64,000 nucleotides of DNA from the NCBI RefSeq assembly GCF_000282595.1, contig NZ_AKIZ01000022.1, positions 372,001 through 436,000 of the forward strand, in the 5' to 3' direction. The position numbers and the translations under genes were made by a program. Origin of the DNA: Phyllobacterium sp. YR531 (lineage in GTDB: Bacteria > Pseudomonadota > Alphaproteobacteria > Rhizobiales > Rhizobiaceae). Every line of letters starts with the position of its first letter. Within the stretch, counting starts at the first letter, position 1. The notes beneath the pieces were generated by a model. It was given only the letters and a program-made list of their open reading frames with translations. It was not told the DNA's origin and ran no database searches. Positions 1 through 64,000 of the stretch are shown in pieces.

Positions 1-295
1 CGGACCAGTTTGCCTTGTCACGTAGCTTGAAGGTGTAGACCGTGCCATCGTCGGATACTTTCCAGCTTTCTGCAGCGCCGGGAATAATTTTGCCGCTGGC
101 ATCGTAGATTGTCAGACCCTCATAGAGGTCCTTGACGATGAAAGCCTCGATATCAATGGATGTCTGGGATTGGTCGAGCGTATTGGGTTCGCCGCTATTG
201 CCGCGATGCAAAACAGCTTCTGCAAGAGCTGGACTTGCGGCAAGCATCAGCGTGCCAAGGAGTGCTGCGACCCGTAAATTGAATTTGGCAGACAT
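1..295 (-). CDS. Peptide ABC transporter substrate-binding protein, OppA family (partial)
   Basis: Only the N-terminal 98 residues lie in the window; the gene runs off the left edge. The start ATG at 295 has an AAAGGA ribosome site. It opens with a signal peptide ending in a SPALAEA cleavage region, followed by VLHRGNSGEP, the mature N-terminus seen in the two neighbouring paralogues. This is the first part of an SBP_bac_5 domain, which binds oligopeptides in the periplasm for an Opp/Dpp-type importer. It is the third and last copy of a tandem array transcribed leftwards. The matching permeases and ATPases, if linked, would lie beyond the left edge. Confidence 0.9.
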   Translation of the reverse strand, partial: MSAKFNLRVAALLGTLMLAASPALAEAVLHRGNSGEPNTLDQSQTSIDIEAFIVKDLYEGLTIYDASGKIIPGAAESWKVSDDGTVYTFKLRDKANWS

Positions 296-355
296 AATTA
301 TTGTCCTTTCTGTTCCTGTACGAACACGTTGCGCGGTGCGCAGCGGGCAGGCAAT

Positions 356-1951
356 TTACTCTTGAATGCTGAAATACTTGCTGAGGTGATCATTCGACCC
401 GTTATCCACCCAGCCCTTGACCTTGTTTGACACAAGCCAGAGCTGGCCGAAATTCATCATCGGGGCGATAGGCTGATCCCGCAAAACCATTGCCTCTGCT
501 TCATGCAGGAGTTTGGAACGAGCAGCCGGATCTTTCTCCGTGTAGGACTTTTCTACCAGAGCGTCATATTCGGGATTGTCATAGCGCCCGTAATTGAAGG
601 TCGGATTCTTCTTCATGTTGATCGTCATGAAGTTTTCCGCATCGGCGTAATCCGCGGTCCAACCGGCGCGTGCCACGTTGAATTTTCCACCCTCTTTAAG
701 ATAGGCGTAGTGAGCGCTGATATCGATTTGCGAAAGGGTGACCTTGGCACCGAAAACGGTCTTCCACATATCCGCAACAGCTGTCGCCACTGCTTCATGA
801 TTGGGGTTGGTATTGTACCTGATTTCAATTTCAAGCGGCTTGGCATCTTTGCCATAACCGGCTTCCTTCATCAGCTCGACCGCCTTGTCTTCGCGATCAA
901 TCTGGGTCCACGTGGCAAAATCCGGCTCTTCCGGCTTGCCATAATTGGTGATGCCAAGCGGCACCAATGAATAGGCCGGCAGCTGTGCGCCCTTGTAGAT
1001 TTCCTGTGAGAGGAAATCGCGGTCGATCGCCATGGAAAGCGCGCGCCGCACCCGCACATCGCTGAAGGGTTCAACGCGCGTATCGAAAGAATAGAAATAG
1101 GTTGAGAGAGCAGGATTCACGTGAACCTGATCGCCATGCGATGCACGCAGGCGCTCGATCTGATCGGCGGAAAAATTATAGACGAGCTGTATCTCGCCAG
1201 CTTCAAAACGGCGTACAGCGGCCGCCTGATCTTCGGCCGGATAGAAGATGACCTTATCAAGCTTCACATTGGCGGCGTCCCAGTAATCCGGGTTTTTGAC
1301 CGCAGTCAGGTGATCGTTCTGTACATGCTCAACCAGTTCGAAAGCGCCATTGGAGACGAGCTTGCCGGGCTTGATGAATTCCGCGCCGTTCTTTTCCAGG
1401 CTCACCCTGTTAACCGGCAAAGCAGTTTGATGCGCCAGCAATTGCAGGAAGAATGGTGTGGGGCGTTCGAGAGTTATTTCGAGGGTCTTGGCGTCAATGG
1501 CTTTCATGCCCAGCTCTTCAAGCTTGGCCTCGCCTTTGTTCACCTTCTCGGCATTTTTGATCGGGTAAAGAATATTGGAGTAGCCCGCAGCAGTCTTCGG
1601 GTCTTCAACACGGCGGAAGGAGAAGACAAAATCCTCAGCGGTAACGGGCGTACCGTCTGACCAATTGGCCTTGTCATTTATCTTGAAGGTGTAGACCGTA
1701 CCATCATCAGACAGGGTCCAGCTTTCGGCGGCACCGGGAACGATATTTCCTGCTGCGTCATAGGACGTAAGACCCTCATAAAGGTCCTTGAGGATGAAGG
1801 CTTCGATTTCCAGCGAGGTCTGGGACGGATCGAGGGTTTGCGGTTCGCCGCTATTGCCCCGGTGCAGGACCGCTTCGGCAAATGCCGGTGCAGCTCCCAG
1901 CAAGAGCGATCCGGCAAGTGCGGTTGATAGAGTGAACTTCGAAAAGAACAT
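356..1951 (-). CDS. Peptide ABC transporter substrate-binding protein, OppA family
   Basis: A 531-residue periplasmic binding protein with a cleavable signal peptide (AAPAFAEA near residue 26) and a full-length SBP_bac_5 (family 5) fold. It would deliver oligopeptides to an Opp-type ABC importer. Family signatures seen are LDPSQTS near the mature N-terminus, the LKDLYEGL motif, PVTAEDFVFSFRR and RRALSMAIDRD. An AGGAG box precedes the ATG by about 10 bases. It is strongly similar along its whole length to the next gene, which points to tandem duplication, perhaps with different peptide preference. The exact substrate cannot be read from sequence. Confidence 0.93.
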   Translation of the reverse strand: MFFSKFTLSTALAGSLLLGAAPAFAEAVLHRGNSGEPQTLDPSQTSLEIEAFILKDLYEGLTSYDAAGNIVPGAAESWTLSDDGTVYTFKINDKANWSDGTPVTAEDFVFSFRRVEDPKTAAGYSNILYPIKNAEKVNKGEAKLEELGMKAIDAKTLEITLERPTPFFLQLLAHQTALPVNRVSLEKNGAEFIKPGKLVSNGAFELVEHVQNDHLTAVKNPDYWDAANVKLDKVIFYPAEDQAAAVRRFEAGEIQLVYNFSADQIERLRASHGDQVHVNPALSTYFYSFDTRVEPFSDVRVRRALSMAIDRDFLSQEIYKGAQLPAYSLVPLGITNYGKPEEPDFATWTQIDREDKAVELMKEAGYGKDAKPLEIEIRYNTNPNHEAVATAVADMWKTVFGAKVTLSQIDISAHYAYLKEGGKFNVARAGWTADYADAENFMTINMKKNPTFNYGRYDNPEYDALVEKSYTEKDPAARSKLLHEAEAMVLRDQPIAPMMNFGQLWLVSNKVKGWVDNGSNDHLSKYFSIQE

Positions 1952-2110
1952 CGTGAACTAGCTCCTATTCTGATCGCATTCGACAACGGCTACCAAATCA
2001 ATTGGATAGGCAAAATCCCGCGATCACCGCCTCGTTAAAGGGGCAGTGTTCGGGGGTATGCAGCTCGTAAATTTTCGAATGACGAGTGTGGCACGGGAAA
2101 TCGGTAAGCG

Positions 2111-2144
2111 GAATGCGGGCAACCCGAAGGGGTCACCCGCATTC
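2111..2144 (-). terminator. Hairpin after an oppA-like gene
   Basis: GAATGCGGG at 2111-2119 pairs perfectly with CCCGCATTC at 2136-2144 around a 16-base loop. It lies just past the stop codon of the leftward gene ending at 2154. No run of T follows, so it may be an attenuating or mRNA-stabilising hairpin between the tandem binding-protein genes rather than a true intrinsic terminator. Confidence 0.45.
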
Positions 2145-2153
2145 AAGCTTTCC

Positions 2154-3752
2154 TTATTCTGCGATGCTCAAATATTTGCTCAGATGTTCGTTGTTGGGGT
2201 TGTCACCCCAGCCTTTGACCTTGTCGGAAACAAGCCAGAGATTGGCATCGTTCATCAGAGGTGCAATTGGTTGATCACGCATGATCAACGCTTCCGCTTC
2301 GTGCAGAATCTTGGAACGTGCCGCAGGGTCACGCTCCGCATAGGACTTCTTCATCAACGCATCAAATTCCGGATTTTCATAATGTCCGTAATTGAATGTC
2401 TTGTTGGTGCTGACATTGAGGTTGAGGAAGTTTTCAGCATCCGCATAGTCGGCAGTCCAGCCGGCACGTGCTACGTTGAATTTGCCGCCTTCCTGCAAGT
2501 AAGCATAATGCGACGAGATATCGAGATTCATCAGCGTTACATTGGCACCAAAGGTCTTCTTCCACATATCGGCAACAGCAGTTGCAACGCGTTCATGGTT
2601 CGGATTGGTGTTGTAGCGGATTTCGATATTGAGCTTCTTGCCGCCTTCGCCAAAGCCGGCTTCCTTCATCAACTCGACAGCCTTGTCTTCGCGGTCAAGC
2701 TGCGAAAGTCCGGCAAAATCCGCCTTGGAAGGTTCGCCATAGGACTCAAGACCCGGAGGAACGAGTGAATAGACCGGCAGCTTCGTGCCGTCATAAATGT
2801 CGTTGGCAAGGAAGTCGCGATCCACGGACATGGAAAGCGCTCGTCGGACGCGCACGTCATTGAATGGCTCTGTACGCGTATCGAAGGGGTAGTAATAGGT
2901 CGCAGCCGCTGGAGTAACGTGCACCTGCTTTGGATTTGCCGCGCGAAGACGATCGATCTGGTCGGACGAGAAGTTGTAGACGAGATCGAGTTCGCCAGCT
3001 TCGTAGCGGCGGACGTTCGCAGCCTGATCGTCGATCGGGTAGAAGATTACCTTGTCGAGCTTGACGTTGGCCGCATCCCAATAGTTTTCATTCTTCACAA
3101 CGGTCAGGTGATCGTTTGGAACGTGCTCGGTGAGCTTGAATGCGCCGTTGCCGACCAGCTTGCCCGGTTTGACGAACTCAGCGCCGTTCTTCTCAAAGCT
3201 TGCCTTGTTGATGGGCAGAGCAGTCTGGTGGGACAGCAATTCGATGAAGAATGGAGTTGGCTGTTCAAGCGTGATCTCAAGGGTCTTTTCGTCAACGCCT
3301 TTTACGCCCAGTTCTTCAATCTTGGCTTCGCCCTTGTTGACCTTCTGCGCATTCTTGATCGGATAAAGAATATTGGCGTAGCCAGCTGCAGTCTTGGGGT
3401 CTTCGACGCGTCGCATCGAGAATACGAAGTCTTCAGCCGTTACCGGCGAGCCATCGGACCATTTTGCATCTGCACGAATCTTGAATGTGTATACGAGGCC
3501 ATCATCGGAAACAGTCCAGCTTTCTGCTGCGCCCGGCACAATTTTGCCATTGGCGTCATATACTGTGAGACCCTCATAAAGGTCCTTGACGATGAACGCT
3601 TCGATATCGATCGATGTCTGGGACTGGTCGAGCGTTTGCGGCTCACCGCTATTGCCGCGATGGAGCACTGCCTCGGCCAGAGCCGGGCTTGCACCCAGCA
3701 TAAGTGAACCGAGCAATAGCGCGGTGCGGAAATTAAGCTTCATTAGGGTCAT
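2154..3752 (-). CDS. Peptide ABC transporter substrate-binding protein, OppA family
   Basis: A 532-residue family-5 periplasmic peptide-binding protein. The start at 3752 fits a GGAAGG ribosome site 9 bases upstream; an in-frame ATG at 3743 is an alternative. The signal peptide ends near ASPALAEA. Motifs include LDQSQTSIDIEAF, PVTAEDFVFSMRR, RRALSMSVDRD and a C-terminal DQPIAPLM segment. It is the first gene of three tandem paralogues transcribed leftwards, so the promoter for the group is probably in the 3753-3980 gap. Role inferred from family: capture of oligopeptides for Opp-type uptake. No permease or ATPase gene is present here. Confidence 0.93.
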   Translation of the reverse strand: MTLMKLNFRTALLLGSLMLGASPALAEAVLHRGNSGEPQTLDQSQTSIDIEAFIVKDLYEGLTVYDANGKIVPGAAESWTVSDDGLVYTFKIRADAKWSDGSPVTAEDFVFSMRRVEDPKTAAGYANILYPIKNAQKVNKGEAKIEELGVKGVDEKTLEITLEQPTPFFIELLSHQTALPINKASFEKNGAEFVKPGKLVGNGAFKLTEHVPNDHLTVVKNENYWDAANVKLDKVIFYPIDDQAANVRRYEAGELDLVYNFSSDQIDRLRAANPKQVHVTPAAATYYYPFDTRTEPFNDVRVRRALSMSVDRDFLANDIYDGTKLPVYSLVPPGLESYGEPSKADFAGLSQLDREDKAVELMKEAGFGEGGKKLNIEIRYNTNPNHERVATAVADMWKKTFGANVTLMNLDISSHYAYLQEGGKFNVARAGWTADYADAENFLNLNVSTNKTFNYGHYENPEFDALMKKSYAERDPAARSKILHEAEALIMRDQPIAPLMNDANLWLVSDKVKGWGDNPNNEHLSKYLSIAE

Positions 3753-3983
3753 TTTTCTGTTCCTTCCCCTCTAAGAGAATTGCGAAGGGTTGAACAAATG
3801 CCAAAATTTGCCCAAAGGCAAGGAGGCTCCGGCACTTTCGATATAATATTTTAGTGGAATATGGCTGACGGCCACGTCAAAAAATATTGCACTATATGGA
3901 CCCAGGGGCCATTTTACGCCACTTTTGGGTGTGGATGCGCCAACAAAGCGCGCGAAATAATCTTTCGCGTTTTTGTGGAAAAC

Positions 3984-5453
3984 TCAATCCCGCATACGCG
4001 AATAAGCCTCCAATGCCCGGTTTCTGGCAGTTCCATGCTCGACGATAGGTTCGGGATAGTCCTTTCCCAGATCTATATTGGCAGCTTTCAAGGTAGCTGC
4101 CGGGGCGGTCCACGGTTTGTGCAGATACTTGTCGGGCAGGTCTTTAAGGATGGGGATGAACTGCCTGACATACCGCCCGTTGGGGTCGAATTTTTCGCCC
4201 TGGATGATCGGGTTGAATACACGGAAGTAAGGAGCAGCATCGGCTCCAGATCCGGCCACCCATTGCCAGCTTGCCGCATTGCTGGCCGGGTCCGCATCGA
4301 CAAGCGTGTCCCAGAACCACTCTTCTCCTTTGCGCCAGTCGATCAGCAGATGCTTGATCAGGAACGAGGCCGCGATCATCCGCACCCGATTATGCATCCA
4401 GCCAGTCTGCCAAAGCTGACGCATGCCGGCATCGACAATGGGATAGCCCGTATTGCCCTGTTTCCAGGCATCGAAATGTGAGACCTTCCTGCTCCATTCA
4501 AAGCCGTCAAAGGATTTGTTGAAATTCTCCGTGTGAAGCTTCGGATTGTTGAAAAGCAGGTGATAGGAAAACTCCCGCCAGCCAACCTCTTTCAGGAACG
4601 TATCCAGACCGCCATTCTGATCTTTTATGGCAGGGGATTTCGATGCATGCCAGATTTGGAATGGCGTGATTTCGCCGTGGGCAAGATGTGGCGACAGACG
4701 CGAGGTCGCTTCCGTGCCGGGAATATCGCGACCGTTTTTATAGGATGGCACCCTGTCGTCGAGGAAGTCTGAAAGCTTTTCCCTCGCGCCCTCTTCGCCG
4801 GGTGTCCAGTTCTCATCGAATCCTTTTGCCCAATCGGGCTTCGTTGGCAGCAGCGCCCAATCGTCCAGCTCGTCAGAGGTAATGTCGCTTGACCAGTTTC
4901 TCAGCTTTTTCGGTTCGGGAACTGGGTTGCGTGGTTCAGGACCATTCAGACAGGCCCGCCAGAAGGGTGTGAAAACGCGGTAGTACCCGCCTGCTCCGGT
5001 CTTGAGTTTATAGGGCTCGTGCAACAAATGCCCGTCAAAACTTTCTGCTGTAATCTTTCGTTCGAGCAGTTCCGCTTTGAGTGCGGTATCCACCTCGATG
5101 CCTGCAGGATCATATCTGCGGTTCCATAGAACCATGTCGGCCTTGGTATCATCTAGCAGGTTTCTGACGATGGCTTGCGTTGCACCTTTTCGCAGGATCA
5201 GCTTCTGGTCCAATTTAGCGAGAGATCGGGTGAGTGAAACCAGTGAGTGATGCAGCCACCATTGACGCGCACCTCCAAGTGGCCGCACGGATTTGCTCGT
5301 TTCCTCATCGCGGATAAAGACGGTGATGACAGGCTTACCGGTTTGCGCGGCCGCATAAAGCGCCCTGTTGTCCGCGAGCCGCAAATCATGGCGGAACAGG
5401 ACGATGACAGGATTTTCCTTCGCATCGTTTTCGTCCTTGCCGATTGTCGTCAT
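3984..5453 (-). CDS. phrB: Deoxyribodipyrimidine photolyase (CPD photolyase, class I)
   Basis: Repairs cyclobutane pyrimidine dimers using FADH- and blue light. The 489-residue protein starts at the ATG at 5453, chosen because GAGGA lies 8 bases upstream and the product then begins shortly before the canonical VIVLFRHDLRLADNRAL motif; upstream in-frame ATGs lack such support. The C-terminal FAD-binding half shows WREFSYHLLF, DAGMRQLWQTGWMHNR, NAASWQWVAGSGADAAPYFR and RVFNPIIQGEKFDPNG, all typical of the photolyase/cryptochrome family. E. coli PhrB is of similar length (472). It is divergent from the protease gene at 5622; their 168-bp spacer carries a repeated TGCCAATATA element. Confidence 0.95.
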   Translation of the reverse strand: MTTIGKDENDAKENPVIVLFRHDLRLADNRALYAAAQTGKPVITVFIRDEETSKSVRPLGGARQWWLHHSLVSLTRSLAKLDQKLILRKGATQAIVRNLLDDTKADMVLWNRRYDPAGIEVDTALKAELLERKITAESFDGHLLHEPYKLKTGAGGYYRVFTPFWRACLNGPEPRNPVPEPKKLRNWSSDITSDELDDWALLPTKPDWAKGFDENWTPGEEGAREKLSDFLDDRVPSYKNGRDIPGTEATSRLSPHLAHGEITPFQIWHASKSPAIKDQNGGLDTFLKEVGWREFSYHLLFNNPKLHTENFNKSFDGFEWSRKVSHFDAWKQGNTGYPIVDAGMRQLWQTGWMHNRVRMIAASFLIKHLLIDWRKGEEWFWDTLVDADPASNAASWQWVAGSGADAAPYFRVFNPIIQGEKFDPNGRYVRQFIPILKDLPDKYLHKPWTAPAATLKAANIDLGKDYPEPIVEHGTARNRALEAYSRMRD

Positions 5454-5477
5454 CACATATTTCCTCATTGAGGTAGC

Positions 5478-5605
5478 TGCCAATATACTGAGCGCAGTGC
5501 GAACAGCTCTCTTTCTGTGTGTATTGTTTTTGATTGCCGGGCAATCCGCTTTGTAATAAACAAGCAAACATGATTTTTGTTGCCTGTTAATTGCCAATAT
5601 ATTGA
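5478..5605. promoter_or_regulatory. Repeated TGCCAATATAyTGA element between divergent genes
   Basis: Fourteen-base elements at 5478-5491 and 5592-5605 match at 13 positions. The second contains the perfect palindrome CAATATATTG and the first has one mismatch to it. They sit close to the starts of the photolyase and protease genes. Two near-identical palindromes in a divergent promoter region suggest a regulator site; which protein binds is unknown. Confidence 0.35.
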
Positions 5606-5621
5606 TATTAAAGAGATTTTT

Positions 5622-6809
5622 ATGCTTAAAGCTGACATGGAAGACCGCAATGGCGGTCCCCCTCATTACAGTGCCTGGCGCGAATATGCGATAATCGCGT
5701 TCATTATCGGCCTTTTTGTTGCAGGTGGTGCGTTTTTCTATTGGGGCAAGGACATGCTTCCGGCACTCCAACAATTAACCCAAAACACACCGGCGGCACT
5801 GCCCGAAACAGCGCCTGATCCATTGCTTGCCAAATTATATGAGCGTTACGAAATGGAAGCGCTTCCGGCAACATTGGTCAAAAAAGTCCCGATATCCGGC
5901 TACATCACAAAGCTTCAGCGCGAGCCTTGTGACTGGAACGTCACCTATGATTTCGCTGTAGCGCTGCAAAAGGCTGGATATAGCCGCGACACGGCCAAAG
6001 TGTTTCAGGCATACTCAAACAAATGCAGACCATCCGATGTTGCGCTCTATAATGCAGCAGATGCCCTGTACGGATTGAGCGATTTCGACGGCGCACTCAA
6101 GGTGATGGATGACTTGCTTGTCATGTCACCTGATCTGGCGCAGTCCTACTATCTCAAGGCACAAATATTAAGCGATGCAAAGCGTCACAAGGAAGCAATC
6201 AACGCATACGAATCCACGATAGGCCTGTCGGATGATCTGACATCAATGAGCGGGGAAGTCTTCCGCCAGATTTCGCTGAGCTATGCGGCACTGGGCGATT
6301 ATTGCGGCGCCATTACCCCGATCCAGACATGGATATCTATTGATCCCGCAAAGAACGATACGGTGCGGTCTCAGACCATGCTCAAGGACTATACCTCGAA
6401 GGGCAAATGTGAACAACGCTATGCAACCGGCAATGACCGCTTTCCCAGCCGGGGCAAGGATGTCATTACTGCCAAGGTCAGCATAAATGGTGTTCCCGGA
6501 AACTTCATCGTCGATACGGGTGCCAGCTTTGTGTCTATAAGCAGGGATTTTGCTGCACGTATAAAATTACCTCTTACTGAGGATTATTCGGTGCGCATGC
6601 AGACTGCCAACGGCGTTTCCTGGGCTCAACGCAGTTCCGCATCCAAGGTCAAGATCGGTAAAGTGGAAGCCAATGATGTGGCAATGATTGTCATGGCGGA
6701 CGAGAAAGCGCTGGGCAGCGAGATAGACGGACTTTTGGGCCGCTCCTTCCTTTCCAGATTCAACGTAATTTTCGGTGCAGATGCCTGGGAAATCCAGAGC
6801 AAGCAATGA
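5622..6809 (+). CDS. Membrane-anchored retropepsin-like aspartic protease with TPR-like region
   Basis: A 395-residue protein. Residues 22-42 form one transmembrane helix (REYAIIAFIIGLFVAGGAFF), leaving the rest probably in the periplasm. The middle (about 100-260) has helical repeats resembling TPR units. The C-terminal third is a clan AA aspartic protease domain: active-site FIVDTGAS at about 296-302 and the supporting GLLGRSFLSRF motif at 370-380, as in the bacterial retropepsin-like family (TIGR02281 type). Such proteins may act as homodimers; substrates are mostly unknown. The start at 5622 was preferred because AAAGAG precedes it. It ends directly against the oppositely oriented DNA ligase gene. 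Confidence 0.8.
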   Translation: MLKADMEDRNGGPPHYSAWREYAIIAFIIGLFVAGGAFFYWGKDMLPALQQLTQNTPAALPETAPDPLLAKLYERYEMEALPATLVKKVPISGYITKLQREPCDWNVTYDFAVALQKAGYSRDTAKVFQAYSNKCRPSDVALYNAADALYGLSDFDGALKVMDDLLVMSPDLAQSYYLKAQILSDAKRHKEAINAYESTIGLSDDLTSMSGEVFRQISLSYAALGDYCGAITPIQTWISIDPAKNDTVRSQTMLKDYTSKGKCEQRYATGNDRFPSRGKDVITAKVSINGVPGNFIVDTGASFVSISRDFAARIKLPLTEDYSVRMQTANGVSWAQRSSASKVKIGKVEANDVAMIVMADEKALGSEIDGLLGRSFLSRFNVIFGADAWEIQSKQ

Positions 6810-8435
6810 CTATTCCGGATTTTGCGTATCACGCAGCAGGGCTTCAAGCGTTTCCAGCCGGTCGGCTTCGATTGGGGGTTTGTCCCAACGCAGACGTGAA
6901 ATACGCGGGAAGCGCATGGCAACGCCGGACTTGTGCCGTTTGGAACGGTTGAGCCCTTCGAAGGCTACCTCAAGCACCAGCCCATGCTTGGGTTCCGCCC
7001 TTACCGAGCGAACAGGCCCGAAGCGCTCGGTCGTGTTGTTTCGCACAAAGGCATCGAGTTGTTTCAGCTCTTCGTCGGTGAAGCCGAAATAGGCCTTGCC
7101 CACCGGTACAAGGTGCGGGTCGGTTTCGGGGCCTGTCCAGACTGCAAATGTATAGTCGGAATAATAGCTGGAGCGCTTGCCATGCCCACGCTGCGCATAG
7201 ACGAGCACCGCATCGATGATGAAGGGATCGCGCTTCCATTTGAACCATGGACCCTTTGGTCGTCCAGGCACATAGGCGGAGGTATATTGCTTCAGCATCA
7301 GCCCTTCGATGATGGGATGCGGAGGGTTCTTGCGATAGCGGGCGAGGTCTTCAAAGGTTTCAAAACCTATCAGGGGTGACAGGTCAAAGCGCGTGGGCTC
7401 AAGCTGTTTCACAAAAGCTTCCAGCCGCCTGCGGCGTTCGCCAAACGGCAGTGCACGAATGTCTTCCGCACCATCAAACAGCAGATCGTAAACGCGAACA
7501 AAGGCTGGATGACTTTCCAGTTGCTTGGCTGAGACAGTCTTGCGATTGAGCCGTTGCTGGAGATCACCAAATGCACCTATTTCCATCTCGGTATCATTGC
7601 TGCGTGCTACCAGCAATTCACCGTCCAGCGTGCCTTCAAATGTCATGAAATCGGCAATGTCGGGAAAAGCGTGGGAAATGTCATCGCCCGTTCGCGAATA
7701 TATGCGGCGCTGGCCCTTCTCCGATGTCAGCTGAACCCTGATACCATCCCACTTCCATTCGGCGGCATATTCTTGCGCATTGATGCGTGCATGGTCCGGC
7801 TCCTCAAGCGGGGTCGAAAGCATGACTGGCCGGAAGGGTGCGAGGCTGAGGCTTTCCGGCTTTTCCGCGGTTTTTTCCAGCCATGCAAAGAGTGGCTGAT
7901 AGGGCGGTGTCAGACCATGCCACAGTTCTTCAATTTCCGTGACATCCACCTCGCCGAACTGTGCCAATGCCTGCTTTGCAAGCCGAGCCGATACACCAAT
8001 GCGCAGGCCTCCGGTCACCAGTTTCAAGAGAGCATAGCGCGCCGATGCATCAAGCTGATCCAGCCATTTTTCGACCATTCTGACGGCATCACTGCGGGAG
8101 GCCCGCTCAAGCGCCGTGACCACATCTCCAAGCGTCGGCACGCTGTTGGAGCGCAAAGGCTCATCCGCTGACCAGACAAGCGAAATGGTTTCGGCAAGAT
8201 CGCCGACATAATCATAGGAATAGGCGAAAAGCTGCTGATCCATGCGTTCGGCGATAAGAGCGCGGAGCATGGCCGGTTTGACATTGGCAATATTCAGATC
8301 GCCGGTAATTGCAGCGAGCGCCAGCCCGCGATCGGGATCGGGCGTATCGCGGAAATAGTCAGCCAGAAGTTTCAGCTTTCCATTGCGAGCGGGCGTCAGG
8401 ACAAGGCGGTCGAGAAGTGCGGCAAACTCTTCCAT
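6810..8435 (-). CDS. ATP-dependent DNA ligase (repair-cluster ligase)
   Basis: Seals nicks using ATP. The 541-residue protein has an N-terminal DNA-binding region (about 1-200), the adenylation domain with the nucleotidyl-transfer lysine K228 in EWKWDGIR, motif III-like EGTLDGELL, motif V region EGLMLKQYTSAYVPGR followed by FKWKRD, and a C-terminal OB-fold. The ATG at 8435 overlaps the stop of the exonuclease gene by one base (TGATG), so the two are translationally coupled; a TTG three bases upstream is less likely. Ligase, MBL-fold exonuclease, Lhr-type helicase and PdeM phosphoesterase form a known bacterial repair gene set. Confidence 0.93.
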   Translation of the reverse strand: MEEFAALLDRLVLTPARNGKLKLLADYFRDTPDPDRGLALAAITGDLNIANVKPAMLRALIAERMDQQLFAYSYDYVGDLAETISLVWSADEPLRSNSVPTLGDVVTALERASRSDAVRMVEKWLDQLDASARYALLKLVTGGLRIGVSARLAKQALAQFGEVDVTEIEELWHGLTPPYQPLFAWLEKTAEKPESLSLAPFRPVMLSTPLEEPDHARINAQEYAAEWKWDGIRVQLTSEKGQRRIYSRTGDDISHAFPDIADFMTFEGTLDGELLVARSNDTEMEIGAFGDLQQRLNRKTVSAKQLESHPAFVRVYDLLFDGAEDIRALPFGERRRRLEAFVKQLEPTRFDLSPLIGFETFEDLARYRKNPPHPIIEGLMLKQYTSAYVPGRPKGPWFKWKRDPFIIDAVLVYAQRGHGKRSSYYSDYTFAVWTGPETDPHLVPVGKAYFGFTDEELKQLDAFVRNNTTERFGPVRSVRAEPKHGLVLEVAFEGLNRSKRHKSGVAMRFPRISRLRWDKPPIEADRLETLEALLRDTQNPE

Positions 8436-9451
8436 CAATCGCCCTCATCTTCATAGCCGACGAGATGCAGCGGACGGGCCGCATATCCATTGAGATCACA
8501 CCAGCGGACAAGAGCTTCCTCGCGGCCATGCGTGGCCCAGACTTGCGAGGGATGAAGCTCGGTGATGGTGTCTGTCAGTTCATCCCAGTCGCAATGATCG
8601 GAAAGTATGATCGGAAGTTCGACACCGCCTTGGCGTGCGCGCTGGCGAATACGCATCCAGCCGGAAGCGAAACATGAAACGGGATCAGGGAACCGCCGGG
8701 CCCACCTGTCGAGAAAGGCGGAAGGCGGACCCACCACGATCGCGCCGGCAAAATCTGCCACACTGCCCTTTTCAATTGTTGCCGGGGCCAGCGGACCGAG
8801 TTTTATGCCTTGCGTTTCGTAATAGTCACAGAGCTTTGCCAGTGCACCGTGAATGTAAATCGTGCGGTCATATCCGGCATCGCGCAGCAGGCGTATGACG
8901 CGTTGTGCCTTACCGAGCGCATAAGCGCCGACGAGATGCGAGCGCTCCGGAAACTGCTCGACTGATTTGAGCAGCTTGGCGATTTCATCGCGGCTGTTTG
9001 GGTGGCGAAACACCGGCAAGGCGAATGTGGCTTCGGTGATGAAGACATCGCAGGCCACGGGTTCGAAGCCGAGGCATGTCGGGTCAGCGCGGCGTTTGTA
9101 ATCACCCGACGCAACGATGCGCATGCCTTCTTTTTCTACGGCAATTTGGGCAGAGCCAAGCACATGCCCGGCTGGATGAAAGCTGATGGTGACACCATTA
9201 ACCTCTGTTGATTTGCCAAGCTCCGCTGTCTGGGTCTCCTCGGCAAAGTCGGCTCCATAGCGCAGCGCCATGATATCGAGCGTCTGCTGTGTGGCCATGA
9301 CCTTGCGATGGCCGGAACGCGCATGATCCGAGTGGCCGTGGGTGATAAGCGCGCGGTCAACAGGGCGGATGGGATCAATGTAGAAATCACCCGCTGGCGA
9401 ATAGAGACCGGCAGGCGTGGATCGCAAGAGCTCTTCCGGACGTTTCAACAA
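8435..9451 (-). CDS. Ligase-associated DNA exonuclease, metallo-beta-lactamase fold
   Basis: A 338-residue enzyme with the metallo-beta-lactamase/beta-CASP-like fold of the mRNA 3'-end-processing-factor relatives found next to ATP-dependent ligases. The metal-binding motif HGHSDH is at residues 38-43, with later histidines in HPAGHVLGS and in LSDHCDWDEL. It is predicted to trim DNA ends before ligation. The start is TTG at 9451: GGAG sits 8 bases upstream and no in-frame ATG is available nearby. It is the first gene of the leftward exonuclease-ligase pair and is divergent from the helicase gene across a 293-bp spacer. Confidence 0.9.
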   Translation of the reverse strand: MLKRPEELLRSTPAGLYSPAGDFYIDPIRPVDRALITHGHSDHARSGHRKVMATQQTLDIMALRYGADFAEETQTAELGKSTEVNGVTISFHPAGHVLGSAQIAVEKEGMRIVASGDYKRRADPTCLGFEPVACDVFITEATFALPVFRHPNSRDEIAKLLKSVEQFPERSHLVGAYALGKAQRVIRLLRDAGYDRTIYIHGALAKLCDYYETQGIKLGPLAPATIEKGSVADFAGAIVVGPPSAFLDRWARRFPDPVSCFASGWMRIRQRARQGGVELPIILSDHCDWDELTDTITELHPSQVWATHGREEALVRWCDLNGYAARPLHLVGYEDEGD

Positions 9452-9522
9452 ACTGCGTTCTCCGTTCCCGTGTTCATCAAATGCTCGGTGCAGTGAATAT
9501 TTTTAGCCCACTGCATCAACTG

Positions 9523-9648
9523 TGTGCGTGGTTCGACGGGGCTCACCATGAGGAAGGTAGAGAGTTGCATCAGTACCGACGCCCTGTACACCGTGGCTCC
9601 ATGCAATCATCAATTTTCCTCATGGTGAGCCCCGTCGAACCACGCACA
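9523..9648. repeat. 126-bp element with 33-bp perfect inverted repeats
   Basis: The left arm 9523-9555 (beginning TGTGCGTGGTTCGACGGGGC) is the exact reverse complement of 9616-9648; 60 bases separate them. The arms contain GTTCGACGGGGCTCACCATG, resembling dispersed palindromic repeats common between genes in alphaproteobacteria. The element fills most of the 293-bp gap (9452-9744) between the divergent repair operons. No coding sequence is supported in this gap and no clear target-site duplication flanks the element. Confidence 0.85.
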
Positions 9649-9744
9649 GAGGGCATTGCAAACCACCCTCACCAACGCGGTGCAACAAGCAACACGTACC
9701 ATGAACGAAGATAGGTCACATTTGGCTCCACGCAATCCTTGTAA

Positions 9745-12324
9745 ATGTCAGTTGGCATCAAAGAAAACTTGGCGCGGTTACAATGGATCATTACATTGAC
9801 CGTAGTGAGCATCAGCAACGCACCCATTGCCGATTCCGGCGCAACTCTTTTACCACCGCTTTTTCTGAACTGGTTTCAGGCAAAGGGCTGGTCGCCGCGC
9901 GCGCACCAACTGCAATTGCTTGAGCAAGCGCAGGCTGGAAATTCAGCCCTTTTGATCGCGCCTACGGGTGCGGGCAAAACATTGGCGGGCTTTCTTCCCA
10001 CCTTGGTCGATCTGGCCCAGCGCGGCAAAAGCAACGCCCCAAGCCGGGGCATTCACACGCTTTATATTTCACCGCTGAAAGCACTTGCTGTTGATATCCA
10101 GCGCAACCTTGCCAAGCCAATTGAGGAAATGGGGCTCAATGTAACCCTTGAGACGCGCACAGGCGATACGCCCGCCTATAAACGGCAGCGGCAGAAGCTG
10201 GCACCGCCGGATATATTGCTGACAACGCCGGAGCAATTGGCGCTGTTGATTGCAAGCAAAGATGCAGGGCGTTTTTTTGAAGATTTGCGTTTTGTCATTT
10301 TCGATGAGCTGCATTCACTCGTCACATCAAAACGCGGCTATCTCCTCTCTCTTGGTTTGGCACGCTTGCGCCGCCTGCAACCGGGGGTGCAAACCATCGG
10401 CTTGTCTGCCACAGTGGCCGAGCCTGATGAACTGCGCGGCTGGCTTGTGCCGCAAACAGGTGGTTCCGCTTTGGCCAGTCTTGTCAAAGTCGAAGGTGGA
10501 GCCAAGCCGCACATCACGATTCTGGAAACGGAAGACCGTGTTCCGTGGGCGGGGCACTCGGCGGTCTATGCCTTGCCGGGTATTTACGAAGCGATCAAAC
10601 GTCACGCTACGACGCTGATATTCGTCAACACGCGCAGTCAGGCGGAGCGGCTGTTTCACGATCTGTGGATGGCGAATGATGATAATCTGGCGATTGCGCT
10701 GCATCACGGCTCGCTTGATGTCAGCAAGCGCCGCAAGGTTGAGCAGGCCATGGCTGCAAATGCCTTGCGCGCGGTGGTTGCAACCTCAACACTTGACCTT
10801 GGTATCGACTGGGGTGATGTTGATCTTGTCATACACGTGGGTGCGCCTAAGGGTGCCAGCCGTCTGGCGCAACGTATAGGACGCTCCAATCACCGCATGG
10901 ATGAACCATCGCGTGCGATACTCGTTCCGGCCAATCGCTTCGAGGTCATGGAATGTCAGGCCGCGCTTGATGCAAACTATATCGGTGCGCAGGATACCCC
11001 GCCATTGGGCGAAGGTTCGCTGGACGTGCTGGCGCAGCATGTGCTTGGCATGGCCTGTGCCGAGCCATTTCAGGCAGATGATCTTTACGCCGAAGTGAGG
11101 ACCGCCCTGCCCTATGCCGCTTTGCCGCGCGATACATTCGACCGTATCATCGAGTTTGTGGCGACGGGTGGATACGCGCTGAAAAGCTATGAGCGGTTTG
11201 CGAAAATACGCCAGACGGCAGATGGTTCATGGCGGGTTACGCATCCGCGTATTGCCCAGCAGTACCGCTTGAATGTCGGCACGATCATCGAAGCTCCCTC
11301 GCTGAATGTGCGGCTGACGCGGCAGCGCGGCAAGGGTGCAAATGCCCGTGGCGGTCCGGTTCTGGGCAAGGTCGAAGAGCATTTCCTGGAAGCGCTTACA
11401 CCCGGCGATACGTTTTTCTTTTCCGGGCGCGTCCTGCGCTTTGAAGGTATTCGCGAGAATGAATGCATCGTTTCCAACGCGGAAGGCTTTGACGCCAAGA
11501 TACCCTCCTATGCGGGAGGAAAGTTTCCGCTGACCACCTATCTGGCCGATCAGGTGCGAAGCATGCTGGCCGACCCGGCCCGCTGGGGCGCCCTGCCCGA
11601 CCAGGTGAGCGACTGGCTGCGCATCCAGAAAGAGAAATCGGTATTGCCGCAACCGGGTAGTCTTCTGGTGGAAACCTTCCCGCGTGGCGAACGCTCCTAC
11701 ATGGTCATCTATCCGTTTGAAGGCAGGCTGGCACACCAGACGCTGGGCATGCTGCTGACGCGGCGGCTGGAGCGGGCGAAGGCGCGGCCACTCGGCTTCA
11801 TTGCGACTGACTATGCGCTGTCGATCTGGGGCCTGCGCGATATGGGCCGTATGTTCAAAAAGGGGGAATTGCCGCTTTCGGAACTTTTTGACGAAGATAT
11901 GCTTGGTGATGATCTGGAGGCATGGCTTTCGGAAAGCTTCATGCTGAAGCGTACCTTTCGCAATTGCGCGCTGATTTCCGGCCTTGTTGAAAAACGTCAC
12001 CCCGGACAGGAAAAGACCGGGCGGCAGGTCACGGTTTCAACCGATCTGATTTACGACGTGCTGCGTGAACACGAGCCGGACCACATTCTTATCCAGGCAA
12101 CGCGCGCCGATGCGGCGACCGGACTTCTGGACATTCGCCGTCTCAGCGATATGCTAAGCCGAATCAAAGGCCATATCGTTCACAAGGATCTGGACCAGAT
12201 TTCGCCGCTTGCCGTTCCGGTGATGATGGAAATTGGCAAGGAACGTGTACCCGGCGAAGCACATGAAACGCTGCTGGAAGAAATCGCCGACGAGTTGACT
12301 AGAGAAATGTCAGACCATTCATGA
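9745..12324 (+). CDS. Ligase-associated DEXH-box DNA helicase (Lhr-core type)
   Basis: An 859-residue superfamily 2 helicase, the 3'-5' translocase of the ligase-associated repair cluster. Motifs: Walker A APTGAGKT at 72-79, the DEXH box DELH at 187-190, GLSATV (motif III), the motif IV-V region STLDLGIDWGDVDLV, and motif VI RLAQRIGRSNHR. The remainder matches the Lhr winged-helix and C-terminal domains. The family usually begins near SGATLLPPLFLNWF, so the true start may lie about 20-30 codons inside (for example a GTG near residue 21). The ATG at 9745 is used here although its ribosome site is weak. It overlaps the next gene by 4 bases. Confidence 0.92.
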   Translation: MSVGIKENLARLQWIITLTVVSISNAPIADSGATLLPPLFLNWFQAKGWSPRAHQLQLLEQAQAGNSALLIAPTGAGKTLAGFLPTLVDLAQRGKSNAPSRGIHTLYISPLKALAVDIQRNLAKPIEEMGLNVTLETRTGDTPAYKRQRQKLAPPDILLTTPEQLALLIASKDAGRFFEDLRFVIFDELHSLVTSKRGYLLSLGLARLRRLQPGVQTIGLSATVAEPDELRGWLVPQTGGSALASLVKVEGGAKPHITILETEDRVPWAGHSAVYALPGIYEAIKRHATTLIFVNTRSQAERLFHDLWMANDDNLAIALHHGSLDVSKRRKVEQAMAANALRAVVATSTLDLGIDWGDVDLVIHVGAPKGASRLAQRIGRSNHRMDEPSRAILVPANRFEVMECQAALDANYIGAQDTPPLGEGSLDVLAQHVLGMACAEPFQADDLYAEVRTALPYAALPRDTFDRIIEFVATGGYALKSYERFAKIRQTADGSWRVTHPRIAQQYRLNVGTIIEAPSLNVRLTRQRGKGANARGGPVLGKVEEHFLEALTPGDTFFFSGRVLRFEGIRENECIVSNAEGFDAKIPSYAGGKFPLTTYLADQVRSMLADPARWGALPDQVSDWLRIQKEKSVLPQPGSLLVETFPRGERSYMVIYPFEGRLAHQTLGMLLTRRLERAKARPLGFIATDYALSIWGLRDMGRMFKKGELPLSELFDEDMLGDDLEAWLSESFMLKRTFRNCALISGLVEKRHPGQEKTGRQVTVSTDLIYDVLREHEPDHILIQATRADAATGLLDIRRLSDMLSRIKGHIVHKDLDQISPLAVPVMMEIGKERVPGEAHETLLEEIADELTREMSDHS

Positions 12325-13037
12325 ATCTGGTATCGCAAATAACCAAAACGATGTTGCATGGCGCGGCGGAAATGGTCGTCGCCGGGCATAGATGCGTTTG
12401 CGATCCTTCCGGTGCCATGTATCTGGAAGATGACCGTATACTCGTCGTTTCGGACCTGCATTTCGAAAAGGGCTCATCCTTTGCGCGGCGCGGCATGCTG
12501 CTGCCGCCCTATGACACGGCAAACACTCTTGCAGCCTTGGGAAGAGTTATCGCGCGCTACAACCCCGCCAGCGTGATCAGCCTTGGCGACAGCTTCCATG
12601 ATGGTCAGGCTGCCGCGCGTTTGCCGGAGCAATATGCGTCAGCGCTTGGCCAGTTGATGGCCGGCCGCGAATGGATATGGATTACGGGCAACCATGACCC
12701 TGAGCACCCCGCTGACCTGCCGGGCGAAACATTTACCGAACTTGCATTCGGCAATCTCGTTTTCCGGCACGAGCCATCGAAAAAGCCATGCTCAGGAGAA
12801 ATTGCTGGTCATCTGCATCCGGCTGCCAAAGTCGTCCGGCGCGGGCAGGCAGTGCAACGCCGCTGCTTTGTCAGCGACCAAACACGCATGATCATGCCAG
12901 CCTTCGGCGCTTATACGGGCGGCATGAATATCCTCAGCCGGCCGTTTCACGGGCTTTTCGACGCGCAGGCCATCATGGCCTATATGCTTGGCAGCAAGCG
13001 GGTCTATCCCATGACCGCCAAGACTCTTTATATTTGA
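12321..13037 (+). CDS. pdeM: Ligase-associated phosphoesterase/endonuclease PdeM
   Basis: A 238-residue calcineurin-like metallophosphoesterase of the ligase-associated PdeM/MPE family, expected to use manganese and to cleave DNA or phosphodiesters during end processing. Metal-ligand motifs are DLHF (D45, H47), GDSFHD (D90), GNHD (N124, H125), H150, and GHLH (H164, H166). Its ATG overlaps the helicase stop (ATGA), showing a two-gene operon. Together with the divergent exonuclease-ligase pair it completes the four-gene repair set. Confidence 0.92.
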   Translation: MNLVSQITKTMLHGAAEMVVAGHRCVCDPSGAMYLEDDRILVVSDLHFEKGSSFARRGMLLPPYDTANTLAALGRVIARYNPASVISLGDSFHDGQAAARLPEQYASALGQLMAGREWIWITGNHDPEHPADLPGETFTELAFGNLVFRHEPSKKPCSGEIAGHLHPAAKVVRRGQAVQRRCFVSDQTRMIMPAFGAYTGGMNILSRPFHGLFDAQAIMAYMLGSKRVYPMTAKTLYI

Positions 13038-13078
13038 TCAGCAGCATAATTGAAAAAACAGAGCACCTGCATTATATG

Positions 13079-13104
13079 TGATGCGTGATGACTGATGCGT
13101 GATG
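13079..13104. repeat. Direct repeat TGATGCGTGATG x2 before the antitoxin gene
   Basis: TGATGCGTGATG occurs at 13079-13090 and again at 13093-13104, directly ahead of the antitoxin start at 13116. Toxin-antitoxin operons commonly carry operator repeats here for autorepression, so this is a plausible binding site; simple slippage is also possible. Confidence 0.35.
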
Positions 13105-13115
13105 TGGGTGACGAG

Positions 13116-13343
13116 ATGCGAACGACACTGGCTATAGATGATGATGTGCTTGCTGCGGCGAAAGGGTTGGCCGCGAGACAGCACAAGACTGTCGGAGAAG
13201 TGATTTCGACACTCGCCCGTCAATCGCTTCAGGCTCCGGGCTCAGGGAAAAGCAAGCGAAATGGCGTGCCTTTATTGAGTGTAAAAGACACGACGCCAGT
13301 TACGATGGAACTCGTAAACCAGCTTCGCGATGAACTTCCCTGA
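13116..13343 (+). CDS. VapB-like antitoxin (ribbon-helix-helix)
   Basis: A 75-residue protein starting MRTTLAIDDDVL, the beta-strand of a ribbon-helix-helix DNA-binding domain, followed by helices (AAKGLAARQHKTVGEVISTL) and a charged C-terminal tail that would wrap the toxin. The start at 13116 is preferred over an in-frame ATG at 13095 because it gives the standard RHH N-terminus. It overlaps the PIN-domain gene by one base (TGATG). The inferred role is to neutralise the downstream ribonuclease and repress the operon. Confidence 0.82.
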   Translation: MRTTLAIDDDVLAAAKGLAARQHKTVGEVISTLARQSLQAPGSGKSKRNGVPLLSVKDTTPVTMELVNQLRDELP

Positions 13344-13777
13344 TGACCTTTCTACTCGACGTCAATGTGCTGATTGCCTTGTTTGATCCCGTACACGTTC
13401 ACCACGATGCTGCGCACGAGTGGTTTGACCGCGTAGGTAAGATGTCTTGGGCAACGTGCCCGCTAACTGAAAATGGAGTGCTGAGGATTATTGGCAATCC
13501 GCGCTATCCAAATACCCCCGGCACACCAGCGACGGTGATGACCTTGCTTTCAGGTCTGGTATCTTTGCCCGGCCATATCTTCTGGCCAGACGATATTAGC
13601 CTTGTGAACTCTGATCAGATAGATGCAACGCGGCTCCTAAGCTCAAGCCAAATTACGGATACTTATCTGCTTGCGCTTGCTAAAACCCATGGCGGACAAC
13701 TAGCGACATTCGATCGTCGCCTTGTTACGGACGGCGTGCAGGGAGGTAAAGACAGCCTCCATTTGATTGGCCTCTAG
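13343..13777 (+). CDS. VapC-like PIN-domain ribonuclease toxin
   Basis: A 144-residue PIN-domain protein. The acidic active-site set is present: D6 in LLDVNVLIALFD, E43 in LTENGVLRI, D106 in ITDTYLLALA and D124 in ATFDRRL. VapC toxins are Mg2+-dependent RNases that cut tRNA or rRNA when the antitoxin is lost. It is translationally coupled to the upstream antitoxin and ends one base from the convergent ABC permease gene. All catalytic residues are intact, so it is probably functional. The pair lies right after the repair cluster. Confidence 0.86.
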   Translation: MTFLLDVNVLIALFDPVHVHHDAAHEWFDRVGKMSWATCPLTENGVLRIIGNPRYPNTPGTPATVMTLLSGLVSLPGHIFWPDDISLVNSDQIDATRLLSSSQITDTYLLALAKTHGGQLATFDRRLVTDGVQGGKDSLHLIGL

Positions 13778-13778
13778 C

Positions 13779-14540
13779 TCAGCTCTTCAGGCGATAACCT
13801 GTCTTGAAGATCCACCGCAGTATCAGCATGCAGGCGATGAGGAACACGGCTGTCATCGCAAGGCTTGTGCCGATGTGGACGTCCGATTGGCCGTAGAAGC
13901 TCCAGCGAAAACCGCTGATGAGATAAACAACGGGGTTGAAAAGCGTAACGGTTCGCCAGAAATCCGGCAGCATGTCGATTGAGTAAAAACTGCCTCCGAG
14001 GAATGTCAGTGGCGTGACGATCATGAGCGGCACAAGTTGCAGCTTTTCAAAACCATCAGCCCATATGCCGATGATAAAGCCGAACATGCTGAATGTGACC
14101 GCTGTCAGAACGAGAAACAGCAGCATGATGAACGGGTGTTCGATACGCAGCGGCACGAACAGAGCAGCAGTGGCGAGGATGATCAGCCCAAGTATGATGG
14201 ACTTCGTTGCCGCAGCGCCGACATAGGCTATGACAATTTCCACATAGGAAACCGGAGCCGAGAGCAGCTCGTAAATTGTGCCGACAAATTTCGGGAAATA
14301 GATACCGAACGAAGCATTGGATATGCTTTGCGTCAGAAGCGACAGCATGATCAGACCGGGGACGATGAATGCGCCATAACTGATGCCGTTGATTTCCGGA
14401 ATCCTTCCGCCGATGGCGGAGCCGAACACGACAAAGTAAAGACTGGTCGATATGACAGGTGAAATGACGCTCTGCATGATCGTGCGCCATGTACGGTGCA
14501 TTTCGAAAAGATAGATTGCCTTGACCGCATAAAGATTCAT
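13779..14540 (-). CDS. ABC-2 type exporter permease, YadH-like
   Basis: A 253-residue membrane protein with six predicted helices and the ABC-2 signature region ([18 protein letters not shown], then [13 protein letters not shown] near residue 190). It resembles E. coli YadH. With the ATPase encoded just upstream (stop/start overlap ATGA at 14537-14540) it should form an ABC exporter. The substrate cannot be told; relatives handle drugs, lipids or polysaccharides. Confidence 0.88.
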
Positions 14541-15463
14541 TTGCGTTCTCTCACCAGGCTCACGAAGATTTCTTCAAGCGAGCTTTCCTTGGTCTGAATA
14601 TCGTTGAAGCGGACTGCAGCCTTGTCGAGATCCTTGAGTAAGGATGTTATGCCGGTTCGCTCTTTCTGGGTGTCGTAGGTGTAAACCAGCTCGCCGCCAT
14701 CTTGCGACAGTTCAAGCTCATATTTCGCCAGTCCTTCAGGAATGTCCTGCCGCGTTTCAGAGAGCTTGAGGCGTAGCTGCTTTTTGCCGAGCGAGCGCAT
14801 CAGCTCATCCTTCTCTTCGATCAGGATGATTTCGCCGTGATTGATGACGCCGATACGATCGGCCATCTGCTGAGCTTCTTCAATGTAGTGGGTTGTCAGG
14901 ATGATTGTGACGCCAGACTCCCGCAATGCCCGCACCACATTCCACATATCGCGCCGCAACTCGACATCAACGCCAGCTGTGGGCTCGTCAAGGAACAGGA
15001 TTTCAGGTTCGTGCGACAATGCCTTGGCGATCATGACGCGGCGTTTCATGCCCCCGGAAAGGGTCATGATCTTTGAATCCTTCTTCTCCCAAAGCGACAA
15101 TTCCTTGAGAATCTTTTCGATATGAGCCGGGTTGGCAGGCTTGCCGAAGAGACCCCGGCTGAAGCTGACTGTCGCCCAGACGGTCTCGAAAGAGTCTGTC
15201 GTCAGTTCTTGCGGGACAAGGCCGATCTTGGTGCGCGATGCCCGATATTCCTTGATGATGTCATGGCCATCGGCCAGAATTGTGCCCGAGGTCGGGTTGA
15301 CGATACCGCAGATGATACTGATCAGCGTCGTCTTGCCCGCGCCATTCGGGCCGAGCAGCGCGAATATCTCGCCGTGACGTATATCAAGATTGATATTCTT
15401 CAGCGCCTGAAAACCGGATTCATAGGTCTTGTTGAGGCTGGTGACGGAAATTGCTGAGGACAT
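14537..15463 (-). CDS. ABC-2 type exporter ATP-binding protein, YadG-like
   Basis: A 308-residue ATPase: Walker A GPNGAGKT at 38-45, signature LSGGMKRR, Walker B EILFLDEP, and TTHYIEEA around the switch histidine. The C-terminal extension of about 90 residues is usual for drug/antibiotic-type ABC-2 ATPases and resembles E. coli YadG. The start at 15463 gives the standard [18 protein letters not shown]-terminus; longer in-frame extensions have no ribosome site. It is coupled to the permease gene downstream. Confidence 0.9.
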
Positions 15464-15610
15464 GATTTTATCCGGAAAGAACTTTGTACGATCTGTTCTG
15501 CAAAGCAAACCAGATCGCCCGATGCGGAGCATCTGAGGAACGATGTTCCTTATATGGTGATAAAAGCGGAAATTCAAACCACCATCATGACAAATGGCGT
15601 CAGGAGGTCA

Positions 15611-15644
15611 GGTTCGCCCTCCTGAGCTTGTCGAAGGGCGAACC
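15611..15644. repeat. Intergenic palindromic unit (GGTTCGCCCT...AGGGCGAACC)
   Basis: A 10-bp perfect inverted repeat (15611-15620 with 15635-15644) encloses CCTGAGCTTGTCGA. Flanking CAGGAGG can also pair with CCTCCTG. It lies between the ends of two unrelated transcripts and resembles palindromic units scattered in alphaproteobacterial intergenic DNA; it may also help end the leftward transcript ending at 15669 (there the strand order places it after the start region of the exporter operon, so this is uncertain). Confidence 0.55.
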
Positions 15645-15668
15645 ACGCACTCTCTAGGATCTGTCCAT

Positions 15669-16889
15669 TCAGGCCTTGGCGGTCTCGCCCCGGACTTCCC
15701 GCATACTTGGCAGGAAAATCGTCAGCAATCCGAGGAATGGCAAATAGGCGCAGACAGCATACACAAAGTCGATGCCCTTGATATCGGCAACAAAACCCAG
15801 AACAGCTGCCGCAATGCCGGCCATGCCAAATGCAAACCCGAAGAAAATACCGGCAATCATTCCAACCCGGCCCGGAACCAGTTCCTGAGCGAACACAACG
15901 ATGGCAGGAAAGGCGGACGAGAGAATAAAGCCGATGATGACTGTCAGCACGCCCGTCCAGAACAGGCTGGCATAGGGCATCATCAGGGTAAATGGCAGGA
16001 CGCCAAGAATGGAGAACCAGATCACCGCCTTTGTGCCGATCTTGTCGCCAATGGGTCCACCGAGCACTGTGCCCAAGGCAGCCGCGCCGAGGAACAGGAA
16101 CAACATCATTTGCGACTGCTGTACCGTGATCGCGAACTTGTGGATGACATAGAAGGTGTAATAGCTGGAGATACTGGCCAGATAGATATTCTTGGTGAAG
16201 ACCAGCAAGGTGAGGATTATCAGCGATGTGATGACCTTGCCGCGTGGCAGCTTCAAGACCCGGCTCGCAGCTGGCTTGTTCGCATTCGCGGCGCGGTAAC
16301 GCTGATACCAGTTGCCGACCTGATAAAGGATGATCATGCCGACAAGAGCGGCGGCCGAAAACCAGGCAATGCTTTGCTGACCGCGTGGCAAAACGATGAA
16401 TGCTGCCAGCAATGGACCAAGCGCCGTGCCGAAATTTCCGCCAACCTGAAAGAAGGATTGGGCCAGTCCATGCCGTCCACCTGATGCCAGACGGGCAACG
16501 CGCGACGATTCCGGATGGAATATCGAAGAACCAATGCCAATGAACGCAGCACCGGCAAGCAGCATCGCATAATGGGTGGCTATGGAGAGAATGCCGAGAC
16601 CTACCAGCGAAAACGCCATCCCGACAGGCAACGAATAGGGCATGGGGTGCTTGTCGGTATAAGTACCTACGATTGGTTGCAGCAGCGATGCCGTGACCTG
16701 AAAGGTCAATGTCAGAAAACCGATCTGCTTGAAATTGAGGCCATAATTCTCTTTCAGCATCGGATAGATGGCCGCAAGAAGCGACTGCATCATGTCATTG
16801 AGCAGGTGACAGAAACTGACGGCAAAAATGATTGCAAAGACGGTTGTTTCAGCGGAAGAACGCTGCGCAGGCATAGCTGTGTCGGTCAT
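15669..16889 (-). CDS. MFS exporter, fosmidomycin-resistance (Fsr) family
   Basis: A 406-residue, 12-helix major facilitator. The family pattern is clear: FCHLLNDMMQSLLAAIYP in helix 1, the QPIVGTYTDKHPMPYSLP loop, IGIGSSIFHPESSRVAR, and SFFQVGGNFGTALGPLLAA. E. coli Fsr, also 406 residues, exports fosmidomycin. The start at 16889 was chosen because it gives the family length and N-terminus. It is divergent from the symporter gene at 17193, and a 41-bp element repeated before the AraC-type gene lies 82 bp upstream of its start, suggesting shared control. Confidence 0.88.
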   Translation of the reverse strand: MTDTAMPAQRSSAETTVFAIIFAVSFCHLLNDMMQSLLAAIYPMLKENYGLNFKQIGFLTLTFQVTASLLQPIVGTYTDKHPMPYSLPVGMAFSLVGLGILSIATHYAMLLAGAAFIGIGSSIFHPESSRVARLASGGRHGLAQSFFQVGGNFGTALGPLLAAFIVLPRGQQSIAWFSAAALVGMIILYQVGNWYQRYRAANANKPAASRVLKLPRGKVITSLIILTLLVFTKNIYLASISSYYTFYVIHKFAITVQQSQMMLFLFLGAAALGTVLGGPIGDKIGTKAVIWFSILGVLPFTLMMPYASLFWTGVLTVIIGFILSSAFPAIVVFAQELVPGRVGMIAGIFFGFAFGMAGIAAAVLGFVADIKGIDFVYAVCAYLPFLGLLTIFLPSMREVRGETAKA

Positions 16890-16970
16890 AGGAACAGTCC
16901 ATCGAGATTCGAGCAAGAGGCAGTTATCCGACGCCTCAACCAATCCTCATATAGAAGTTGTATGACACCT

Positions 16971-17011
16971 GCTTTCGTGGTTTGGTCCATTTCTTTCGCG
17001 AGTGGGCCAAA
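16971..17011. promoter_or_regulatory. 41-bp operator-like element, copy 1
   Basis: This element matches 18082-18122 at 36 of 41 positions. Its core 16981-17011 begins TTTGGTCCA and ends TGGGCCAAA, a spaced inverted repeat. It lies between the divergent MFS exporter and symporter genes. Repetition next to a regulator gene with the same orientation and spacing suggests the binding site of the AraC-type protein encoded at 18126. Confidence 0.65.
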
Positions 17012-17020
17012 TGCACTTCT

Positions 17021-17088
17021 GCCCGGTATTCCGGGCCAGGATTTGCGGGGGATATCAGATGCCGCCATCGCGCCGATACAAGTTGTAT
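17021..17088. promoter_or_regulatory. Further palindromes in the divergent spacer
   Basis: GCCCGG-TATT-CCGGGC forms a perfect 6-bp stem at 17021-17036, and ATACAAGTTGTAT is a perfect odd palindrome at 17076-17088. Both sit in the 303-bp gap 16890-17192 between the MFS exporter and the symporter. The gap also holds copy 1 of the 41-bp element; no gene is supported in it. Function is unknown. Confidence 0.35.
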
Positions 17089-17192
17089 TCGAAGCCGATA
17101 TGACGTTGAGTGGCTACAGCTTATTGGGGAGTGATGAGCATCCTTTCGCGCTGTACTGACGTGTAAAGGGAGGAAGTATTCGAGGGGGAACC

Positions 17193-18065
17193 ATGGAAGA
17201 TAATCTGGCGCTGACAATATTCTTGCCCGTGTCACTGGGTGTCATCATGCTTGGGCTGGGACTGGCCCTGACATCAAAAGATTTTCACAATGTGCTCAAG
17301 GCGCCGAAAGCGGTTCTTGTGGCACTTTTCTGCCAGACATTCATTCTGCCGCTTGCCTGCCTTGGTCTTGTTTACCTGTTCAATCTTGAACCAGCGCTCG
17401 CAGTCGGGATGATGTTGCTGGCGGCAAGCCCGGGCGGTACTTCCGCCAATCTCTACAGCCATCTTGCGGGTGGGGATGTGGCACTGAATATCTCTCTGAC
17501 AGCTGTGAATTCCGCGCTTTCCATCATCACGCTGCCGTTGATTGTAAATTGGTCTCTGGCGCATTTCTTTTCTGAAGGACAAGCAATCCCGCTGCAGTTC
17601 TCCAAGGTGATACAGGTATTCGTCATTGTGCTTGGGCCGGTGATTATCGGCATGTGGCTGCGCCACCGTTATCCGGATTTTGCCAAGAGGATGGAGCGTC
17701 CCGTCAAAACTTTGTCCCTTATCTTCCTGTTGCTGGTCGTTCTTGTAGCGCTCGTACAGGAATGGGAGACATTGCGGATCTGGGCTCCAATCGTCGGGCT
17801 TGCCGCTCTAGCCTTCAATCTGGTCAGTCTGGCTGTCGGCTATTTTGTGCCAAGGACGGTCGGTATCGATAATCGGCAAGCCACGGCAATCGGGATGGAG
17901 ATAGGCATTCACAATGGTACGCTTGCCATCGCCATTGCACTCAGCCCCTTCCTGCTGAACAACCCGACCATGGCGGTGCCTGCAGCAATTTACGGGCTGA
18001 TCGCCTTTATTACGGCAGCGCTCTTCGGCTACTGGCTGAAGACGAGGGGCGCAGCTCATATATAA
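17193..18065 (+). CDS. Bile acid:sodium symporter family permease
   Basis: A 290-residue membrane protein with about nine or ten helices. The BASS-family landmarks are AASPGGTSANLYSHLAGGDVALN, with the helix-breaking core, and GMEIGIHNGTLAIAIAL. Members transport organic anions with sodium; bacterial substrates are rarely known. A GGGGGAA ribosome site precedes the ATG. Its neighbours are an Fsr-like exporter and a NimR-like regulator, both close to copies of the same 41-bp element, suggesting joint regulation in response to a small organic compound. Confidence 0.87.
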   Translation: MEDNLALTIFLPVSLGVIMLGLGLALTSKDFHNVLKAPKAVLVALFCQTFILPLACLGLVYLFNLEPALAVGMMLLAASPGGTSANLYSHLAGGDVALNISLTAVNSALSIITLPLIVNWSLAHFFSEGQAIPLQFSKVIQVFVIVLGPVIIGMWLRHRYPDFAKRMERPVKTLSLIFLLLVVLVALVQEWETLRIWAPIVGLAALAFNLVSLAVGYFVPRTVGIDNRQATAIGMEIGIHNGTLAIAIALSPFLLNNPTMAVPAAIYGLIAFITAALFGYWLKTRGAAHI

Positions 18066-18081
18066 ACATTGAGTAGCGTCA

Positions 18082-18122
18082 GCTTTCGTGATTTGGTTCA
18101 TTTCTTACGAGAGTGAGCCAAA
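18082..18122. promoter_or_regulatory. 41-bp operator-like element, copy 2
   Basis: The 31-bp core 18092-18122 begins TTTGGTTCA and ends TGAGCCAAA, a better inverted repeat than copy 1. It ends three bases before the ATG of the AraC-type regulator, so binding would block either transcription or the ribosome region, a common arrangement for autoregulation. Confidence 0.65.
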
Positions 18123-18125
18123 TTC

Positions 18126-18953
18126 ATGCGCTACAAGACTTTTCCGGGCACAGCCTCTACCGCACTGGAGCTGGAGAACCTCCACCAGTTGCGGCTGACA
18201 TGGCTGGACCAGACGGAAGGCGATGTGCTCGCGCTGGCAACCGCATACCCCGCCGGGCAGCACATTCCCCATCATCATCACAATCAATCACAGTTGCTGC
18301 ATGCAGTGTGCGGGGTCGTGATGGTTACGACGAAGTTCGGGCGATGGATGGTGCCTCCGCATCATGCCCTGTGGCTGCCAGCGGGCATTGAACATGCTGT
18401 CGACATGTTCGGTGATGTATCCATGCATTCAATCTATGTGCGGCCGGAATCGGTCGATGGGCTAAAGGACCACTTGCATGTGGTCGGCCTGACACCGCTC
18501 ATGGACAATCTTATCCGCGAAGCCGTGAACCTGCCAGCAAATGCTGCTGCCAACACGCGCGCGGCGTTTGTGATGGGGTTGTTGCTGCATGAGATACCAA
18601 ATCTGCCCGAACGCCCTCTGGGACTGCCCTTTCCGACAGATCGCCGGTTGGCGGCGCTTTGCCATGATTTTCTCAAAGCCCCCTCGCCGCACACGAATAT
18701 AGATCATTGGGCCGATGAGCTTGGCATGAGCAGGCGCACTTTCACCAGAGTGTTCCGGCGTGAAACAGGCATAAGCCTTTCCACATGGCGGCAGCAGGCA
18801 TGTCTGCTTGCGGCCTTGCCGCGCCTGACCGAGGGTGAGCAGGTGACCAGTGTTGCGCTTGACCTCGGCTACAATAGTGTTCCGGCCTTTACCACCATGT
18901 TCAAACGAATGCTGGGAACCGCGCCGCGCAGCTATCTCTATGCGGGTACCTGA
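18126..18953 (+). CDS. AraC-family transcriptional regulator, NimR-like with cupin sensor
   Basis: A 275-residue regulator. Residues about 30-110 form a cupin (AraC_binding) domain with a histidine-rich metal-like motif (QHIPHHHHNQSQLLHAV). The C-terminal third carries two helix-turn-helix units, LGMSRRTFTRVFRRETG and VALDLGYNSVPAFTTMFKRMLG. E. coli NimR, a regulator of a drug-exporting MFS gene, has this layout. It follows the symporter gene and is probably the regulator of the symporter and MFS exporter through the two 41-bp elements. The ribosome site is weak, so expression may be low. Confidence 0.88.
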   Translation: MRYKTFPGTASTALELENLHQLRLTWLDQTEGDVLALATAYPAGQHIPHHHHNQSQLLHAVCGVVMVTTKFGRWMVPPHHALWLPAGIEHAVDMFGDVSMHSIYVRPESVDGLKDHLHVVGLTPLMDNLIREAVNLPANAAANTRAAFVMGLLLHEIPNLPERPLGLPFPTDRRLAALCHDFLKAPSPHTNIDHWADELGMSRRTFTRVFRRETGISLSTWRQQACLLAALPRLTEGEQVTSVALDLGYNSVPAFTTMFKRMLGTAPRSYLYAGT

Positions 18954-18954
18954 T

Positions 18955-19902
18955 TCAGCCGAGCTTGATGAGGGTTTTACCTGCAGAGCGGCCCTTGCGG
19001 CTTTGTTCAACCGTCTCGGGCACCTCGTCGAGAGAGATGACCTTGTCTACAGGAACAATGACGCCGCCTTTCACCACATGATCCACCAGACGATCCAGAA
19101 GTTCATGATCCGCTGACAGTTCAAAATTTCCGCCTTTCAGCGAAAGCTTCTGCAATTCGGAATCATTGGCGACGAACGCGGTTGTGAAAGCCGTACCGCC
19201 TTTCCTGACCTGCGAGGCAAGAGCAGAGAATTCCGCTGCATCGCTCATCAGGTCGATCAACCCGTCAATGCCTTCCGGGTAAAGTTGGCGCAGCTGTTCT
19301 GAGACGGCAGAGGACGTGTGATCAATCGTGGCAGTCGCTCCAAACTCACTCATATGCGCGGCTTTGGCGGCGCGAGCCGTTGCAATAACCTTGAGTCCCA
19401 AAGTAGAGGCCAGCTGAACTGCAAAGGAGCCCACTCCGCCGGTTGCGCCGACGATCAGCACGGTCGATCCCTTTGGCAGTTCCAGTTGTTCAATCATCTG
19501 GAGTGCGGTCATACCGGCAGTGGGAAGTGCTGCGGCCTGAAGAATATCCAAGGTGCCAGGCAATTTCTTCAACAGATTGGAGGCGGGAACGCGGGCATAT
19601 TCCGCATAGGGGCCTTCGCCGAGCGGCATATGCAGGAACTGGCCGAATATCGTATCGCCAGCGGAAAAATTGGTAACGTCCGCGCCGCAGGATTCAACGA
19701 TACCGGCAGCATCATTGCCAAGCACCAGAGGAAAGACATGAGGTGCCTTACCCTCTAGAATTCCATCAGCCACTTTCCAGTCAAACGGATTGATGGCGGC
19801 CACGAGTATCTTGACGAGTATCTGGTCATTCTTGGGCTGAGGTTTAGTAACCTCAATGAGTTCCACTTTCGCGCCAAATGACGGGACGGCTGCAGCACGC
19901 AT
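18955..19902 (-). CDS. NADP-dependent quinone-oxidoreductase-like protein (zinc-free MDR)
   Basis: A 315-residue medium-chain dehydrogenase/reductase. It shows the GroES-like N-terminal domain (VAAINPFDWKVADG, PLVLGNDAAGIVE) and a Rossmann fold with GATGGVGSFAVQLA around residue 155. The zinc ligands of classic alcohol dehydrogenases are absent, as in the quinone oxidoreductase subfamily, which reduces quinones or enones with NADPH. It starts 3 bases after the YhhN gene, so it is the last gene of a leftward operon with two ether-lipid-type enzymes. It might reduce an aldehyde or enal product of that pathway; this is a guess from context. Confidence 0.87.
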   Translation of the reverse strand: MRAAAVPSFGAKVELIEVTKPQPKNDQILVKILVAAINPFDWKVADGILEGKAPHVFPLVLGNDAAGIVESCGADVTNFSAGDTIFGQFLHMPLGEGPYAEYARVPASNLLKKLPGTLDILQAAALPTAGMTALQMIEQLELPKGSTVLIVGATGGVGSFAVQLASTLGLKVIATARAAKAAHMSEFGATATIDHTSSAVSEQLRQLYPEGIDGLIDLMSDAAEFSALASQVRKGGTAFTTAFVANDSELQKLSLKGGNFELSADHELLDRLVDHVVKGGVIVPVDKVISLDEVPETVEQSRKGRSAGKTLIKLG

Positions 19903-19905
19903 AGA

Positions 19906-20583
19906 TCATCTCCAGACTGATGACCGCGCAATGAACCATTGAGCGGCAAAATAGGTGGAAAGAACCCAAAGTCCTTCCAGCGGAATATCAAAACGGAACT
20001 TGCCATAGGCAAGGATGCTATCGCTTATCATAAATAATATTGCACCAGTGGCGGCGGATCGCGAAGCGCTGTTTGCCAGGATTTGCGTTCGAGCAATTGC
20101 CTGAGCCGCCATCAACGCCAGAACGATGGCATAGACCACTACCGGGGCCTTGATATTCGATGGCAGGACAGACCAAAGGCCGCTCACCATGGCGACTGCG
20201 AGGATGAGGCAGATAAGGAAAGTCAGCTGGCGTGCCCCAAAACGGACATCGCTGGTGAATGCTGCAATATAGCAGCAATGCGCCACGAGAAAGCAAACGA
20301 GACCCTGTATGAAGTAATCCTGCGGCAGCATCAGAAAAACATCGCCGCATAGCGAAAAAGCCAATCCGGCAAGGATAGACCATCTATAGCGTGCCGGAAC
20401 CCCTGCGGATGCTGTGAGAACGATGACCAGCAGCAGAACAATTGCCAGCGGCTTTGCGATGTAATGCAGCCAGCTCCAGTCCGGGCCCGCTATTCTTGTC
20501 AAAATTGCCGTCACAGCGACAATCGCGAACACTATATTCAGGCTCTTGAAGGTGCCGGGCTTCGTCTGCAGTTCAACGGCCAT
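19906..20583 (-). CDS. YhhN/TMEM86 family protein, putative lysoplasmalogenase
   Basis: A 225-residue protein with about eight membrane helices. Family marks are the conserved acidic positions in SLCGDVFLML and FMISDSILAYGKF. Characterised members (human TMEM86B and a Legionella YhhN protein) hydrolyse the vinyl ether bond of lysoplasmalogens to a fatty aldehyde and a glycerophospho-alcohol. It sits 17 bases after an alkylglycerol-monooxygenase-like gene and 3 bases before an oxidoreductase, which strengthens a role in ether-lipid turnover. Confidence 0.85.
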   Translation of the reverse strand: MAVELQTKPGTFKSLNIVFAIVAVTAILTRIAGPDWSWLHYIAKPLAIVLLLVIVLTASAGVPARYRWSILAGLAFSLCGDVFLMLPQDYFIQGLVCFLVAHCCYIAAFTSDVRFGARQLTFLICLILAVAMVSGLWSVLPSNIKAPVVVYAIVLALMAAQAIARTQILANSASRSAATGAILFMISDSILAYGKFRFDIPLEGLWVLSTYFAAQWFIARSSVWR

Positions 20584-20600
20584 ATTATTTTCTCCTGACC

Positions 20601-21533
20601 CTAAAGCTTTGGCAAGCCAGCCTTGCCCGCCTCTTCGGGGTGAAGCCGGACATAATCAGCCTTCAAATGTTCGGACGTCTTGCGGCTGCCATCATGACTC
20701 CAGCCGGGAGGCGCAAACAGATAGAGCAGCCGCTGGCGCAATGTGAGACCGGGTGAAAACGCATCCTTGAACATTCCAACCCACTCATGGAATGCGACGC
20801 GCAACGGGTTGAACGTCGCAACATTGTGGACAATGCCATAACGAGGCGCGTCTTCTTCCAGCTCTGCAACGAAGGTGCCGAACATCCTGTCCCATATGAT
20901 CAGCACGCCTGCATAATTGGCATCGAGATAACGCGGGTTCGTGCCGTGGTGGACGCGATGATGCGATGGTGTGTTGAAGACAAGTTCAATTGGACGCCAC
21001 AGTTTTCCTATTGTCTCGGTGTGAATCCAGAACTGGTAGACAAGATTGAAGCCGAACACAAAAGCGAGGGCGGCGGGGTGAAACCCTAATAGTACCAAGG
21101 GTATCGACAGGATAAACATGCCGGTGAATTCACCGGTCCATGATTGGCGCAGGGCCGTTGAAAGATTGTAATGCTGGCTGGAATGATGATTGACGTGGGA
21201 GGCCCACCCCCAGCGCATCCGATGCTCAATGCGGTGCACCCAGTAATAGCGCAGATCATCAAGCAGGAAGGCGAGCAGCAGCACCCACCAGCTCAAGCCA
21301 AGATCATAGAATCGGAACTGCCAAATCCATAAAAGGGCAGTGAGAGAGACAAAGCCGAGCAGAAGAGCCGCAACCACGCTGCCGACGCCCATCAGAAGGC
21401 TGGTGGCGGTATCCTTTGTTTCGAAATCGCCCTTGCGCCGTAGATAACGGATCGCCACCAGCTCGATTAGAATCGCGACGATATAAAAGGGAACGGCGAG
21501 TTTCGTAACATCAAAGAACTGCGATTCGGTCAT
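20601..21533 (-). CDS. Alkylglycerol-monooxygenase-like fatty acid hydroxylase superfamily protein
   Basis: A 310-residue integral membrane di-iron enzyme. The eight-histidine motif is complete: H100 and H104 (HRIEH), H113, H116 and H117 (HVNHH), and H192, H195 and H196 (HRVHH), with H121, H171 and H191 nearby. The segments YNLSTALRQS, NLVYQFWIHTE, NTPSHHRVHHG and NYAGVLIIWDRMFGTF closely recall alkylglycerol monooxygenase (TMEM195), which cleaves glyceryl ethers with tetrahydrobiopterin. A sterol desaturase is the broader family name. The start at 21533 has GGAGG 9 bases upstream. It overlaps the preceding gene by 23 bases. Confidence 0.85.
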   Translation of the reverse strand: MTESQFFDVTKLAVPFYIVAILIELVAIRYLRRKGDFETKDTATSLLMGVGSVVAALLLGFVSLTALLWIWQFRFYDLGLSWWVLLLAFLLDDLRYYWVHRIEHRMRWGWASHVNHHSSQHYNLSTALRQSWTGEFTGMFILSIPLVLLGFHPAALAFVFGFNLVYQFWIHTETIGKLWRPIELVFNTPSHHRVHHGTNPRYLDANYAGVLIIWDRMFGTFVAELEEDAPRYGIVHNVATFNPLRVAFHEWVGMFKDAFSPGLTLRQRLLYLFAPPGWSHDGSRKTSEHLKADYVRLHPEEAGKAGLPKL

Positions 21534-21963
21534 GTGCCATATCCTCCGCAGGGTTAAATTTCGTTGCAAGCCAGCCCAGTGCAACATCCCGGCTGGCTGT
21601 ATCGCTGAAAGAAAATGTGCTGCCGGGCCAGGTGAAATCGCGAATTGTCAGTTTCAGGCCAGCCTGTCCTATCGGCTCTGCCGAAAGAATATCGTCACGT
21701 GCAAAATCGCGGGTCAGAAAGCGATTTCCAAAACCATGGACAATGCCAATACGGTCATTCGTCAACAACAGGAAAGCTGTACGACGATCAGATGAATAGA
21801 TGATACGGCTGATCGTTTCTTCGGGGAAATCCTGCTGGAAAATAGACGCCGTCTGATCATCGGTTTGAAGGGATGGGCGGCGGCTGCCACCCGCAAAATG
21901 CGTAGCAAGGATCGCCACCGGCAAACCAATCATGATCATGATGATCAGCGTGCCCAGCCCCAT
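21511..21963 (-). CDS. Small membrane-anchored protein of unknown function
   Basis: About 150 residues from the ATG at 21963 (GGGAG ribosome site 10 bases upstream); an in-frame ATG at 22017 would add 18 residues. One N-terminal helix (MGLGTLIIMIMIGLPVAILA) is followed by a soluble domain of about 115 residues with alternating strands (RRTAFLLLTNDRIGIVHGFG, FTWPGSTFSFSDTASRD). No family recognised. It overlaps the hydroxylase gene, so it probably belongs to the same operon and may help that enzyme in the membrane. Confidence 0.7.
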   Translation of the reverse strand: MGLGTLIIMIMIGLPVAILATHFAGGSRRPSLQTDDQTASIFQQDFPEETISRIIYSSDRRTAFLLLTNDRIGIVHGFGNRFLTRDFARDDILSAEPIGQAGLKLTIRDFTWPGSTFSFSDTASRDVALGWLATKFNPAEDMAHDRIAVL

Positions 21964-22003
21964 CAATCCATTACTCCCGATATGGATAGTCACTCCCCGC
22001 AGC

Positions 22004-22048
22004 CACCTCATATCCATATTACGTAAAAGTCAATACGGATATGAGGTG
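22004..22048. promoter_or_regulatory. 12-bp inverted repeat between divergent-back ends
   Basis: CACCTCATATCC at 22004-22015 is the exact reverse complement of GGATATGAGGTG at 22037-22048, with a 21-base loop. It lies just upstream of the putative ether-lipid operon and 30 bp beyond the stop of metH, so it could be the metH transcript terminator (no T run seen) or an operator for the operon. Confidence 0.45.
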
Positions 22049-22077
22049 TTCGACAGGCTTGGGAGGCCTTGGAGCTT

Positions 22078-25000
22078 CTATTCCGCTGCTAAGATGCGCG
22101 GTTGAGGGACGTAATTTAGAATAGGACCAAGCCAGCGCTCGACATCTTCAACCGGCATGGATTTACGCTCGGAATAATCTTCAACCTGATCCCGCTCTAC
22201 CTTGGCAACGCCGAAATAGTAGGATTCCGGATGCGCAAGATAAATACCGGAAACGGATGAGCCCGGCCACATGGCATAGCTTTCCGTGAGGCGGACATTA
22301 ATCCTTGCTTCTGCATCGAGAATACGGAACAGCGTCTCCTTTTCCGTATGATCTGGCTGTGCCGGATAGCCGGGAGCTGGACGAATGCCGCGATAGGGCT
22401 CGCCAATCAGCTCTTCGGGCGCAAGCTGCTCATCGGGCGCATAGCCCCAATATTCCTTTCGCACCCGCTCATGCATCAACTCGGCAAAGGCCTCGGCAAA
22501 ACGGTCAGCCAGAGCCTTGACGAGGATTGACGAATAATCGTCATTGGCACGCTCGAAACGCTCGGCAATGGCGATTTCCTCAATGCCTGCCGTAACAACA
22601 AAAGCGCCGATATAATCCTGCTTGCCGCTATCCAGCGGCGCAACAAAGTCGCTGAGCGCGACATTCGGGCGGCCATCGCGCTTCGATAGCTGCTGGCGCA
22701 ATGTATAAAAGGTCGCCAGTTCTTCACTGCGCTGTTCATCGGTGAAGACGCGAATGTCGTCGCCTTCCGCACCAGCAGGCCAAAGGCCAATGACGGCTTT
22801 CGGATTGAACCATTTTTCAGCAATGATCTTGGTCAGCATTGCCTGTGCATCGTCGAACAATTGACGGGCTGCAGCGCCCTGCTTTTCATCTTCAAGAATA
22901 GCCGGATAGCGTCCCTTCAATTCCCACGTCTGGAAGAAGGGTGTCCAATCGATGTAATTGGCGATCTCTTGAAGATCATAATTCTCGAAGATGCGCGTAC
23001 CGATAAAACCCGGCTTGGGTGGTGTGTACTCTGACCAGTCAATCTTGTGTGCATTGGCCCGGGCTTTTGCCAGCGGCAGCCGCTGTTTATCGGCTTCATT
23101 GCGGGCATGGGCGTCGGCAACCTTTGCATATTCGGCGCGGATTGTTTCTACATAGCCGGGTTTGATGTCTTTCGACAAAAGGTTGGAGACAACGCCGACG
23201 GCGCGGCTCGCATCCGTTACATAGATGGTCTGTCCCTGATTATAGCGGGGGTTGATCTTGACTGCCGTATGCACACGGCTTGTCGTTGCCCCGCCGATCA
23301 GCAACGGAATGTCGAAGCCTTCCCGTTCCATTTCAGCGGCTACATGCACCATCTCATCCAGAGAGGGCGTGATCAGTCCCGAAAGGCCGATAATATCCAC
23401 ATTCTGCTCACGAGCCGTTTGCAGAATCTTGGTTGCAGGTACCATGACGCCAAGATCAATGATCTCGTAATTGTTGCAGGCAAGCACGACGCCAACAATG
23501 TTCTTGCCAATATCGTGCACATCGCCCTTCACGGTTGCCATCAAAACCTTGCCAGCGCTTTCGCGCTCGCCCGTACCGCCATTGGCCAGTTTTTCTGCTT
23601 CCATATGGGGCAGAAGCACGGCCACGGCCTGTTTCATCACGCGGGCGGATTTCACCACTTGAGGGAGGAACATTTTACCGGCACCGAAAAGATCGCCGAC
23701 AACATTCATGCCCGCCATCAGCGGCCCTTCAATGACATGCAGGGGCCGGGCTGATTCAAGCCGGGCCTCATCCGTATCGATGTCGATGAATTCTGTGATG
23801 CCATTGACCAGCGCATGTTCAATGCGTTTGCCAACAGTCCATTCGCGCCATGCAAGGTCACGCTCGCGTGTCTCCTTGCCCGCTGAACCCTTGTAGCGTT
23901 CTGCAAGGTCAAGCAGACGCTCGGTCCCATCATCGCGCCGGTTGAGCACGACATCTTCGCACGCCTCACGCAGCTCAGGATCGATCGATTCATAGACTGC
24001 GAGCTGGCCTGCATTGACAATACCCATATCCATGCCGACCTGAATGGCATGGTAGAGGAAGACAGCATGCATGGCTTCGCGCACCGGCTCATTGCCACGG
24101 AACGAGAAGGAAAGATTGGAAATGCCGCCGGAGATGTGAACATGCGGCAAGGTTTCTGTGATCTGCTTCGTTGCCTCGATAAAGGCAACGCCATAGCCAT
24201 TATGCTCTTCAATGCCGGTGGCGACAGCAAAGACGTTGGGATCAAAGATAATGTCTTCCGGCGGGAAACCGGCTTCTTTGGTGAGCAGCTCGTAGGCGCG
24301 GGTGCAGATTTCAACTTTGCGCTCCAGTGTATCCGCCTGCCCTTCCGTATCGAAGGCCATGACGACAACAGCGGCGCCATAGGCTCGCACTCTCTTTGCG
24401 TAATATAGGAATGCCTCTTCGCCTTCCTTCATGGAAATGGAGTTGACCAGGGGCTTGCCCTGAACGCATTTCAAACCCGCCTCGATGACATCCCATTTGG
24501 AAGAATCGATCATCACCGGAACACGCGCGATATCAGGCTCGGCTGCGATCAGGTTAAGGAATTCGATCATCGCCTTTTCGCTGTCGATCAGACCTTCATC
24601 CATGTTGATGTCGATAATCTGCGCGCCATTGGCCACCTGATCACGGGCGACATCCAGCGCCGTCGCATAATCGCCCGCGGTGATCAGCTTGCGGAATTTT
24701 GCAGAGCCGGTGATGTTTGTACGCTCACCGACATTCACGAACGGAATATCCTTGGTGAGCGTAAAAGGCTCCAGACCCGACAGCCGCATATGGATGGCAA
24801 TATCGGGCACCGCGCGCGGCGGGTATTTTCCGACAGCCTCGGCAATGGCCTTGATGTGTTCCGGCGTCGAGCCACAGCAGCCGCCGACAATGTTGAGAAG
24901 GCCTTCACTGGCAAAGCCTTCAAGCTGAGCTGCCATGGCCTCAGGGCTTTCGTCATACTGACCGAATTCGTTAGGCAGACCGGCATTCGGATAGGCGCAG

Positions 25001-25854
25001 ACGAACGTATCGGCAACATTTGAAATTTCGGCAAGATGCGCGCGCATGGCGTTTGCACCCAATGCGCAATTCAGCCCGATCGTAAAGGGCTGCGCATGGC
25101 GCACCGAGTTCCAGAAAGCAGTCGGTGTCTGGCCGGAAAGTGTACGCCCGGACAAATCGGTAATTGTCCCGGAAATCATCACCGGAAGGACTATTCCCTT
25201 TTCCTCGAAAACTTCGTTGGTTGCGAAGATTGCAGCCTTTGCATTGAGCGTATCGAAGATGGTTTCGATCAGGATGATATCGGCACCGCCGTCAATCAGA
25301 CCACGAACCTGATCGGCATAGGCAATGCGCAAATCATCGAAGGTAACAGCGCGGTAGCCAGGGTTGTTGACATCCGGGGACATGGAGGCGGTGCGATTTG
25401 TCGGGCCAAGCGCACCAGCGACGAAGCGCCTGCGGCCATCCTTCTGCTCAGCTTTGATCGCCGCACGCCGCGCAAGGCGCGCACCATCCCGGTTCAGTTC
25501 ATAAACCACCTCTTCCATGCTGTAATCAGCCTGGGCAATTGTGGTCGATGAAAACGTATTGGTTTCCAGAATATCCGCACCCGCCATTGCATAGGCGTAG
25601 TGGATATCTTCAATCGCCTGCGGCTGTGTGAGAATCAGCAGGTCGTTATTGCCTTGCAGGTGGCACGAGCAGTCTCCAAAGCGGTCTCCGCGGAAATCCT
25701 GCTCGTTAAGGTTCAGCCCCTGAATCTGTGTGCCCATGGCACCATCAAGTATAAGTATGCGTTCTTTTGCAGCCTTGGTCAGGGCCGCGAAAACTTCTTT
25801 TCCATCCCGAGGAGCGCCCATGGGACCAAAAAGATTATCAACCGCATTATTCAT
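22078..25854 (-). CDS. metH: Cobalamin-dependent methionine synthase
   Basis: Transfers a methyl group from 5-methyltetrahydrofolate through cobalamin to homocysteine. All four modules are present in 1258 residues: homocysteine domain (zinc ligands C263, C326 and C327, the last two in [10 protein letters not shown]), folate-binding domain ([13 protein letters not shown]), cobalamin-binding domain with the axial histidine H780 in DVHDIGKN, and the C-terminal reactivation domain binding S-adenosylmethionine (near [12 protein letters not shown]). The start at 25854 gives the usual N-terminus; a longer form would run through the upstream palindrome. No cobalamin riboswitch was recognised upstream. 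Confidence 0.96.
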
Positions 25855-25900
25855 AACTCGACACGCCTCAAAACCAATATTTGGGTGAGGTCTCAAGATC

Positions 25901-25923
25901 ACATAAAGATATGTTTATGTCAA
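25901..25923 (-). promoter_or_regulatory. Palindrome overlapping the metH promoter region
   Basis: ACATAAAGATATGTTTATGT at 25901-25920 is self-complementary at 9 of 10 pairs. On the metH strand a TTGACA box (25918-25923) overlaps its edge. ArsR-type regulators of the methionine cycle (SahR/SamR) use AT-rich palindromes of this kind, so a methionine-cycle operator is plausible. The regulator is not encoded here. Confidence 0.5.
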
Positions 25924-26046
25924 CAAATCAATTCTGCATGCGGCATGTTATGTCGCAGCTGAATATAGAGGTTGAGCACTGCTGCGCGACCATTGCCGTG
26001 AGTTGTAATGCGATGAGTATGTGTTGGATGAAAACCCGGACAGTAA

Positions 26047-26844
26047 TCAGGTGACCGCAGATTGCGGCAAGATAAACGGCACATGGGCAGCAGGCAGAAC
26101 GCCAACTTTGAGCGCGCATTCATAGACGCGTAAAATGCGCTCGTCCGTAAGGATTTCCTGCGGAGCACCCACGGCATCCACGCGCCCTTTATGCATAACG
26201 ACAACACGATCCGCATACATGGATGTCAGGTTGAGATCGTGCAGAATTGCAATGACACCGCCGCCCCGTTTTGCAAAGGACCGAGCAATTTCCATAATGA
26301 TCAGCTGATGCTTGATATCGAGACTGGATACGGGTTCGTCCAGAAACAGGAACCGTGGCTGATTGTCCACCACGGGCTGCCAAACCTGGCATAGAACACG
26401 AGCCAGTTGCACACGTTGCTGCTCACCGCCAGACAATTCCTGATAGAAACGGCCACCGAACCCGGCAAGATCAACCAGCTCCAGAGCCTCTTCAGGCAGA
26501 TGCGCGATGTTCTTTGCCGAGCCGAGAGAGCGTCCGCTGGTCAGCCCGAGCTTTATGATCTCGTGTACCGTGAACGGAAATGCCAGTGATGTGGCTTGGG
26601 GCAGGATGGCGCGCATTGCTGCCATCTGCCAGAGCTTCAGGTGCTTTACGGAATGTCCATTGATGGACACTGTTCCGGTATAGGGCAGATCACCGGAAAG
26701 AGCGCGCATGAGGGTTGTCTTGGCAGAGCCATTGGGTCCGACAATGACTGTTATCTCTCCGGCAAGAGCATCGAAAGCCGCATTATGCACGATTTGAGAA
26801 CGGCCCAGATGGACGCCGAGGTCTGAGATGTGAATCATGGTCAT
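26047..26844 (-). CDS. hmuV: Haem ABC transporter ATP-binding protein
   Basis: A 265-residue ATPase that drives haem import through HmuU. Signature LSGGEQQRVQLARVL, Walker B RFLFLDEP and the switch histidine in AILHDLNL are normal. The Walker A is unusual: GPNGSAKT at 36-43, with alanine where GxxxxGK[ST] normally has glycine. The start at 26844 overlaps the hmuU stop (ATGA), as expected in this operon. It is the last gene of hemP-hmuSTUV. Confidence 0.92.
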   Translation of the reverse strand: MTMIHISDLGVHLGRSQIVHNAAFDALAGEITVIVGPNGSAKTTLMRALSGDLPYTGTVSINGHSVKHLKLWQMAAMRAILPQATSLAFPFTVHEIIKLGLTSGRSLGSAKNIAHLPEEALELVDLAGFGGRFYQELSGGEQQRVQLARVLCQVWQPVVDNQPRFLFLDEPVSSLDIKHQLIIMEIARSFAKRGGGVIAILHDLNLTSMYADRVVVMHKGRVDAVGAPQEILTDERILRVYECALKVGVLPAAHVPFILPQSAVT

Positions 26845-27962
26845 AGGTCCAGAATGCCGCGCTTGCGCAACAATATCCAAAGGAAGACCGGGGCACCGAC
26901 AGCTGCCGTGACGATGCCTATCGGCAGTTCTGCAGGCGCAACGATTGTGCGGCTGACGGCATCGGCGAGAAGCAGGAGGCTTCCTCCAAGCAAAGCAGAA
27001 GCAGGCAGGAGATAGCGATGGTCCGGCCCTATGGCGAGCCGTAGCAGATGCGGAACGACGACGCCGATAAAACCAATGACGCCACTGACAGCCACGGAAG
27101 CGCCGGTGGCTGCGGCGACCGCAATGATGGCGATGATCTTGAAGCGCTGCACGGGAATGCCAAGATGGCTGGCGGTGGCTTCACCCAATGCAAGCCCATT
27201 GAGACCCCGAGCCAGAAAGGGTGAAATGAGCAAGGCCATGACAATGAACGGACTTGTTGCGGCGATTTTCATCCAGCTGGCACCGGCAAGCGAACCCATG
27301 AGCCAGAACGTCAGGTCACGCAACTGGCGATCATCGGCGATGTAAGTGAGCAGCCCCATATAGGCCATGGCCATTGCCCCAAGCGCAATGCCGGCCAAAA
27401 GCATGGTTGCGATGGAAGTCTGCCCCCGTCGCGTGGCCACACCATACAAAATGAAGGTGAAGAGCAGGGCACTGCTGAATGCTGCAAGCGGCAAGGCATA
27501 AAGGCCCAGCAGTGCAATAACCGGAGCGAACACGCTGCCGCCCAGTACGATTATGCTCAGTGCTCCGAGGCCCGCACCGGCAGAAACACCGACAATGCCC
27601 GGATCAGCCAAGGGGTTACGGAACAGCCCCTGCATGACTGCACCGGAGACTGCAAGCGATGCGCCAATCAAGGCTCCCAGAATGACGCGCGGAAGACGAA
27701 TGTCATAAATGATGATGCTGTCGCGCACTGACAGGGCATCGGGAACACCGCGCGTTTCCTGTAGCAGCGATCCAATGACGGAAATCACCGATGCATCAGA
27801 AGCGCCGGCGGCCAGGCTGAACAGGAATGTTACTGCAAATGCTACCGCGAGTATGGCAATGACAATCTTTGCCAGAAAGGAGCGATCGCCATCGGCGCGA
27901 CCTTTCCTGCCGTCCTGCTTTGAATGCAGGGCAGCAGGCTTCATAAGAACGGCCTCGCTCAT
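26841..27962 (-). CDS. hmuU: Haem ABC transporter permease
   Basis: A 373-residue FecCD-family permease with about ten helices; residues 1-30 are a hydrophilic cytoplasmic tail. Landmarks are the coupling-helix region around LGEATASHLGIPVQR and the conserved GFIGVVVPHLLRLAIGPDHR. It forms the inner-membrane channel of the haem importer with HmuV, receiving haem from HmuT. It overlaps hmuT by 4 bases and hmuV by 4 bases. Confidence 0.94.
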   Translation of the reverse strand: MSEAVLMKPAALHSKQDGRKGRADGDRSFLAKIVIAILAVAFAVTFLFSLAAGASDASVISVIGSLLQETRGVPDALSVRDSIIIYDIRLPRVILGALIGASLAVSGAVMQGLFRNPLADPGIVGVSAGAGLGALSIIVLGGSVFAPVIALLGLYALPLAAFSSALLFTFILYGVATRRGQTSIATMLLAGIALGAMAMAYMGLLTYIADDRQLRDLTFWLMGSLAGASWMKIAATSPFIVMALLISPFLARGLNGLALGEATASHLGIPVQRFKIIAIIAVAAATGASVAVSGVIGFIGVVVPHLLRLAIGPDHRYLLPASALLGGSLLLLADAVSRTIVAPAELPIGIVTAAVGAPVFLWILLRKRGILDL

Positions 27963-28846
27963 TGGATTGCTTTGTCGCCGTAGAATGACTTGGAAAGATC
28001 GTGCACGGCACTTGCCGTGCGCGGTCCAAAGCCCAGCAGATATTGGCCGTCCATGCGTATGATTGCCTTGTTCGCACCGGCAGGTGTAGCAGCAACTGCC
28101 TTGTTGGCCAGCAGTTCGGTCTCGGCAGTGGCATGGTTGTCGCCACGATTCATCACGAGAATAACATCCGGATTGGCGATCAGGATGCTTTCATCACTCA
28201 GCGCCTTGTAGCCGGTAAAACCTCCTACAGCGTTCTCGGCACCTGCAAGTTTGATAATGCCATTGGCCGCCGTCTGCGTGCCCGCAGCCATGATCTTCCC
28301 GCCTTGCACGCTGAGGACAAACAGAACGCGCTTGCGCGTCTTGATGTCTTTCGTTTCCGCCTGAACAGCGGCAAGATCCGCATCCACCTTCTCGGCTAGT
28401 TTGTTTGCCTTGTCTTCCACGCCAAGCGCTTTACCAACAATCCTGATCTTTTCGGAAACGCTGGTGGCTGAGTAGTTTTCCGGTACAAAAACGAAAGGCA
28501 CGCTCGCCTTCTTCAACAGGTCAATGGCCTGCTCAGGTCCGCTGCCTTCAACGGCGATGATGGCCGTCGGGTTGATCGAAAGGACACCCTCTGGCGACAG
28601 AGCCCGCATGTAGCCCACATCAGGAAGCGCAAAAGCCTCCTTTGGATATACGCTGGTCGTATCGCGTCCTACGAGGCGGCTTTGTTCTCCAAGTGCAAAG
28701 ATGATCTCGGTAATTGAGCCGCCTATGGACACGACCCGGCTGGTATCGGCGAGAGGTCCGGAAACTTCCTCGGCAACTGCGTGACCGGCAAGAGCCAGCA
28801 TTCCGAGGAGTCCGGCCAATGCTGCAAATTTGAAAGGCTTTTTCAT
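27959..28846 (-). CDS. hmuT: Haem ABC transporter periplasmic binding protein
   Basis: A 295-residue periplasmic protein of the TroA/BtuF-like cluster. The signal peptide runs to about residue 25 (LAGHAVAEE). The binding-lobe motifs VSIGGSITEIIFALGE and AIIAVEGSGPEQAIDLL match HmuT, which passes haem to the HmuUV permease. It starts one base after hmuS and overlaps hmuU. Confidence 0.93.
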   Translation of the reverse strand: MKKPFKFAALAGLLGMLALAGHAVAEEVSGPLADTSRVVSIGGSITEIIFALGEQSRLVGRDTTSVYPKEAFALPDVGYMRALSPEGVLSINPTAIIAVEGSGPEQAIDLLKKASVPFVFVPENYSATSVSEKIRIVGKALGVEDKANKLAEKVDADLAAVQAETKDIKTRKRVLFVLSVQGGKIMAAGTQTAANGIIKLAGAENAVGGFTGYKALSDESILIANPDVILVMNRGDNHATAETELLANKAVAATPAGANKAIIRMDGQYLLGFGPRTASAVHDLSKSFYGDKAIQ

Positions 28847-28847
28847 T

Positions 28848-29906
28848 TTATGCAGCCACGCGCATCAAACGAGGCAGGCTCTCGACGAGATTGCGCCAAT
28901 CGGTACGCTCGTGATTGCCCTCATGGCGCTTGCCGAAGAACTGGATAATCATGTCGCCATCGGCACCATAGGCTTCCAGCGATGTCACATGCCCATCCTT
29001 GGTTGGTTTGCGTACGGCCCAAAGCTCGGCAATATGATCGGTCCTGAGATGCATATGGAAAGTCTCATCCATAATATTGATCCACGGTCCCATGGGCTTG
29101 ATGTTTTCAACCGGCCCGGAGTGAATCTGAATGCAGCCGCGATTGCCGACAAAGCACATGATTGGCAGTTCTTCCTGTGCCGCATGGTGCAACATTGCCG
29201 TCAGGGCATCGTTGTCCAACTGCCAGGCATAGTCCTGACCAATGACCTGAACGGCCTGATGGCGGGTCATTTCCAGAGAGTTCAGAATGCCGAAAAACTC
29301 GTGAACATCCTTCATCTGTGTCCAGCGCTCACGGAGACTGGCGGCATCAAGTTCGTCGAGTTCGTGCTTTTTCTGCTCAGGCTTTGGCAGCTCGGTTGTT
29401 TCGATGGACTGGGACTGATCTTCAAGTCTCAGCTTTGCTACCAGAGCCGCATAGGCTTCCAGATTGGATGAAGGACGCAGGTGAATTTTGTGGATCGCCT
29501 CACCTGCTGCATCGAAGAATTGCAGGCTGCGGCGGATGGCGTCGCCATCTTCTTTTTCCACGGCAAATGCATGGGTCCAGGAGTTGGGGAACAGGCGCAG
29601 GTCAATCTGCTCGCCAAGCATCATCGATGCATGCTTGCCGACGATGGGTTTGTCGTAGACTCCGATCTTTTCGTGAACCGCACTCTCGTTGCGTGTAAGC
29701 GCCATGACTTCGCCCAGTGCCTCGATTTCCGTCAGGAAAGTCTCGATCCGCGGCGAGATGCGGATGGCACTGATGCCGCAATAGGCTGCAACGAAATCTG
29801 CTTCCGAGATTTCCAGTTGCTGCGCCAGATCGCGCTCACGCATCTTGGGATTCTCTGCTCTTGCCTGGCGAATCGCTTCCGCCGTCATTTTTGTAACGTG
29901 TGTCAT
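28848..29906 (-). CDS. hmuS: Haem-degrading/haem-carrier protein
   Basis: A 352-residue cytoplasmic protein of the HmuS/HemS/ChuX family, built of two repeated halves. HemS-type proteins bind haem and pass it on or degrade it to release iron. The start at 29906 has AAGG 7 bases upstream. Motifs such as WTHAFAVEKED and GNRGCIQIHSGPVENI fit the family. It lies between hemP and hmuT in the haem operon. Confidence 0.92.
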   Translation of the reverse strand: MTHVTKMTAEAIRQARAENPKMRERDLAQQLEISEADFVAAYCGISAIRISPRIETFLTEIEALGEVMALTRNESAVHEKIGVYDKPIVGKHASMMLGEQIDLRLFPNSWTHAFAVEKEDGDAIRRSLQFFDAAGEAIHKIHLRPSSNLEAYAALVAKLRLEDQSQSIETTELPKPEQKKHELDELDAASLRERWTQMKDVHEFFGILNSLEMTRHQAVQVIGQDYAWQLDNDALTAMLHHAAQEELPIMCFVGNRGCIQIHSGPVENIKPMGPWINIMDETFHMHLRTDHIAELWAVRKPTKDGHVTSLEAYGADGDMIIQFFGKRHEGNHERTDWRNLVESLPRLMRVAA

Positions 29907-29927
29907 CTCAAAACCTTTTTTATTCAA

Positions 29928-30137
29928 TCATTTATTCAATATGAGTTTGCCTTGGCGCGTGATCTTCAAACGGTAAAGCGAGCCAGCATGTTCAATGCCG
30001 ACCTCGCTTGATCCGTCGAATAAAATGTCACTGCCAAACACTCGAATATCTGATTGTACGGGGCGGCGGTAGTCTGCTCTGATGGGTGACACATTGGGAA
30101 GGCGAACCTGCAGATCGATGATTTGGCGTCGCGACAT
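29928..30137 (-). CDS. hemP: Hemin uptake protein HemP
   Basis: A 69-residue protein ending IEHAGSLYRLKITRQGKLIL, the HemP family signature, with the preceding DIRVFGSDILFDG strand. HemP/HmuP-type proteins help switch on haem-receptor and haem-uptake genes under low iron. The start at 30137 has AAGG 9 bases upstream; a GTG at 30188 would add 17 residues but lacks a spaced ribosome site. It is the first gene of the haem operon. Confidence 0.88.
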   Translation of the reverse strand: MSRRQIIDLQVRLPNVSPIRADYRRPVQSDIRVFGSDILFDGSSEVGIEHAGSLYRLKITRQGKLILNK

Positions 30138-30198
30138 GGCAATGGGCCTTTTCGTGCCTTTTTCCAAGGGTATCGGGTGAGCGAACACCCCCTCATTT

Positions 30199-30248
30199 AA
30201 ACTTGACTACAAGTTTCATCTTTATTACTCAAACCAAATAAGAGTCAA
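30199..30248 (-). promoter_or_regulatory. Probable iron-regulated promoter of hemP-hmuSTUV
   Basis: Reading leftwards, TTGACT (30243-30248) and TAATAA (30222-30227) could be the -35 and -10 boxes, although the 15-bp spacing is short. Just downstream, AAACTTG-ACTA-CAAGTTT (30199-30216) is a perfect 7-bp inverted repeat near the expected transcription start. An Irr- or RirA-type iron regulator is the likely user; the exact consensus was not checked. Confidence 0.5.
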
Positions 30249-30323
30249 TGAGTCATGTTTCAAAATTGACGAAACTGTGATCAGAAAACGGGTGTAATCG
30301 TGCAAAAGACAGAGGGTGAATTC

Positions 30324-30773
30324 ATGAGATTTCTAGCGCGCCATTGTTATGGCCTGATCGCGGCCACGGCTTTGCTGGTCCTCGCCGCAACCGGAATTGC
30401 ACCCGCACAGGAAAATGCTGCAAAATCCACGCTGACATTGGAGCTGAACGCATTGCAGCCATCAGAAAAAGGCTGCCGGCTCACTTTTGTCGTGACCAAT
30501 AATCTGGAAGCGGCATTGGACAAGGTTGGATTTGAGATCGCCTTGTTCAATCAGGCTCAGGTTGTCGATCGCATCACGGTGCTGGACTTCAAGGAACTGC
30601 CGCAGGGAAAAACCAAAGTGCGCCGTTTCGACCTTGGCGAGCTTGATTGTACGAAAGTAACGCGCGTTCTCGTCAACGATTCGACTGAGTGCGCGGGCAC
30701 AGGCATTGACCCGAAAGCCTGTATCCGCCAGCTGAACCCGACGACAAAGTCCGGCATCCAGTTTGGAAGCTGA
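30324..30773 (+). CDS. Small exported protein of unknown function
   Basis: A 149-residue protein with a signal peptide (GLIAATALLVLAATGIAPAQ) and a mature part rich in beta strands with four cysteines (GCRLTF, ELDCTK, TECAGTG, KACIRQ) that may form disulphides in the periplasm. GAGGGTGA precedes the ATG at 30324; a GTG at 30300 is less likely. No family recognised. It is divergent from the haem operon and shares its promoter region, so iron control is possible but unproven. Confidence 0.78.
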   Translation: MRFLARHCYGLIAATALLVLAATGIAPAQENAAKSTLTLELNALQPSEKGCRLTFVVTNNLEAALDKVGFEIALFNQAQVVDRITVLDFKELPQGKTKVRRFDLGELDCTKVTRVLVNDSTECAGTGIDPKACIRQLNPTTKSGIQFGS

Positions 30774-30782
30774 TCCAAAAAA

Positions 30783-30805
30783 GAAGGGCCCTTAGTGGGC
30801 CCTTC
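30783..30805 (-). terminator. Intrinsic terminator of the sugar ABC operon
   Basis: GAAGGGCCC (30783-30791) pairs perfectly with GGGCCCTTC (30797-30805) around a 5-base loop. On the leftward strand the stem is followed by TTCTTTTTT, a classic intrinsic terminator for the sugar transporter operon ending at 30834. It may also end the rightward transcript that stops at 30773. Confidence 0.9.
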
Positions 30806-30833
30806 GCATTTCTGATATCTGATGCCGATTGGA

Positions 30834-31778
30834 TCAGAAGGGTGAATCCGGGAAGTAGAATTCAGCCGCATTGTCCTTGGTGACAAGGGTCGCATCAAGG
30901 ATGTAGCTGCCCCGTACAGGAACCTGATCGTAGAAGTTGGCTACTGTCAGTTCCATGGCTGTCGCGATCATTGATGGCGGATAAAGCACATTGATCGGTG
31001 TCATTGCATCGCCATCGGCAACACGCTTGATCATGTCCTTCATGCCCGCACCGCCGATAACCAGCTTGATATCGGTGCGTTTCGCCTGGCTGATGGCTTC
31101 AAGAACGCCAACCGCCATATCGTCATCCTGACACCAGACCGCATCGATCTTCGGGAACTTGGTCAGATAGTCCTGCATGACCTTGAAAGCATCATCGCGT
31201 GACCAGTTGCCGAACTGCTTGTCCAGAACCTTGATGCCACTGCCTGCAATCGCATCATCGAAACCCTTCTGGCGTTCTTCATCGATAACGATTGGCAGAC
31301 CGCGAATAACAACAACATCACCGGTCTTCAGTGTGTCCTTGAGATATGTACCCGCAACACGGCCAAGCTCCGGGTTGTTGCCGGCAACATAGAGGTCCTG
31401 AACTGTCGGATCAGACAGCGCACGATCCACAACCGTAACGAAAACTCCCTTTTCCTTGACCTGACGAAGTGGATCGGTCAGTTCATCGGAATTGTGCGGC
31501 AGGGTTACAAGTGCGTCCATGCCTTGGGTGGTCAGATCTTCCAGCGCATTGGCTTGTGAAGCGCCGTCCGGCGAAGTCTTCACAGTGATCTTCAGGCCCG
31601 GATGTGCCTTTTCGAGCAACTTTGCCGCGCGTTCCGCGTGATAGACGACGCCGCCTGTCCAACCGTGATCGGCAGCCGGAATCGAAACGGCGATGTTGAC
31701 CTGTTTATCCTGAGCGTAGGCGAAGGTCATTGTCGAAGCGAGTGCCGCCCCAACCAGACCCATCATAAGTTTACGCAT
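30834..31778 (-). CDS. Sugar ABC transporter substrate-binding protein
   Basis: A 314-residue periplasmic protein with a signal peptide ending TMTFAYAQ and a Peripla_BP_4 (ribose-binding-type) fold. Marks are VNIAVSIPAADHGWTGG, the first strand-loop where the sugar docks, and AVWCQDDDMAVGVLEAI. It delivers a monosaccharide or polyol to the permease encoded just upstream. It is the last gene of the LacI-controlled operon, and the high-yield binding protein is followed by a strong terminator. Confidence 0.92.
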   Translation of the reverse strand: MRKLMMGLVGAALASTMTFAYAQDKQVNIAVSIPAADHGWTGGVVYHAERAAKLLEKAHPGLKITVKTSPDGASQANALEDLTTQGMDALVTLPHNSDELTDPLRQVKEKGVFVTVVDRALSDPTVQDLYVAGNNPELGRVAGTYLKDTLKTGDVVVIRGLPIVIDEERQKGFDDAIAGSGIKVLDKQFGNWSRDDAFKVMQDYLTKFPKIDAVWCQDDDMAVGVLEAISQAKRTDIKLVIGGAGMKDMIKRVADGDAMTPINVLYPPSMIATAMELTVANFYDQVPVRGSYILDATLVTKDNAAEFYFPDSPF

Positions 31779-31881
31779 GTGTTCTCTCCCAATTTTTCGT
31801 TCGGGCCTTGGTTGCGGCTCGGTGGGTGGCCCCTTTTCCCCCGTCCCGTTAGAAGAGGCAGCCTCCCGCCCCTATTCCTTT

Positions 31882-31899
31882 GTGACCACTGGCGGTCAC
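31882..31899 (-). other. Small hairpin between permease and binding-protein genes
   Basis: GTGACC (31882-31887) and GGTCAC (31894-31899) form a 6-bp stem across the permease stop codon. The 117-bp gap before the binding-protein gene could let RNA processing raise binding-protein output. Evidence is limited to this short stem. Confidence 0.25.
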
Positions 31900-32906
31900 T
31901 TCTTCTTTTGCAGCGTCCGTTGGACAAGCATTGCAATGATAATGATCGTGCCCTGAACAGCACCGATGAGATATTCACTGACGATGTTCGAAAGCACCAT
32001 GATATTGCCGACGATCTCCAGCATGAAGGCACCGCAGATCGTGCCCCATATGCGACCAACACCACCGCGCAGCGCAGTGCCGCCGATCACCACGGCAGTG
32101 ATGGCCTGCAACTCCCATAGCATCCCGGTCGTGGTGGTCGCTGCACCGAGGCGCGGGATATAAACAATGACCGCAATCGCCACGCAAATACCTTGCAAGA
32201 CATAGGTCATTGCGCGCACGCGGTTGACGTGGATGCCCGAATATTTAGCGACGTCTTCGTTGGAGCCGACGGCGATCACATGCCTGCCGAAAGAGGTCTT
32301 GTAGAGAATGAAGGCAGCAAGAATACCAACAACAGCGATGATCCATACGGGGATCGGAAGTCCGATAAATGTGCCGGTATAGACGGGCCGGAAAAGCGCC
32401 CGCATTGACGTGGATTTCATGGCAATGGAACCGCCATCTGCAAGCCAGATTGTGACCGACCGGAAGATCGCCATGGTTCCCAGCGTTACGATAAAGGGTT
32501 CGATCCTGCCGATTGTGATGACAGCGCCATTGAGCAATCCAGCCAATGCGCCCACGCCAATGGCAACAACGACACCCACGCACAGCATCGCCATATCGCC
32601 ATCAATGGCTGCGGAGTTGAGAAACAGCAGCATGATGCCTGCAACAAGTGCCGCCATCGAGCCGACTGACAAATCAAGGCCGCCGGCGGAGATGACGAAT
32701 GTTGCACCAACGGCAATGATCGCGATGAAAGAAGATCGCGTGAGCACATTGAGCAGATTGTCGATGGACAGGAAATTCGGGTTGATGAGTGCACCAAGCA
32801 CGAATAGCGCAGCGAGCGCAAGGAATGGCGCAACGGCTGTCATGTCGAGATCAGCCAGCTTGCGGGCGAACCCGCGCGTATCGGTATTTGTCGTTGAGTC
32901 GCTCAT
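31896..32906 (-). CDS. Sugar ABC transporter permease, RbsC-like
   Basis: A 336-residue membrane protein with about ten helices of the BPD_transp_2 family. Family motifs are FVISAGGLDLSVGSMAALV in the N-terminal third and ITAVVIGGTALRGGVGRIWGT near the C-terminus. It forms the inner-membrane pore of a ribose-type importer. Start overlaps the ATPase stop (ATGA at 32903-32906). Confidence 0.93.
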   Translation of the reverse strand: MSDSTTNTDTRGFARKLADLDMTAVAPFLALAALFVLGALINPNFLSIDNLLNVLTRSSFIAIIAVGATFVISAGGLDLSVGSMAALVAGIMLLFLNSAAIDGDMAMLCVGVVVAIGVGALAGLLNGAVITIGRIEPFIVTLGTMAIFRSVTIWLADGGSIAMKSTSMRALFRPVYTGTFIGLPIPVWIIAVVGILAAFILYKTSFGRHVIAVGSNEDVAKYSGIHVNRVRAMTYVLQGICVAIAVIVYIPRLGAATTTTGMLWELQAITAVVIGGTALRGGVGRIWGTICGAFMLEIVGNIMVLSNIVSEYLIGAVQGTIIIIAMLVQRTLQKKK

Positions 32907-34453
32907 GCGTTCCCCGCACTGTAAAGCTCTGCTTCGTTGATTTTGACGCCTGTGGCGTGGACGACGATTTCTTCTTCAGTCATTGCATCTCCTGTCACCT
33001 CGCCAACAATACGGGACGAACGCATGACAAGAATGCGGTGACAGATGCCGATGAGTTCTTGCATCTCGGACGAGATCACGATGACGGATTTCCCCGCCTT
33101 GGCGAGGTCGGCAATGAATTTATAGATCTGTTCTTTCGTACCGATATCGATACCGCGCGTCGGCTCGTCGATAATGACGATACTCGGTTCGAGCAGCATC
33201 ATCTTGGCAAGCAGCAGCTTTTGCTGGTTGCCGCCAGATAGCTGGCCGGCAAGAAGGTCGCGACGGCGCGCACGTATATCAAAATCGCTGATGGCTTTGT
33301 CGAGGCTTTGATCTTCGCGCTTGCGTTCGATCAGCGGCCCTTTGGAAAACTTGTCGAGGGTCGCCAATGTCAGGTTGGTTCGCAAATCCTGTGCCAGCAA
33401 AAGACCCTTACCCTTTCGGTCTTCACTCAGATAGACAATGCCTGCGGCCATGCTGTCGCGCACTGTGTTGAATTTGGTGGGCTTGCCATTGAATACTATC
33501 TGGCCATGAGCGGTGCGAAGCCCGACAATGCCTTCAAGCAGTTCCGTACGACCGGCGCCAATCAAACCGGCAAAGCCGAGGATTTCACCTTTACGCAGAG
33601 AGAAAGATGCATCGCGGGCATAGCCTGGCACATCGAAATTCTTGACGTCGAGCACGGTTTCATGCGCGGCGGTGTCCTCACGTTCGGGATAGAGTTTTGA
33701 CATATCCCGCCCGACCATCAACCGTGCCATGTCAACGGGCTGCAATTCGGACGCGTTGCGGGTTGCAATGAGCTTACCATCGCGCAAGACTGTTATGCGA
33801 TCTGCAATGGCCGCAACTTCCGGCAGGCGATGCGAGATGTAAAGAATGGCCACGCCCTTGTCGCGCAGATCGCGGATAACCTTGAGCAGCGCATCCGTCT
33901 CAATCGGCGTCAGCGAAGCAGTCGGCTCGTCGAAAATCACAACGCGATGTGGCACCTGCAATGCGCGGGCGATCTGCACCAATTGACGTCGCGCGATGGA
34001 GAGCCGGGCTATTTGCGTGGTCGGGTCAATCTCCGCGCCGAGACTGCGGACTGCTTCAGCTGATTGCCTGTTCATTTCGCGGTCATTGACCATGAGGCCA
34101 CGCTTCAGTTCACGCCCCATGAAAATGTTCTGGGCGACGGTCAGGTCTGGCGCAAGAAGGATTTCCTGATGCACCAGAACCAGGCCGCGATGTTCCGCAT
34201 CGACCGGCCCGGCAAAGCTGACCGGCTCATTATCGATAGCGACGCTACCGCGTGTTGGCTTCAGGTGTCCGCTGAGCAGCTTCATCAGTGTCGACTTGCC
34301 CGCACCATTTTCGCCGATGATCGCATGGACCTCGCCGGGCATGATGGTCAGGCTGATATCGGTCAGCACCTCGACCGGCCCGAATGCCTTGGCAATGCCG
34401 CGCGCTTCCAGCACGGGCACGTTCGGGGCATTTAAAGGTTGGTTTGTTGCCAT
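32903..34453 (-). CDS. Sugar ABC transporter ATP-binding protein, two-domain (RbsA/MglA-like)
   Basis: A 516-residue ATPase with two fused nucleotide-binding domains, typical of ribose-type importers. The first has Walker A GENGAGKS at 47-54 and the second has the LSGGNQQKLLLAKMM signature and IVIIDEPTRGIDIG. The second Walker A is degenerate, as usual in this family (GLIGAGRTEL). ATG at 34453 overlaps the upstream stop by one base; a GTG at 34456 is also possible. Confidence 0.93.
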   Translation of the reverse strand: MATNQPLNAPNVPVLEARGIAKAFGPVEVLTDISLTIMPGEVHAIIGENGAGKSTLMKLLSGHLKPTRGSVAIDNEPVSFAGPVDAEHRGLVLVHQEILLAPDLTVAQNIFMGRELKRGLMVNDREMNRQSAEAVRSLGAEIDPTTQIARLSIARRQLVQIARALQVPHRVVIFDEPTASLTPIETDALLKVIRDLRDKGVAILYISHRLPEVAAIADRITVLRDGKLIATRNASELQPVDMARLMVGRDMSKLYPEREDTAAHETVLDVKNFDVPGYARDASFSLRKGEILGFAGLIGAGRTELLEGIVGLRTAHGQIVFNGKPTKFNTVRDSMAAGIVYLSEDRKGKGLLLAQDLRTNLTLATLDKFSKGPLIERKREDQSLDKAISDFDIRARRRDLLAGQLSGGNQQKLLLAKMMLLEPSIVIIDEPTRGIDIGTKEQIYKFIADLAKAGKSVIVISSEMQELIGICHRILVMRSSRIVGEVTGDAMTEEEIVVHATGVKINEAELYSAGNA

Positions 34454-35625
34454 CACACCTTCGTCCAGACGCCGCCAGCCTTGGAAGACTTGACCGCAGC
34501 TTCAATGAATTCCATTCCGGCAAGCCCGTCCTGCACGGTTGGGTAGATAACATCCTTGGGCAGCTTCTTGCCGTTGCGGGCAGCAAGTATTGCCTGCGCG
34601 GCTTCCGTATAGATATTGGCAAAGCCCTCAAGATAACCTTCGGGATGACCGCCGGGAACGCGGGTAACGCGGGCAGACTCGGGCGATGCACCGGCACCAC
34701 CGCGGGTCAGCAACTGCTTTGGTTTACCGAACGGCGTGTGCCAGAGATAATTCGGATCGGCCTGTGTCCATTCAAGGCCGCCCTTGGTTCCGTATATCCG
34801 CAGCTTCAGACCATTCTCATTGCCCGGCGCGACCTGACTTGCCCAGATCATGCCCTTGGCACCGCCATCGAAACGCATGAGAATCTGCACGTCGTCGTCA
34901 AGAACGCGGCCTTCGCCAAAGCTGGTCAGTTCAGCGCAAAGCTGCTTGAGCTTCAGGCCGGATACGAAACAGGCGAGATTATAGGCGTGCGTGCCAATAT
35001 CGCCGATAGCGCCGCCAGCGCCTGAACGCTTTGGATCAACGCGCCATTCAGCCTGTTTCGAGCCGGACTTCTCAGTGCTTTCCGTCATCCAATCCTGCGG
35101 ATATTCGGCCTGCACCACGCGGATAGTGCCGAGTAGGCCTTTCTCCACCATTGCCCGTGCCTGCCGCATCATCGGATAGCCGGTATAATTGTGGGTGACC
35201 ACGAACAGCTTGCCGGTTTTGTTGACCAGAGAGACAAGCTCCTTTGCTTCCTTGACCGTGGTGGTCAGGGGCTTGTCGCAGATTACATGAATACCGGCCT
35301 TGAGAAACGCTTTTGCAGCGGGTGCATGCATATGGTTTGGCGTAACAATTGAAACTGCTTCAATGCCATCCGGGCGCTTGGCTTCAGCCTTGGCCATTTC
35401 TTCAAAGGAGGTATAGGCGCGGTCATCGGCAATGCCGATTTCTCTTGCTGAGGCCTTGGCACGATCCGGGTCTGACGAGAGCGCACCTGCCACCAGTTCA
35501 AACTGGTCATCCATGCGCAGTGCGATACGATGGACCGCGCCGATGAATGCGCCCTGCCCGCCGCCGACCATGCCGATACGAATGCGGTTGCTCGCAGACT
35601 TTTCTTTCGATGCTCCAATGGCCAT
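34453..35625 (-). CDS. Gfo/Idh/MocA family sugar dehydrogenase
   Basis: A 390-residue NAD(P)-dependent oxidoreductase. The Rossmann motif IRIGMVGGGQGAFIG starts near residue 15; VSIVTPNHMHAP and the CDKPL motif (catalytic-region lysine near 118) follow; GDIGTHAYNLACF holds the conserved catalytic D and H. It probably oxidises the sugar or inositol taken up by the linked transporter. It starts 12 bases after the isomerase gene and is coupled to the ATPase gene. Confidence 0.92.
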   Translation of the reverse strand: MAIGASKEKSASNRIRIGMVGGGQGAFIGAVHRIALRMDDQFELVAGALSSDPDRAKASAREIGIADDRAYTSFEEMAKAEAKRPDGIEAVSIVTPNHMHAPAAKAFLKAGIHVICDKPLTTTVKEAKELVSLVNKTGKLFVVTHNYTGYPMMRQARAMVEKGLLGTIRVVQAEYPQDWMTESTEKSGSKQAEWRVDPKRSGAGGAIGDIGTHAYNLACFVSGLKLKQLCAELTSFGEGRVLDDDVQILMRFDGGAKGMIWASQVAPGNENGLKLRIYGTKGGLEWTQADPNYLWHTPFGKPKQLLTRGGAGASPESARVTRVPGGHPEGYLEGFANIYTEAAQAILAARNGKKLPKDVIYPTVQDGLAGMEFIEAAVKSSKAGGVWTKV

Positions 35626-35637
35626 TGCTTTACCCTC

Positions 35638-36693
35638 TTACTTCAAACCAAGAATACGGCGGTTGGCCGCGTCGTCCGTGCCGGACCCGGCAAAATCATC
35701 GAATGCCCGCTCGGTAACGCGGATCAGATGCGCATCAATGAATTGAGCACCTTCGCGCGCGCCATCCTCCGGATGCTTCAAGGCGCACTCCCATTCCAGC
35801 ACTGCCCAGCCATCGAAATCATAAGCGGTCAGTTTGGAGAAGATCGCCCCGAAATCAACCTGTCCGTCACCAAGGGAGCGGAAACGACCGGCGCGGTCTA
35901 CCCAGGATTGGAAACCGCCATAGACACCTTGGCGTCCTGTCGGATTGAATTCGGCATCCTTCACGTGGAAGGCTTTGATCCGCTCATGATAGATATCGAT
36001 GTAATCAAGATAATCGAGCTGCTGCAGCACGAAATGAGACGGATCATACAGCAGGTTTGCCCGGGAGTGATTGTTCACGCGCTCCAGAAACATTTCATAG
36101 GTAATGCCGTCATGAAGGTCTTCGCCCGGATGGATTTCGTAGGCCGCATCAACACCCTGCTCATCAAAGTAATTGAGGATGGGTGTCCAACGCTTTGCCA
36201 ACTCATCAAAAGCCGCTTCAGCCAGACCTGCAGGCCGCTGCGGGAAAGGATAAAGAAATGGCCATGCAAGTGCGCCCGAAAATGTAGGCACCACTTTGAG
36301 ACCAAGATGTTTTGAAGCCCGTGCCGCACGCTTCAACTGATCGACGGCCCATTCCTGACGTGCCGCCGGATTGCCTTGCACTTCCGGTGCTGCAAAACCA
36401 TCCATGAGTTCATCATAGACCGGATGAACAGCGACAAGCTGCCCCTGAAGATGGGTCGCGAGTTCGGTGATTGTCAGACCATGTTTTGCGGCTGTCCCCG
36501 CGATCTCATCGCAATAATCTTTGGAGTCGGAAGCTTTCTTCAGATCAATGAGACGCGCATCCCACGCCGGAATCTGAATGCCCTTATAGCCAAGTCCTGC
36601 CGCCCATCCACACATTGCATCCAATGTATTGAACGGAGCTTCATCACCCGCAAACTGTGCGAGGAAAATAGCTGGTCCCTTGATCGTCTTCAT
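35638..36693 (-). CDS. Sugar phosphate isomerase/epimerase, TIM barrel
   Basis: A 351-residue protein of the xylose-isomerase-like TIM-barrel (AP endonuclease 2) family. Metal-site motifs include YEIHPGEDLHDG (E and H), YDPSHF and AFHVKDAEFN (H, D). Such enzymes rearrange keto-sugars or inositol derivatives; with the neighbouring dehydrogenase it suggests a two-step conversion of the imported substrate. The first structural gene after the LacI regulator (29-bp gap). Confidence 0.9.
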   Translation of the reverse strand: MKTIKGPAIFLAQFAGDEAPFNTLDAMCGWAAGLGYKGIQIPAWDARLIDLKKASDSKDYCDEIAGTAAKHGLTITELATHLQGQLVAVHPVYDELMDGFAAPEVQGNPAARQEWAVDQLKRAARASKHLGLKVVPTFSGALAWPFLYPFPQRPAGLAEAAFDELAKRWTPILNYFDEQGVDAAYEIHPGEDLHDGITYEMFLERVNNHSRANLLYDPSHFVLQQLDYLDYIDIYHERIKAFHVKDAEFNPTGRQGVYGGFQSWVDRAGRFRSLGDGQVDFGAIFSKLTAYDFDGWAVLEWECALKHPEDGAREGAQFIDAHLIRVTERAFDDFAGSGTDDAANRRILGLK

Positions 36694-36722
36694 GTGTTTC
36701 CTCCCAATACCAATTGTAGCCG

Positions 36723-37748
36723 TCAGGGCATGTTGTCCCTGAGAAAGATGTCGATGCGAATGTGTTCCTGCCCCGAAACAATCGGGCGGCCCTCTTTCAG
36801 CGCAGTAAGAATGCGCGCGGTGCTGCGCGCCATGTGACCCACATCCTGATTTATGATCGCGTCGATCGTACCGCGCACGAGATGGCGGCGCGTTGAGGGG
36901 GTCAGCTCGTGCGCTACAAAAATCATGTCGGAACCGCGATTGGCGGCCTCCAATGCTGCAATGACACCCGCCTGCCCGCCTCCGGCATTGTAGATCGCAA
37001 CCGTATCAGGGTGATCCTGCAACAAGGATTTGGTGACTGCCTCGACCCGCGCATTCTCGTCACGCGCTTCTCGGACGGGAAGAACATTCAAATTAGGATA
37101 TTCACGTGCAAGAACCTGTTCGAAACCAAACTGCCGCTCGACATGATCACGCAGCGCCAGAGATCCGGCGATCATGCCAACCTTACCCTTGCGTGAGCCG
37201 ACAAAGCGGCCGATCAGCGACGCAGCAGTGCGGCCCGCAGCGAAATTATCGATACCAACATAATGTGCGCGCCTTGAGTTTGGCACGTCCGAAACCAGCG
37301 TGAGAACCACGACACCGGAATCCGCAAGTGCATTGATGGCTTCGGTGACGGCAGGATGATCTAGCGCAACGACTGCGACACCATCAATTCCGCTCGGAAG
37401 CTTTTCCAAGGCCGATGCCAACGCCTCGCCATCAAACGTATCGACATACTGAATGGTCAGGCGCACCCGCTCCTGCAACTGGCGTTCGCGCGTTGCGCGG
37501 AACTCGGCAGCAAGAGCCTGCATGAATTCATTTTCGCCGGTCGGGAGAATGATGCGGAAATCATAATCGCGGCCGCGAGCCAATCTGGAAGCGTGCGGAT
37601 CTGGCAGGAAACCCAGCTGTTTGATAGCCGCGTTGACGCGCTGAATGGTGCGCGCATGCACACCTATTCTCCCGTTCACCACGCGATCAACCGTTGCAAG
37701 ACTGACACCGGCTTCTCGGGCGACGTCTTCGAGCGTCATTTTCACCAC
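36723..37748 (-). CDS. LacI-family transcriptional regulator of the sugar operon
   Basis: A 341-residue repressor: helix-turn-helix LEDVAREAGVSLATVDRVVNG with hinge helix (SRLARGRDYDF), then a ribose-binding-type ligand domain. It starts with GTG at 37748, supported by GGAGG 9 bases upstream, whereas the ATG at 37739 would be too far. It is transcribed in the same direction as, and just ahead of, the isomerase, dehydrogenase and ABC transporter genes, so it probably governs them and itself. Confidence 0.9.
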   Translation of the reverse strand: MVKMTLEDVAREAGVSLATVDRVVNGRIGVHARTIQRVNAAIKQLGFLPDPHASRLARGRDYDFRIILPTGENEFMQALAAEFRATRERQLQERVRLTIQYVDTFDGEALASALEKLPSGIDGVAVVALDHPAVTEAINALADSGVVVLTLVSDVPNSRRAHYVGIDNFAAGRTAASLIGRFVGSRKGKVGMIAGSLALRDHVERQFGFEQVLAREYPNLNVLPVREARDENARVEAVTKSLLQDHPDTVAIYNAGGGQAGVIAALEAANRGSDMIFVAHELTPSTRRHLVRGTIDAIINQDVGHMARSTARILTALKEGRPIVSGQEHIRIDIFLRDNMP

Positions 37749-37762
37749 GAGAATTCTCCTCC

Positions 37763-37798
37763 GGCTGATATACTAATTCAGCCAAATGAGGTGTGCAA
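37763..37798 (-). promoter_or_regulatory. Promoter and candidate operator of the LacI-led operon
   Basis: On the leftward strand, TTGCAC (37793-37798) and TAGTAT (37770-37775) are separated by exactly 17 bp, a good sigma-70 promoter. The inverted repeat GGCTGA ... TCAGCC (37763-37768 with 37778-37783) covers the -10 box and start region. This is the natural place for the LacI protein to bind and repress its own operon. Confidence 0.6.
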
Positions 37799-37858
37799 CT
37801 CTTTTTGAGCTTTTCTGATGGGAAATTTGACAGGTAGTCTGATTGATCGGAAGCTGTT

Positions 37859-39211
37859 TTAGAAACTGGCGGACATCAGTTCTTGCATCACTTTCCCGAA
37901 CTTTTGTTCGATCTGGTCGCGGAGCTTGTGGCGGCCACCCTCAACCTGCTTGATGCCGGATACCCAAGTGCTGTCCACTTTGGCACCATTGGCAAATATC
38001 CACGAGTCGAGTGCGACGTCGCCGGAGAAGATACCAGCCGTTTGCTGCTGGATGCTGATGAAGTCTGCTGGTCTGCCAACTGCGAGACCTGTCTCGCTGC
38101 CAAGGGCGACGCTGCCGCCATGAGCCGCATGGTCGAAAATGGTGCGGCCGGTCGATCCCCCCGCTGGCGCGAGCACGTTGCGGGAACGATGTGCCAGACG
38201 CTGAGAATATTCCAGTTGACGCAACTCGTCTGCTATTCCGATGAGAACGTTAGAATCTGAACCAATGCCGAACCTGCCTCCCGTTTGGGTAAACAAATCC
38301 GCAGAAAATGTACCGTCGCCAAGATTAGCCTCCGTTATCGGGCAAAGCCCAGCAACCGCGCCACTGCGTGCCATCCCACTGGTTTCATCATCCGTCATAT
38401 GGGTTGCGTGGATCAGGCACCAGGTGGCATCCAAATCGGCATTTTGCAGGAGCCACTCAACCGGGCGGGCACCGGACCAGGCAATACAGTCCTCAACTTC
38501 CTTCACCTGCTCCGCCACATGGATATGTTTCGGATTGCTACCGGCAATGGCTGTAACGGCTGCAAGTTCGTCCGGGGTAACCGCCCGCAGACTGTGCGGC
38601 GCTACGCCGACATTACCGCCAGTCAGGCTCTTGACGGAATTGAGGCAACCGGCATGGATCCGCTCATAAGAGTCCAGCGAGTTTATAAAGCGTCGCTGCC
38701 CTTCGGAAGGAGCAGCGCCTCCAAATGTTGAGTGCGCATAGAAGACTGGAAGCAGAGTCAGGCCAATACCGGTCTGGCTTGCCGCTGCTGCGATACGTTC
38801 GGCCATTTCCGCAATATTGGCGTAGGGCTGCCCGTCAACATCATGGTGGAGATAGTGAAATTCGCCAACGCGAATGAAGCCGGCCTCCAGCATTTCCATA
38901 TAAAGCTGGGCGGCAACAGCCTCCATTTGTTCTGGCGACATGGTCAAGGCGAAGCGATACATGACATTGCGCCAGCTCCAGAAACTGTCAGAGCCGGGGC
39001 CACGGCTTTCCGCCAGTCCTGCCATGCCGCGCTGAAAAGCGTGGCTATGCAGGTTCGGCATGCCGGGAAGAATGATCGTATGGCGCTCGTCATCGGGTGC
39101 CGCGCTGGCTCCCGGCTGCATGGCTGTAATTCCGGTTTCGTCAAAGCTTATGCGAACGTCCTGCTGCCAGCCGGAAGGCGTAAGGGCTGCCTGTGCAAAA
39201 ACATGCGTCAA
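37859..39211 (-). CDS. hutF: Formimidoylglutamate deiminase
   Basis: Converts N-formimino-L-glutamate to N-formyl-L-glutamate and ammonia in the five-step histidine pathway. The 450-residue amidohydrolase shows metal-site motifs [10 protein letters not shown] (H55, H57), [11 protein letters not shown] and GSDSNVLIG. The start is TTG at 39211: GGGAGG lies 8 bases upstream and the product length matches the family, whereas an in-frame ATG at 39259 would run through the hut operator. It is divergent from hutI and probably under the same HutC control. Confidence 0.93.
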
Positions 39212-39249
39212 TTGTGAATCCTCCCGAAGTGACAGAAAAACTGTTTGCG

Positions 39250-39278
39250 TTGATCTCAATTATGTCTATACATATTAA
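39250..39278 (+). promoter_or_regulatory. hutI promoter with HutC operator in the spacer
   Basis: TTGATC (39250-39255) and TATTAA (39273-39278) are 17 bp apart. The near-palindrome TATGTCTATACATA (39261-39274) lies in the spacer and resembles the TGTATATACA-type sites known for HutC. Binding would block this promoter and probably the hutF promoter on the other strand. Confidence 0.65.
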
Positions 39279-39303
39279 CAGGAGAAGAAAAGGCGTAAAG
39301 CTC

Positions 39304-40545
39304 ATGGGTGGAAATATAATCTCAGACAATGGCGTTGGTTTTCAGCTATGGCGCAACATGCGTTTGGTAACCTGCGAAGAGAACGCGACTGCGATTATCG
39401 AGCAAGCGGCCATTCTCGTAAAGGACGGCCGGATTGTCTTTGCAGGAGCTGAAAGTGAACTTCCTCAGGAAGCGCGGACAATTGAAGCTGTCGACCTTGA
39501 GGGAAAGCTGGTCACTCCGGCACTTGTCGATTGTCATACCCATCTGGTCTATGGCGGCAATCGGGCTCGCGAGTTCGAAATGCGGCTTGAAGGGGCAACT
39601 TACGAAGAAGTCGCGCGCGCAGGTGGCGGTATCGTCTCATCCGTTAAGGCCACTAACGCCCTAAGTGAAGACGATCTGCTCGCGCAGAGCCTGCCACGGC
39701 TCGATACGCTGTTAAGCGAAGGGATATCCACTATCGAGATCAAATCCGGCTACGGGCTGAACATTGAAGCCGAGTTGAAAATGCTGCGGGTCGCGCGCCG
39801 GTTGGCAACGTTGCGCCCCGTGCGCATTCATACGAGCTATCTTGCCGCCCATGCAGTGCCGGTTGAGTATCGCGGCCGCCCCGATGATTACATTACTGAT
39901 GTAGTCCTGCCCGGACTTAATGCAGCTCATAGAGAAGGGCTTGTCGATGCGGTGGACGGGTTCTGTGAAGGGATCGCGTTTTCACCCGCTCAGATAAGCC
40001 GCGTTTTTGACAAGGCGAAAGCCCTCGGCATTCCCGTCAAACTGCATGCGGAGCAACTGTCCAATCTTGGCGGCGCCAAACTTGCGGCGTCCTATGGTGC
40101 GCTCTCCGCCGACCATCTTGAGTATCTCGATGAAGAAGGGGCGAAAGCCATGGCGGCAGCAGGAACTGTTGCAGTTCTTTTGCCGGGTGCCTTTTATACA
40201 TTGCGCGAAGAGCAGGCTCCGCCCGTACGGGTCCTGCGTGATGCAGGCGTTCACATTGCTGTCGCGACGGACTGCAATCCCGGTACATCGCCGCTTACTT
40301 CGCTGCTTCTGACAATGAATATGGCGTGCACACTCTTCCGCCTGACTGTCGATGAAGTGCTTTCCGGCACAACGCGTGAGGCGGCGCGTGCGCTTGGCAT
40401 ATTGAATGAAACGGGTACGATCAAAGCGGGAAAGTCGGCTGACTTTGCAGTCTGGAATGCAACCAGCCCTGCTGAACTTGTTTACCGCATCGGCTTCAAC
40501 CCTCTCCACGCACGCATATTCCGGGGACAAAGGATTACTCAATGA
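39304..40545 (+). CDS. hutI: Imidazolonepropionase
   Basis: Opens the ring of 4-imidazolone-5-propionate to give N-formimino-L-glutamate. The 413-residue amidohydrolase has metal motif [12 protein letters not shown] (H78, H80), [17 protein letters not shown] and [11 protein letters not shown]. The start at 39304 gives the normal length; in-frame upstream ATGs would read through the operator. It is the first gene of hutIHGUDC and overlaps hutH by 4 bases. Confidence 0.95.
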
Positions 40546-42083
40546 CCGTTATACTTCATCCGGGCAAAGTTTCGCTGAGCACTCTGGAAACCATTTACTG
40601 GCAAGGCACGCCTGTGAAGCTCGATCCTTCATACCACGCAGGAATTGAAGCTGCTGCACGGCGCATTGCTGAAATCGTCGCCGGGAACGCCCCGGTCTAC
40701 GGTATCAATACAGGGTTTGGGAAGCTGGCGTCTATCAGGATTGACGCCGCCGATGTTGGAACATTGCAGCGCAATCTGATCCTCTCACACTGCTGCGGCG
40801 TGGGTAATGCTTTGCCAGAAAACATTGTTCGCCTGATTATGGCGTTGAAGCTCATATCGCTTGGTCGCGGTGCTTCCGGTGTGCGGTTTGAATTGATCAC
40901 GCTCATTGAGGCGATGCTCGAAAAAGGTGTTATCCCTGTCATTCCCGAAAAAGGCTCGGTCGGCGCTTCCGGTGATCTGGCTCCCTTGGCGCATATGGCT
41001 GCGGCGATGATCGGCGAAGGCGATGTCATATTCGATGGCAAGCAATTGCCTGCTGGCGATGGGCTTGCCAAAGCCGGTCTCAAACCGGTCGTGCTTGCAG
41101 CCAAGGAAGGCCTTGCGCTTATCAATGGCACGCAGGTTTCTACGGCATTGGCATTGGCGGGACTATTCCGCGCGCATCGCGCCGGTCAATCGGCATTGAT
41201 AACAGGTGCTCTTTCGACGGATGCAGCTATGGGCTCTTCGGCTCCCTTCCATGCCGACATACATTCGCTTCGCGGCCATCGCGGTCAGATTGATACGGGT
41301 GCCGCATTGCGGCGTCTGCTGGAAAACTCCCCGATCCGCGAAAGTCATATTGAAGGCGATGAGCGCGTACAGGACCCTTATTGCATCCGCTGCCAGCCGC
41401 AGGTTGATGGAGCATGTCTTGATCTGTTGAGAATGGCGGCACGTACGCTGGAAATAGAAGCCAATGCCGTGACTGACAATCCGCTGGTTCTCAGCGATGG
41501 CTCGGTCGTCTCCGGCGGCAACTTCCATGCCGAGCCCGTTGCATTTGCCGCTGATCAGATTGCGCTGGCAATCTGCGAGATCGGATCAATCGCCCAACGC
41601 CGTATTGCTTTGCTGGTCGATCCTGCCCTGAGCTATGGCTTGCCGGCATTTCTTGCCCGCAAGCCCGGTTTGAATTCGGGGCTGATGATTGCAGAGGTGA
41701 CATCCGCTGCACTGATGTCGGAAAACAAGCAGATGTCGCATCCGGCATCTGTTGATTCAACGCCGACCTCTGCCAATCAGGAAGATCACGTTTCGATGGC
41801 CTGCCATGGTGCGCGACGTCTTCTGCAGATGACGGATAATCTGTTCTCGATCATTGGCATCGAGGCGCTGACCGCAGCACAGGGAATTGATCTGCGAGCG
41901 CCGCTCCAGACCAGCCCGGAACTCAGCCGCGCCCATGGCGTTATCCGAGCAGCGGTGCCCACATTGGAAGAGGATCGCTATATGGCGCCTGATCTGAAAG
42001 CTGTTTCAGATGTTGTTGCATCAGGCGCCCTGAACGCTGCGATCTCATCCGATATCCTGCCACCGCTTGATACAAGCTTGTGA
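40542..42083 (+). CDS. hutH: Histidine ammonia-lyase
   Basis: Removes ammonia from histidine to give trans-urocanate, the first step. The 513-residue protein contains the self-forming MIO cofactor triad A142-S143-G144 in [14 protein letters not shown], plus the active-site loop [10 protein letters not shown] and [13 protein letters not shown]. It overlaps hutI (ATGA), so translation is coupled. Confidence 0.97.
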
Positions 42084-42093
42084 GGATCGGCCA

Positions 42094-42915
42094 ATGAGCG
42101 TTGTCGAAGTAAAACAGGGAACATCCCCGATCATTCTCGGGTTTCCGCATACGGGAACCGACGTGCCGCCAGACATTTTTGCCCGTCTTAACGAGAACGG
42201 TCAGATGCTGGCGGATACGGATTGGCATATCGACCAGCTATATGATGGCCTTTTGCCGAACGTAACTACGGTTCGCGCTACGTTTCATCGTTATGTGATC
42301 GATGCCAATCGCGACCCGGAGGGCAAGAGCCTTTATCCCGGGCAGAACACGACGACACTGGTTCCTGAAACGGACTTTGACGGCAAGCCCATCTGGCGCG
42401 ACAAGGAAAAACCAACCGCAGCCGATATCAAGCTGAGGCTGGAGACGTTTCATCGTCCTTATCACGATGCTTTGGCCGCAGAGATCAAGCGGGTTCAAGA
42501 GATGCACGGACTGTGCATTCTTTACGACTGCCACTCCATACGCTCGCACATCCCTTTCCTGTTCCAAGGCAAACTGCCCGACTTCAATATTGGAACCAGT
42601 GAGGGCAAGAGCTGTTCGCCGGAGATTGCTTCGGCTGTGGGGCGAATTGCATTTGCCGCTTCCGGTTATGACGCCGTGATCAATGGGCGGTTTAAAGGCG
42701 GGTGGACAACCCGGCATTATGGACAGCCTGAGAAAAACATTCACGCGATACAGATGGAGCTGACGCAATCCTCGCATCTGGCGAGTGAGGCGCTGCCTTT
42801 CGAATATGATGAGGCAAAGGCGGAAAAGCTGCGCAGGCACCTGAAAGATATTCTCGAAATTCTGGAACAGACTGCAATCAAACTGGGGAGCAGATATGAA
42901 CAACCCAAGGCATAA
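42094..42915 (+). CDS. hutG: N-formylglutamate deformylase (amidohydrolase)
   Basis: Splits N-formylglutamate into glutamate and formate, the last step of this branch. The 273-residue protein shows [21 protein letters not shown] and YDCHSIRSH with likely metal ligands. GAGGA precedes the ATG at 42094. It follows hutH by 10 bases and overlaps hutU by 20. Confidence 0.95.
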
Positions 42916-44566
42916 TATCCGCGAGATACGCAGCCCTCGCGGCAACGAACTCAATGCAAAATCCTGGATGACCGAAGCGCCTTTGCGCATGTTGATGAAC
43001 AATCTGGACCCGGATGTCGCCGAGAACCCGAATGAGCTGGTTGTCTATGGCGGTATTGGCCGTGCCGCCCGTACGTGGGATGATTTCGACAAGATCGTAT
43101 CTACTTTGAAAACGCTGAACGAGGATGAAACGCTCCTCGTGCAGTCCGGCAAGCCTGTCGGCGTTTTCAAAACGCATTCCAATGCACCACGCGTATTGAT
43201 CGCGAATTCCAATCTGGTTCCGCATTGGGCGACATGGGATCATTTCAATGAACTGGATAAGAAGGGCTTGGCCATGTATGGCCAAATGACTGCCGGCTCG
43301 TGGATTTACATCGGCACTCAAGGCATCGTGCAAGGCACATATGAAACCTTTGTCGAGGCCGGTCGCCAACATTATGGCGGCAGCCTCAAAGGCAAATGGA
43401 TTTTGACCGGGGGTCTTGGTGGCATGGGCGGCGCTCAGCCGCTTGCCGCTGTCATGGCAGGTGCCTGCTGTCTTGCTGTCGAATGCAATCCTGACTCTAT
43501 CGATTTCCGCCTGCGCACCCGTTATGTGGACGCCAAGGCTGAAACGCTTGATGAAGCGCTCGAAATGATCGATCGCTGGACCAAGGCGGGGGAAGCCAAG
43601 TCAGTTGGTCTTCTTGGCAATGCCGCTGAAATCTTGCCTGAGCTGGTACGCCGTGGTGTGCGTCCCGATATCGTTACGGACCAGACATCGGCGCATGACC
43701 CTATCAATGGTTATCTGCCCAAGGGCTGGACCATGGCCGAATGGCGGGCCAAGCGTGAAAGTGATCCGAAGGCTGTCGAAAAGGCGGCACGGGCTTCAAT
43801 GCGCGAACATGTGGAAGCCATGATTGCATTCTGGGATCAGGGCATTCCTACTCTCGACTACGGCAATAATATTCGCCAGGTCGCCAAGGATGAAGGGCTT
43901 GAAAACGCCTTTGCTTTCCCGGGCTTCGTGCCTGCCTATATCCGCCCGCTGTTTTGCCGGGGCGTTGGTCCATTCCGCTGGGCGGCACTTTCAGGCGACC
44001 CGGAAGACATTTACAAGACAGATGCCAAGGTCAAGGAACTGACGCCGGGCAATACACATTTGCACAACTGGCTGGATATGGCACGCGACCGCATCGCGTT
44101 CCAGGGTCTGCCAGCGCGCATCTGCTGGGTCGGTCTGGGTGATCGTGACCGGCTTGGTCTCGCCTTCAATGAGATGGTGCGCACGGGTGAATTGAAAGCG
44201 CCGATCGTGATTGGCCGCGATCATCTCGATTCAGGTTCTGTTGCATCCCCCAATCGTGAAACGGAAGCGATGAAAGACGGCTCGGATGCCGTGTCCGACT
44301 GGCCGCTGTTGAATGCGCTTCTCAACACCGCATCTGGAGCAACCTGGGTATCGCTGCATCATGGCGGCGGCGTAGGCATGGGTTTCTCGCAGCATTCCGG
44401 CATGGTCATCTGCTGTGATGGCACCGATGATGCGGCAGACCGTATCAAGCGTGTGCTGTGGAACGATCCGGCGACGGGCGTTATGCGTCATGCTGATGCG
44501 GGCTACGAGATCGCAATTGATTGCGCCAAGGAAAAAGGCCTCAACCTTCCGGGAATATTGGGCTGA
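42896..44566 (+). CDS. hutU: Urocanate hydratase
   Basis: Converts urocanate to 4-imidazolone-5-propionate with tightly bound NAD+. The 556-residue length matches the family (about 557). Motifs: [35 protein letters not shown] for NAD binding, and [17 protein letters not shown] in the active site. GGGGAG precedes the ATG at 42896. Confidence 0.97.
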
Positions 44567-45147
44567 TGCATATATTGCGCGCCAGTGATCACAAACAGAT
44601 GCCCTGGAAAAACGGGGGCGGTGTCACCACAGAGATCGCCATCGCCCCTGTAGGCGCAGATGCGGGTGAGTTTCACTGGCGTGTCAGCATGGCGACCGTC
44701 GCATCAGACGGACCTTTCTCGTCATTCGAAAACATTGATCGCATCCTCACGGTTCTGGAAGGTGCAGGAATGGATCTCGATGTGGCGGGAATGGAGCCTA
44801 CTCGCCTAACAGCCGCCTCCGCACCTTTTGCATTTCCGGGGGACGCGACAACCTCGGCAAAGCTCGTTTCCGGCACCATTGTCGATCTGAATGTCATGAC
44901 CCGGCGAGGTCAGTGGCTTGCAACGGTGGAGCGGCAGACTGTTAGCGTGCCCTGTTTTGTGAGAAGCGGTCCCGGGGTCGGTATCGTTTTTTGCTGCGAT
45001 GGAACGCTTGAACTCCCGCAGGACGCCACCCTCAGCAAACATGATGCGTTGTTTGTCGGCGAAGCGGATGATATGGGCACGATGGCTGTCGGGGGCTCTG
45101 CGGACATTATAATCATCCGCCTTTCACAAAACCTGCCGGTTATTTGA
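44566..45147 (+). CDS. hutD: HutD family protein
   Basis: A 193-residue beta-barrel, cupin-like protein (HutD/Ves family) that begins with the typical KQMPWKNGGGVTTEIA segment. HutD proteins are conserved in hut operons and in Pseudomonas are thought to limit hut overexpression, probably by binding a pathway metabolite. The ATG overlaps the hutU stop by one base. Confidence 0.9.
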   Translation: MHILRASDHKQMPWKNGGGVTTEIAIAPVGADAGEFHWRVSMATVASDGPFSSFENIDRILTVLEGAGMDLDVAGMEPTRLTAASAPFAFPGDATTSAKLVSGTIVDLNVMTRRGQWLATVERQTVSVPCFVRSGPGVGIVFCCDGTLELPQDATLSKHDALFVGEADDMGTMAVGGSADIIIIRLSQNLPVI

Positions 45148-45157
45148 AGAGGCCGTT

Positions 45158-45910
45158 TTGAATAAAGTTACCCCTCCCCCATCTGTTGAAGCTGACCAAT
45201 CAAAAGGCCAGCTGTCAGCTCGCATCCGCAGCGATATTGAGCGGCGCATACTTTCAGGGGAATGGGCTCCGGGATATCGTATCCCGATTGAACGCGAGCT
45301 GATGGAAACTTACGACTGTGCGCGCATGACTGTGAACAAGGCACTGGTGGCGCTTGCAGCATCGGGTCTAATAGAGCGCCGTCGCCGTGCGGGCAGTTTT
45401 GTTTCCCAGCCGCTTGTACAGTCTGCCGTCATCGAGATTTCGGATGTAAGAGCGGAAGTGGAAGCTATCGGGCAGACCTATTCGCTGGAAATTCTTTCGC
45501 GGCGTCAGCGTACCAGTACGGCATCGGATATGAAGCGGCTTGATGTACAGACGCCTCGCCCCGTGCTGGCTGTGCTTTGCCGCCATCTTGCGGGCAAGCG
45601 CGTGCACGCATTTGAAGATCGCCTGATTGATCTGGTAAGCGTTCCGGACGCAGCTGAACTGACATTCGAAAAAGACCCTCCCGGCACCTGGCTGCGTGAG
45701 CATGTTCCCTGGTCGGAAGCTGAGAACCGTATCAGTGCCTTGAATGCTGATGCTGCTTTGTCAGCCCATCTCGGCGTCAAGGAAGGGGCTGCCTGTCTGC
45801 AGGTAGAACGCTCCACATGGCGGGGCGCACAACCCATTACCGCAGTCCGCATGTATTATCCCGGTGATACCTATCGACTGGTGGCTCACTTCAGTCCCAA
45901 AGGCAATTGA
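45158..45910 (+). CDS. hutC: Histidine utilisation repressor, GntR/HutC family
   Basis: A 250-residue repressor: winged helix (RIPIERELMETYDCARMTVNKALVAL) followed by a UTRA ligand domain that binds urocanate. Start is TTG at 45158 with AGAGG in front. It is last in the operon; the HutC site in front of hutI gives simple autoregulation, so repression is lifted when urocanate builds up. Confidence 0.92.
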   Translation: MNKVTPPPSVEADQSKGQLSARIRSDIERRILSGEWAPGYRIPIERELMETYDCARMTVNKALVALAASGLIERRRRAGSFVSQPLVQSAVIEISDVRAEVEAIGQTYSLEILSRRQRTSTASDMKRLDVQTPRPVLAVLCRHLAGKRVHAFEDRLIDLVSVPDAAELTFEKDPPGTWLREHVPWSEAENRISALNADAALSAHLGVKEGAACLQVERSTWRGAQPITAVRMYYPGDTYRLVAHFSPKGN

Positions 45911-45918
45911 ACACGCCT

Positions 45919-45932
45919 TGAAAGCGCTGTTC
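45919..45932 (+). promoter_or_regulatory. LacI-type operator before the phosphodiester ABC operon
   Basis: TGAAAGCGCTGTTC resembles the CG-centred palindrome TGAAAGCGCTTTCA recognised by many LacI-family proteins. It lies 8 bases after hutC and about 100 bases ahead of the ABC operon that encodes its own LacI-type regulator at 50048, the probable binder. Confidence 0.45.
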
Positions 45933-46034
45933 CTGGCCTGTTTTTGGACGTCTTGAAAATTTTGCTTGTCATCCCGCTGTTATAAACAGACAGTACAAAG
46001 AAAAAATTGCGCAGCTGTGCAATAGGGGATGAAA

Positions 46035-47138
46035 ATGGACGATCAGGCTTTCCTTAGAGTGGCTGGGATGAGTGTCGGCTATGGTTCGACAACTGTTCTG
46101 GATAATCTCGATCTGGATATTGCAAAGGGTGAGTTTGTTGCTCTCCTTGGCTCGTCCGGCTGCGGCAAGACAACTTTGCTGCGCACGATTGCCGGGTTTG
46201 CAAAGCCATTCTCTGGGAGCATTGAAGTTGCCGGGCGGGATGTAACCCAGCTGCCACCTGACAAGCGCGGCATGGCGCTTGTATTTCAGTCTTACGCGCT
46301 ATGGCCCCACATGACTGTCTCCCAGAATATCGGCTATGGTCTGAAGCTGCAAAAACGGCCACGCGAAACGATTGATAGCCGCGTTGATGAAATGCAGGAA
46401 CTGCTCGGCCTATCGGGTCTGGGCAATCGCAAGCCCGCGCAGCTTTCGGGCGGTCAGCGTCAACGCGTTGCCCTCGGCAGGGCTCTTGCAATTGATCCGG
46501 AAATTCTCCTGCTTGATGAGCCGCTTTCAAATCTGGATGCGCGTATCCGCCTGACTGTCCGTCATGAAATCCGCTCGCTGCAAAAGCGTCTTGGCATCAC
46601 GGCAGTCCACGTTACGCATGACCGCGAAGAAGCAATGGTTATGGCTGACCGCATTGTCATCATGAATGCTGGGCGGATCGAACAGCAGGGACCGCCCGAG
46701 GAAGTTTATAACAAACCTGCCTCGCCTTTTGTGGCCGCCTTCATGGGGGCTGAAAATCTGCTGTCCATGCAAGCGCGCGTGCAGGGCGATCAGATTGAAC
46801 TGGCCGAAGGCGAGTTTAACCAAACATCGGTCACAGCTCGTTCGGGGCGGCCTTTAGCAACTGGTCCGGTGGAACTGCGGTTTCGTGCGGAGGCGGCACG
46901 GCTCGCCCGCAATCATGACACCGCAATGCAGGGGGTCGGCCATCTCGAACTGCGGGGCCAAATAGTAAGCGTAAGTTATCCCGGCGGGCATTGGCGTCAT
47001 GCCGTCCGGCTTGGAGACCGCGAAATCCTTGTGGACGCGGACGCGCCTTTTAATCAGGGCGAAACGGTAAAAGTGCGCATACCGGCGGAATCTCTCTTTA
47101 TTTTCAATACCTCAACAAATACGGCAAAACCATCATAA
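46035..47138 (+). CDS. ABC transporter ATP-binding protein, PotA/UgpC-like
   Basis: A 367-residue ATPase: Walker A GSSGCGKT at about 38-45, LSGGQRQRVALGRAL, Walker B ILLLDEPLSNLDA, and a C-terminal TOBE-type domain (about 240-367). AGGGG is spaced 6 bases from the ATG at 46035, preferred over the ATG at 46029. It is the first gene of an importer operon with a binding protein and two permeases. The family covers polyamines, iron(III), glycerol phosphates and aminoethylphosphonate. Confidence 0.9.
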   Translation: MDDQAFLRVAGMSVGYGSTTVLDNLDLDIAKGEFVALLGSSGCGKTTLLRTIAGFAKPFSGSIEVAGRDVTQLPPDKRGMALVFQSYALWPHMTVSQNIGYGLKLQKRPRETIDSRVDEMQELLGLSGLGNRKPAQLSGGQRQRVALGRALAIDPEILLLDEPLSNLDARIRLTVRHEIRSLQKRLGITAVHVTHDREEAMVMADRIVIMNAGRIEQQGPPEEVYNKPASPFVAAFMGAENLLSMQARVQGDQIELAEGEFNQTSVTARSGRPLATGPVELRFRAEAARLARNHDTAMQGVGHLELRGQIVSVSYPGGHWRHAVRLGDREILVDADAPFNQGETVKVRIPAESLFIFNTSTNTAKPS

Positions 47139-47213
47139 AACTGAAGTGAAATATCGCTTAGCTTCTGTTGTATCTTATACCAACAAAACACCAACTTGCT
47201 CAGGGAGTTACAC

Positions 47214-48350
47214 ATGAAAACGCTTCTACAGGCTTCTCTCATACTCGGATTAGCGGCGAGCCCGGCGGCTGCGGCAGATTTGACCGTTTTGACCGCTGGC
47301 GACCAGAATATGGTTGACTATATCAATGATTATCTGGGGCCGCTTTTCGAGAAGGAAAACCCCGGCACGACTGTCAGGGTTGTGGGCACCGGCCCCGGTG
47401 ATGCGGGTTCGCAGAAGATCGTCGAGCGCTTCGATGCGCAATCCAAGGCCAATGTTGAAAAGTGGGACGCTGACGTTGCAGTTGTCCACGAGAAGTTTGC
47501 CGGCCCTATGGTCAAGGACGGGTATCTTGAGTCCTACCGGTCCAAGATAGCCTCGGGAGAGATGGTAACGAGTGAAAAGGCAAAGATGGCGCTGGGTTCA
47601 AACGTCGATGGCTATGTCATGCCGATGTTTTCCAGCCAGACTGCAATCGCTTACAATCCCGCGCTCATACCGACGCCCCCGAAGAGCTATGAGGAGCTTG
47701 TCACCTGGGCAAAGGAGAACCCCAAACAGTTTGGCTATAACGGTATAAAGGGTGGTGCTTCCGGCGTGAGCTTTGTCATGGGCTGGATTTACGCCTTCGG
47801 GGATGGCGACGCAAAGAAGCTCATGAATGGCCCATTTGAAGAGGCTGAAACCAAGAAGTGGGACAAGGCATTTGCCAGCTTGAAGGATTTCACCACCAAT
47901 GCGACCCTTACGCCGGGCAATGCCGGAACGCTGGATATGCTGAGCCGCGGTGAAATTGCCATGGGTCCGGTTTGGGTGGACATGTTCTATTCCTGGCAGG
48001 CCGATGGCAAGCTGCCGCCAGAAATGAAACTGTTCCTGCCAGCGCCGGGTATGCCGGGACAGCCAATGCACTACGTTATTCCAGCAAAGAGCCCCAATAC
48101 TGAACTCGCTGAAAAGTTTGTTGCACTCGCAACCAGTCCAAAGGTTCAGGCTGAAGGTATCGTAAAGCGTTTTAACTGGTATCCGGGCATTGACGCTAAG
48201 TTCGTGCAACCCGAACTCGATAAAGCAAGCTGGGACAAGCTGTTCGTCGATATTTCACCCGATGACCTTTCGACCAAAGCCAAACCTTTCCCGATCGCTC
48301 CGTATAACTCAGCCATTCTTGAGGCCTATGAGAAGAACGTAGCGAACTGA
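47214..48350 (+). CDS. Extracellular solute-binding protein, family 1
   Basis: A 378-residue periplasmic protein with a signal peptide (ASPAAAADLTVL) and a two-lobed family-1 binding fold (LYNPALIP-like hinge AIAYNPALIPTPPKSYEEL). GGGAG sits before the ATG at 47214. The substrate is not told by the sequence; the partner phosphodiesterase suggests a phosphodiester such as a glycerophospho-alcohol, or possibly a phosphonate. Confidence 0.9.
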   Translation: MKTLLQASLILGLAASPAAAADLTVLTAGDQNMVDYINDYLGPLFEKENPGTTVRVVGTGPGDAGSQKIVERFDAQSKANVEKWDADVAVVHEKFAGPMVKDGYLESYRSKIASGEMVTSEKAKMALGSNVDGYVMPMFSSQTAIAYNPALIPTPPKSYEELVTWAKENPKQFGYNGIKGGASGVSFVMGWIYAFGDGDAKKLMNGPFEEAETKKWDKAFASLKDFTTNATLTPGNAGTLDMLSRGEIAMGPVWVDMFYSWQADGKLPPEMKLFLPAPGMPGQPMHYVIPAKSPNTELAEKFVALATSPKVQAEGIVKRFNWYPGIDAKFVQPELDKASWDKLFVDISPDDLSTKAKPFPIAPYNSAILEAYEKNVAN

Positions 48351-48363
48351 TTGTCGGCAAACC

Positions 48364-48387
48364 GGGGCCATCGTTCGCGATGGCCCC
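48364..48387 (+). other. Intercistronic UUCG hairpin
   Basis: GGGGCCATCG (48364-48373) and CGATGGCCCC (48378-48387) are perfectly complementary with a TTCG tetraloop, an exceptionally stable RNA fold. No T run follows. It lies between the binding-protein gene and the permease genes, where such hairpins protect upstream mRNA and keep binding-protein output high. Confidence 0.8.
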
Positions 48388-48414
48388 TCCCCTTCCCTAT
48401 GAAGGCGAATACCC

Positions 48415-49236
48415 ATGCGGAATAAGCTCCTGGCCATACTGCTCGTCTTGCCTGCGCTGGTAATGATTGTGCTGTTTTTTATCGTGCCGTTGATTGCGTC
48501 CATTCTCGGTGCATTCGAGGTTGGCGATGCCTGGGGTTTGGGTAATTTCCGCAAATCTTTCGAACTCTATTCCAGTGACATGATATTCACCGTGGTTATC
48601 GTCACTGTCTCCACGGCGCTTATCGGCCTGTTTTCAGTGGCTATCGGCGGATATTTGACGCTTGGCGAAAATCCGCGTGCTGTCGCTATCCTGCGTTGGC
48701 TCTATCGCTGGCCCATGTTTATTCCGTTCATCGTTGTTGGCCAGATCCTGCGTACATTTCTCGCCAAGAACGGTTTGATGAACAATATCCTCGTCAGTCT
48801 CGGCCTGCTCACTCCGTTACAAACGGTGGGTTTTCTTGACTGGCGAGGCATTGTTATCGCCTTTGTCTGGAAGCAGACGCCCTTCGTTACGTTACTTGTG
48901 GCCGGTGCGATGGCATCTCTGGACCGCAGTACCATTGAGGCCGCGCGTAATCTCGGTGCTTCGCGCCTTCGTATTCTTATTGAAATCGTTGTGCCGCAAA
49001 TCGCAGGCACGCTGCTGGTGGGCTTGATCCTGTCTTTCGTTACCATGATGTCGGTGCTTTCTGTCCCGCTGATGATCAATGCCCAATCACCCACCATGCT
49101 TACGGCCGATATTGCTTTCCGAATCAACGCCCATGGCGACTATGGCGTAGCGAATGCGCTCGGAATGATATCACTCATCCTGACGACTGGGGTTGCTCTG
49201 ATATATCTGAGGCAAACCATGAAGGAGCGTTCATGA
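48415..49236 (+). CDS. ABC transporter permease (first)
   Basis: A 273-residue membrane protein with six helices and the EAA loop characteristic of family permeases (EAARNLGASRLRILIEIVVP). It pairs with the next permease to form the pore. It is coupled to that gene by a 4-base overlap. Confidence 0.9.
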   Translation: MRNKLLAILLVLPALVMIVLFFIVPLIASILGAFEVGDAWGLGNFRKSFELYSSDMIFTVVIVTVSTALIGLFSVAIGGYLTLGENPRAVAILRWLYRWPMFIPFIVVGQILRTFLAKNGLMNNILVSLGLLTPLQTVGFLDWRGIVIAFVWKQTPFVTLLVAGAMASLDRSTIEAARNLGASRLRILIEIVVPQIAGTLLVGLILSFVTMMSVLSVPLMINAQSPTMLTADIAFRINAHGDYGVANALGMISLILTTGVALIYLRQTMKERS

Positions 49237-50045
49237 TGTGGCGCTTCGACTTCTGGTGGTTGCCCCGTGCCCTTATTCTTGGCCTGCTCGCATTCATAAT
49301 TTTCGGCCCTCTAACCAACCTGTTGCTCTGGACCGTTGCGGAGAAATGGTATTTCCCGCACATGCTGCCGCTGGAATATGGCTTCAGCTTTTGGGAGCGG
49401 GTATTTTCACCCCGCGGCAATGCCATGGGTTCATTGGCGACCAGTATTCTGGTTGCATCGCTGACAGTGGTGGTTTCATTGGCGCTCGCTGTTCCGGCGG
49501 GCTATGCGTTGTCTCGACTGAAACTGCCCTTCAGAGGTCTCATCCTCCTCGCTTTTCTTATTCCGCAAGCGTTTCCGAACCTGCCGGTATACGTCAATAT
49601 TGCCCGTTTCTTCTATCAGATTGGATTGAACGGCACTGTCGCAGGTGTTGTCATGGTGCATGTGACGCATGGACTGGTCTATGCGGTCTGGATCGCTACC
49701 GCCGCATTTTCGGCTGTCCAGATTGACCTTGAGGAAGCGGCGCGTTCCATTGGTGCCGGGCCACTGCGGGCCTTCCGGGATATAACGCTTCCCCTCGCCG
49801 CTCCGGGACTTCTGGCGAGCGCGATTTTTGTGTTTCTTGAATCGCTGGACGAATTCACCGGCAGCTATTTTGTAGGTGCGCCGGATGTTAATACCCTGCC
49901 GCTCTTGCTTTATACTGCAAGCTCAGGTGGAAATTATCAGATTGCCTCCATAACAGCCTTGCTGTTGCTCATACCTTCGATAGGTTTCATGCTGGTGGTG
50001 GAGCGATTCTTGCGCGCCGACGTGCTTTCGAAAGTTGGACATTGA
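49233..50045 (+). CDS. ABC transporter permease (second)
   Basis: A 270-residue membrane protein with six helices and an EAA motif (EEAARSIGAGPLRAFRDITLP) for docking the ATPase. Together with the first permease it forms a heterodimer. Its stop overlaps the region before the LacI gene, which follows with only 2 bases between them. Confidence 0.9.
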   Translation: MMWRFDFWWLPRALILGLLAFIIFGPLTNLLLWTVAEKWYFPHMLPLEYGFSFWERVFSPRGNAMGSLATSILVASLTVVVSLALAVPAGYALSRLKLPFRGLILLAFLIPQAFPNLPVYVNIARFFYQIGLNGTVAGVVMVHVTHGLVYAVWIATAAFSAVQIDLEEAARSIGAGPLRAFRDITLPLAAPGLLASAIFVFLESLDEFTGSYFVGAPDVNTLPLLLYTASSGGNYQIASITALLLLIPSIGFMLVVERFLRADVLSKVGH

Positions 50046-50047
50046 GA

Positions 50048-51094
50048 ATGACATCCAAGAAGAAAACATCCGCCAAGGAAAGCAACCAGTATGTCAGTGC
50101 TTTGCAGGTGGCCAAGCGCGCTGGTGTTTCACGATCTGCCGTCTCCCGAGCATTCACGCCCGGTGCCAGTGTTTCCGCTAAGAAACGCGAAAAGATTTTG
50201 GTGGCGGCGGAAGAACTTGGCTATCAGGTCAATGATCTGGCGCGCGGTCTGCTGGCCCGAAAAAGCCGACTGGTTGGCCTCGTTGTTACCAATCCAGAGC
50301 TTGGCTACAGGTCGCATCTCGTTGCTGCCTTGACCAAGGCTCTGATCCACCGCGGCAGTGTTCCCATCGTCATCAACACCGGGCGTACAGAAGAAGAGCT
50401 GACTGCGGCACAGAAAACATTGTTCGGTTATCGTGCCGAGGCGACGATAATACTTTCAGGATCGCCGCCCTCCTCCTTTGTCGAACTGGCTAGCCGCAAT
50501 GGACAGCCGCTTATCGTGCTTGGACGATCGGAAACAGGCGCGGATGACGTCAATATTGATAATGAAGGCGCTGGCCGCACGGCCGCACGTTTCTTCCTCG
50601 ACAATGGTTTGAAGAGACTGGCTTTCGCAGCGACGCTTGTCCGCACACCGACGACCATTGAACGGGAATTTGGCTTTCGTGATGAAGCCGAGAAAAACGG
50701 CGCAACCGTCATTGTCGGAAATGGCAGCAATTCCGATTATCATGGTGGTCAGGATGCCGCACTGCAATTGTTTACCAGCGATACTCCGCCAGAAGCGGTT
50801 TTTTGCACCAATGACCTGGTTGCTTTTGGGTTGATCGATTACGTGCGGCGCAATACCAAACTGTCCATACCGGAAGATCTTTCGGTTATTGGTTTTGACG
50901 ATATTCCGGAAGCTGCCTGGGACGCTTATAACCTTACAACGTTCCGGCAGGATGCCGCCATCATGGCGCAGCACGCCGTTTCCCTTCTGGAAAAGCGCGA
51001 GGCTGATCCGGATCGCCCGCCTGCACATGAAAGACTGGCCACCAGCCTCGTTCTGCGTGGCAGCGCCCGCCTGCCCGCCAATCTCCGTTCATAA
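50048..51094 (+). CDS. LacI-family transcriptional regulator of the ABC operon
   Basis: A 348-residue repressor with helix-turn-helix SALQVAKRAGVSRSAVSRAF, hinge, and a sugar-binding-like ligand domain ending VIGFDDIPEAAWDAYNLTTF. ATG at 50048; a TTG at 50042 overlaps the permease stop and is less likely. Encoded inside the operon, it likely represses it through the operator at 45919, with the imported substrate or a product as effector. Confidence 0.88.
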   Translation: MTSKKKTSAKESNQYVSALQVAKRAGVSRSAVSRAFTPGASVSAKKREKILVAAEELGYQVNDLARGLLARKSRLVGLVVTNPELGYRSHLVAALTKALIHRGSVPIVINTGRTEEELTAAQKTLFGYRAEATIILSGSPPSSFVELASRNGQPLIVLGRSETGADDVNIDNEGAGRTAARFFLDNGLKRLAFAATLVRTPTTIEREFGFRDEAEKNGATVIVGNGSNSDYHGGQDAALQLFTSDTPPEAVFCTNDLVAFGLIDYVRRNTKLSIPEDLSVIGFDDIPEAAWDAYNLTTFRQDAAIMAQHAVSLLEKREADPDRPPAHERLATSLVLRGSARLPANLRS

Positions 51095-51106
51095 GGGCAG
51101 ATTACG

Positions 51107-51880
51107 ATGAAGATTATCCAGGTTACTGATTTGCATCTTGTTACGCCGGGCGAACTCCTGTGCGGCTTGAACCCTTTGACCAGACTGCAAAAGTGTATTG
51201 ACGACATCAACAGGCACCATGCAGATGCGGATATGGTGATCTTTACCGGTGACCTGAGCGATACGGGAACGGAAGATACTTATGTTGCTCTGGCGGCCGA
51301 ATTGGAAAGACTGGCCGTGCCGTACCATTTGATGATGGGAAACCACGACGACAGAGATGTTTTCCTAAAAACATTTGCGTCCATAGTGCCGCAGGATGGC
51401 TTTGTTCAAAGCGCATTGGATACGCCAGAGGGTAAGTTCATTTTGCTCGATACGCTGATGACAGGCAAAGTGGAAGGGCGGCTCGATGATGCACGCCTGA
51501 CGTGGTTGAAACACCAGTTGCATATTGCGCAGGGTCAACCGGTATATGTTTTCACCCACCACCCGCCTTTTCCAATCCATATGCCTCATCTGGACCCGAT
51601 TGGCCTCATTGACGCTGATGCGCTTTTTGCGCTTCTTCGGGAGCACGGGAATGTCCGGCATATCTTTGCAGGTCACGCTCATCGCCCGGTTGCCGGAAGT
51701 TGGCGCGGCATTCCGGTTAGTGTGCTGCGCGGTACCAACCATCAATCAGCACTCGGTTTCGATCCTCACCGCGTTGCGATTACGCATGAACCGCCGGTTT
51801 ACGGGGTCATCTTTATAGACCGCGAAACCGTGATCGTGCACTCGCACGACTTTCTCGACACGACTGCCGCGTATTACTGA
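51107..51880 (+). CDS. Metallophosphodiesterase, GpdQ/CpdA-like
   Basis: A 257-residue calcineurin-like enzyme. Metal ligands are all visible: D8 and H10 (DLH), D49 (GDL), N79 and H80 (GNHD), H151 and H152, H190 and H192 (GHAH). The sequence LCGLNPLTRLQKCIDDIN and TFDL-like core most resemble GpdQ and class III cyclic-nucleotide phosphodiesterases. Last gene of the operon, with AAGGG before the ATG. It probably hydrolyses the phosphodiester brought in by the linked transporter; its true substrate needs a test. Confidence 0.86.
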   Translation: MKIIQVTDLHLVTPGELLCGLNPLTRLQKCIDDINRHHADADMVIFTGDLSDTGTEDTYVALAAELERLAVPYHLMMGNHDDRDVFLKTFASIVPQDGFVQSALDTPEGKFILLDTLMTGKVEGRLDDARLTWLKHQLHIAQGQPVYVFTHHPPFPIHMPHLDPIGLIDADALFALLREHGNVRHIFAGHAHRPVAGSWRGIPVSVLRGTNHQSALGFDPHRVAITHEPPVYGVIFIDRETVIVHSHDFLDTTAAYY

Positions 51881-52315
51881 TCAATCCTGCATAGTGCCAT
51901 CATCACCGGTCTGGCGTTCGCGTATTTCCTGAGAAGGTATATGCGCGTAGATTTTTCGATATAGTTTTGAAAACCGGCTGGGGTTTGAAAATTGCAACGT
52001 AGCCGCGATCTGCCTGACGGAGCGTGCTTCGCCCCGCAAGATCATCTCGCGGGCAACTGCGACTCGTGTGCTCAACAGAACCTGCGTTGGCGTTGAGGCG
52101 TATGCTTTTCGAAAGAGACGCTGTAGCGCCCGAATATTTACCCCGGCGGCGGCGGCGATATCTGAGGCGACCACTGGATTGGTTATGTTGGCCTTTATGA
52201 AGGCCTCTGCGATGTCGAGAGTGTTATAGTCGCCATTTACTGTATGGCTTGAATTGTTCGGATACGGTGTGTCGAACTGTGTGATTTCACTATAGGATGG
52301 TTCCTCTGAAGCCAT
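51881..52315 (-). CDS. AraC-type DNA-binding protein lacking a sensor domain
   Basis: A 144-residue protein made almost only of two AraC helix-turn-helix units (DIAAAAGVNIRALQRLFRKAY and IAATLQFSNPSRFSKLYRKI). A conventional N-terminal effector domain is missing. The ATG at 52315 has AGGGA 7 bases upstream, arguing for a real short gene rather than a recent truncation. It is convergent with the phosphodiesterase gene and divergent from the L,D-transpeptidase gene, with twin palindromes between. Confidence 0.78.
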   Translation of the reverse strand: MASEEPSYSEITQFDTPYPNNSSHTVNGDYNTLDIAEAFIKANITNPVVASDIAAAAGVNIRALQRLFRKAYASTPTQVLLSTRVAVAREMILRGEARSVRQIAATLQFSNPSRFSKLYRKIYAHIPSQEIRERQTGDDGTMQD

Positions 52316-52456
52316 AGGCAAATCCCTGAAATGGTTTAGGTGCGGTGCAATTGATGGTTGTTAAATAGCAATCAATGTAATCAATAATTGTATAGCGTTA
52401 GCGCAGTCCCTGCTGAATTGAAATTGAACCTTCGGCTTAGCGGATTTGGATGGGAT

Positions 52457-52510
52457 GTTGACAGCTGACAACTCTTCAGGGGAGGGCGCTATGCGTTGAC
52501 AGCTGTCAAC
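52457..52510. promoter_or_regulatory. Twin GTTGACAGCTGTCAAC palindromes
   Basis: A perfect 16-bp palindrome at 52495-52510 and a one-mismatch copy at 52457-52472 (GTTGACAGCTGACAAC) are 38 bp apart. They lie in the 285-bp gap between the AraC-type gene (start 52315) and the L,D-transpeptidase gene (52601). The spacing, near 3.6 turns of DNA, suggests two dimers. No coding sequence is supported in this gap. The binding protein is unknown. Confidence 0.6.
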
Positions 52511-52600
52511 TTGCAAGGCCAGGGAGTTGGCGTTCATCCTTTATAAACCACATTTCCTTACAGTTTGAGCCATTGCCACTAATTGTAAGCGAGTACGATC

Positions 52601-53341
52601 TTGTCACAGCGTTCGAAGGCAGCTCTCACCGATTTGTCTACTCCAGCCATTTCGCGGCGTCATTTGCTATTGGGATTCGGTTCCGTAGCAGTGCTTGGCG
52701 CGTCAGGTTGTACGCAAACATCATTCGGTCTGCCGGAAATGAATATCGACCCCATGTCGACGAACGGGGTGCGGCCACAGATCAGCATCGACAGGACGGT
52801 TACAGTTCCCGATGTAATGTATGCAGCTGTGCAGGAGGGGCCTTACAGTCTGCCTGCTGTTCCTTATCAAAAAGTGCCGGCACAATTCCGCAGGCAGGTG
52901 GTTGTTGATCCTACGGGTGAGCAACCCGGGACGATTGTTGTTCATCTGCAGCAGCGCTTTCTCTATCTCGTCCAACCGGGTGGCGACGCAATTCGCTATG
53001 GTGTTGGTATTGGCAAGGCCGGTTTCCTTTGGAATGGGCGAGCCAATATACAGTACAAGAAGGAATGGCCGCGTTGGACGCCCCCACGTGAAATGATTGA
53101 GCGCAAGCCAGAGCTGATTAAATATCAGAATGGCCAAGAGCCGGGACCGCAAAATCCATTGGGCGCACGAGCCCTTTATATCTTCAAGGATGGGGTGGAT
53201 ACGGGTTATCGTATTCACGGCTCGCCGGAGTGGTGGTCGATTGGGCAATCCATGTCTTCGGGTTGCGTACGTCTTATCAATCAGGATATAATTGATTTGT
53301 ATAATCGGGTGCCGGGCAAGGCAACGGTTGTGGTTGTTTAA
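52601..53341 (+). CDS. L,D-transpeptidase (YkuD/ErfK family), lipoprotein
   Basis: A 246-residue cell-wall enzyme that makes 3-3 peptidoglycan cross-links or attaches proteins to it. An N-terminal SRRHLLLG twin-arginine-like stretch leads to a lipobox ending at C37 (LGASGC). The catalytic core is HGSPEWW ... SSGCVRL with H206 and the nucleophile C222. The start is TTG at 52601 because no ATG is in frame nearby. The flanking palindromes may control it. Confidence 0.85.
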   Translation: MSQRSKAALTDLSTPAISRRHLLLGFGSVAVLGASGCTQTSFGLPEMNIDPMSTNGVRPQISIDRTVTVPDVMYAAVQEGPYSLPAVPYQKVPAQFRRQVVVDPTGEQPGTIVVHLQQRFLYLVQPGGDAIRYGVGIGKAGFLWNGRANIQYKKEWPRWTPPREMIERKPELIKYQNGQEPGPQNPLGARALYIFKDGVDTGYRIHGSPEWWSIGQSMSSGCVRLINQDIIDLYNRVPGKATVVVV

Positions 53342-53416
53342 GGGATAAACAGCCACCAGAAAGAGAAGTTAAAGCCCCACTATCTTCTGTTTGCCTCATC
53401 ATTTACCATAATAACA

Positions 53417-54610
53417 ATGGTTTATGATTCTAATGACTTATCCATCAATGATCTGTTCAGGCCAGTCGTCGCAGCAGAAGATGCGCTGGCTCGGCTGGAT
53501 GAAAGAATTGCCCGCAAAAGCGATCTGAACGAAATCTCTCGACGTTCCGGCGACGGTCTGATGCGCGAGAATGAGGGCTGGATTGCACGCTCCCATTTCA
53601 TGGAAGCCTGCAACGCTTTGTGGCTTGCTGGTGAGCTTGTGCATGTGGAGGATCTGGTTCTCCACGACGCTCGAATGGATATACGTGCGCCGACCCATGA
53701 ATTGACGCGGGCGCATAATATCCTGCGTGTCCGCAGGCAGATCGCTGCAAACCCACCGTCATGGGCGCTCAGTGCCAAAGGCATCGCAAGCCTGCGAGGC
53801 CGATGGGTAACCGAGACAGTCACACCGGAGGTCATTCCTTCGCCGGTCGCAAATGCCGATTATGAAACCGAGATCAAGACCGAGGCAGAAAACGCCTTTG
53901 AGGATGAACTCGCGCGCTTTGATGCGCTACTGGACCGGACAAGTCAGACATTGCTGACACCGGCAAGCGCTACGCATCCGAGAGTGGAGGGGAGGCTGGA
54001 GATAAAGCCAACCTCCGATTATGTGACTTCCGATGGCGACCCCTTGGTTTATGATCCCGGTTGGAATGAAGATGAACGTATCGGGCGATGGCTGGTTGTA
54101 CATGATATGACGCGCGATCTGCCGCCACTTCTGGCAGCGGCGCTACTGTGGGATGCGTGGGAAGATATAGAGCCGCTTCAGCATCAGCACTGGCTTGGAC
54201 CAATGCTGGTTTCTGCAATGCTGAGGGAACGGGGCAAAACCAGATCGCACTTGGCGGCGTTCAATTCCGGCTTGCGTAACATTCCGCGGGACCGTCGCCG
54301 CGCCAAGGATCGCGGGATAAGGCTTGCCGCATTTCTGGGAGCGGTAGAGGCAGCGAGCATTGCAAACCTCAAGGAAATAGAGCGTTTGGGGCTCGCGAGA
54401 ATACAGATGGAGCGTAAGTTGAAGGACCGGCGATCCACCTCCAGTCTGCCGGGCATGATCGATCTTGCATTGTCGCGGCCGATGATTTCAGCAGGTCTGG
54501 TTTCCAAGGAATTGAAAGTATCGCAGCGTGGAGCCCTCAATCTTATCGGGGAACTTGGCCTGCGTGAAATGACAGGTCGGGGCCGCTACAGGGCTTGGGG
54601 TATTATCTGA
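53417..54610 (+). CDS. DUF1612 (RHE_PE00001-like) helix-turn-helix protein
   Basis: A 397-residue protein with the DUF1612 domain over most of its length (e.g. RSHFMEACNALWLAGELVHVEDLVLHD) and a C-terminal helix-turn-helix region (LVSKELKVSQRGALNLIGEL). The family was named from a rhizobial plasmid gene and is common on rhizobial plasmids and second chromosomes. Role is unknown, perhaps a transcription factor. It follows the L,D-transpeptidase gene on the same strand. Confidence 0.85.
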   Translation: MVYDSNDLSINDLFRPVVAAEDALARLDERIARKSDLNEISRRSGDGLMRENEGWIARSHFMEACNALWLAGELVHVEDLVLHDARMDIRAPTHELTRAHNILRVRRQIAANPPSWALSAKGIASLRGRWVTETVTPEVIPSPVANADYETEIKTEAENAFEDELARFDALLDRTSQTLLTPASATHPRVEGRLEIKPTSDYVTSDGDPLVYDPGWNEDERIGRWLVVHDMTRDLPPLLAAALLWDAWEDIEPLQHQHWLGPMLVSAMLRERGKTRSHLAAFNSGLRNIPRDRRRAKDRGIRLAAFLGAVEAASIANLKEIERLGLARIQMERKLKDRRSTSSLPGMIDLALSRPMISAGLVSKELKVSQRGALNLIGELGLREMTGRGRYRAWGII

Positions 54611-54894
54611 ATTCTACCCAACACAACTAAATTACTCGTAGCGATTGCATTTTTACTCGCAAATTCGATGATTTTGCTGTCATTACAAAGATATTTGCTG
54701 GAATTCTGTCACCCCATCGCTGGTTTTAGGAATGTGGAGTCAATCCTTTTCCTCACAGATTGATTTTCCTTAAAAAATACTTGATTGTTAAAGTCATAAA
54801 TATTAAGCCGCCCATGCGACTGCGCTCCGAGCGTAAACAATCCGTCCGGCAACCTGGGCGAGCCGCGCAGAGACAAAACAAGGATAGCGAGAAG

Positions 54895-55968
54895 ATGCGA
54901 GCAATGGCCACGATGCGTATACCATCAGGTTCAAATTTGTATGGCTTGAAGGCAGGAGCTTTTGGTCTGGCACTGATCGCCGCCGGTCTTGTTTCATCAA
55001 TCGCCACCGCACAGGAAAATCTGGCTCCGGCAACGCCGCCGGTTACACAGGAGCGGGTCAACCCTTCGGCAGAACCTTCTACACCCCCACCCTCAGCACC
55101 CCAGGCAATGGAAGCTGCTCCTTCCATGCAGGCAACACCGCCTGCAGGTAGCGCGACGCCAGCGACGCCTCCGGCACCGGAAGCCACCGCTCCTGGAGCA
55201 ACCAACGCAGCCGCCGCTGCTCCAGCAGCAGAAACAGCCAAGGCAACACTGCCGCATAACCTTTCGCCATGGGGCATGTTCATGGCAGCTGACTGGGTGG
55301 TCAAGGGCGTCATGATCGGCCTGGCTTTCGCCTCATTGGTCACTTGGACTGTCTGGCTTGCCAAGACACTTGAACTTGCAGGCGCGAGAATGCGTGCCTA
55401 TCGTGCACTCAATGCAATCGGAAATGCGCGCACCCTCAGGGACGCCGAGCGCGCACTTGAGGGTAGGGGAGGGCCGGGCGCTTTGCTCGTCACCGCCGCA
55501 CAGGAAGAAGTGCTGCTCTCGCAGGAGACACAGGCTCACACAAGCGCCGACGGTTTGAAAGAGCGTGTTGCTTCACGTCTCTCCCGCATCGAAGCGCAGG
55601 CTGGCCGCCGGATGAGCCGTGGCACAGGCGTGCTCGCCACCATCGGTTCGACGGCACCTTTCGTTGGTCTTTTCGGTACGGTCTGGGGTATCATGAATTC
55701 CTTTATCGGCATCTCGCAATCGCAGACGACCAATCTCGCCATCGTTGCGCCGGGTATTGCTGAAGCGCTTCTGGCAACGGCCATCGGTCTGGTCGCGGCT
55801 ATTCCAGCTGTTGTCATCTATAACGTCTTTGCCCGCTCGATCACCGGCTATCGCCAGTTGCTGGCAGATGCTTCAGCAGGCGTTGAACGCCTCGTCAGCC
55901 GCGACGTGGATTTTGCCCGCGTTCCAGCTCCAGCAGCAAGGCAGGTTCGTCCTGCCGCAGCCGAGTAG
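54895..55968 (+). CDS. exbB: TonB-system energiser ExbB
   Basis: A 357-residue membrane protein. A signal-like first helix ([22 protein letters not shown]) is followed by a long Ala/Pro-rich linker (about residues 40-115), then the MotA/TolQ/ExbB core with three helices, including [19 protein letters not shown] and [17 protein letters not shown]. With ExbD it uses the proton gradient to drive TonB. Start chosen at 54895, where AAGGA lies about 10 bases upstream. It begins the exbB-exbD-tonB operon. The 284-bp stretch 54611-54894 holds no recognised gene; an AT-rich region near 54770-54810 may be its promoter. Confidence 0.93.
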
Positions 55969-55977
55969 GATCGCAAA

Positions 55978-56430
55978 ATGGCTGGCGGTATCAGGCACAA
56001 TGTTTCTGACGACGAATTGCAGGAAAACCACGAAATCAACGTGACACCGTTTATCGATGTCATGCTGGTCCTGCTCATCATCTTCATGGTCGCGGCTCCT
56101 CTGGCGACAGTCGATATCAATGTTGATCTTCCCGCTTCCACGGCAACGCCGGTGCCGCGCCCGGATCAGCCGCTTTATCTGACGCTCAAGGAAGACAAGA
56201 CCATTGCAATCGGCAACAATACGGTAACGGCCGATACGCTTGGCAGCTTCATCGACCAGCAGACCAAGGGCGACAAGGAAACCCGTGTTTTCCTGCGGGC
56301 TGACCGCGCTGTCGATTATGGCGCGCTGATGGACCTGATGAATAATCTGCGCTCAAACGGCTATCTCAAGATCGCGCTTGTCGGGCTTGAAAGCGCACCG
56401 CTTGCTGCACCCGGCGGAAGCGCCCAGTAA
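55978..56430 (+). CDS. exbD: TonB-system protein ExbD
   Basis: A 150-residue single-pass protein. The helix with the proton-carrying aspartate is in VTPFIDVMLVLLIIFMV, followed by a periplasmic domain. It starts nine bases after exbB with a TAGGA site and ends overlapping tonB by one base (TAATG). Confidence 0.94.
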   Translation: MAGGIRHNVSDDELQENHEINVTPFIDVMLVLLIIFMVAAPLATVDINVDLPASTATPVPRPDQPLYLTLKEDKTIAIGNNTVTADTLGSFIDQQTKGDKETRVFLRADRAVDYGALMDLMNNLRSNGYLKIALVGLESAPLAAPGGSAQ

Positions 56431-57278
56431 TGGCGGGCAGGCCAAATAGCCTCAATGGCGGACTGCTGCACCCGGATTGGCGGGAAGTCGGACGCTGGGC
56501 AATCGCCGGAGTTGTCGTGGTAGGTGTCCATGCCGGTGCAGCGCTCGCAATCCACGCTTATCAGCCGGAAGACGAAGGCGGCGATATCGCCGCTCCGATC
56601 ATGCTCGATATGGAGCCCATGCCGGCCCCAGTTGTTGCACAGCCGGTAAAGGAAGAGCCGGCAATCGAGCCGGAGCCGATTGAACCGGAAGTTGCAGAGC
56701 AGGAAGCTGCGACGCCGGAAGCTGTGCCGGAACCGGAGCCGCAAATTGAACCGGTAGAGGAAGTAGCTGAAGCTGAACCGGAACCTGAAGAGGTAGAGCC
56801 GCTCGAAGAGCAGACGGAAGAGCTGGTCCAGTTGCCGGAAGTGGAAGTGCCCTTGCCGGTTGTAAAGCCCCAGCAGGAAAAGCCGAAAAAACCGGTAGAA
56901 AAGAAGGTCGTCCGCAAGGTTGAAAAACCTGTGACCGCGAAGGTCGAGAATGACAAGCCGGTCGAGGAAAAGCGGCAGGCAGCGCCAAGTGCTGCGTCTG
57001 CCCGTCAGGCTCAAAAGTGGAGTTCGAGGGTGCAAGCCTATCTGGTTCGCCGGGCAAAGAATGTCCGATCTTCTGGAAGTAAGGGCACAGTGACTGTCAC
57101 CTTTATCGTGGCGCGCTCGGGCGACATTATCTCGGCACGCATAGTCGGCAGTTCAGGAATGGGTGAAATCGACGAGAAATTGCTTAGCACTGTTCGCAAT
57201 GCTTCACCTGTCCCTTCTGCTCCCGATGAAGTTACGGTATCACGACAGAGCTTCACCGTACCCTTCCGTATTCAGTAA
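56430..57278 (+). CDS. tonB: TonB energy-transducing protein
   Basis: A 282-residue protein: one N-terminal helix (WAIAGVVVVGVHAGAALAI), a long Pro/Glu/Val-rich periplasmic spacer (about 50-190), and a C-terminal TonB domain (VTFIVARSGDIISARIVGS ... SFTVPFRIQ) that contacts outer-membrane receptors. Together with ExbBD it powers uptake of iron complexes or haem. Confidence 0.93.
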   Translation: MAGRPNSLNGGLLHPDWREVGRWAIAGVVVVGVHAGAALAIHAYQPEDEGGDIAAPIMLDMEPMPAPVVAQPVKEEPAIEPEPIEPEVAEQEAATPEAVPEPEPQIEPVEEVAEAEPEPEEVEPLEEQTEELVQLPEVEVPLPVVKPQQEKPKKPVEKKVVRKVEKPVTAKVENDKPVEEKRQAAPSAASARQAQKWSSRVQAYLVRRAKNVRSSGSKGTVTVTFIVARSGDIISARIVGSSGMGEIDEKLLSTVRNASPVPSAPDEVTVSRQSFTVPFRIQ

Positions 57279-57320
57279 GGTACGGTCTCAACAATCAACT
57301 ATCGCCCCAAGGAATGGTCA

Positions 57321-58148
57321 ATGACCGAAAGCGCCGGACAGAACCAGATGCAGTCATCCAATCTTGAGGCAAGCAATGCTTTGATGGAACTGGGCGATGT
57401 GAGTTTTGCCATCGAGTCACGAACATTATTGCAGCCGCTTTCGCTGAAACTGCAATCGCGCCGCGTCACCGGCCTGATTGGTCATAATGGCTCGGGGAAA
57501 TCGACACTGGTCAAAATCCTTGCCCGCCAGCAGCCGCCGAGTTCCGGCACTGTGCGGTTTGAGGGCAAGGCGATTGAGGAATGGGGCGCCAGACCCTTCG
57601 CCCGCAAAGTTGCCTATCTGCCGCAATACACACCGCAAGCCGATGGCATGTTGGTCAAGGAACTGGTGGCATTGGGACGTTACCCTTGGCATGGTGCGCT
57701 TGGTCGCTTTGGCAAGCAGGACCGCGAAAAGGTTGAAGAGGCCATTGAACTGACGGATATTGGCGGTTTTGCCGACCGGCTGGTTGATACGCTTTCCGGC
57801 GGCGAGCGCCAACGTGTCTGGCTGGCAATGCTGGTGGCGCAGGACGCCGAATGGTTGCTGCTCGACGAGCCGATCTCGGCTCTGGATGTAGCCCATCAGG
57901 TTGAAATCCTATCGCTCGTACACCGCCTGTCACGCCAGAAGGGACTTGGCGTCGTGGTGGTCCTGCATGATGTGAACATGGCTGCCCGCTACTGCGACGA
58001 GATTATAGCGCTCCATTCGGGCAAGCTGATCGCACGGGGTACTCCGGACGAAATTATGACCTCCGAAAGCCTTGGCGCCATCTATGGTATCGACATGGAT
58101 GTCATCCGCCATCCATCGTCCGGTGTGCCTGTCAGCTTTGTAAGATAA
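57321..58148 (+). CDS. Iron-siderophore ABC transporter ATP-binding protein (FecE/FhuC-like)
   Basis: A 275-residue ATPase with Walker A GHNGSGKS at 54-61, signature LSGGERQRVWLAMLV and Walker B WLLLDEPISALDVAHQ. These fit the iron(III)-siderophore/cobalamin subfamily. AAGGA precedes the ATG. No permease or binding-protein gene is adjacent; it must work with a membrane unit coded elsewhere, but its position after exbB-exbD-tonB supports an iron role. Confidence 0.9.
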   Translation: MTESAGQNQMQSSNLEASNALMELGDVSFAIESRTLLQPLSLKLQSRRVTGLIGHNGSGKSTLVKILARQQPPSSGTVRFEGKAIEEWGARPFARKVAYLPQYTPQADGMLVKELVALGRYPWHGALGRFGKQDREKVEEAIELTDIGGFADRLVDTLSGGERQRVWLAMLVAQDAEWLLLDEPISALDVAHQVEILSLVHRLSRQKGLGVVVVLHDVNMAARYCDEIIALHSGKLIARGTPDEIMTSESLGAIYGIDMDVIRHPSSGVPVSFVR

Positions 58149-58178
58149 GGCCACTTCCTCGATGCGGCGATTCACGGC

Positions 58179-58649
58179 TTAGTCCGGGAGTGCGAAAACC
58201 TCGGATGTGCTCTTGGCACCGGCGATGGAAAGAACCTCGTAAACCAAGGGTGGTTCTTCCTCGGGCTTTTTCGGATCACGGCAATTATAGACCCGCCAAA
58301 GCCGGCGCATAATATCGCTTTTTATCCGCGACCTCTGTCGCGCTGTGGTATCGGCTTCGATCACGATTGACTTTTCGCTGACCCGTTTGACGATCCAGTT
58401 AATGGAGTAGGTGACGCCTGCATCATCGTCCAGTTCAGCGCTGGCCTGCATCATGAGACGCCCATTGTCTGCGCAATATGTAGGGAACCTTACAACTGCT
58501 TTTTCGCCGACCGGCAAATCACTCAAAAGGCGGATACCGGCTTTCTTGCGAACCTCTTCCTTGTCAACATCAAGCGCAAACTGCGCAAAAGATGCAGAAC
58601 TGGCAGTAATACAGAGGATGAGTGCGAGGGCGATCTGCTTCATGGCCAT
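58179..58649 (-). CDS. Exported protein of unknown function
   Basis: A 156-residue protein with a short signal peptide (IALALILCITASSASFA) and a soluble domain containing two cysteines (YCADNGR, YNCRDP) and a repeat of strands typical of a periplasmic protein. No family recognised. The start at 58649 is chosen for the signal peptide; 58643 is possible. It is convergent with the siderophore ATPase gene. Confidence 0.72.
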   Translation of the reverse strand: MAMKQIALALILCITASSASFAQFALDVDKEEVRKKAGIRLLSDLPVGEKAVVRFPTYCADNGRLMMQASAELDDDAGVTYSINWIVKRVSEKSIVIEADTTARQRSRIKSDIMRRLWRVYNCRDPKKPEEEPPLVYEVLSIAGAKSTSEVFALPD

Positions 58650-58739
58650 GAATGTGTCACAACGCCCGGACCGCAACAATCTGTGCGAAAGCGTTAGTGA
58701 GACATTGCTAGGCGGTCATCTTCGCAAAGCGTTGCTCAA

Positions 58740-59381
58740 TCAGATCTTGCGATTGAAGGCTTCGATAATCAGCTTTGTGCCTAACAGGCCCATGACTGTT
58801 CCTGCGGTGTAATCGAGCCATTTCTTCAGGCGGCCATATAATGCGCGCATGCGGAATCCGGAAAATGTCAGGGCGACGATTGAGTACCATCCGGCTTCGA
58901 CCAGAAAGAGCGATGCCGGGATAGCAAACAATAGCCATTTCACAGGATCAGCAGGCAAGACGGCGGCAAAAATACTGGCATAGAAAATCGAGGTTTTCGG
59001 ATTGCTGAGCTGGGTAATCAATCCGACGAAAAATGCACGTTGCACCGTCATTTCCTTGGCACCATGAACGGATTTTCCTGTGTCCAAAGGCGCTGAAGCA
59101 CCCCGGCATATGCGGTAAGCCATATATACAAGGTAAAGGCCGCCCATCACCTTGAAGGCGAGATAGAGCCATTCGAACTGCATCAACAGCGCGGTAAGCC
59201 CGAGCACTGCCAAAGAAGCAAAGATCAATCCGCCCACGCCCATGCCCAATGCGGAAGCCAGACCATGGGTACGCGAGCTGGACAGCGCAATGCGCGAAAC
59301 AAGAACAAAGCTTGGACCGGGGCTCATGGCACCAATTGCCATTGCCGCGACAATACTGGCGAGAATTGCAAGCGCGTCCAT
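58740..59381 (-). CDS. LysE/RhtB family amino acid exporter
   Basis: A 213-residue, six-helix protein with MSPGPSFVLVSRIALSSSR near the N-terminus and QLSNPKTSIFYASIFAAVLP in the fourth region, standard for LysE/RhtB exporters of amino acids or homoserine lactones. GGAGG precedes the ATG. A perfect palindrome lies 27 bases upstream. No Lrp/LysG-type regulator is adjacent. Confidence 0.88.
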   Translation of the reverse strand: MDALAILASIVAAMAIGAMSPGPSFVLVSRIALSSSRTHGLASALGMGVGGLIFASLAVLGLTALLMQFEWLYLAFKVMGGLYLVYMAYRICRGASAPLDTGKSVHGAKEMTVQRAFFVGLITQLSNPKTSIFYASIFAAVLPADPVKWLLFAIPASLFLVEAGWYSIVALTFSGFRMRALYGRLKKWLDYTAGTVMGLLGTKLIIEAFNRKI

Positions 59382-59407
59382 CGATCATCCTCCAGCGTCA
59401 TGGTGGA

Positions 59408-59424
59408 CACATCATAGTGATGTG
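59408..59424. promoter_or_regulatory. Palindrome before the LysE exporter gene
   Basis: CACATCATAGTGATGTG is a perfect inverted repeat (7-bp arms, TAG centre), 27 bases upstream of the leftward exporter start. It may be an operator for that gene. The rest of the 242-bp gap to 59624 shows no gene. Confidence 0.5.
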
Positions 59425-59623
59425 AGGAGGCTGATTGTCAATGAAGATATCAGCCAATCACCAGCGATATCTCCCGGCTATCGGTCACAACATGGTCGCG
59501 AAGTTGTTGAGGCTGCAACCCTTATGACGGTTCGCACGGATGAACTAGGTGCGATGGTGCCAGTTATGTGTAACACTGACAGGTCCACATTTAGCGAATG
59601 CTTTCTACGAAGGGATGAAAGAG

Positions 59624-61285
59624 ATGGCCGATATCATACTGACAGAGGGCGATGACGTTTGGAATGGCACAGAAGCGCCGGAAACCGTCTATGGACTCGG
59701 GGGAAATGATATCATCAATGGTGGCGACGGGGATGATTATCTCGTCGGCGGCGCAGGGGATGACATCCTGGATGGGGGGGATGGCAAAAATTATCTCGAT
59801 GGGGGCGACGGAAATGACATTTTGCATGTCTCTCAAAATAATTATGCCGCCGGAGGTGCAGGAAACGATCAATACTACCTGCTTGATGCGATTGAAAATT
59901 TAAGCATCGAGATTTACGAAAGCACGGACAAATCGGGTGGCATAGACACCGTTTTCATTGACCCCAATGGATTGGGTTTGGTGACATTCAGCCTTTCTGA
60001 CAAGGGCTATAATAATGCAGTTGAGAATGTAACCATTCTTCCCGGTACCAATGGTAGTGTTTACGGGAACGACCTGGACAATGTGATGACGGGTAATACG
60101 TTCGTCGACAATTTGAGAGGCGGTAACGGGAATGACACGCTGATCGGCAATGGGGGAAACGACTCGCTTGACGGTGGTAATGGCAATGACATCCTCAATG
60201 GTAATGAGGGAAACGATACGCTGTTCGGTAGAGTCGATAATGATGGCCTCTATGGCGGAGATGGTGACGACACATTGTGGGGCGGATTGGGTGACGACAT
60301 CCATGATGGCGGCACAGGCGCGGACATGATGGCCGGTAATGTCGGCAACGACAAATACTATGTTGACAATGTTGGTGACCGCGTATTTGAAGACAGCGTC
60401 GTTGGTATTGATGTTGTTTCAAGTTCAATATCTTTCGCGCTCGGCGGGCAACATATTGAAAACATTCTGCTGACGGGCTCAGCCAGTATCAATGCTACGG
60501 GCAATGCCTTGAACAATTATCTGGTCGGGAATTCAGGCTCAAATATCATAGATGGCGGCGCTGGCATTGATATCCTGCATGGTGAAGGTGGCGATGACAA
60601 ACTTGTCGGCGGTGCCGGTAATGACACGCTGGTTGGAGGGGCAGGCGACGACGAACTGCTGGGCGGCGATGGAGACGACAGTCTGGGCGGCGGCGCTGGA
60701 ACAGACACCATGGCTGGAGGAGCAGGAAACGACAAATACTATGTCGATGATGCGGGCTCAATCATATTGGAAGATAACGGCGCCGGTACAGATGTGGTTG
60801 CCAGTTCAATTTCCTTCGCACTCGGCGGACAGCACGTCGAGAATATCCTTCTGACAGGAACGGGTAACATTAACGCATCAGGGAATGCGTTGAACAATTA
60901 CCTCGTCGGGAATTCGGGTGCTAATATCATCAGCGGAGGCGGCGGCAACGATACTCTTGCCGGTGGGACGGGAAGCGATACTTTCGTATTCAACACAGCA
61001 CTCAACAGTAATAGCAACTGCGATACGATTACTGATTTTAACGTGGTGGCAGATACGATCTGGCTCGACAAGGCAATCTTTACGCTATGGGGAAATGGCT
61101 CTCTTCCCACAGGAGCATTTCACATTGGCGAAGCGGCTGCAGATTCCAACGACCGTATCATCTACAATTCATCCACAGGTGCGCTTTATTATGACACGAA
61201 CGGCTCGTTTAACGGCGGTTCTGTGCAATTTGCCAAATTGAGTGCAGGGTTGGCTTTAACCAGCGCGGATTTCCTCATCGTGTGA
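59624..61285 (+). CDS. RTX-type calcium-binding protein, probable type I secretion substrate
   Basis: A 553-residue acidic, glycine-rich protein without a signal peptide. Clusters of the nonapeptide GGxGxDxLx occur around residues 20-75, 160-225 and 300-370, each repeat wrapping calcium after export. The C-terminus ends ADFLIV, like the D-hydrophobic tails of type I secretion signals. A block of 127 residues occurs twice in tandem (about 240-365 and 365-490), visible as a 381-bp direct repeat in DNA. The C-terminal third also matches the neighbouring convergent gene. ATG at 59624 was chosen for AAGGG and AAGAG in front. No exporter genes are in the window. Confidence 0.85.
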   Translation: MADIILTEGDDVWNGTEAPETVYGLGGNDIINGGDGDDYLVGGAGDDILDGGDGKNYLDGGDGNDILHVSQNNYAAGGAGNDQYYLLDAIENLSIEIYESTDKSGGIDTVFIDPNGLGLVTFSLSDKGYNNAVENVTILPGTNGSVYGNDLDNVMTGNTFVDNLRGGNGNDTLIGNGGNDSLDGGNGNDILNGNEGNDTLFGRVDNDGLYGGDGDDTLWGGLGDDIHDGGTGADMMAGNVGNDKYYVDNVGDRVFEDSVVGIDVVSSSISFALGGQHIENILLTGSASINATGNALNNYLVGNSGSNIIDGGAGIDILHGEGGDDKLVGGAGNDTLVGGAGDDELLGGDGDDSLGGGAGTDTMAGGAGNDKYYVDDAGSIILEDNGAGTDVVASSISFALGGQHVENILLTGTGNINASGNALNNYLVGNSGANIISGGGGNDTLAGGTGSDTFVFNTALNSNSNCDTITDFNVVADTIWLDKAIFTLWGNGSLPTGAFHIGEAAADSNDRIIYNSSTGALYYDTNGSFNGGSVQFAKLSAGLALTSADFLIV

Positions 61286-61320
61286 CAAGGAATAGCGATC
61301 GCCGGATTTATGTAGCCCTG

Positions 61321-61354
61321 AAAAGCCCGGGAATCGCAAGATGCCTGGGCTTTT
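61321..61354. terminator. Bidirectional terminator between convergent RTX genes
   Basis: AAAAGCCCGGG (61321-61331) pairs with CCTGGGCTTTT (61344-61354) with one G-T pair. A-rich left and T-rich right ends give terminating tails in both directions, serving both RTX genes, which end at 61285 and 61369. Confidence 0.8.
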
Positions 61355-61368
61355 GGTCTTCAACACAA

Positions 61369-62571
61369 TCAAATGACCAGAAAATCTGCATTTGTCAGAG
61401 CGAGCCCTTTGGTCAGACTTGCCAACTGCACTGCCGTACCCGAACCGGAGCCGTCGGCATCATAATATAATGCACCCGTGGACGAGTTATAGATGATACG
61501 GTCAGTCGCATCTGCTGCGGACGTTCCGACATGGAATGCGGCGGCGACCAAAGCTCCGGTTGCGCCAAGCGCGGTGAATATCGCATTTTCCAGCCAGACC
61601 GTATCTGCAACGACATTGAAATCGGTGATCGTGTCACGGTTGGCGGCACTGCTGGGAGCGGTGTTGAAAACAAACGCATCGCGACCGTCGCCACCTGTAA
61701 GCAGGTCATTGCCATTGCCACCACTGATAATATTGGCACCGGAGTTGCCAACCAGATAATTGTTCAAGGCATTGCCGGTAGCATTGATACTGGCGGAACC
61801 CGTCAGCAGAATATTCTCTATAAACTGACCGCCGGCAGCGAAAGATACGGAACTCGATACAATATCGACGCCGGCCACATTACCTTCATATACGCGGTCA
61901 CCGGCGTCATCGACGTAATATTTGTCGGCACCTGCACCACCACTCATGCTGTCCGCGCCTGCTCCGCCGTTCAGTGAATTGTTTCCACTATTGCCGATCA
62001 AGACGTTGGCAAGGGCATTGCCGCTGGCATTGATATTGCCGGAACCGGTCAGGGTAAGGTTTTCGACAGGTCCCCTGACGCGTGAGCCATCGGCCAGGCT
62101 AACTGTTACAGAGGCGTAGATCGTATCTATTCCGTTGGTGTTCTCTTCGTTGGCAATGTCATCGGCATGGTCGAAGTGATAGATGTCATTGCCATTTCCA
62201 CCTTTCAGATCATCGAAGCCGGAACCACCGTTCAGTATGTCATTGCCTTCGCCGCCTTCGAGGATGTCATAGTCAGCACCGCCGAGCAGGGTGTCATCGC
62301 CCTGATCACCGTAAAGAATATCCGTGCCGTTTCCGCCGTCGAGAAGATCATTGCCTTCATCGCCCATTAGCCGGTCATTCCCTTCGTCGCCCCAGAGCGT
62401 GTCGTTGCCACTATAACCGACGAGAAAATCCTGACCGGTGCCGCCATAGATAACGTCGTCTGCCGTGCCACCCCCGATCGAGTCATTGCCTCCCAAACCG
62501 TAAATGGTCTGCGGCGTCGTAACGGCGGGATTATAGATATCGTCCTCTTCAGTCAGATAGATGGGCGGCAT
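61369..62571 (-). CDS. RTX-type calcium-binding protein (paralogue)
   Basis: A 400-residue protein with calcium-binding nonapeptides ([21 protein letters not shown] and similar) over residues 25-120 and 205-240. The C-terminal module, from [16 protein letters not shown] to the final ADFLVI, closely matches that of the convergent RTX gene. GAGGAA is spaced 7 bases before the ATG at 62571. Probably exported by an unlinked type I system; possible roles are adhesion, biofilm matrix or S-layer-like cover. Confidence 0.85.
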
Positions 62572-62719
62572 GGGTGTTTCCTCTGCTGTCAGACGGGGCG
62601 CTTTATAGCGGCACAAGGCACCGAATTTAGCGTCTACTCATCCGGTTCGTAAACAGGCTATAAAAACTATCTCATCGGGTATCCGGTGATCTGCCGTAAA
62701 AGCGGGAAGGAGATGCGTT

Positions 62720-64000
62720 TTGAATCTGCGGCTTCAAATCATTGCGTTAGCGATCATACCGCTGGTTGTCGCTATCTTGTCCGTAACGATATTCATCACC
62801 TGGCAATCCACCAGCCTTGTCAGGAGCAGCATCGACACCTTCGAGCAGAACATGCTGAAATCGAAGGAAACAGAGATCATCAACCTGACAACACTGGCCA
62901 TGTCGGCGATCAACACCACCTATCTCAATGCAGGTGCCGATGATGAAGATGCCAAGCGCAAAGTGACGGAAATTCTCAAAGGGCTCGACTATGGTCAGGA
63001 TGGATATTTCTTCGTGTATGATTACGACGGAAACAGCATTGTCCATCCCCGCCAGGAATTCCGATCGGGGCATAATTGGCTCAATATCACCGATCCGGAT
63101 GGGGATCACGTCATCGCCAACCTGATTGCGGCGGCGAAGGCAGGGGGCGGACTGCATCAATACAAGTGGGAAAAGCCTTCCACCGGGAAACTGGCCGACA
63201 AGCTGTCCTTTGTAACCGGCCTTGATAAGTGGAAATGGGTTCTGGGAACCGGTGCCTATCTTGATGATGTGTTTGCACAAACTGCAGCGGCCAAGGCGGA
63301 ATTGCGCCAGAGTATCGGTAACACTTTCCTGATTGTTGCGCTGGTCGCTGTGCCTGCGACCATCATCGTATTCTCAACCTGCATGCTGATCACACTTCGC
63401 GAGCGCCGTCTGGCCGATACCAAACTCAAACGGTTGACACAGAGGGTCATTGATACGCAGGAGGAGGAAAGGGCTCGCATATCGCGTGAACTGCATGACG
63501 GGATTTCACAAAACCTGGTGGGTGTGCGCTATGCGATGGATCTGGCAAGACGAAAAGTAGCGACGGGATCGGATCAGACCGCAATTGCCATCGATTCCAG
63601 CATTGAAGCGCTGAACAGCGCAATCAAGGAAGTTCGCGGACTTTCACATGGCCTTCGCCCGCGTGTTCTCGATGATCTCGGTTTGGCAGCTGCCCTTACC
63701 GCCCTGTGCAATAACTTTCTCGGGCGGACGGGGGTAGATACGGATCTGACCGCTGCGGGCTTTCTGGATGACCTGAAACCGGAAGCCAGCACAGCATTGT
63801 ACCGCGTGGCGCAGGAAGCCTTCAACAATATCGAACGGCACGCCAAAGCCAGCAAAGTGAGCGTCAGGATATGGAGCGAGAAAGGCCGTGCCCGGTTGTC
63901 TATCACTGATGATGGTGTCGGCTTTGCCAAGGATAGTGCCCATGACAGCAGTGGACTTGGGTTACGCAACATGCAGGAGCGCATGGCCCATTTCGGCGGC
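62720..64000 (+). CDS. Cache-domain sensor histidine kinase, NarL-type (partial)
   Basis: The first 427 residues; the gene runs off the right edge. Helix 1 (residues 5-27), an extracytoplasmic single-cache domain (about 35-190, with DGYFFVYDYDGNSIVHP), helix 2 (about 202-224), then a HisKA_3 domain with H259 in SRELHDGISQNLVG and the ATPase domain with N-box EAFNNIERHAKA, G1 DDGVGF and G2 GLGLRNMQERM. Such kinases sense small organic acids or similar ligands and phosphorylate a LuxR-type response regulator. The start is TTG at 62720, 7 bases after GGAG. A regulator gene may lie just past the edge. Confidence 0.92.
   Translation, partial: MNLRLQIIALAIIPLVVAILSVTIFITWQSTSLVRSSIDTFEQNMLKSKETEIINLTTLAMSAINTTYLNAGADDEDAKRKVTEILKGLDYGQDGYFFVYDYDGNSIVHPRQEFRSGHNWLNITDPDGDHVIANLIAAAKAGGGLHQYKWEKPSTGKLADKLSFVTGLDKWKWVLGTGAYLDDVFAQTAAAKAELRQSIGNTFLIVALVAVPATIIVFSTCMLITLRERRLADTKLKRLTQRVIDTQEEERARISRELHDGISQNLVGVRYAMDLARRKVATGSDQTAIAIDSSIEALNSAIKEVRGLSHGLRPRVLDDLGLAAALTALCNNFLGRTGVDTDLTAAGFLDDLKPEASTALYRVAQEAFNNIERHAKASKVSVRIWSEKGRARLSITDDGVGFAKDSAHDSSGLGLRNMQERMAHFGG

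Follow-up and report, generated by a model that had tools for sequence, protein, structure and literature searches.

Within the window (the whole 64,000-nucleotide stretch of Phyllobacterium sp. YR531 DNA analysed here), four minus-strand open reading frames occupy positions 18955–22017. Their intergenic gaps of -23, +17 and +3 bp bear out the four packed leftward genes described in the original prediction. The first, P0004 (21511–22017, minus strand; 168 aa), encodes a small, apparently membrane-anchored protein of a family without a name. It is followed by P0001 (20601–21533, minus strand; 310 aa from the ATG at 21533), an AGMO-related di-iron membrane hydroxylase of a short type; P0002 (19906–20583, minus strand; 225 aa), a YhhN/TMEM86-family protein; and the last gene, P0003 (18955–19902, minus strand; 315 aa), a medium-chain NAD(P)H-type oxidoreductase. 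Between metH and P0004 lies an inverted repeat (22004–22048, no strand assigned; 17-nt arms, 11-nt loop), from its sequence a possible operator or terminator candidate. Its perfect-arm pattern occurs once in the genome; no inverted repeats of at least 11 nt were found upstream of the hydroxylase–YhhN pair in five other Phyllobacterium loci, and an Rfam search of 16500–27000 at gathering thresholds returned no matches.

P0001 matches the FA_hydroxylase family (Pfam PF04116, E = 4.8e-29). The eight-histidine set that had been called complete is indeed all there (H100, H104, H113, H116, H117, H192, H195 and H196), and the segments quoted earlier, for example NTPSHHRVHHG, are present in the sequence. 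We matched residues of P0001 to AGMO/TMEM195 (EC 1.14.16.5) by spacing from the human positions given in the available text of PMC7911779 and PMC3617469, not by sequence alignment. All nine essential AGMO histidines (the eight plus H201) have counterparts at near-matching spacing, and AGMO Q162, D233, N235, Y236, W243 and D244 correspond to P0001 Q130, D204, N206, Y207, W214 and D215. According to the available portion of PMC3617469, Q162, H201, D233, N235, Y236, W243 and D244 are essential in human AGMO, three of which (H201, W243 and D244) are shared across the superfamily. The counterparts of the other four, Q162, D233, N235 and Y236, are therefore the more telling, and by its residues P0001 is closer to AGMO than the generic eight histidines alone would make it.

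The AGMO resemblance first proposed thus extends to nine histidines and six further essential residues, but not to the whole protein. The position of AGMO Glu137 is Arg105 in P0001, the AGMO C-terminal domain (AGMP_C, PF24858) has no Pfam match in P0001 at E ≤ 0.1, and AGMO has 445 aa against the 310 aa of P0001. In some long bacterial proteins, AGMP_C gives weak matches below its cut-off. Arginine occupies the 137 position in P0001 itself and in 14/14 aligned family orthologues. In the parts of PMC3617469 available to us, E137 binds tetrahydrobiopterin in AGMO, and the E137A mutation raises the cofactor Km 18-fold and stands outside the list of activity-abolishing mutations. OlsE, the ornithine-lipid hydroxylase, shares a superfamily with P0001 and was rejected as its identity (47.9 bits versus the NCBIfam NF052566 equivalog cut-off of 475 bits). 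The fatty-acid 2-hydroxylase Scs7p (4zr0) is 15% identical to P0001 over the aligned part and was not matched by phmmer with P0001 against PDB sequences. That PDB search gave weak bisphosphoglycerate mutase matches alone (E = 0.03 or worse), which we took as chance, and Foldseek with the predicted P0001 model returned no significant matches.

P0002 matches YhhN (Pfam PF07947) at E = 8.7e-49, with 166.1 bits against a cut-off of 25.6. Residues K44, G80, D81, H102, G180, S187, D188 and Y211 are invariant in the YhhN alignment and match, by motif and spacing, the eight TMEM86A residues that the available text of PMC11994398 proposes as catalytic in TMEM86/TMEM86A. The YhhN/TMEM86 assignment made earlier therefore holds, and P0002 is probably a lysoplasmalogenase. 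With the YhhN/TMEM86 lysoplasmalogenases of Legionella, M. tuberculosis and mammals it shares the Pfam family and the eight proposed catalytic residues; eight transmembrane helices are a named feature of this family in the available part of PMC9052158. It differs from them in its gene linkage to an AGMO-like hydroxylase, a link that goes unmentioned in the available portions of PMC11994398 and PMC9052158. A PDB sequence search with P0002 gave zero matches.

The two families tend to occur together. A survey of the phylum covered 398 genomes: both families were present in 76, the hydroxylase without YhhN in 31, YhhN without the hydroxylase in 29 and neither in 262, an odds ratio of 22 (20.5 by genus), uncorrected for kinship. 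The pair lies within 1.5 kb in 9 of the 76 genomes holding both families, five of the nine as one frame; among 44 same-contig pairs, the nearest beyond this 1.5-kb set are 34.9 kb apart. Proximity of the hydroxylase and YhhN exceeds chance. In a family that contains the Comamonadaceae, 34 of 200 genomes (25 genera) encode an AGMO-type hydroxylase and YhhN as a single polypeptide. The fusion is also found in 64 of 80 named loci (Delftia, Acidovorax, Variovorax and others), a ratio that is not a frequency, as these loci are the best matches to a fusion used as query. As adjacent separate genes in YhhN–hydroxylase order, opposite to that of the window, the pair occurs in Dyella, Fulvimonas and one further genome, and it is linked in further taxonomic families, in one of them with a single gene in between. 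That the pair occurs in three forms, as a fusion, with the hydroxylase leading and with YhhN leading, points to a repeated association, and fusion and adjacency in other bacteria support a joint function. Neither a bacterial AGMO nor an AGMO–YhhN operon or fusion was described in the titles and abstract openings among the matches listed.

Within the fusions, the 137 position holds Glu in 50/64 and another residue in 14/64, which makes it a soft marker either way. Pfam AGMP_C does not match the fusions; judged by eye, their YhhN part follows a C-terminal part resembling that of unfused long proteins. A possible origin of the AGMO C-terminal domain as a YhhN remnant was discarded: when the C-terminal parts of 15 long unfused proteins were compared with stand-alone YhhN proteins, hhalign gave a probability of 0.2%.

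P0001 and P0002 resemble the two membrane enzymes that degrade ether lipids in animals. Since their relatives are fused in other bacteria, the hydroxylase and YhhN probably act together. We put at about 50% the reading that the two genes encode a two-enzyme module that strips ether-linked chains off (lyso)glycerophospholipids at the membrane; judging from the sequences, joint cleavage of ether lipids is a likely role of such pairs in general and a plausible one here. For the substrates, direction and reductants of such a module we infer the following scheme. Acting on saturated alkyl lysolipids, the di-iron hydroxylase would add a hydroxyl group to the carbon beside the ether oxygen; the resulting hemiacetal would then break down. 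Hydroxylase and YhhN would each yield a long-chain aldehyde and a glycerol headgroup, jointly covering both ether-lipid classes, and the pathway would serve to scavenge or detoxify lipids from outside. The Arg-type hydroxylase may use another reductant instead of tetrahydropterin, or bind tetrahydropterin more weakly. In this strain, P0003 may reduce the aldehydes or enals. It carries ADH_N (PF08240) and ADH_zinc_N (PF00107) domains, which agrees with the oxidoreductase predicted as the last gene, and is a possible aldehyde/enal reductase; its best NCBIfam match is PIG3-type (119 bits versus a cut-off of 297), and no curated NCBIfam cut-off was reached among the best 25 of 43 matches. P0003 adjoins YhhN in this genome, but its predicted link to the pair did not extend to five other pair-bearing Phyllobacterium genomes, where no homologue was found near the pair in 18-kb stretches.

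The ether-lipid degradation operon of the original prediction is partly supported: for it speak the conserved residues, the linkage and the fusions elsewhere; against it stand R105, the missing C-terminal domain, the place of P0001 in the hydroxylase phylogeny and the restriction of the YhhN neighbour to one genus of the family. In a tree of bacterial sequences, P0001 belongs to a clade made up mainly of short proteins (90/99 support). The fusions and most bacterial proteins as long as AGMO fall in a separate group, in which several deep branches lack resolution. Because P0001 lies outside that group, the fusions bear on it indirectly. The gene immediately upstream of the hydroxylase is a P0004 homologue in 29 of 30 family loci, counting the window (tblastn); the 30th genome likewise has a homologue (HMM), and one also lies directly upstream of the hydroxylase in further alphaproteobacterial families: P0004 is the conserved upstream partner of the short hydroxylase in alphaproteobacteria. 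Neither Pfam nor NCBIfam matches it at E ≤ 0.1, and its true start is probably codon 19 (window position 21963), where most aligned homologues begin matching. Just upstream in 26/30 family loci is a squalene/phytoene-synthase-family gene, which could hint at another lipid. All this, with the invariant R105 and the missing C-terminal domain, fits a short Arg-type hydroxylase that works with P0004 on some lipid of the bacterial membrane, at an acyl chain, headgroup or isoprenoid, and not on an ether lipid, YhhN having joined for another reason or acting on a different lysolipid. We consider this a substantial alternative, though on balance a doubtful one, given the retained counterparts of AGMO Q162, D233, N235 and Y236, the wide miss of the OlsE cut-off, and the fact that within the genus the hydroxylase and YhhN always occur together and side by side.

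Of 20 Phyllobacterium genomes, 6 carry orthologues of the two genes side by side and 14 lack both. In the family set of 199 genomes, 37 hold both families and adjacency occurs in two only, both of the window's genus; neighbour conservation thus holds for the pair within the genus, whereas the family-wide partner is P0004, with YhhN beside the hydroxylase in one genus only. Unrelated lipid genes might have become neighbours once, by neutral rearrangement in an ancestor of six related species, with the fusions a different subfamily: the six genomes may belong to a single clade and so count as effectively one event, and flanks differ (metH at the window locus, others at five other Phyllobacterium loci). 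We hold this quite improbable, as the pair was kept together despite changed flanks, both orthologues are jointly missing from 14 relatives, and linkage of the hydroxylase and YhhN families recurs in other taxonomic families, and also in Dyella and Fulvimonas, in different gene arrangements. In a variant compatible with the two-enzyme module, P0001 would, R105 notwithstanding, be a genuine AGMO that depends on tetrahydropterin and draws tetrahydromonapterin from the supply pathway of phenylalanine hydroxylase. The genome carries genes for phenylalanine hydroxylase and pterin-4a-carbinolamine dehydratase (PCD), which makes a reduced-pterin pool likely and speaks to the question of pterin source raised at the outset; the 137 position varies even among fusions, and E137A is not listed as abolishing activity in the available text of PMC3617469. 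Genome content, however, does not separate Glu- from Arg-type hydroxylases: PCD is near universal (70/74 genomes), and phenylalanine hydroxylase (E ≤ 1e-30) occurs in 17/20 Glu-type genomes, 22/34 Arg-type genomes and 6/20 genomes without the hydroxylase. We rate this variant as unlikely.

Turning back to the ether-lipid module, plasmalogen of the strain's own making seems an unlikely substrate; the plasmalogen desaturase CarF/PEDS1 (PF10520) was found in 0/40 genomes, in a search whose positive control had no match either. Phyllobacterium is a plant-associated genus, the strain itself probably a soil bacterium, and ether phospholipids are not something that plants are known for. Only tentatively, as a proposal we lean against, may Proteobacteria have a dedicated ether-lipid system with AGMO-type and TMEM86-type enzymes as one unit (fused in Comamonadaceae, operon partners elsewhere), of which the window would hold an Arg-type version that has moved off tetrahydrobiopterin.

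The available text of PMC3617469 describes AGMO as labile and not purified, with no homologue crystal structure in 2013, and that of PMC9052158 asks why bacteria making no plasmalogens carry YhhN. An AGMO–TMEM86 fusion would physically join the two known ether-lipid breakdown enzymes, bear on YhhN in bacteria without plasmalogens and, in easily grown bacteria, offer a test system for mechanism; the Glu/Arg contrast at the 137 position offers a direct way to probe pterin use. The predicted structure of a fusion has a pLDDT of 80.3; parts of its hydroxylase core score below 50.

As the original prediction had it, four leftward genes are packed on the minus strand of the window, from 22017 to 18955, with spacings of -23, 17 and 3 bp: P0004 (21511-22017; 168 aa, in no known family), P0001 (20601-21533; 310 aa, FA_hydroxylase), P0002 (225 aa, YhhN protein) and P0003 (315 aa, medium-chain oxidoreductase). 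An ORF matching metH lies upstream of the cluster, and a convergent gene for an AraC-type regulator lies downstream. In a plasmid collection the metH ORF had its best matches in six Phyllobacterium records (78-83% identity), which makes Phyllobacterium the probable genus. Between metH and the operon is an inverted repeat (22004-22048; 17 nt, 94% complementary, 11-nt loop) that is found only once in this genome; a search of the corresponding stretches in five related loci turned up none of at least 11 nt.

Within the window's genus, 6 of 20 genomes had an orthologue of the hydroxylase (E < 1e-190), and YhhN was present in those six, adjacent to the hydroxylase each time; P0003 was not found next to the pair in the five besides the window's genome. 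Neither orthologue was found in the other 14, one of which (G211) gave a weak distant hydroxylase match. In a 199-genome family set, counted by reading tables, 66 genomes carried the hydroxylase with at least 59% identity (in one case divided between two contigs), some YhhN occurred in 48 at E <= 0.001, and 37 had both. Neighbourhood of the two genes, which the original prediction proposed to survey, was thus seen in all carriers in the genus but not in the rest of the family set, where only the two members of that genus had the pair adjacent.

Across the phylum, a survey of 398 genomes (hydroxylase profile at E <= 1e-30, PF07947 at E <= 1e-10) found both proteins in 76, the hydroxylase only in 31, YhhN only in 29 and neither in 262, giving a co-occurrence odds ratio of 22 (20.5 by genus), uncorrected for relatedness. 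The two lay within 1.5 kb in 9 of the 76 genomes with both; among 44 same-contig pairs, the next nearest was 34.9 kb apart. Five of the nine, all from one family (f43), were a single open frame with Pfam matches to both domains. The remaining four were the window, G556 (adjacent), and G525 and G542 (the pair separated by a single gene, which Pfam places in the AraC type in G525). At L138 and L139, loci from two genera, one gene (AraC-type by Pfam in L138) separates an Arg-type, AGMO-length hydroxylase from a YhhN gene.

When GTDB genomes were scanned with the fusion as query, 64 of the best 80 of at least 586 relatives had both domains in one ORF, which is no frequency because the query was the fusion; carriers include Delftia tsuruhatensis, Acidovorax, Variovorax, Hydrogenophaga and Ramlibacter. 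Three of the best 80 (two Dyella, one Fulvimonas) had separate adjacent genes in the order YhhN-hydroxylase, and 13 had a hydroxylase with no YhhN recognised in the stretch examined. In the Comamonadaceae-containing family of G293, 34 of 200 genomes (25 genera) matched at least 560 of 577 fusion-model positions in one place, two of them interrupted by one stop codon within the match; in many others the two parts were in separate places. The fusions may have a single origin. That AGMO-like hydroxylases and proteins of the YhhN family function jointly is supported by their fusion, by their adjacency in both gene orders and by their co-occurrence. No description of a bacterial AGMO, or of an AGMO-YhhN operon or fusion, appeared among the full-text literature matches listed (judged by title and abstract start, with few subscription papers among them), so that this silence is no proof of novelty.

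At the position of the tetrahydrobiopterin-binding E137 of AGMO (alkylglycerol monooxygenase), P0001 has Arg (R105), as do most short rows of an 84-row alignment in which P0001 is duplicated, one fusion has two rows, another row is partial and one is a YhhN frame lacking a hydroxylase. Glu occupied it in all five fused frames, in 10 of the 14 unfused rows that are 400-470 aa long and in both rows of 580-605 aa. Exceptions were short alphaproteobacterial proteins with Glu (L094, L097-L100, L047), long rows with Arg (L138, L139), Thr (L137) or Gln (L150), and L141 (382 aa), with Arg. The three unfused Dyella/Fulvimonas hydroxylases were Glu-type. The 64 fusions, from named genomes, had E in 50, R in 5, V in 5, T in 2, Q in 1 and G in 1; Glu/Arg is therefore no strict marker of architecture. 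At residue 103, inside the first metal-binding motif, P0001 reads HRIEH vs HRIAH in 13 other aligned family orthologues. The AGMO-type open frames of 580-605 aa, L142 (3647-5464) and L143 (3351-5093), are longer at the N-terminus by about 170 residues, which may reflect no more than a start codon called too far upstream; both match the C-terminal domain of AGMO below the cut-off.

In a tree of 80 rows with the 137 column left out, P0001 fell in an Arg-type clade (support 100/98). This clade is nested in a larger, alphaproteobacterial one (100/96), in which 26 proteins have Arg, 6 have Glu and 1 has another residue, and the larger clade belongs to a group of 55 proteins, most of them short (90/99); outside stood the fusions and the AGMO-length proteins except L088. 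Deeper branch order is in part not settled, and long branches drew a warning from the program. On this tree Glu/Arg needed 6 changes vs 19.5 in shuffles, and no fused member was seen in P0001's clade in the data examined.

P0002 carries K44, G80, D81, H102, G180, S187, D188 and Y211, invariant in the eight rows of protein alignment A3 and, by motif and spacing, counterparts of the proposed catalytic residues of the lysoplasmalogenases TMEM86A/B. In the study that proposed them (PMC11994398), activity fell below 10% after mutation of most of the eight; H104 and G182 of TMEM86A were exceptions, as were H108 and S182 of TMEM86B. At L140 (3634-5457), a 607-aa open frame has YhhN at its end and no recognised hydroxylase in front.

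Acting on lyso ether lipids, AGMO and lysoplasmalogenase chemistries both free long-chain aldehydes, so the simplest joint role would be ether-lysolipid clearing, in which the module would remove both alkyl and alkenyl species. For the window's pair we infer an ether-lipid role by kinship, with a probability of about 0.5. Its substrate would come from outside, since a search of 40 genomes gave no hit to a plasmalogen desaturase family, with the caveat that no control matched either. A less probable reading is that P0001 acts on another membrane-lipid substrate, as its short Arg type, its clade without fusions seen and its wider-kept partner, P0004, might suggest. Pterin markers do not decide the reductant used: the window's genome has phenylalanine hydroxylase and pterin-4a-carbinolamine dehydratase, and among 74 genomes, sorted by the type of hydroxylase read in each, the former (E <= 1e-30) occurred in 17 of 20 with the Glu type, 22 of 34 with the Arg type and 6 of 20 without hydroxylase, and the latter in 70 of 74.

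In alphaproteobacteria, the short hydroxylase has P0004 as its conserved partner. A homologue stood directly upstream of the hydroxylase in 29 of 30 family loci, the window counted, and was recovered by HMM in the 30th genome; homologues also lie upstream of the hydroxylase in two further alphaproteobacterial families and, weakly, in a third. Its true start is probably 21963, where most aligned homologues begin. A Pfam search of P0004 gave no match. Judged by eye, P0004 has one apparent N-terminal membrane helix; it also has a small domain, in which 17 columns are invariant in alignment A4 of P0004 and its homologues. Within the flank examined, a squalene/phytoene-synthase-family gene lay upstream of P0004 in 26 of 30 family loci (loci concerned: L006-L031, L061-L063). 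The window and the same-genus L003 lack this gene upstream, and both have YhhN downstream.
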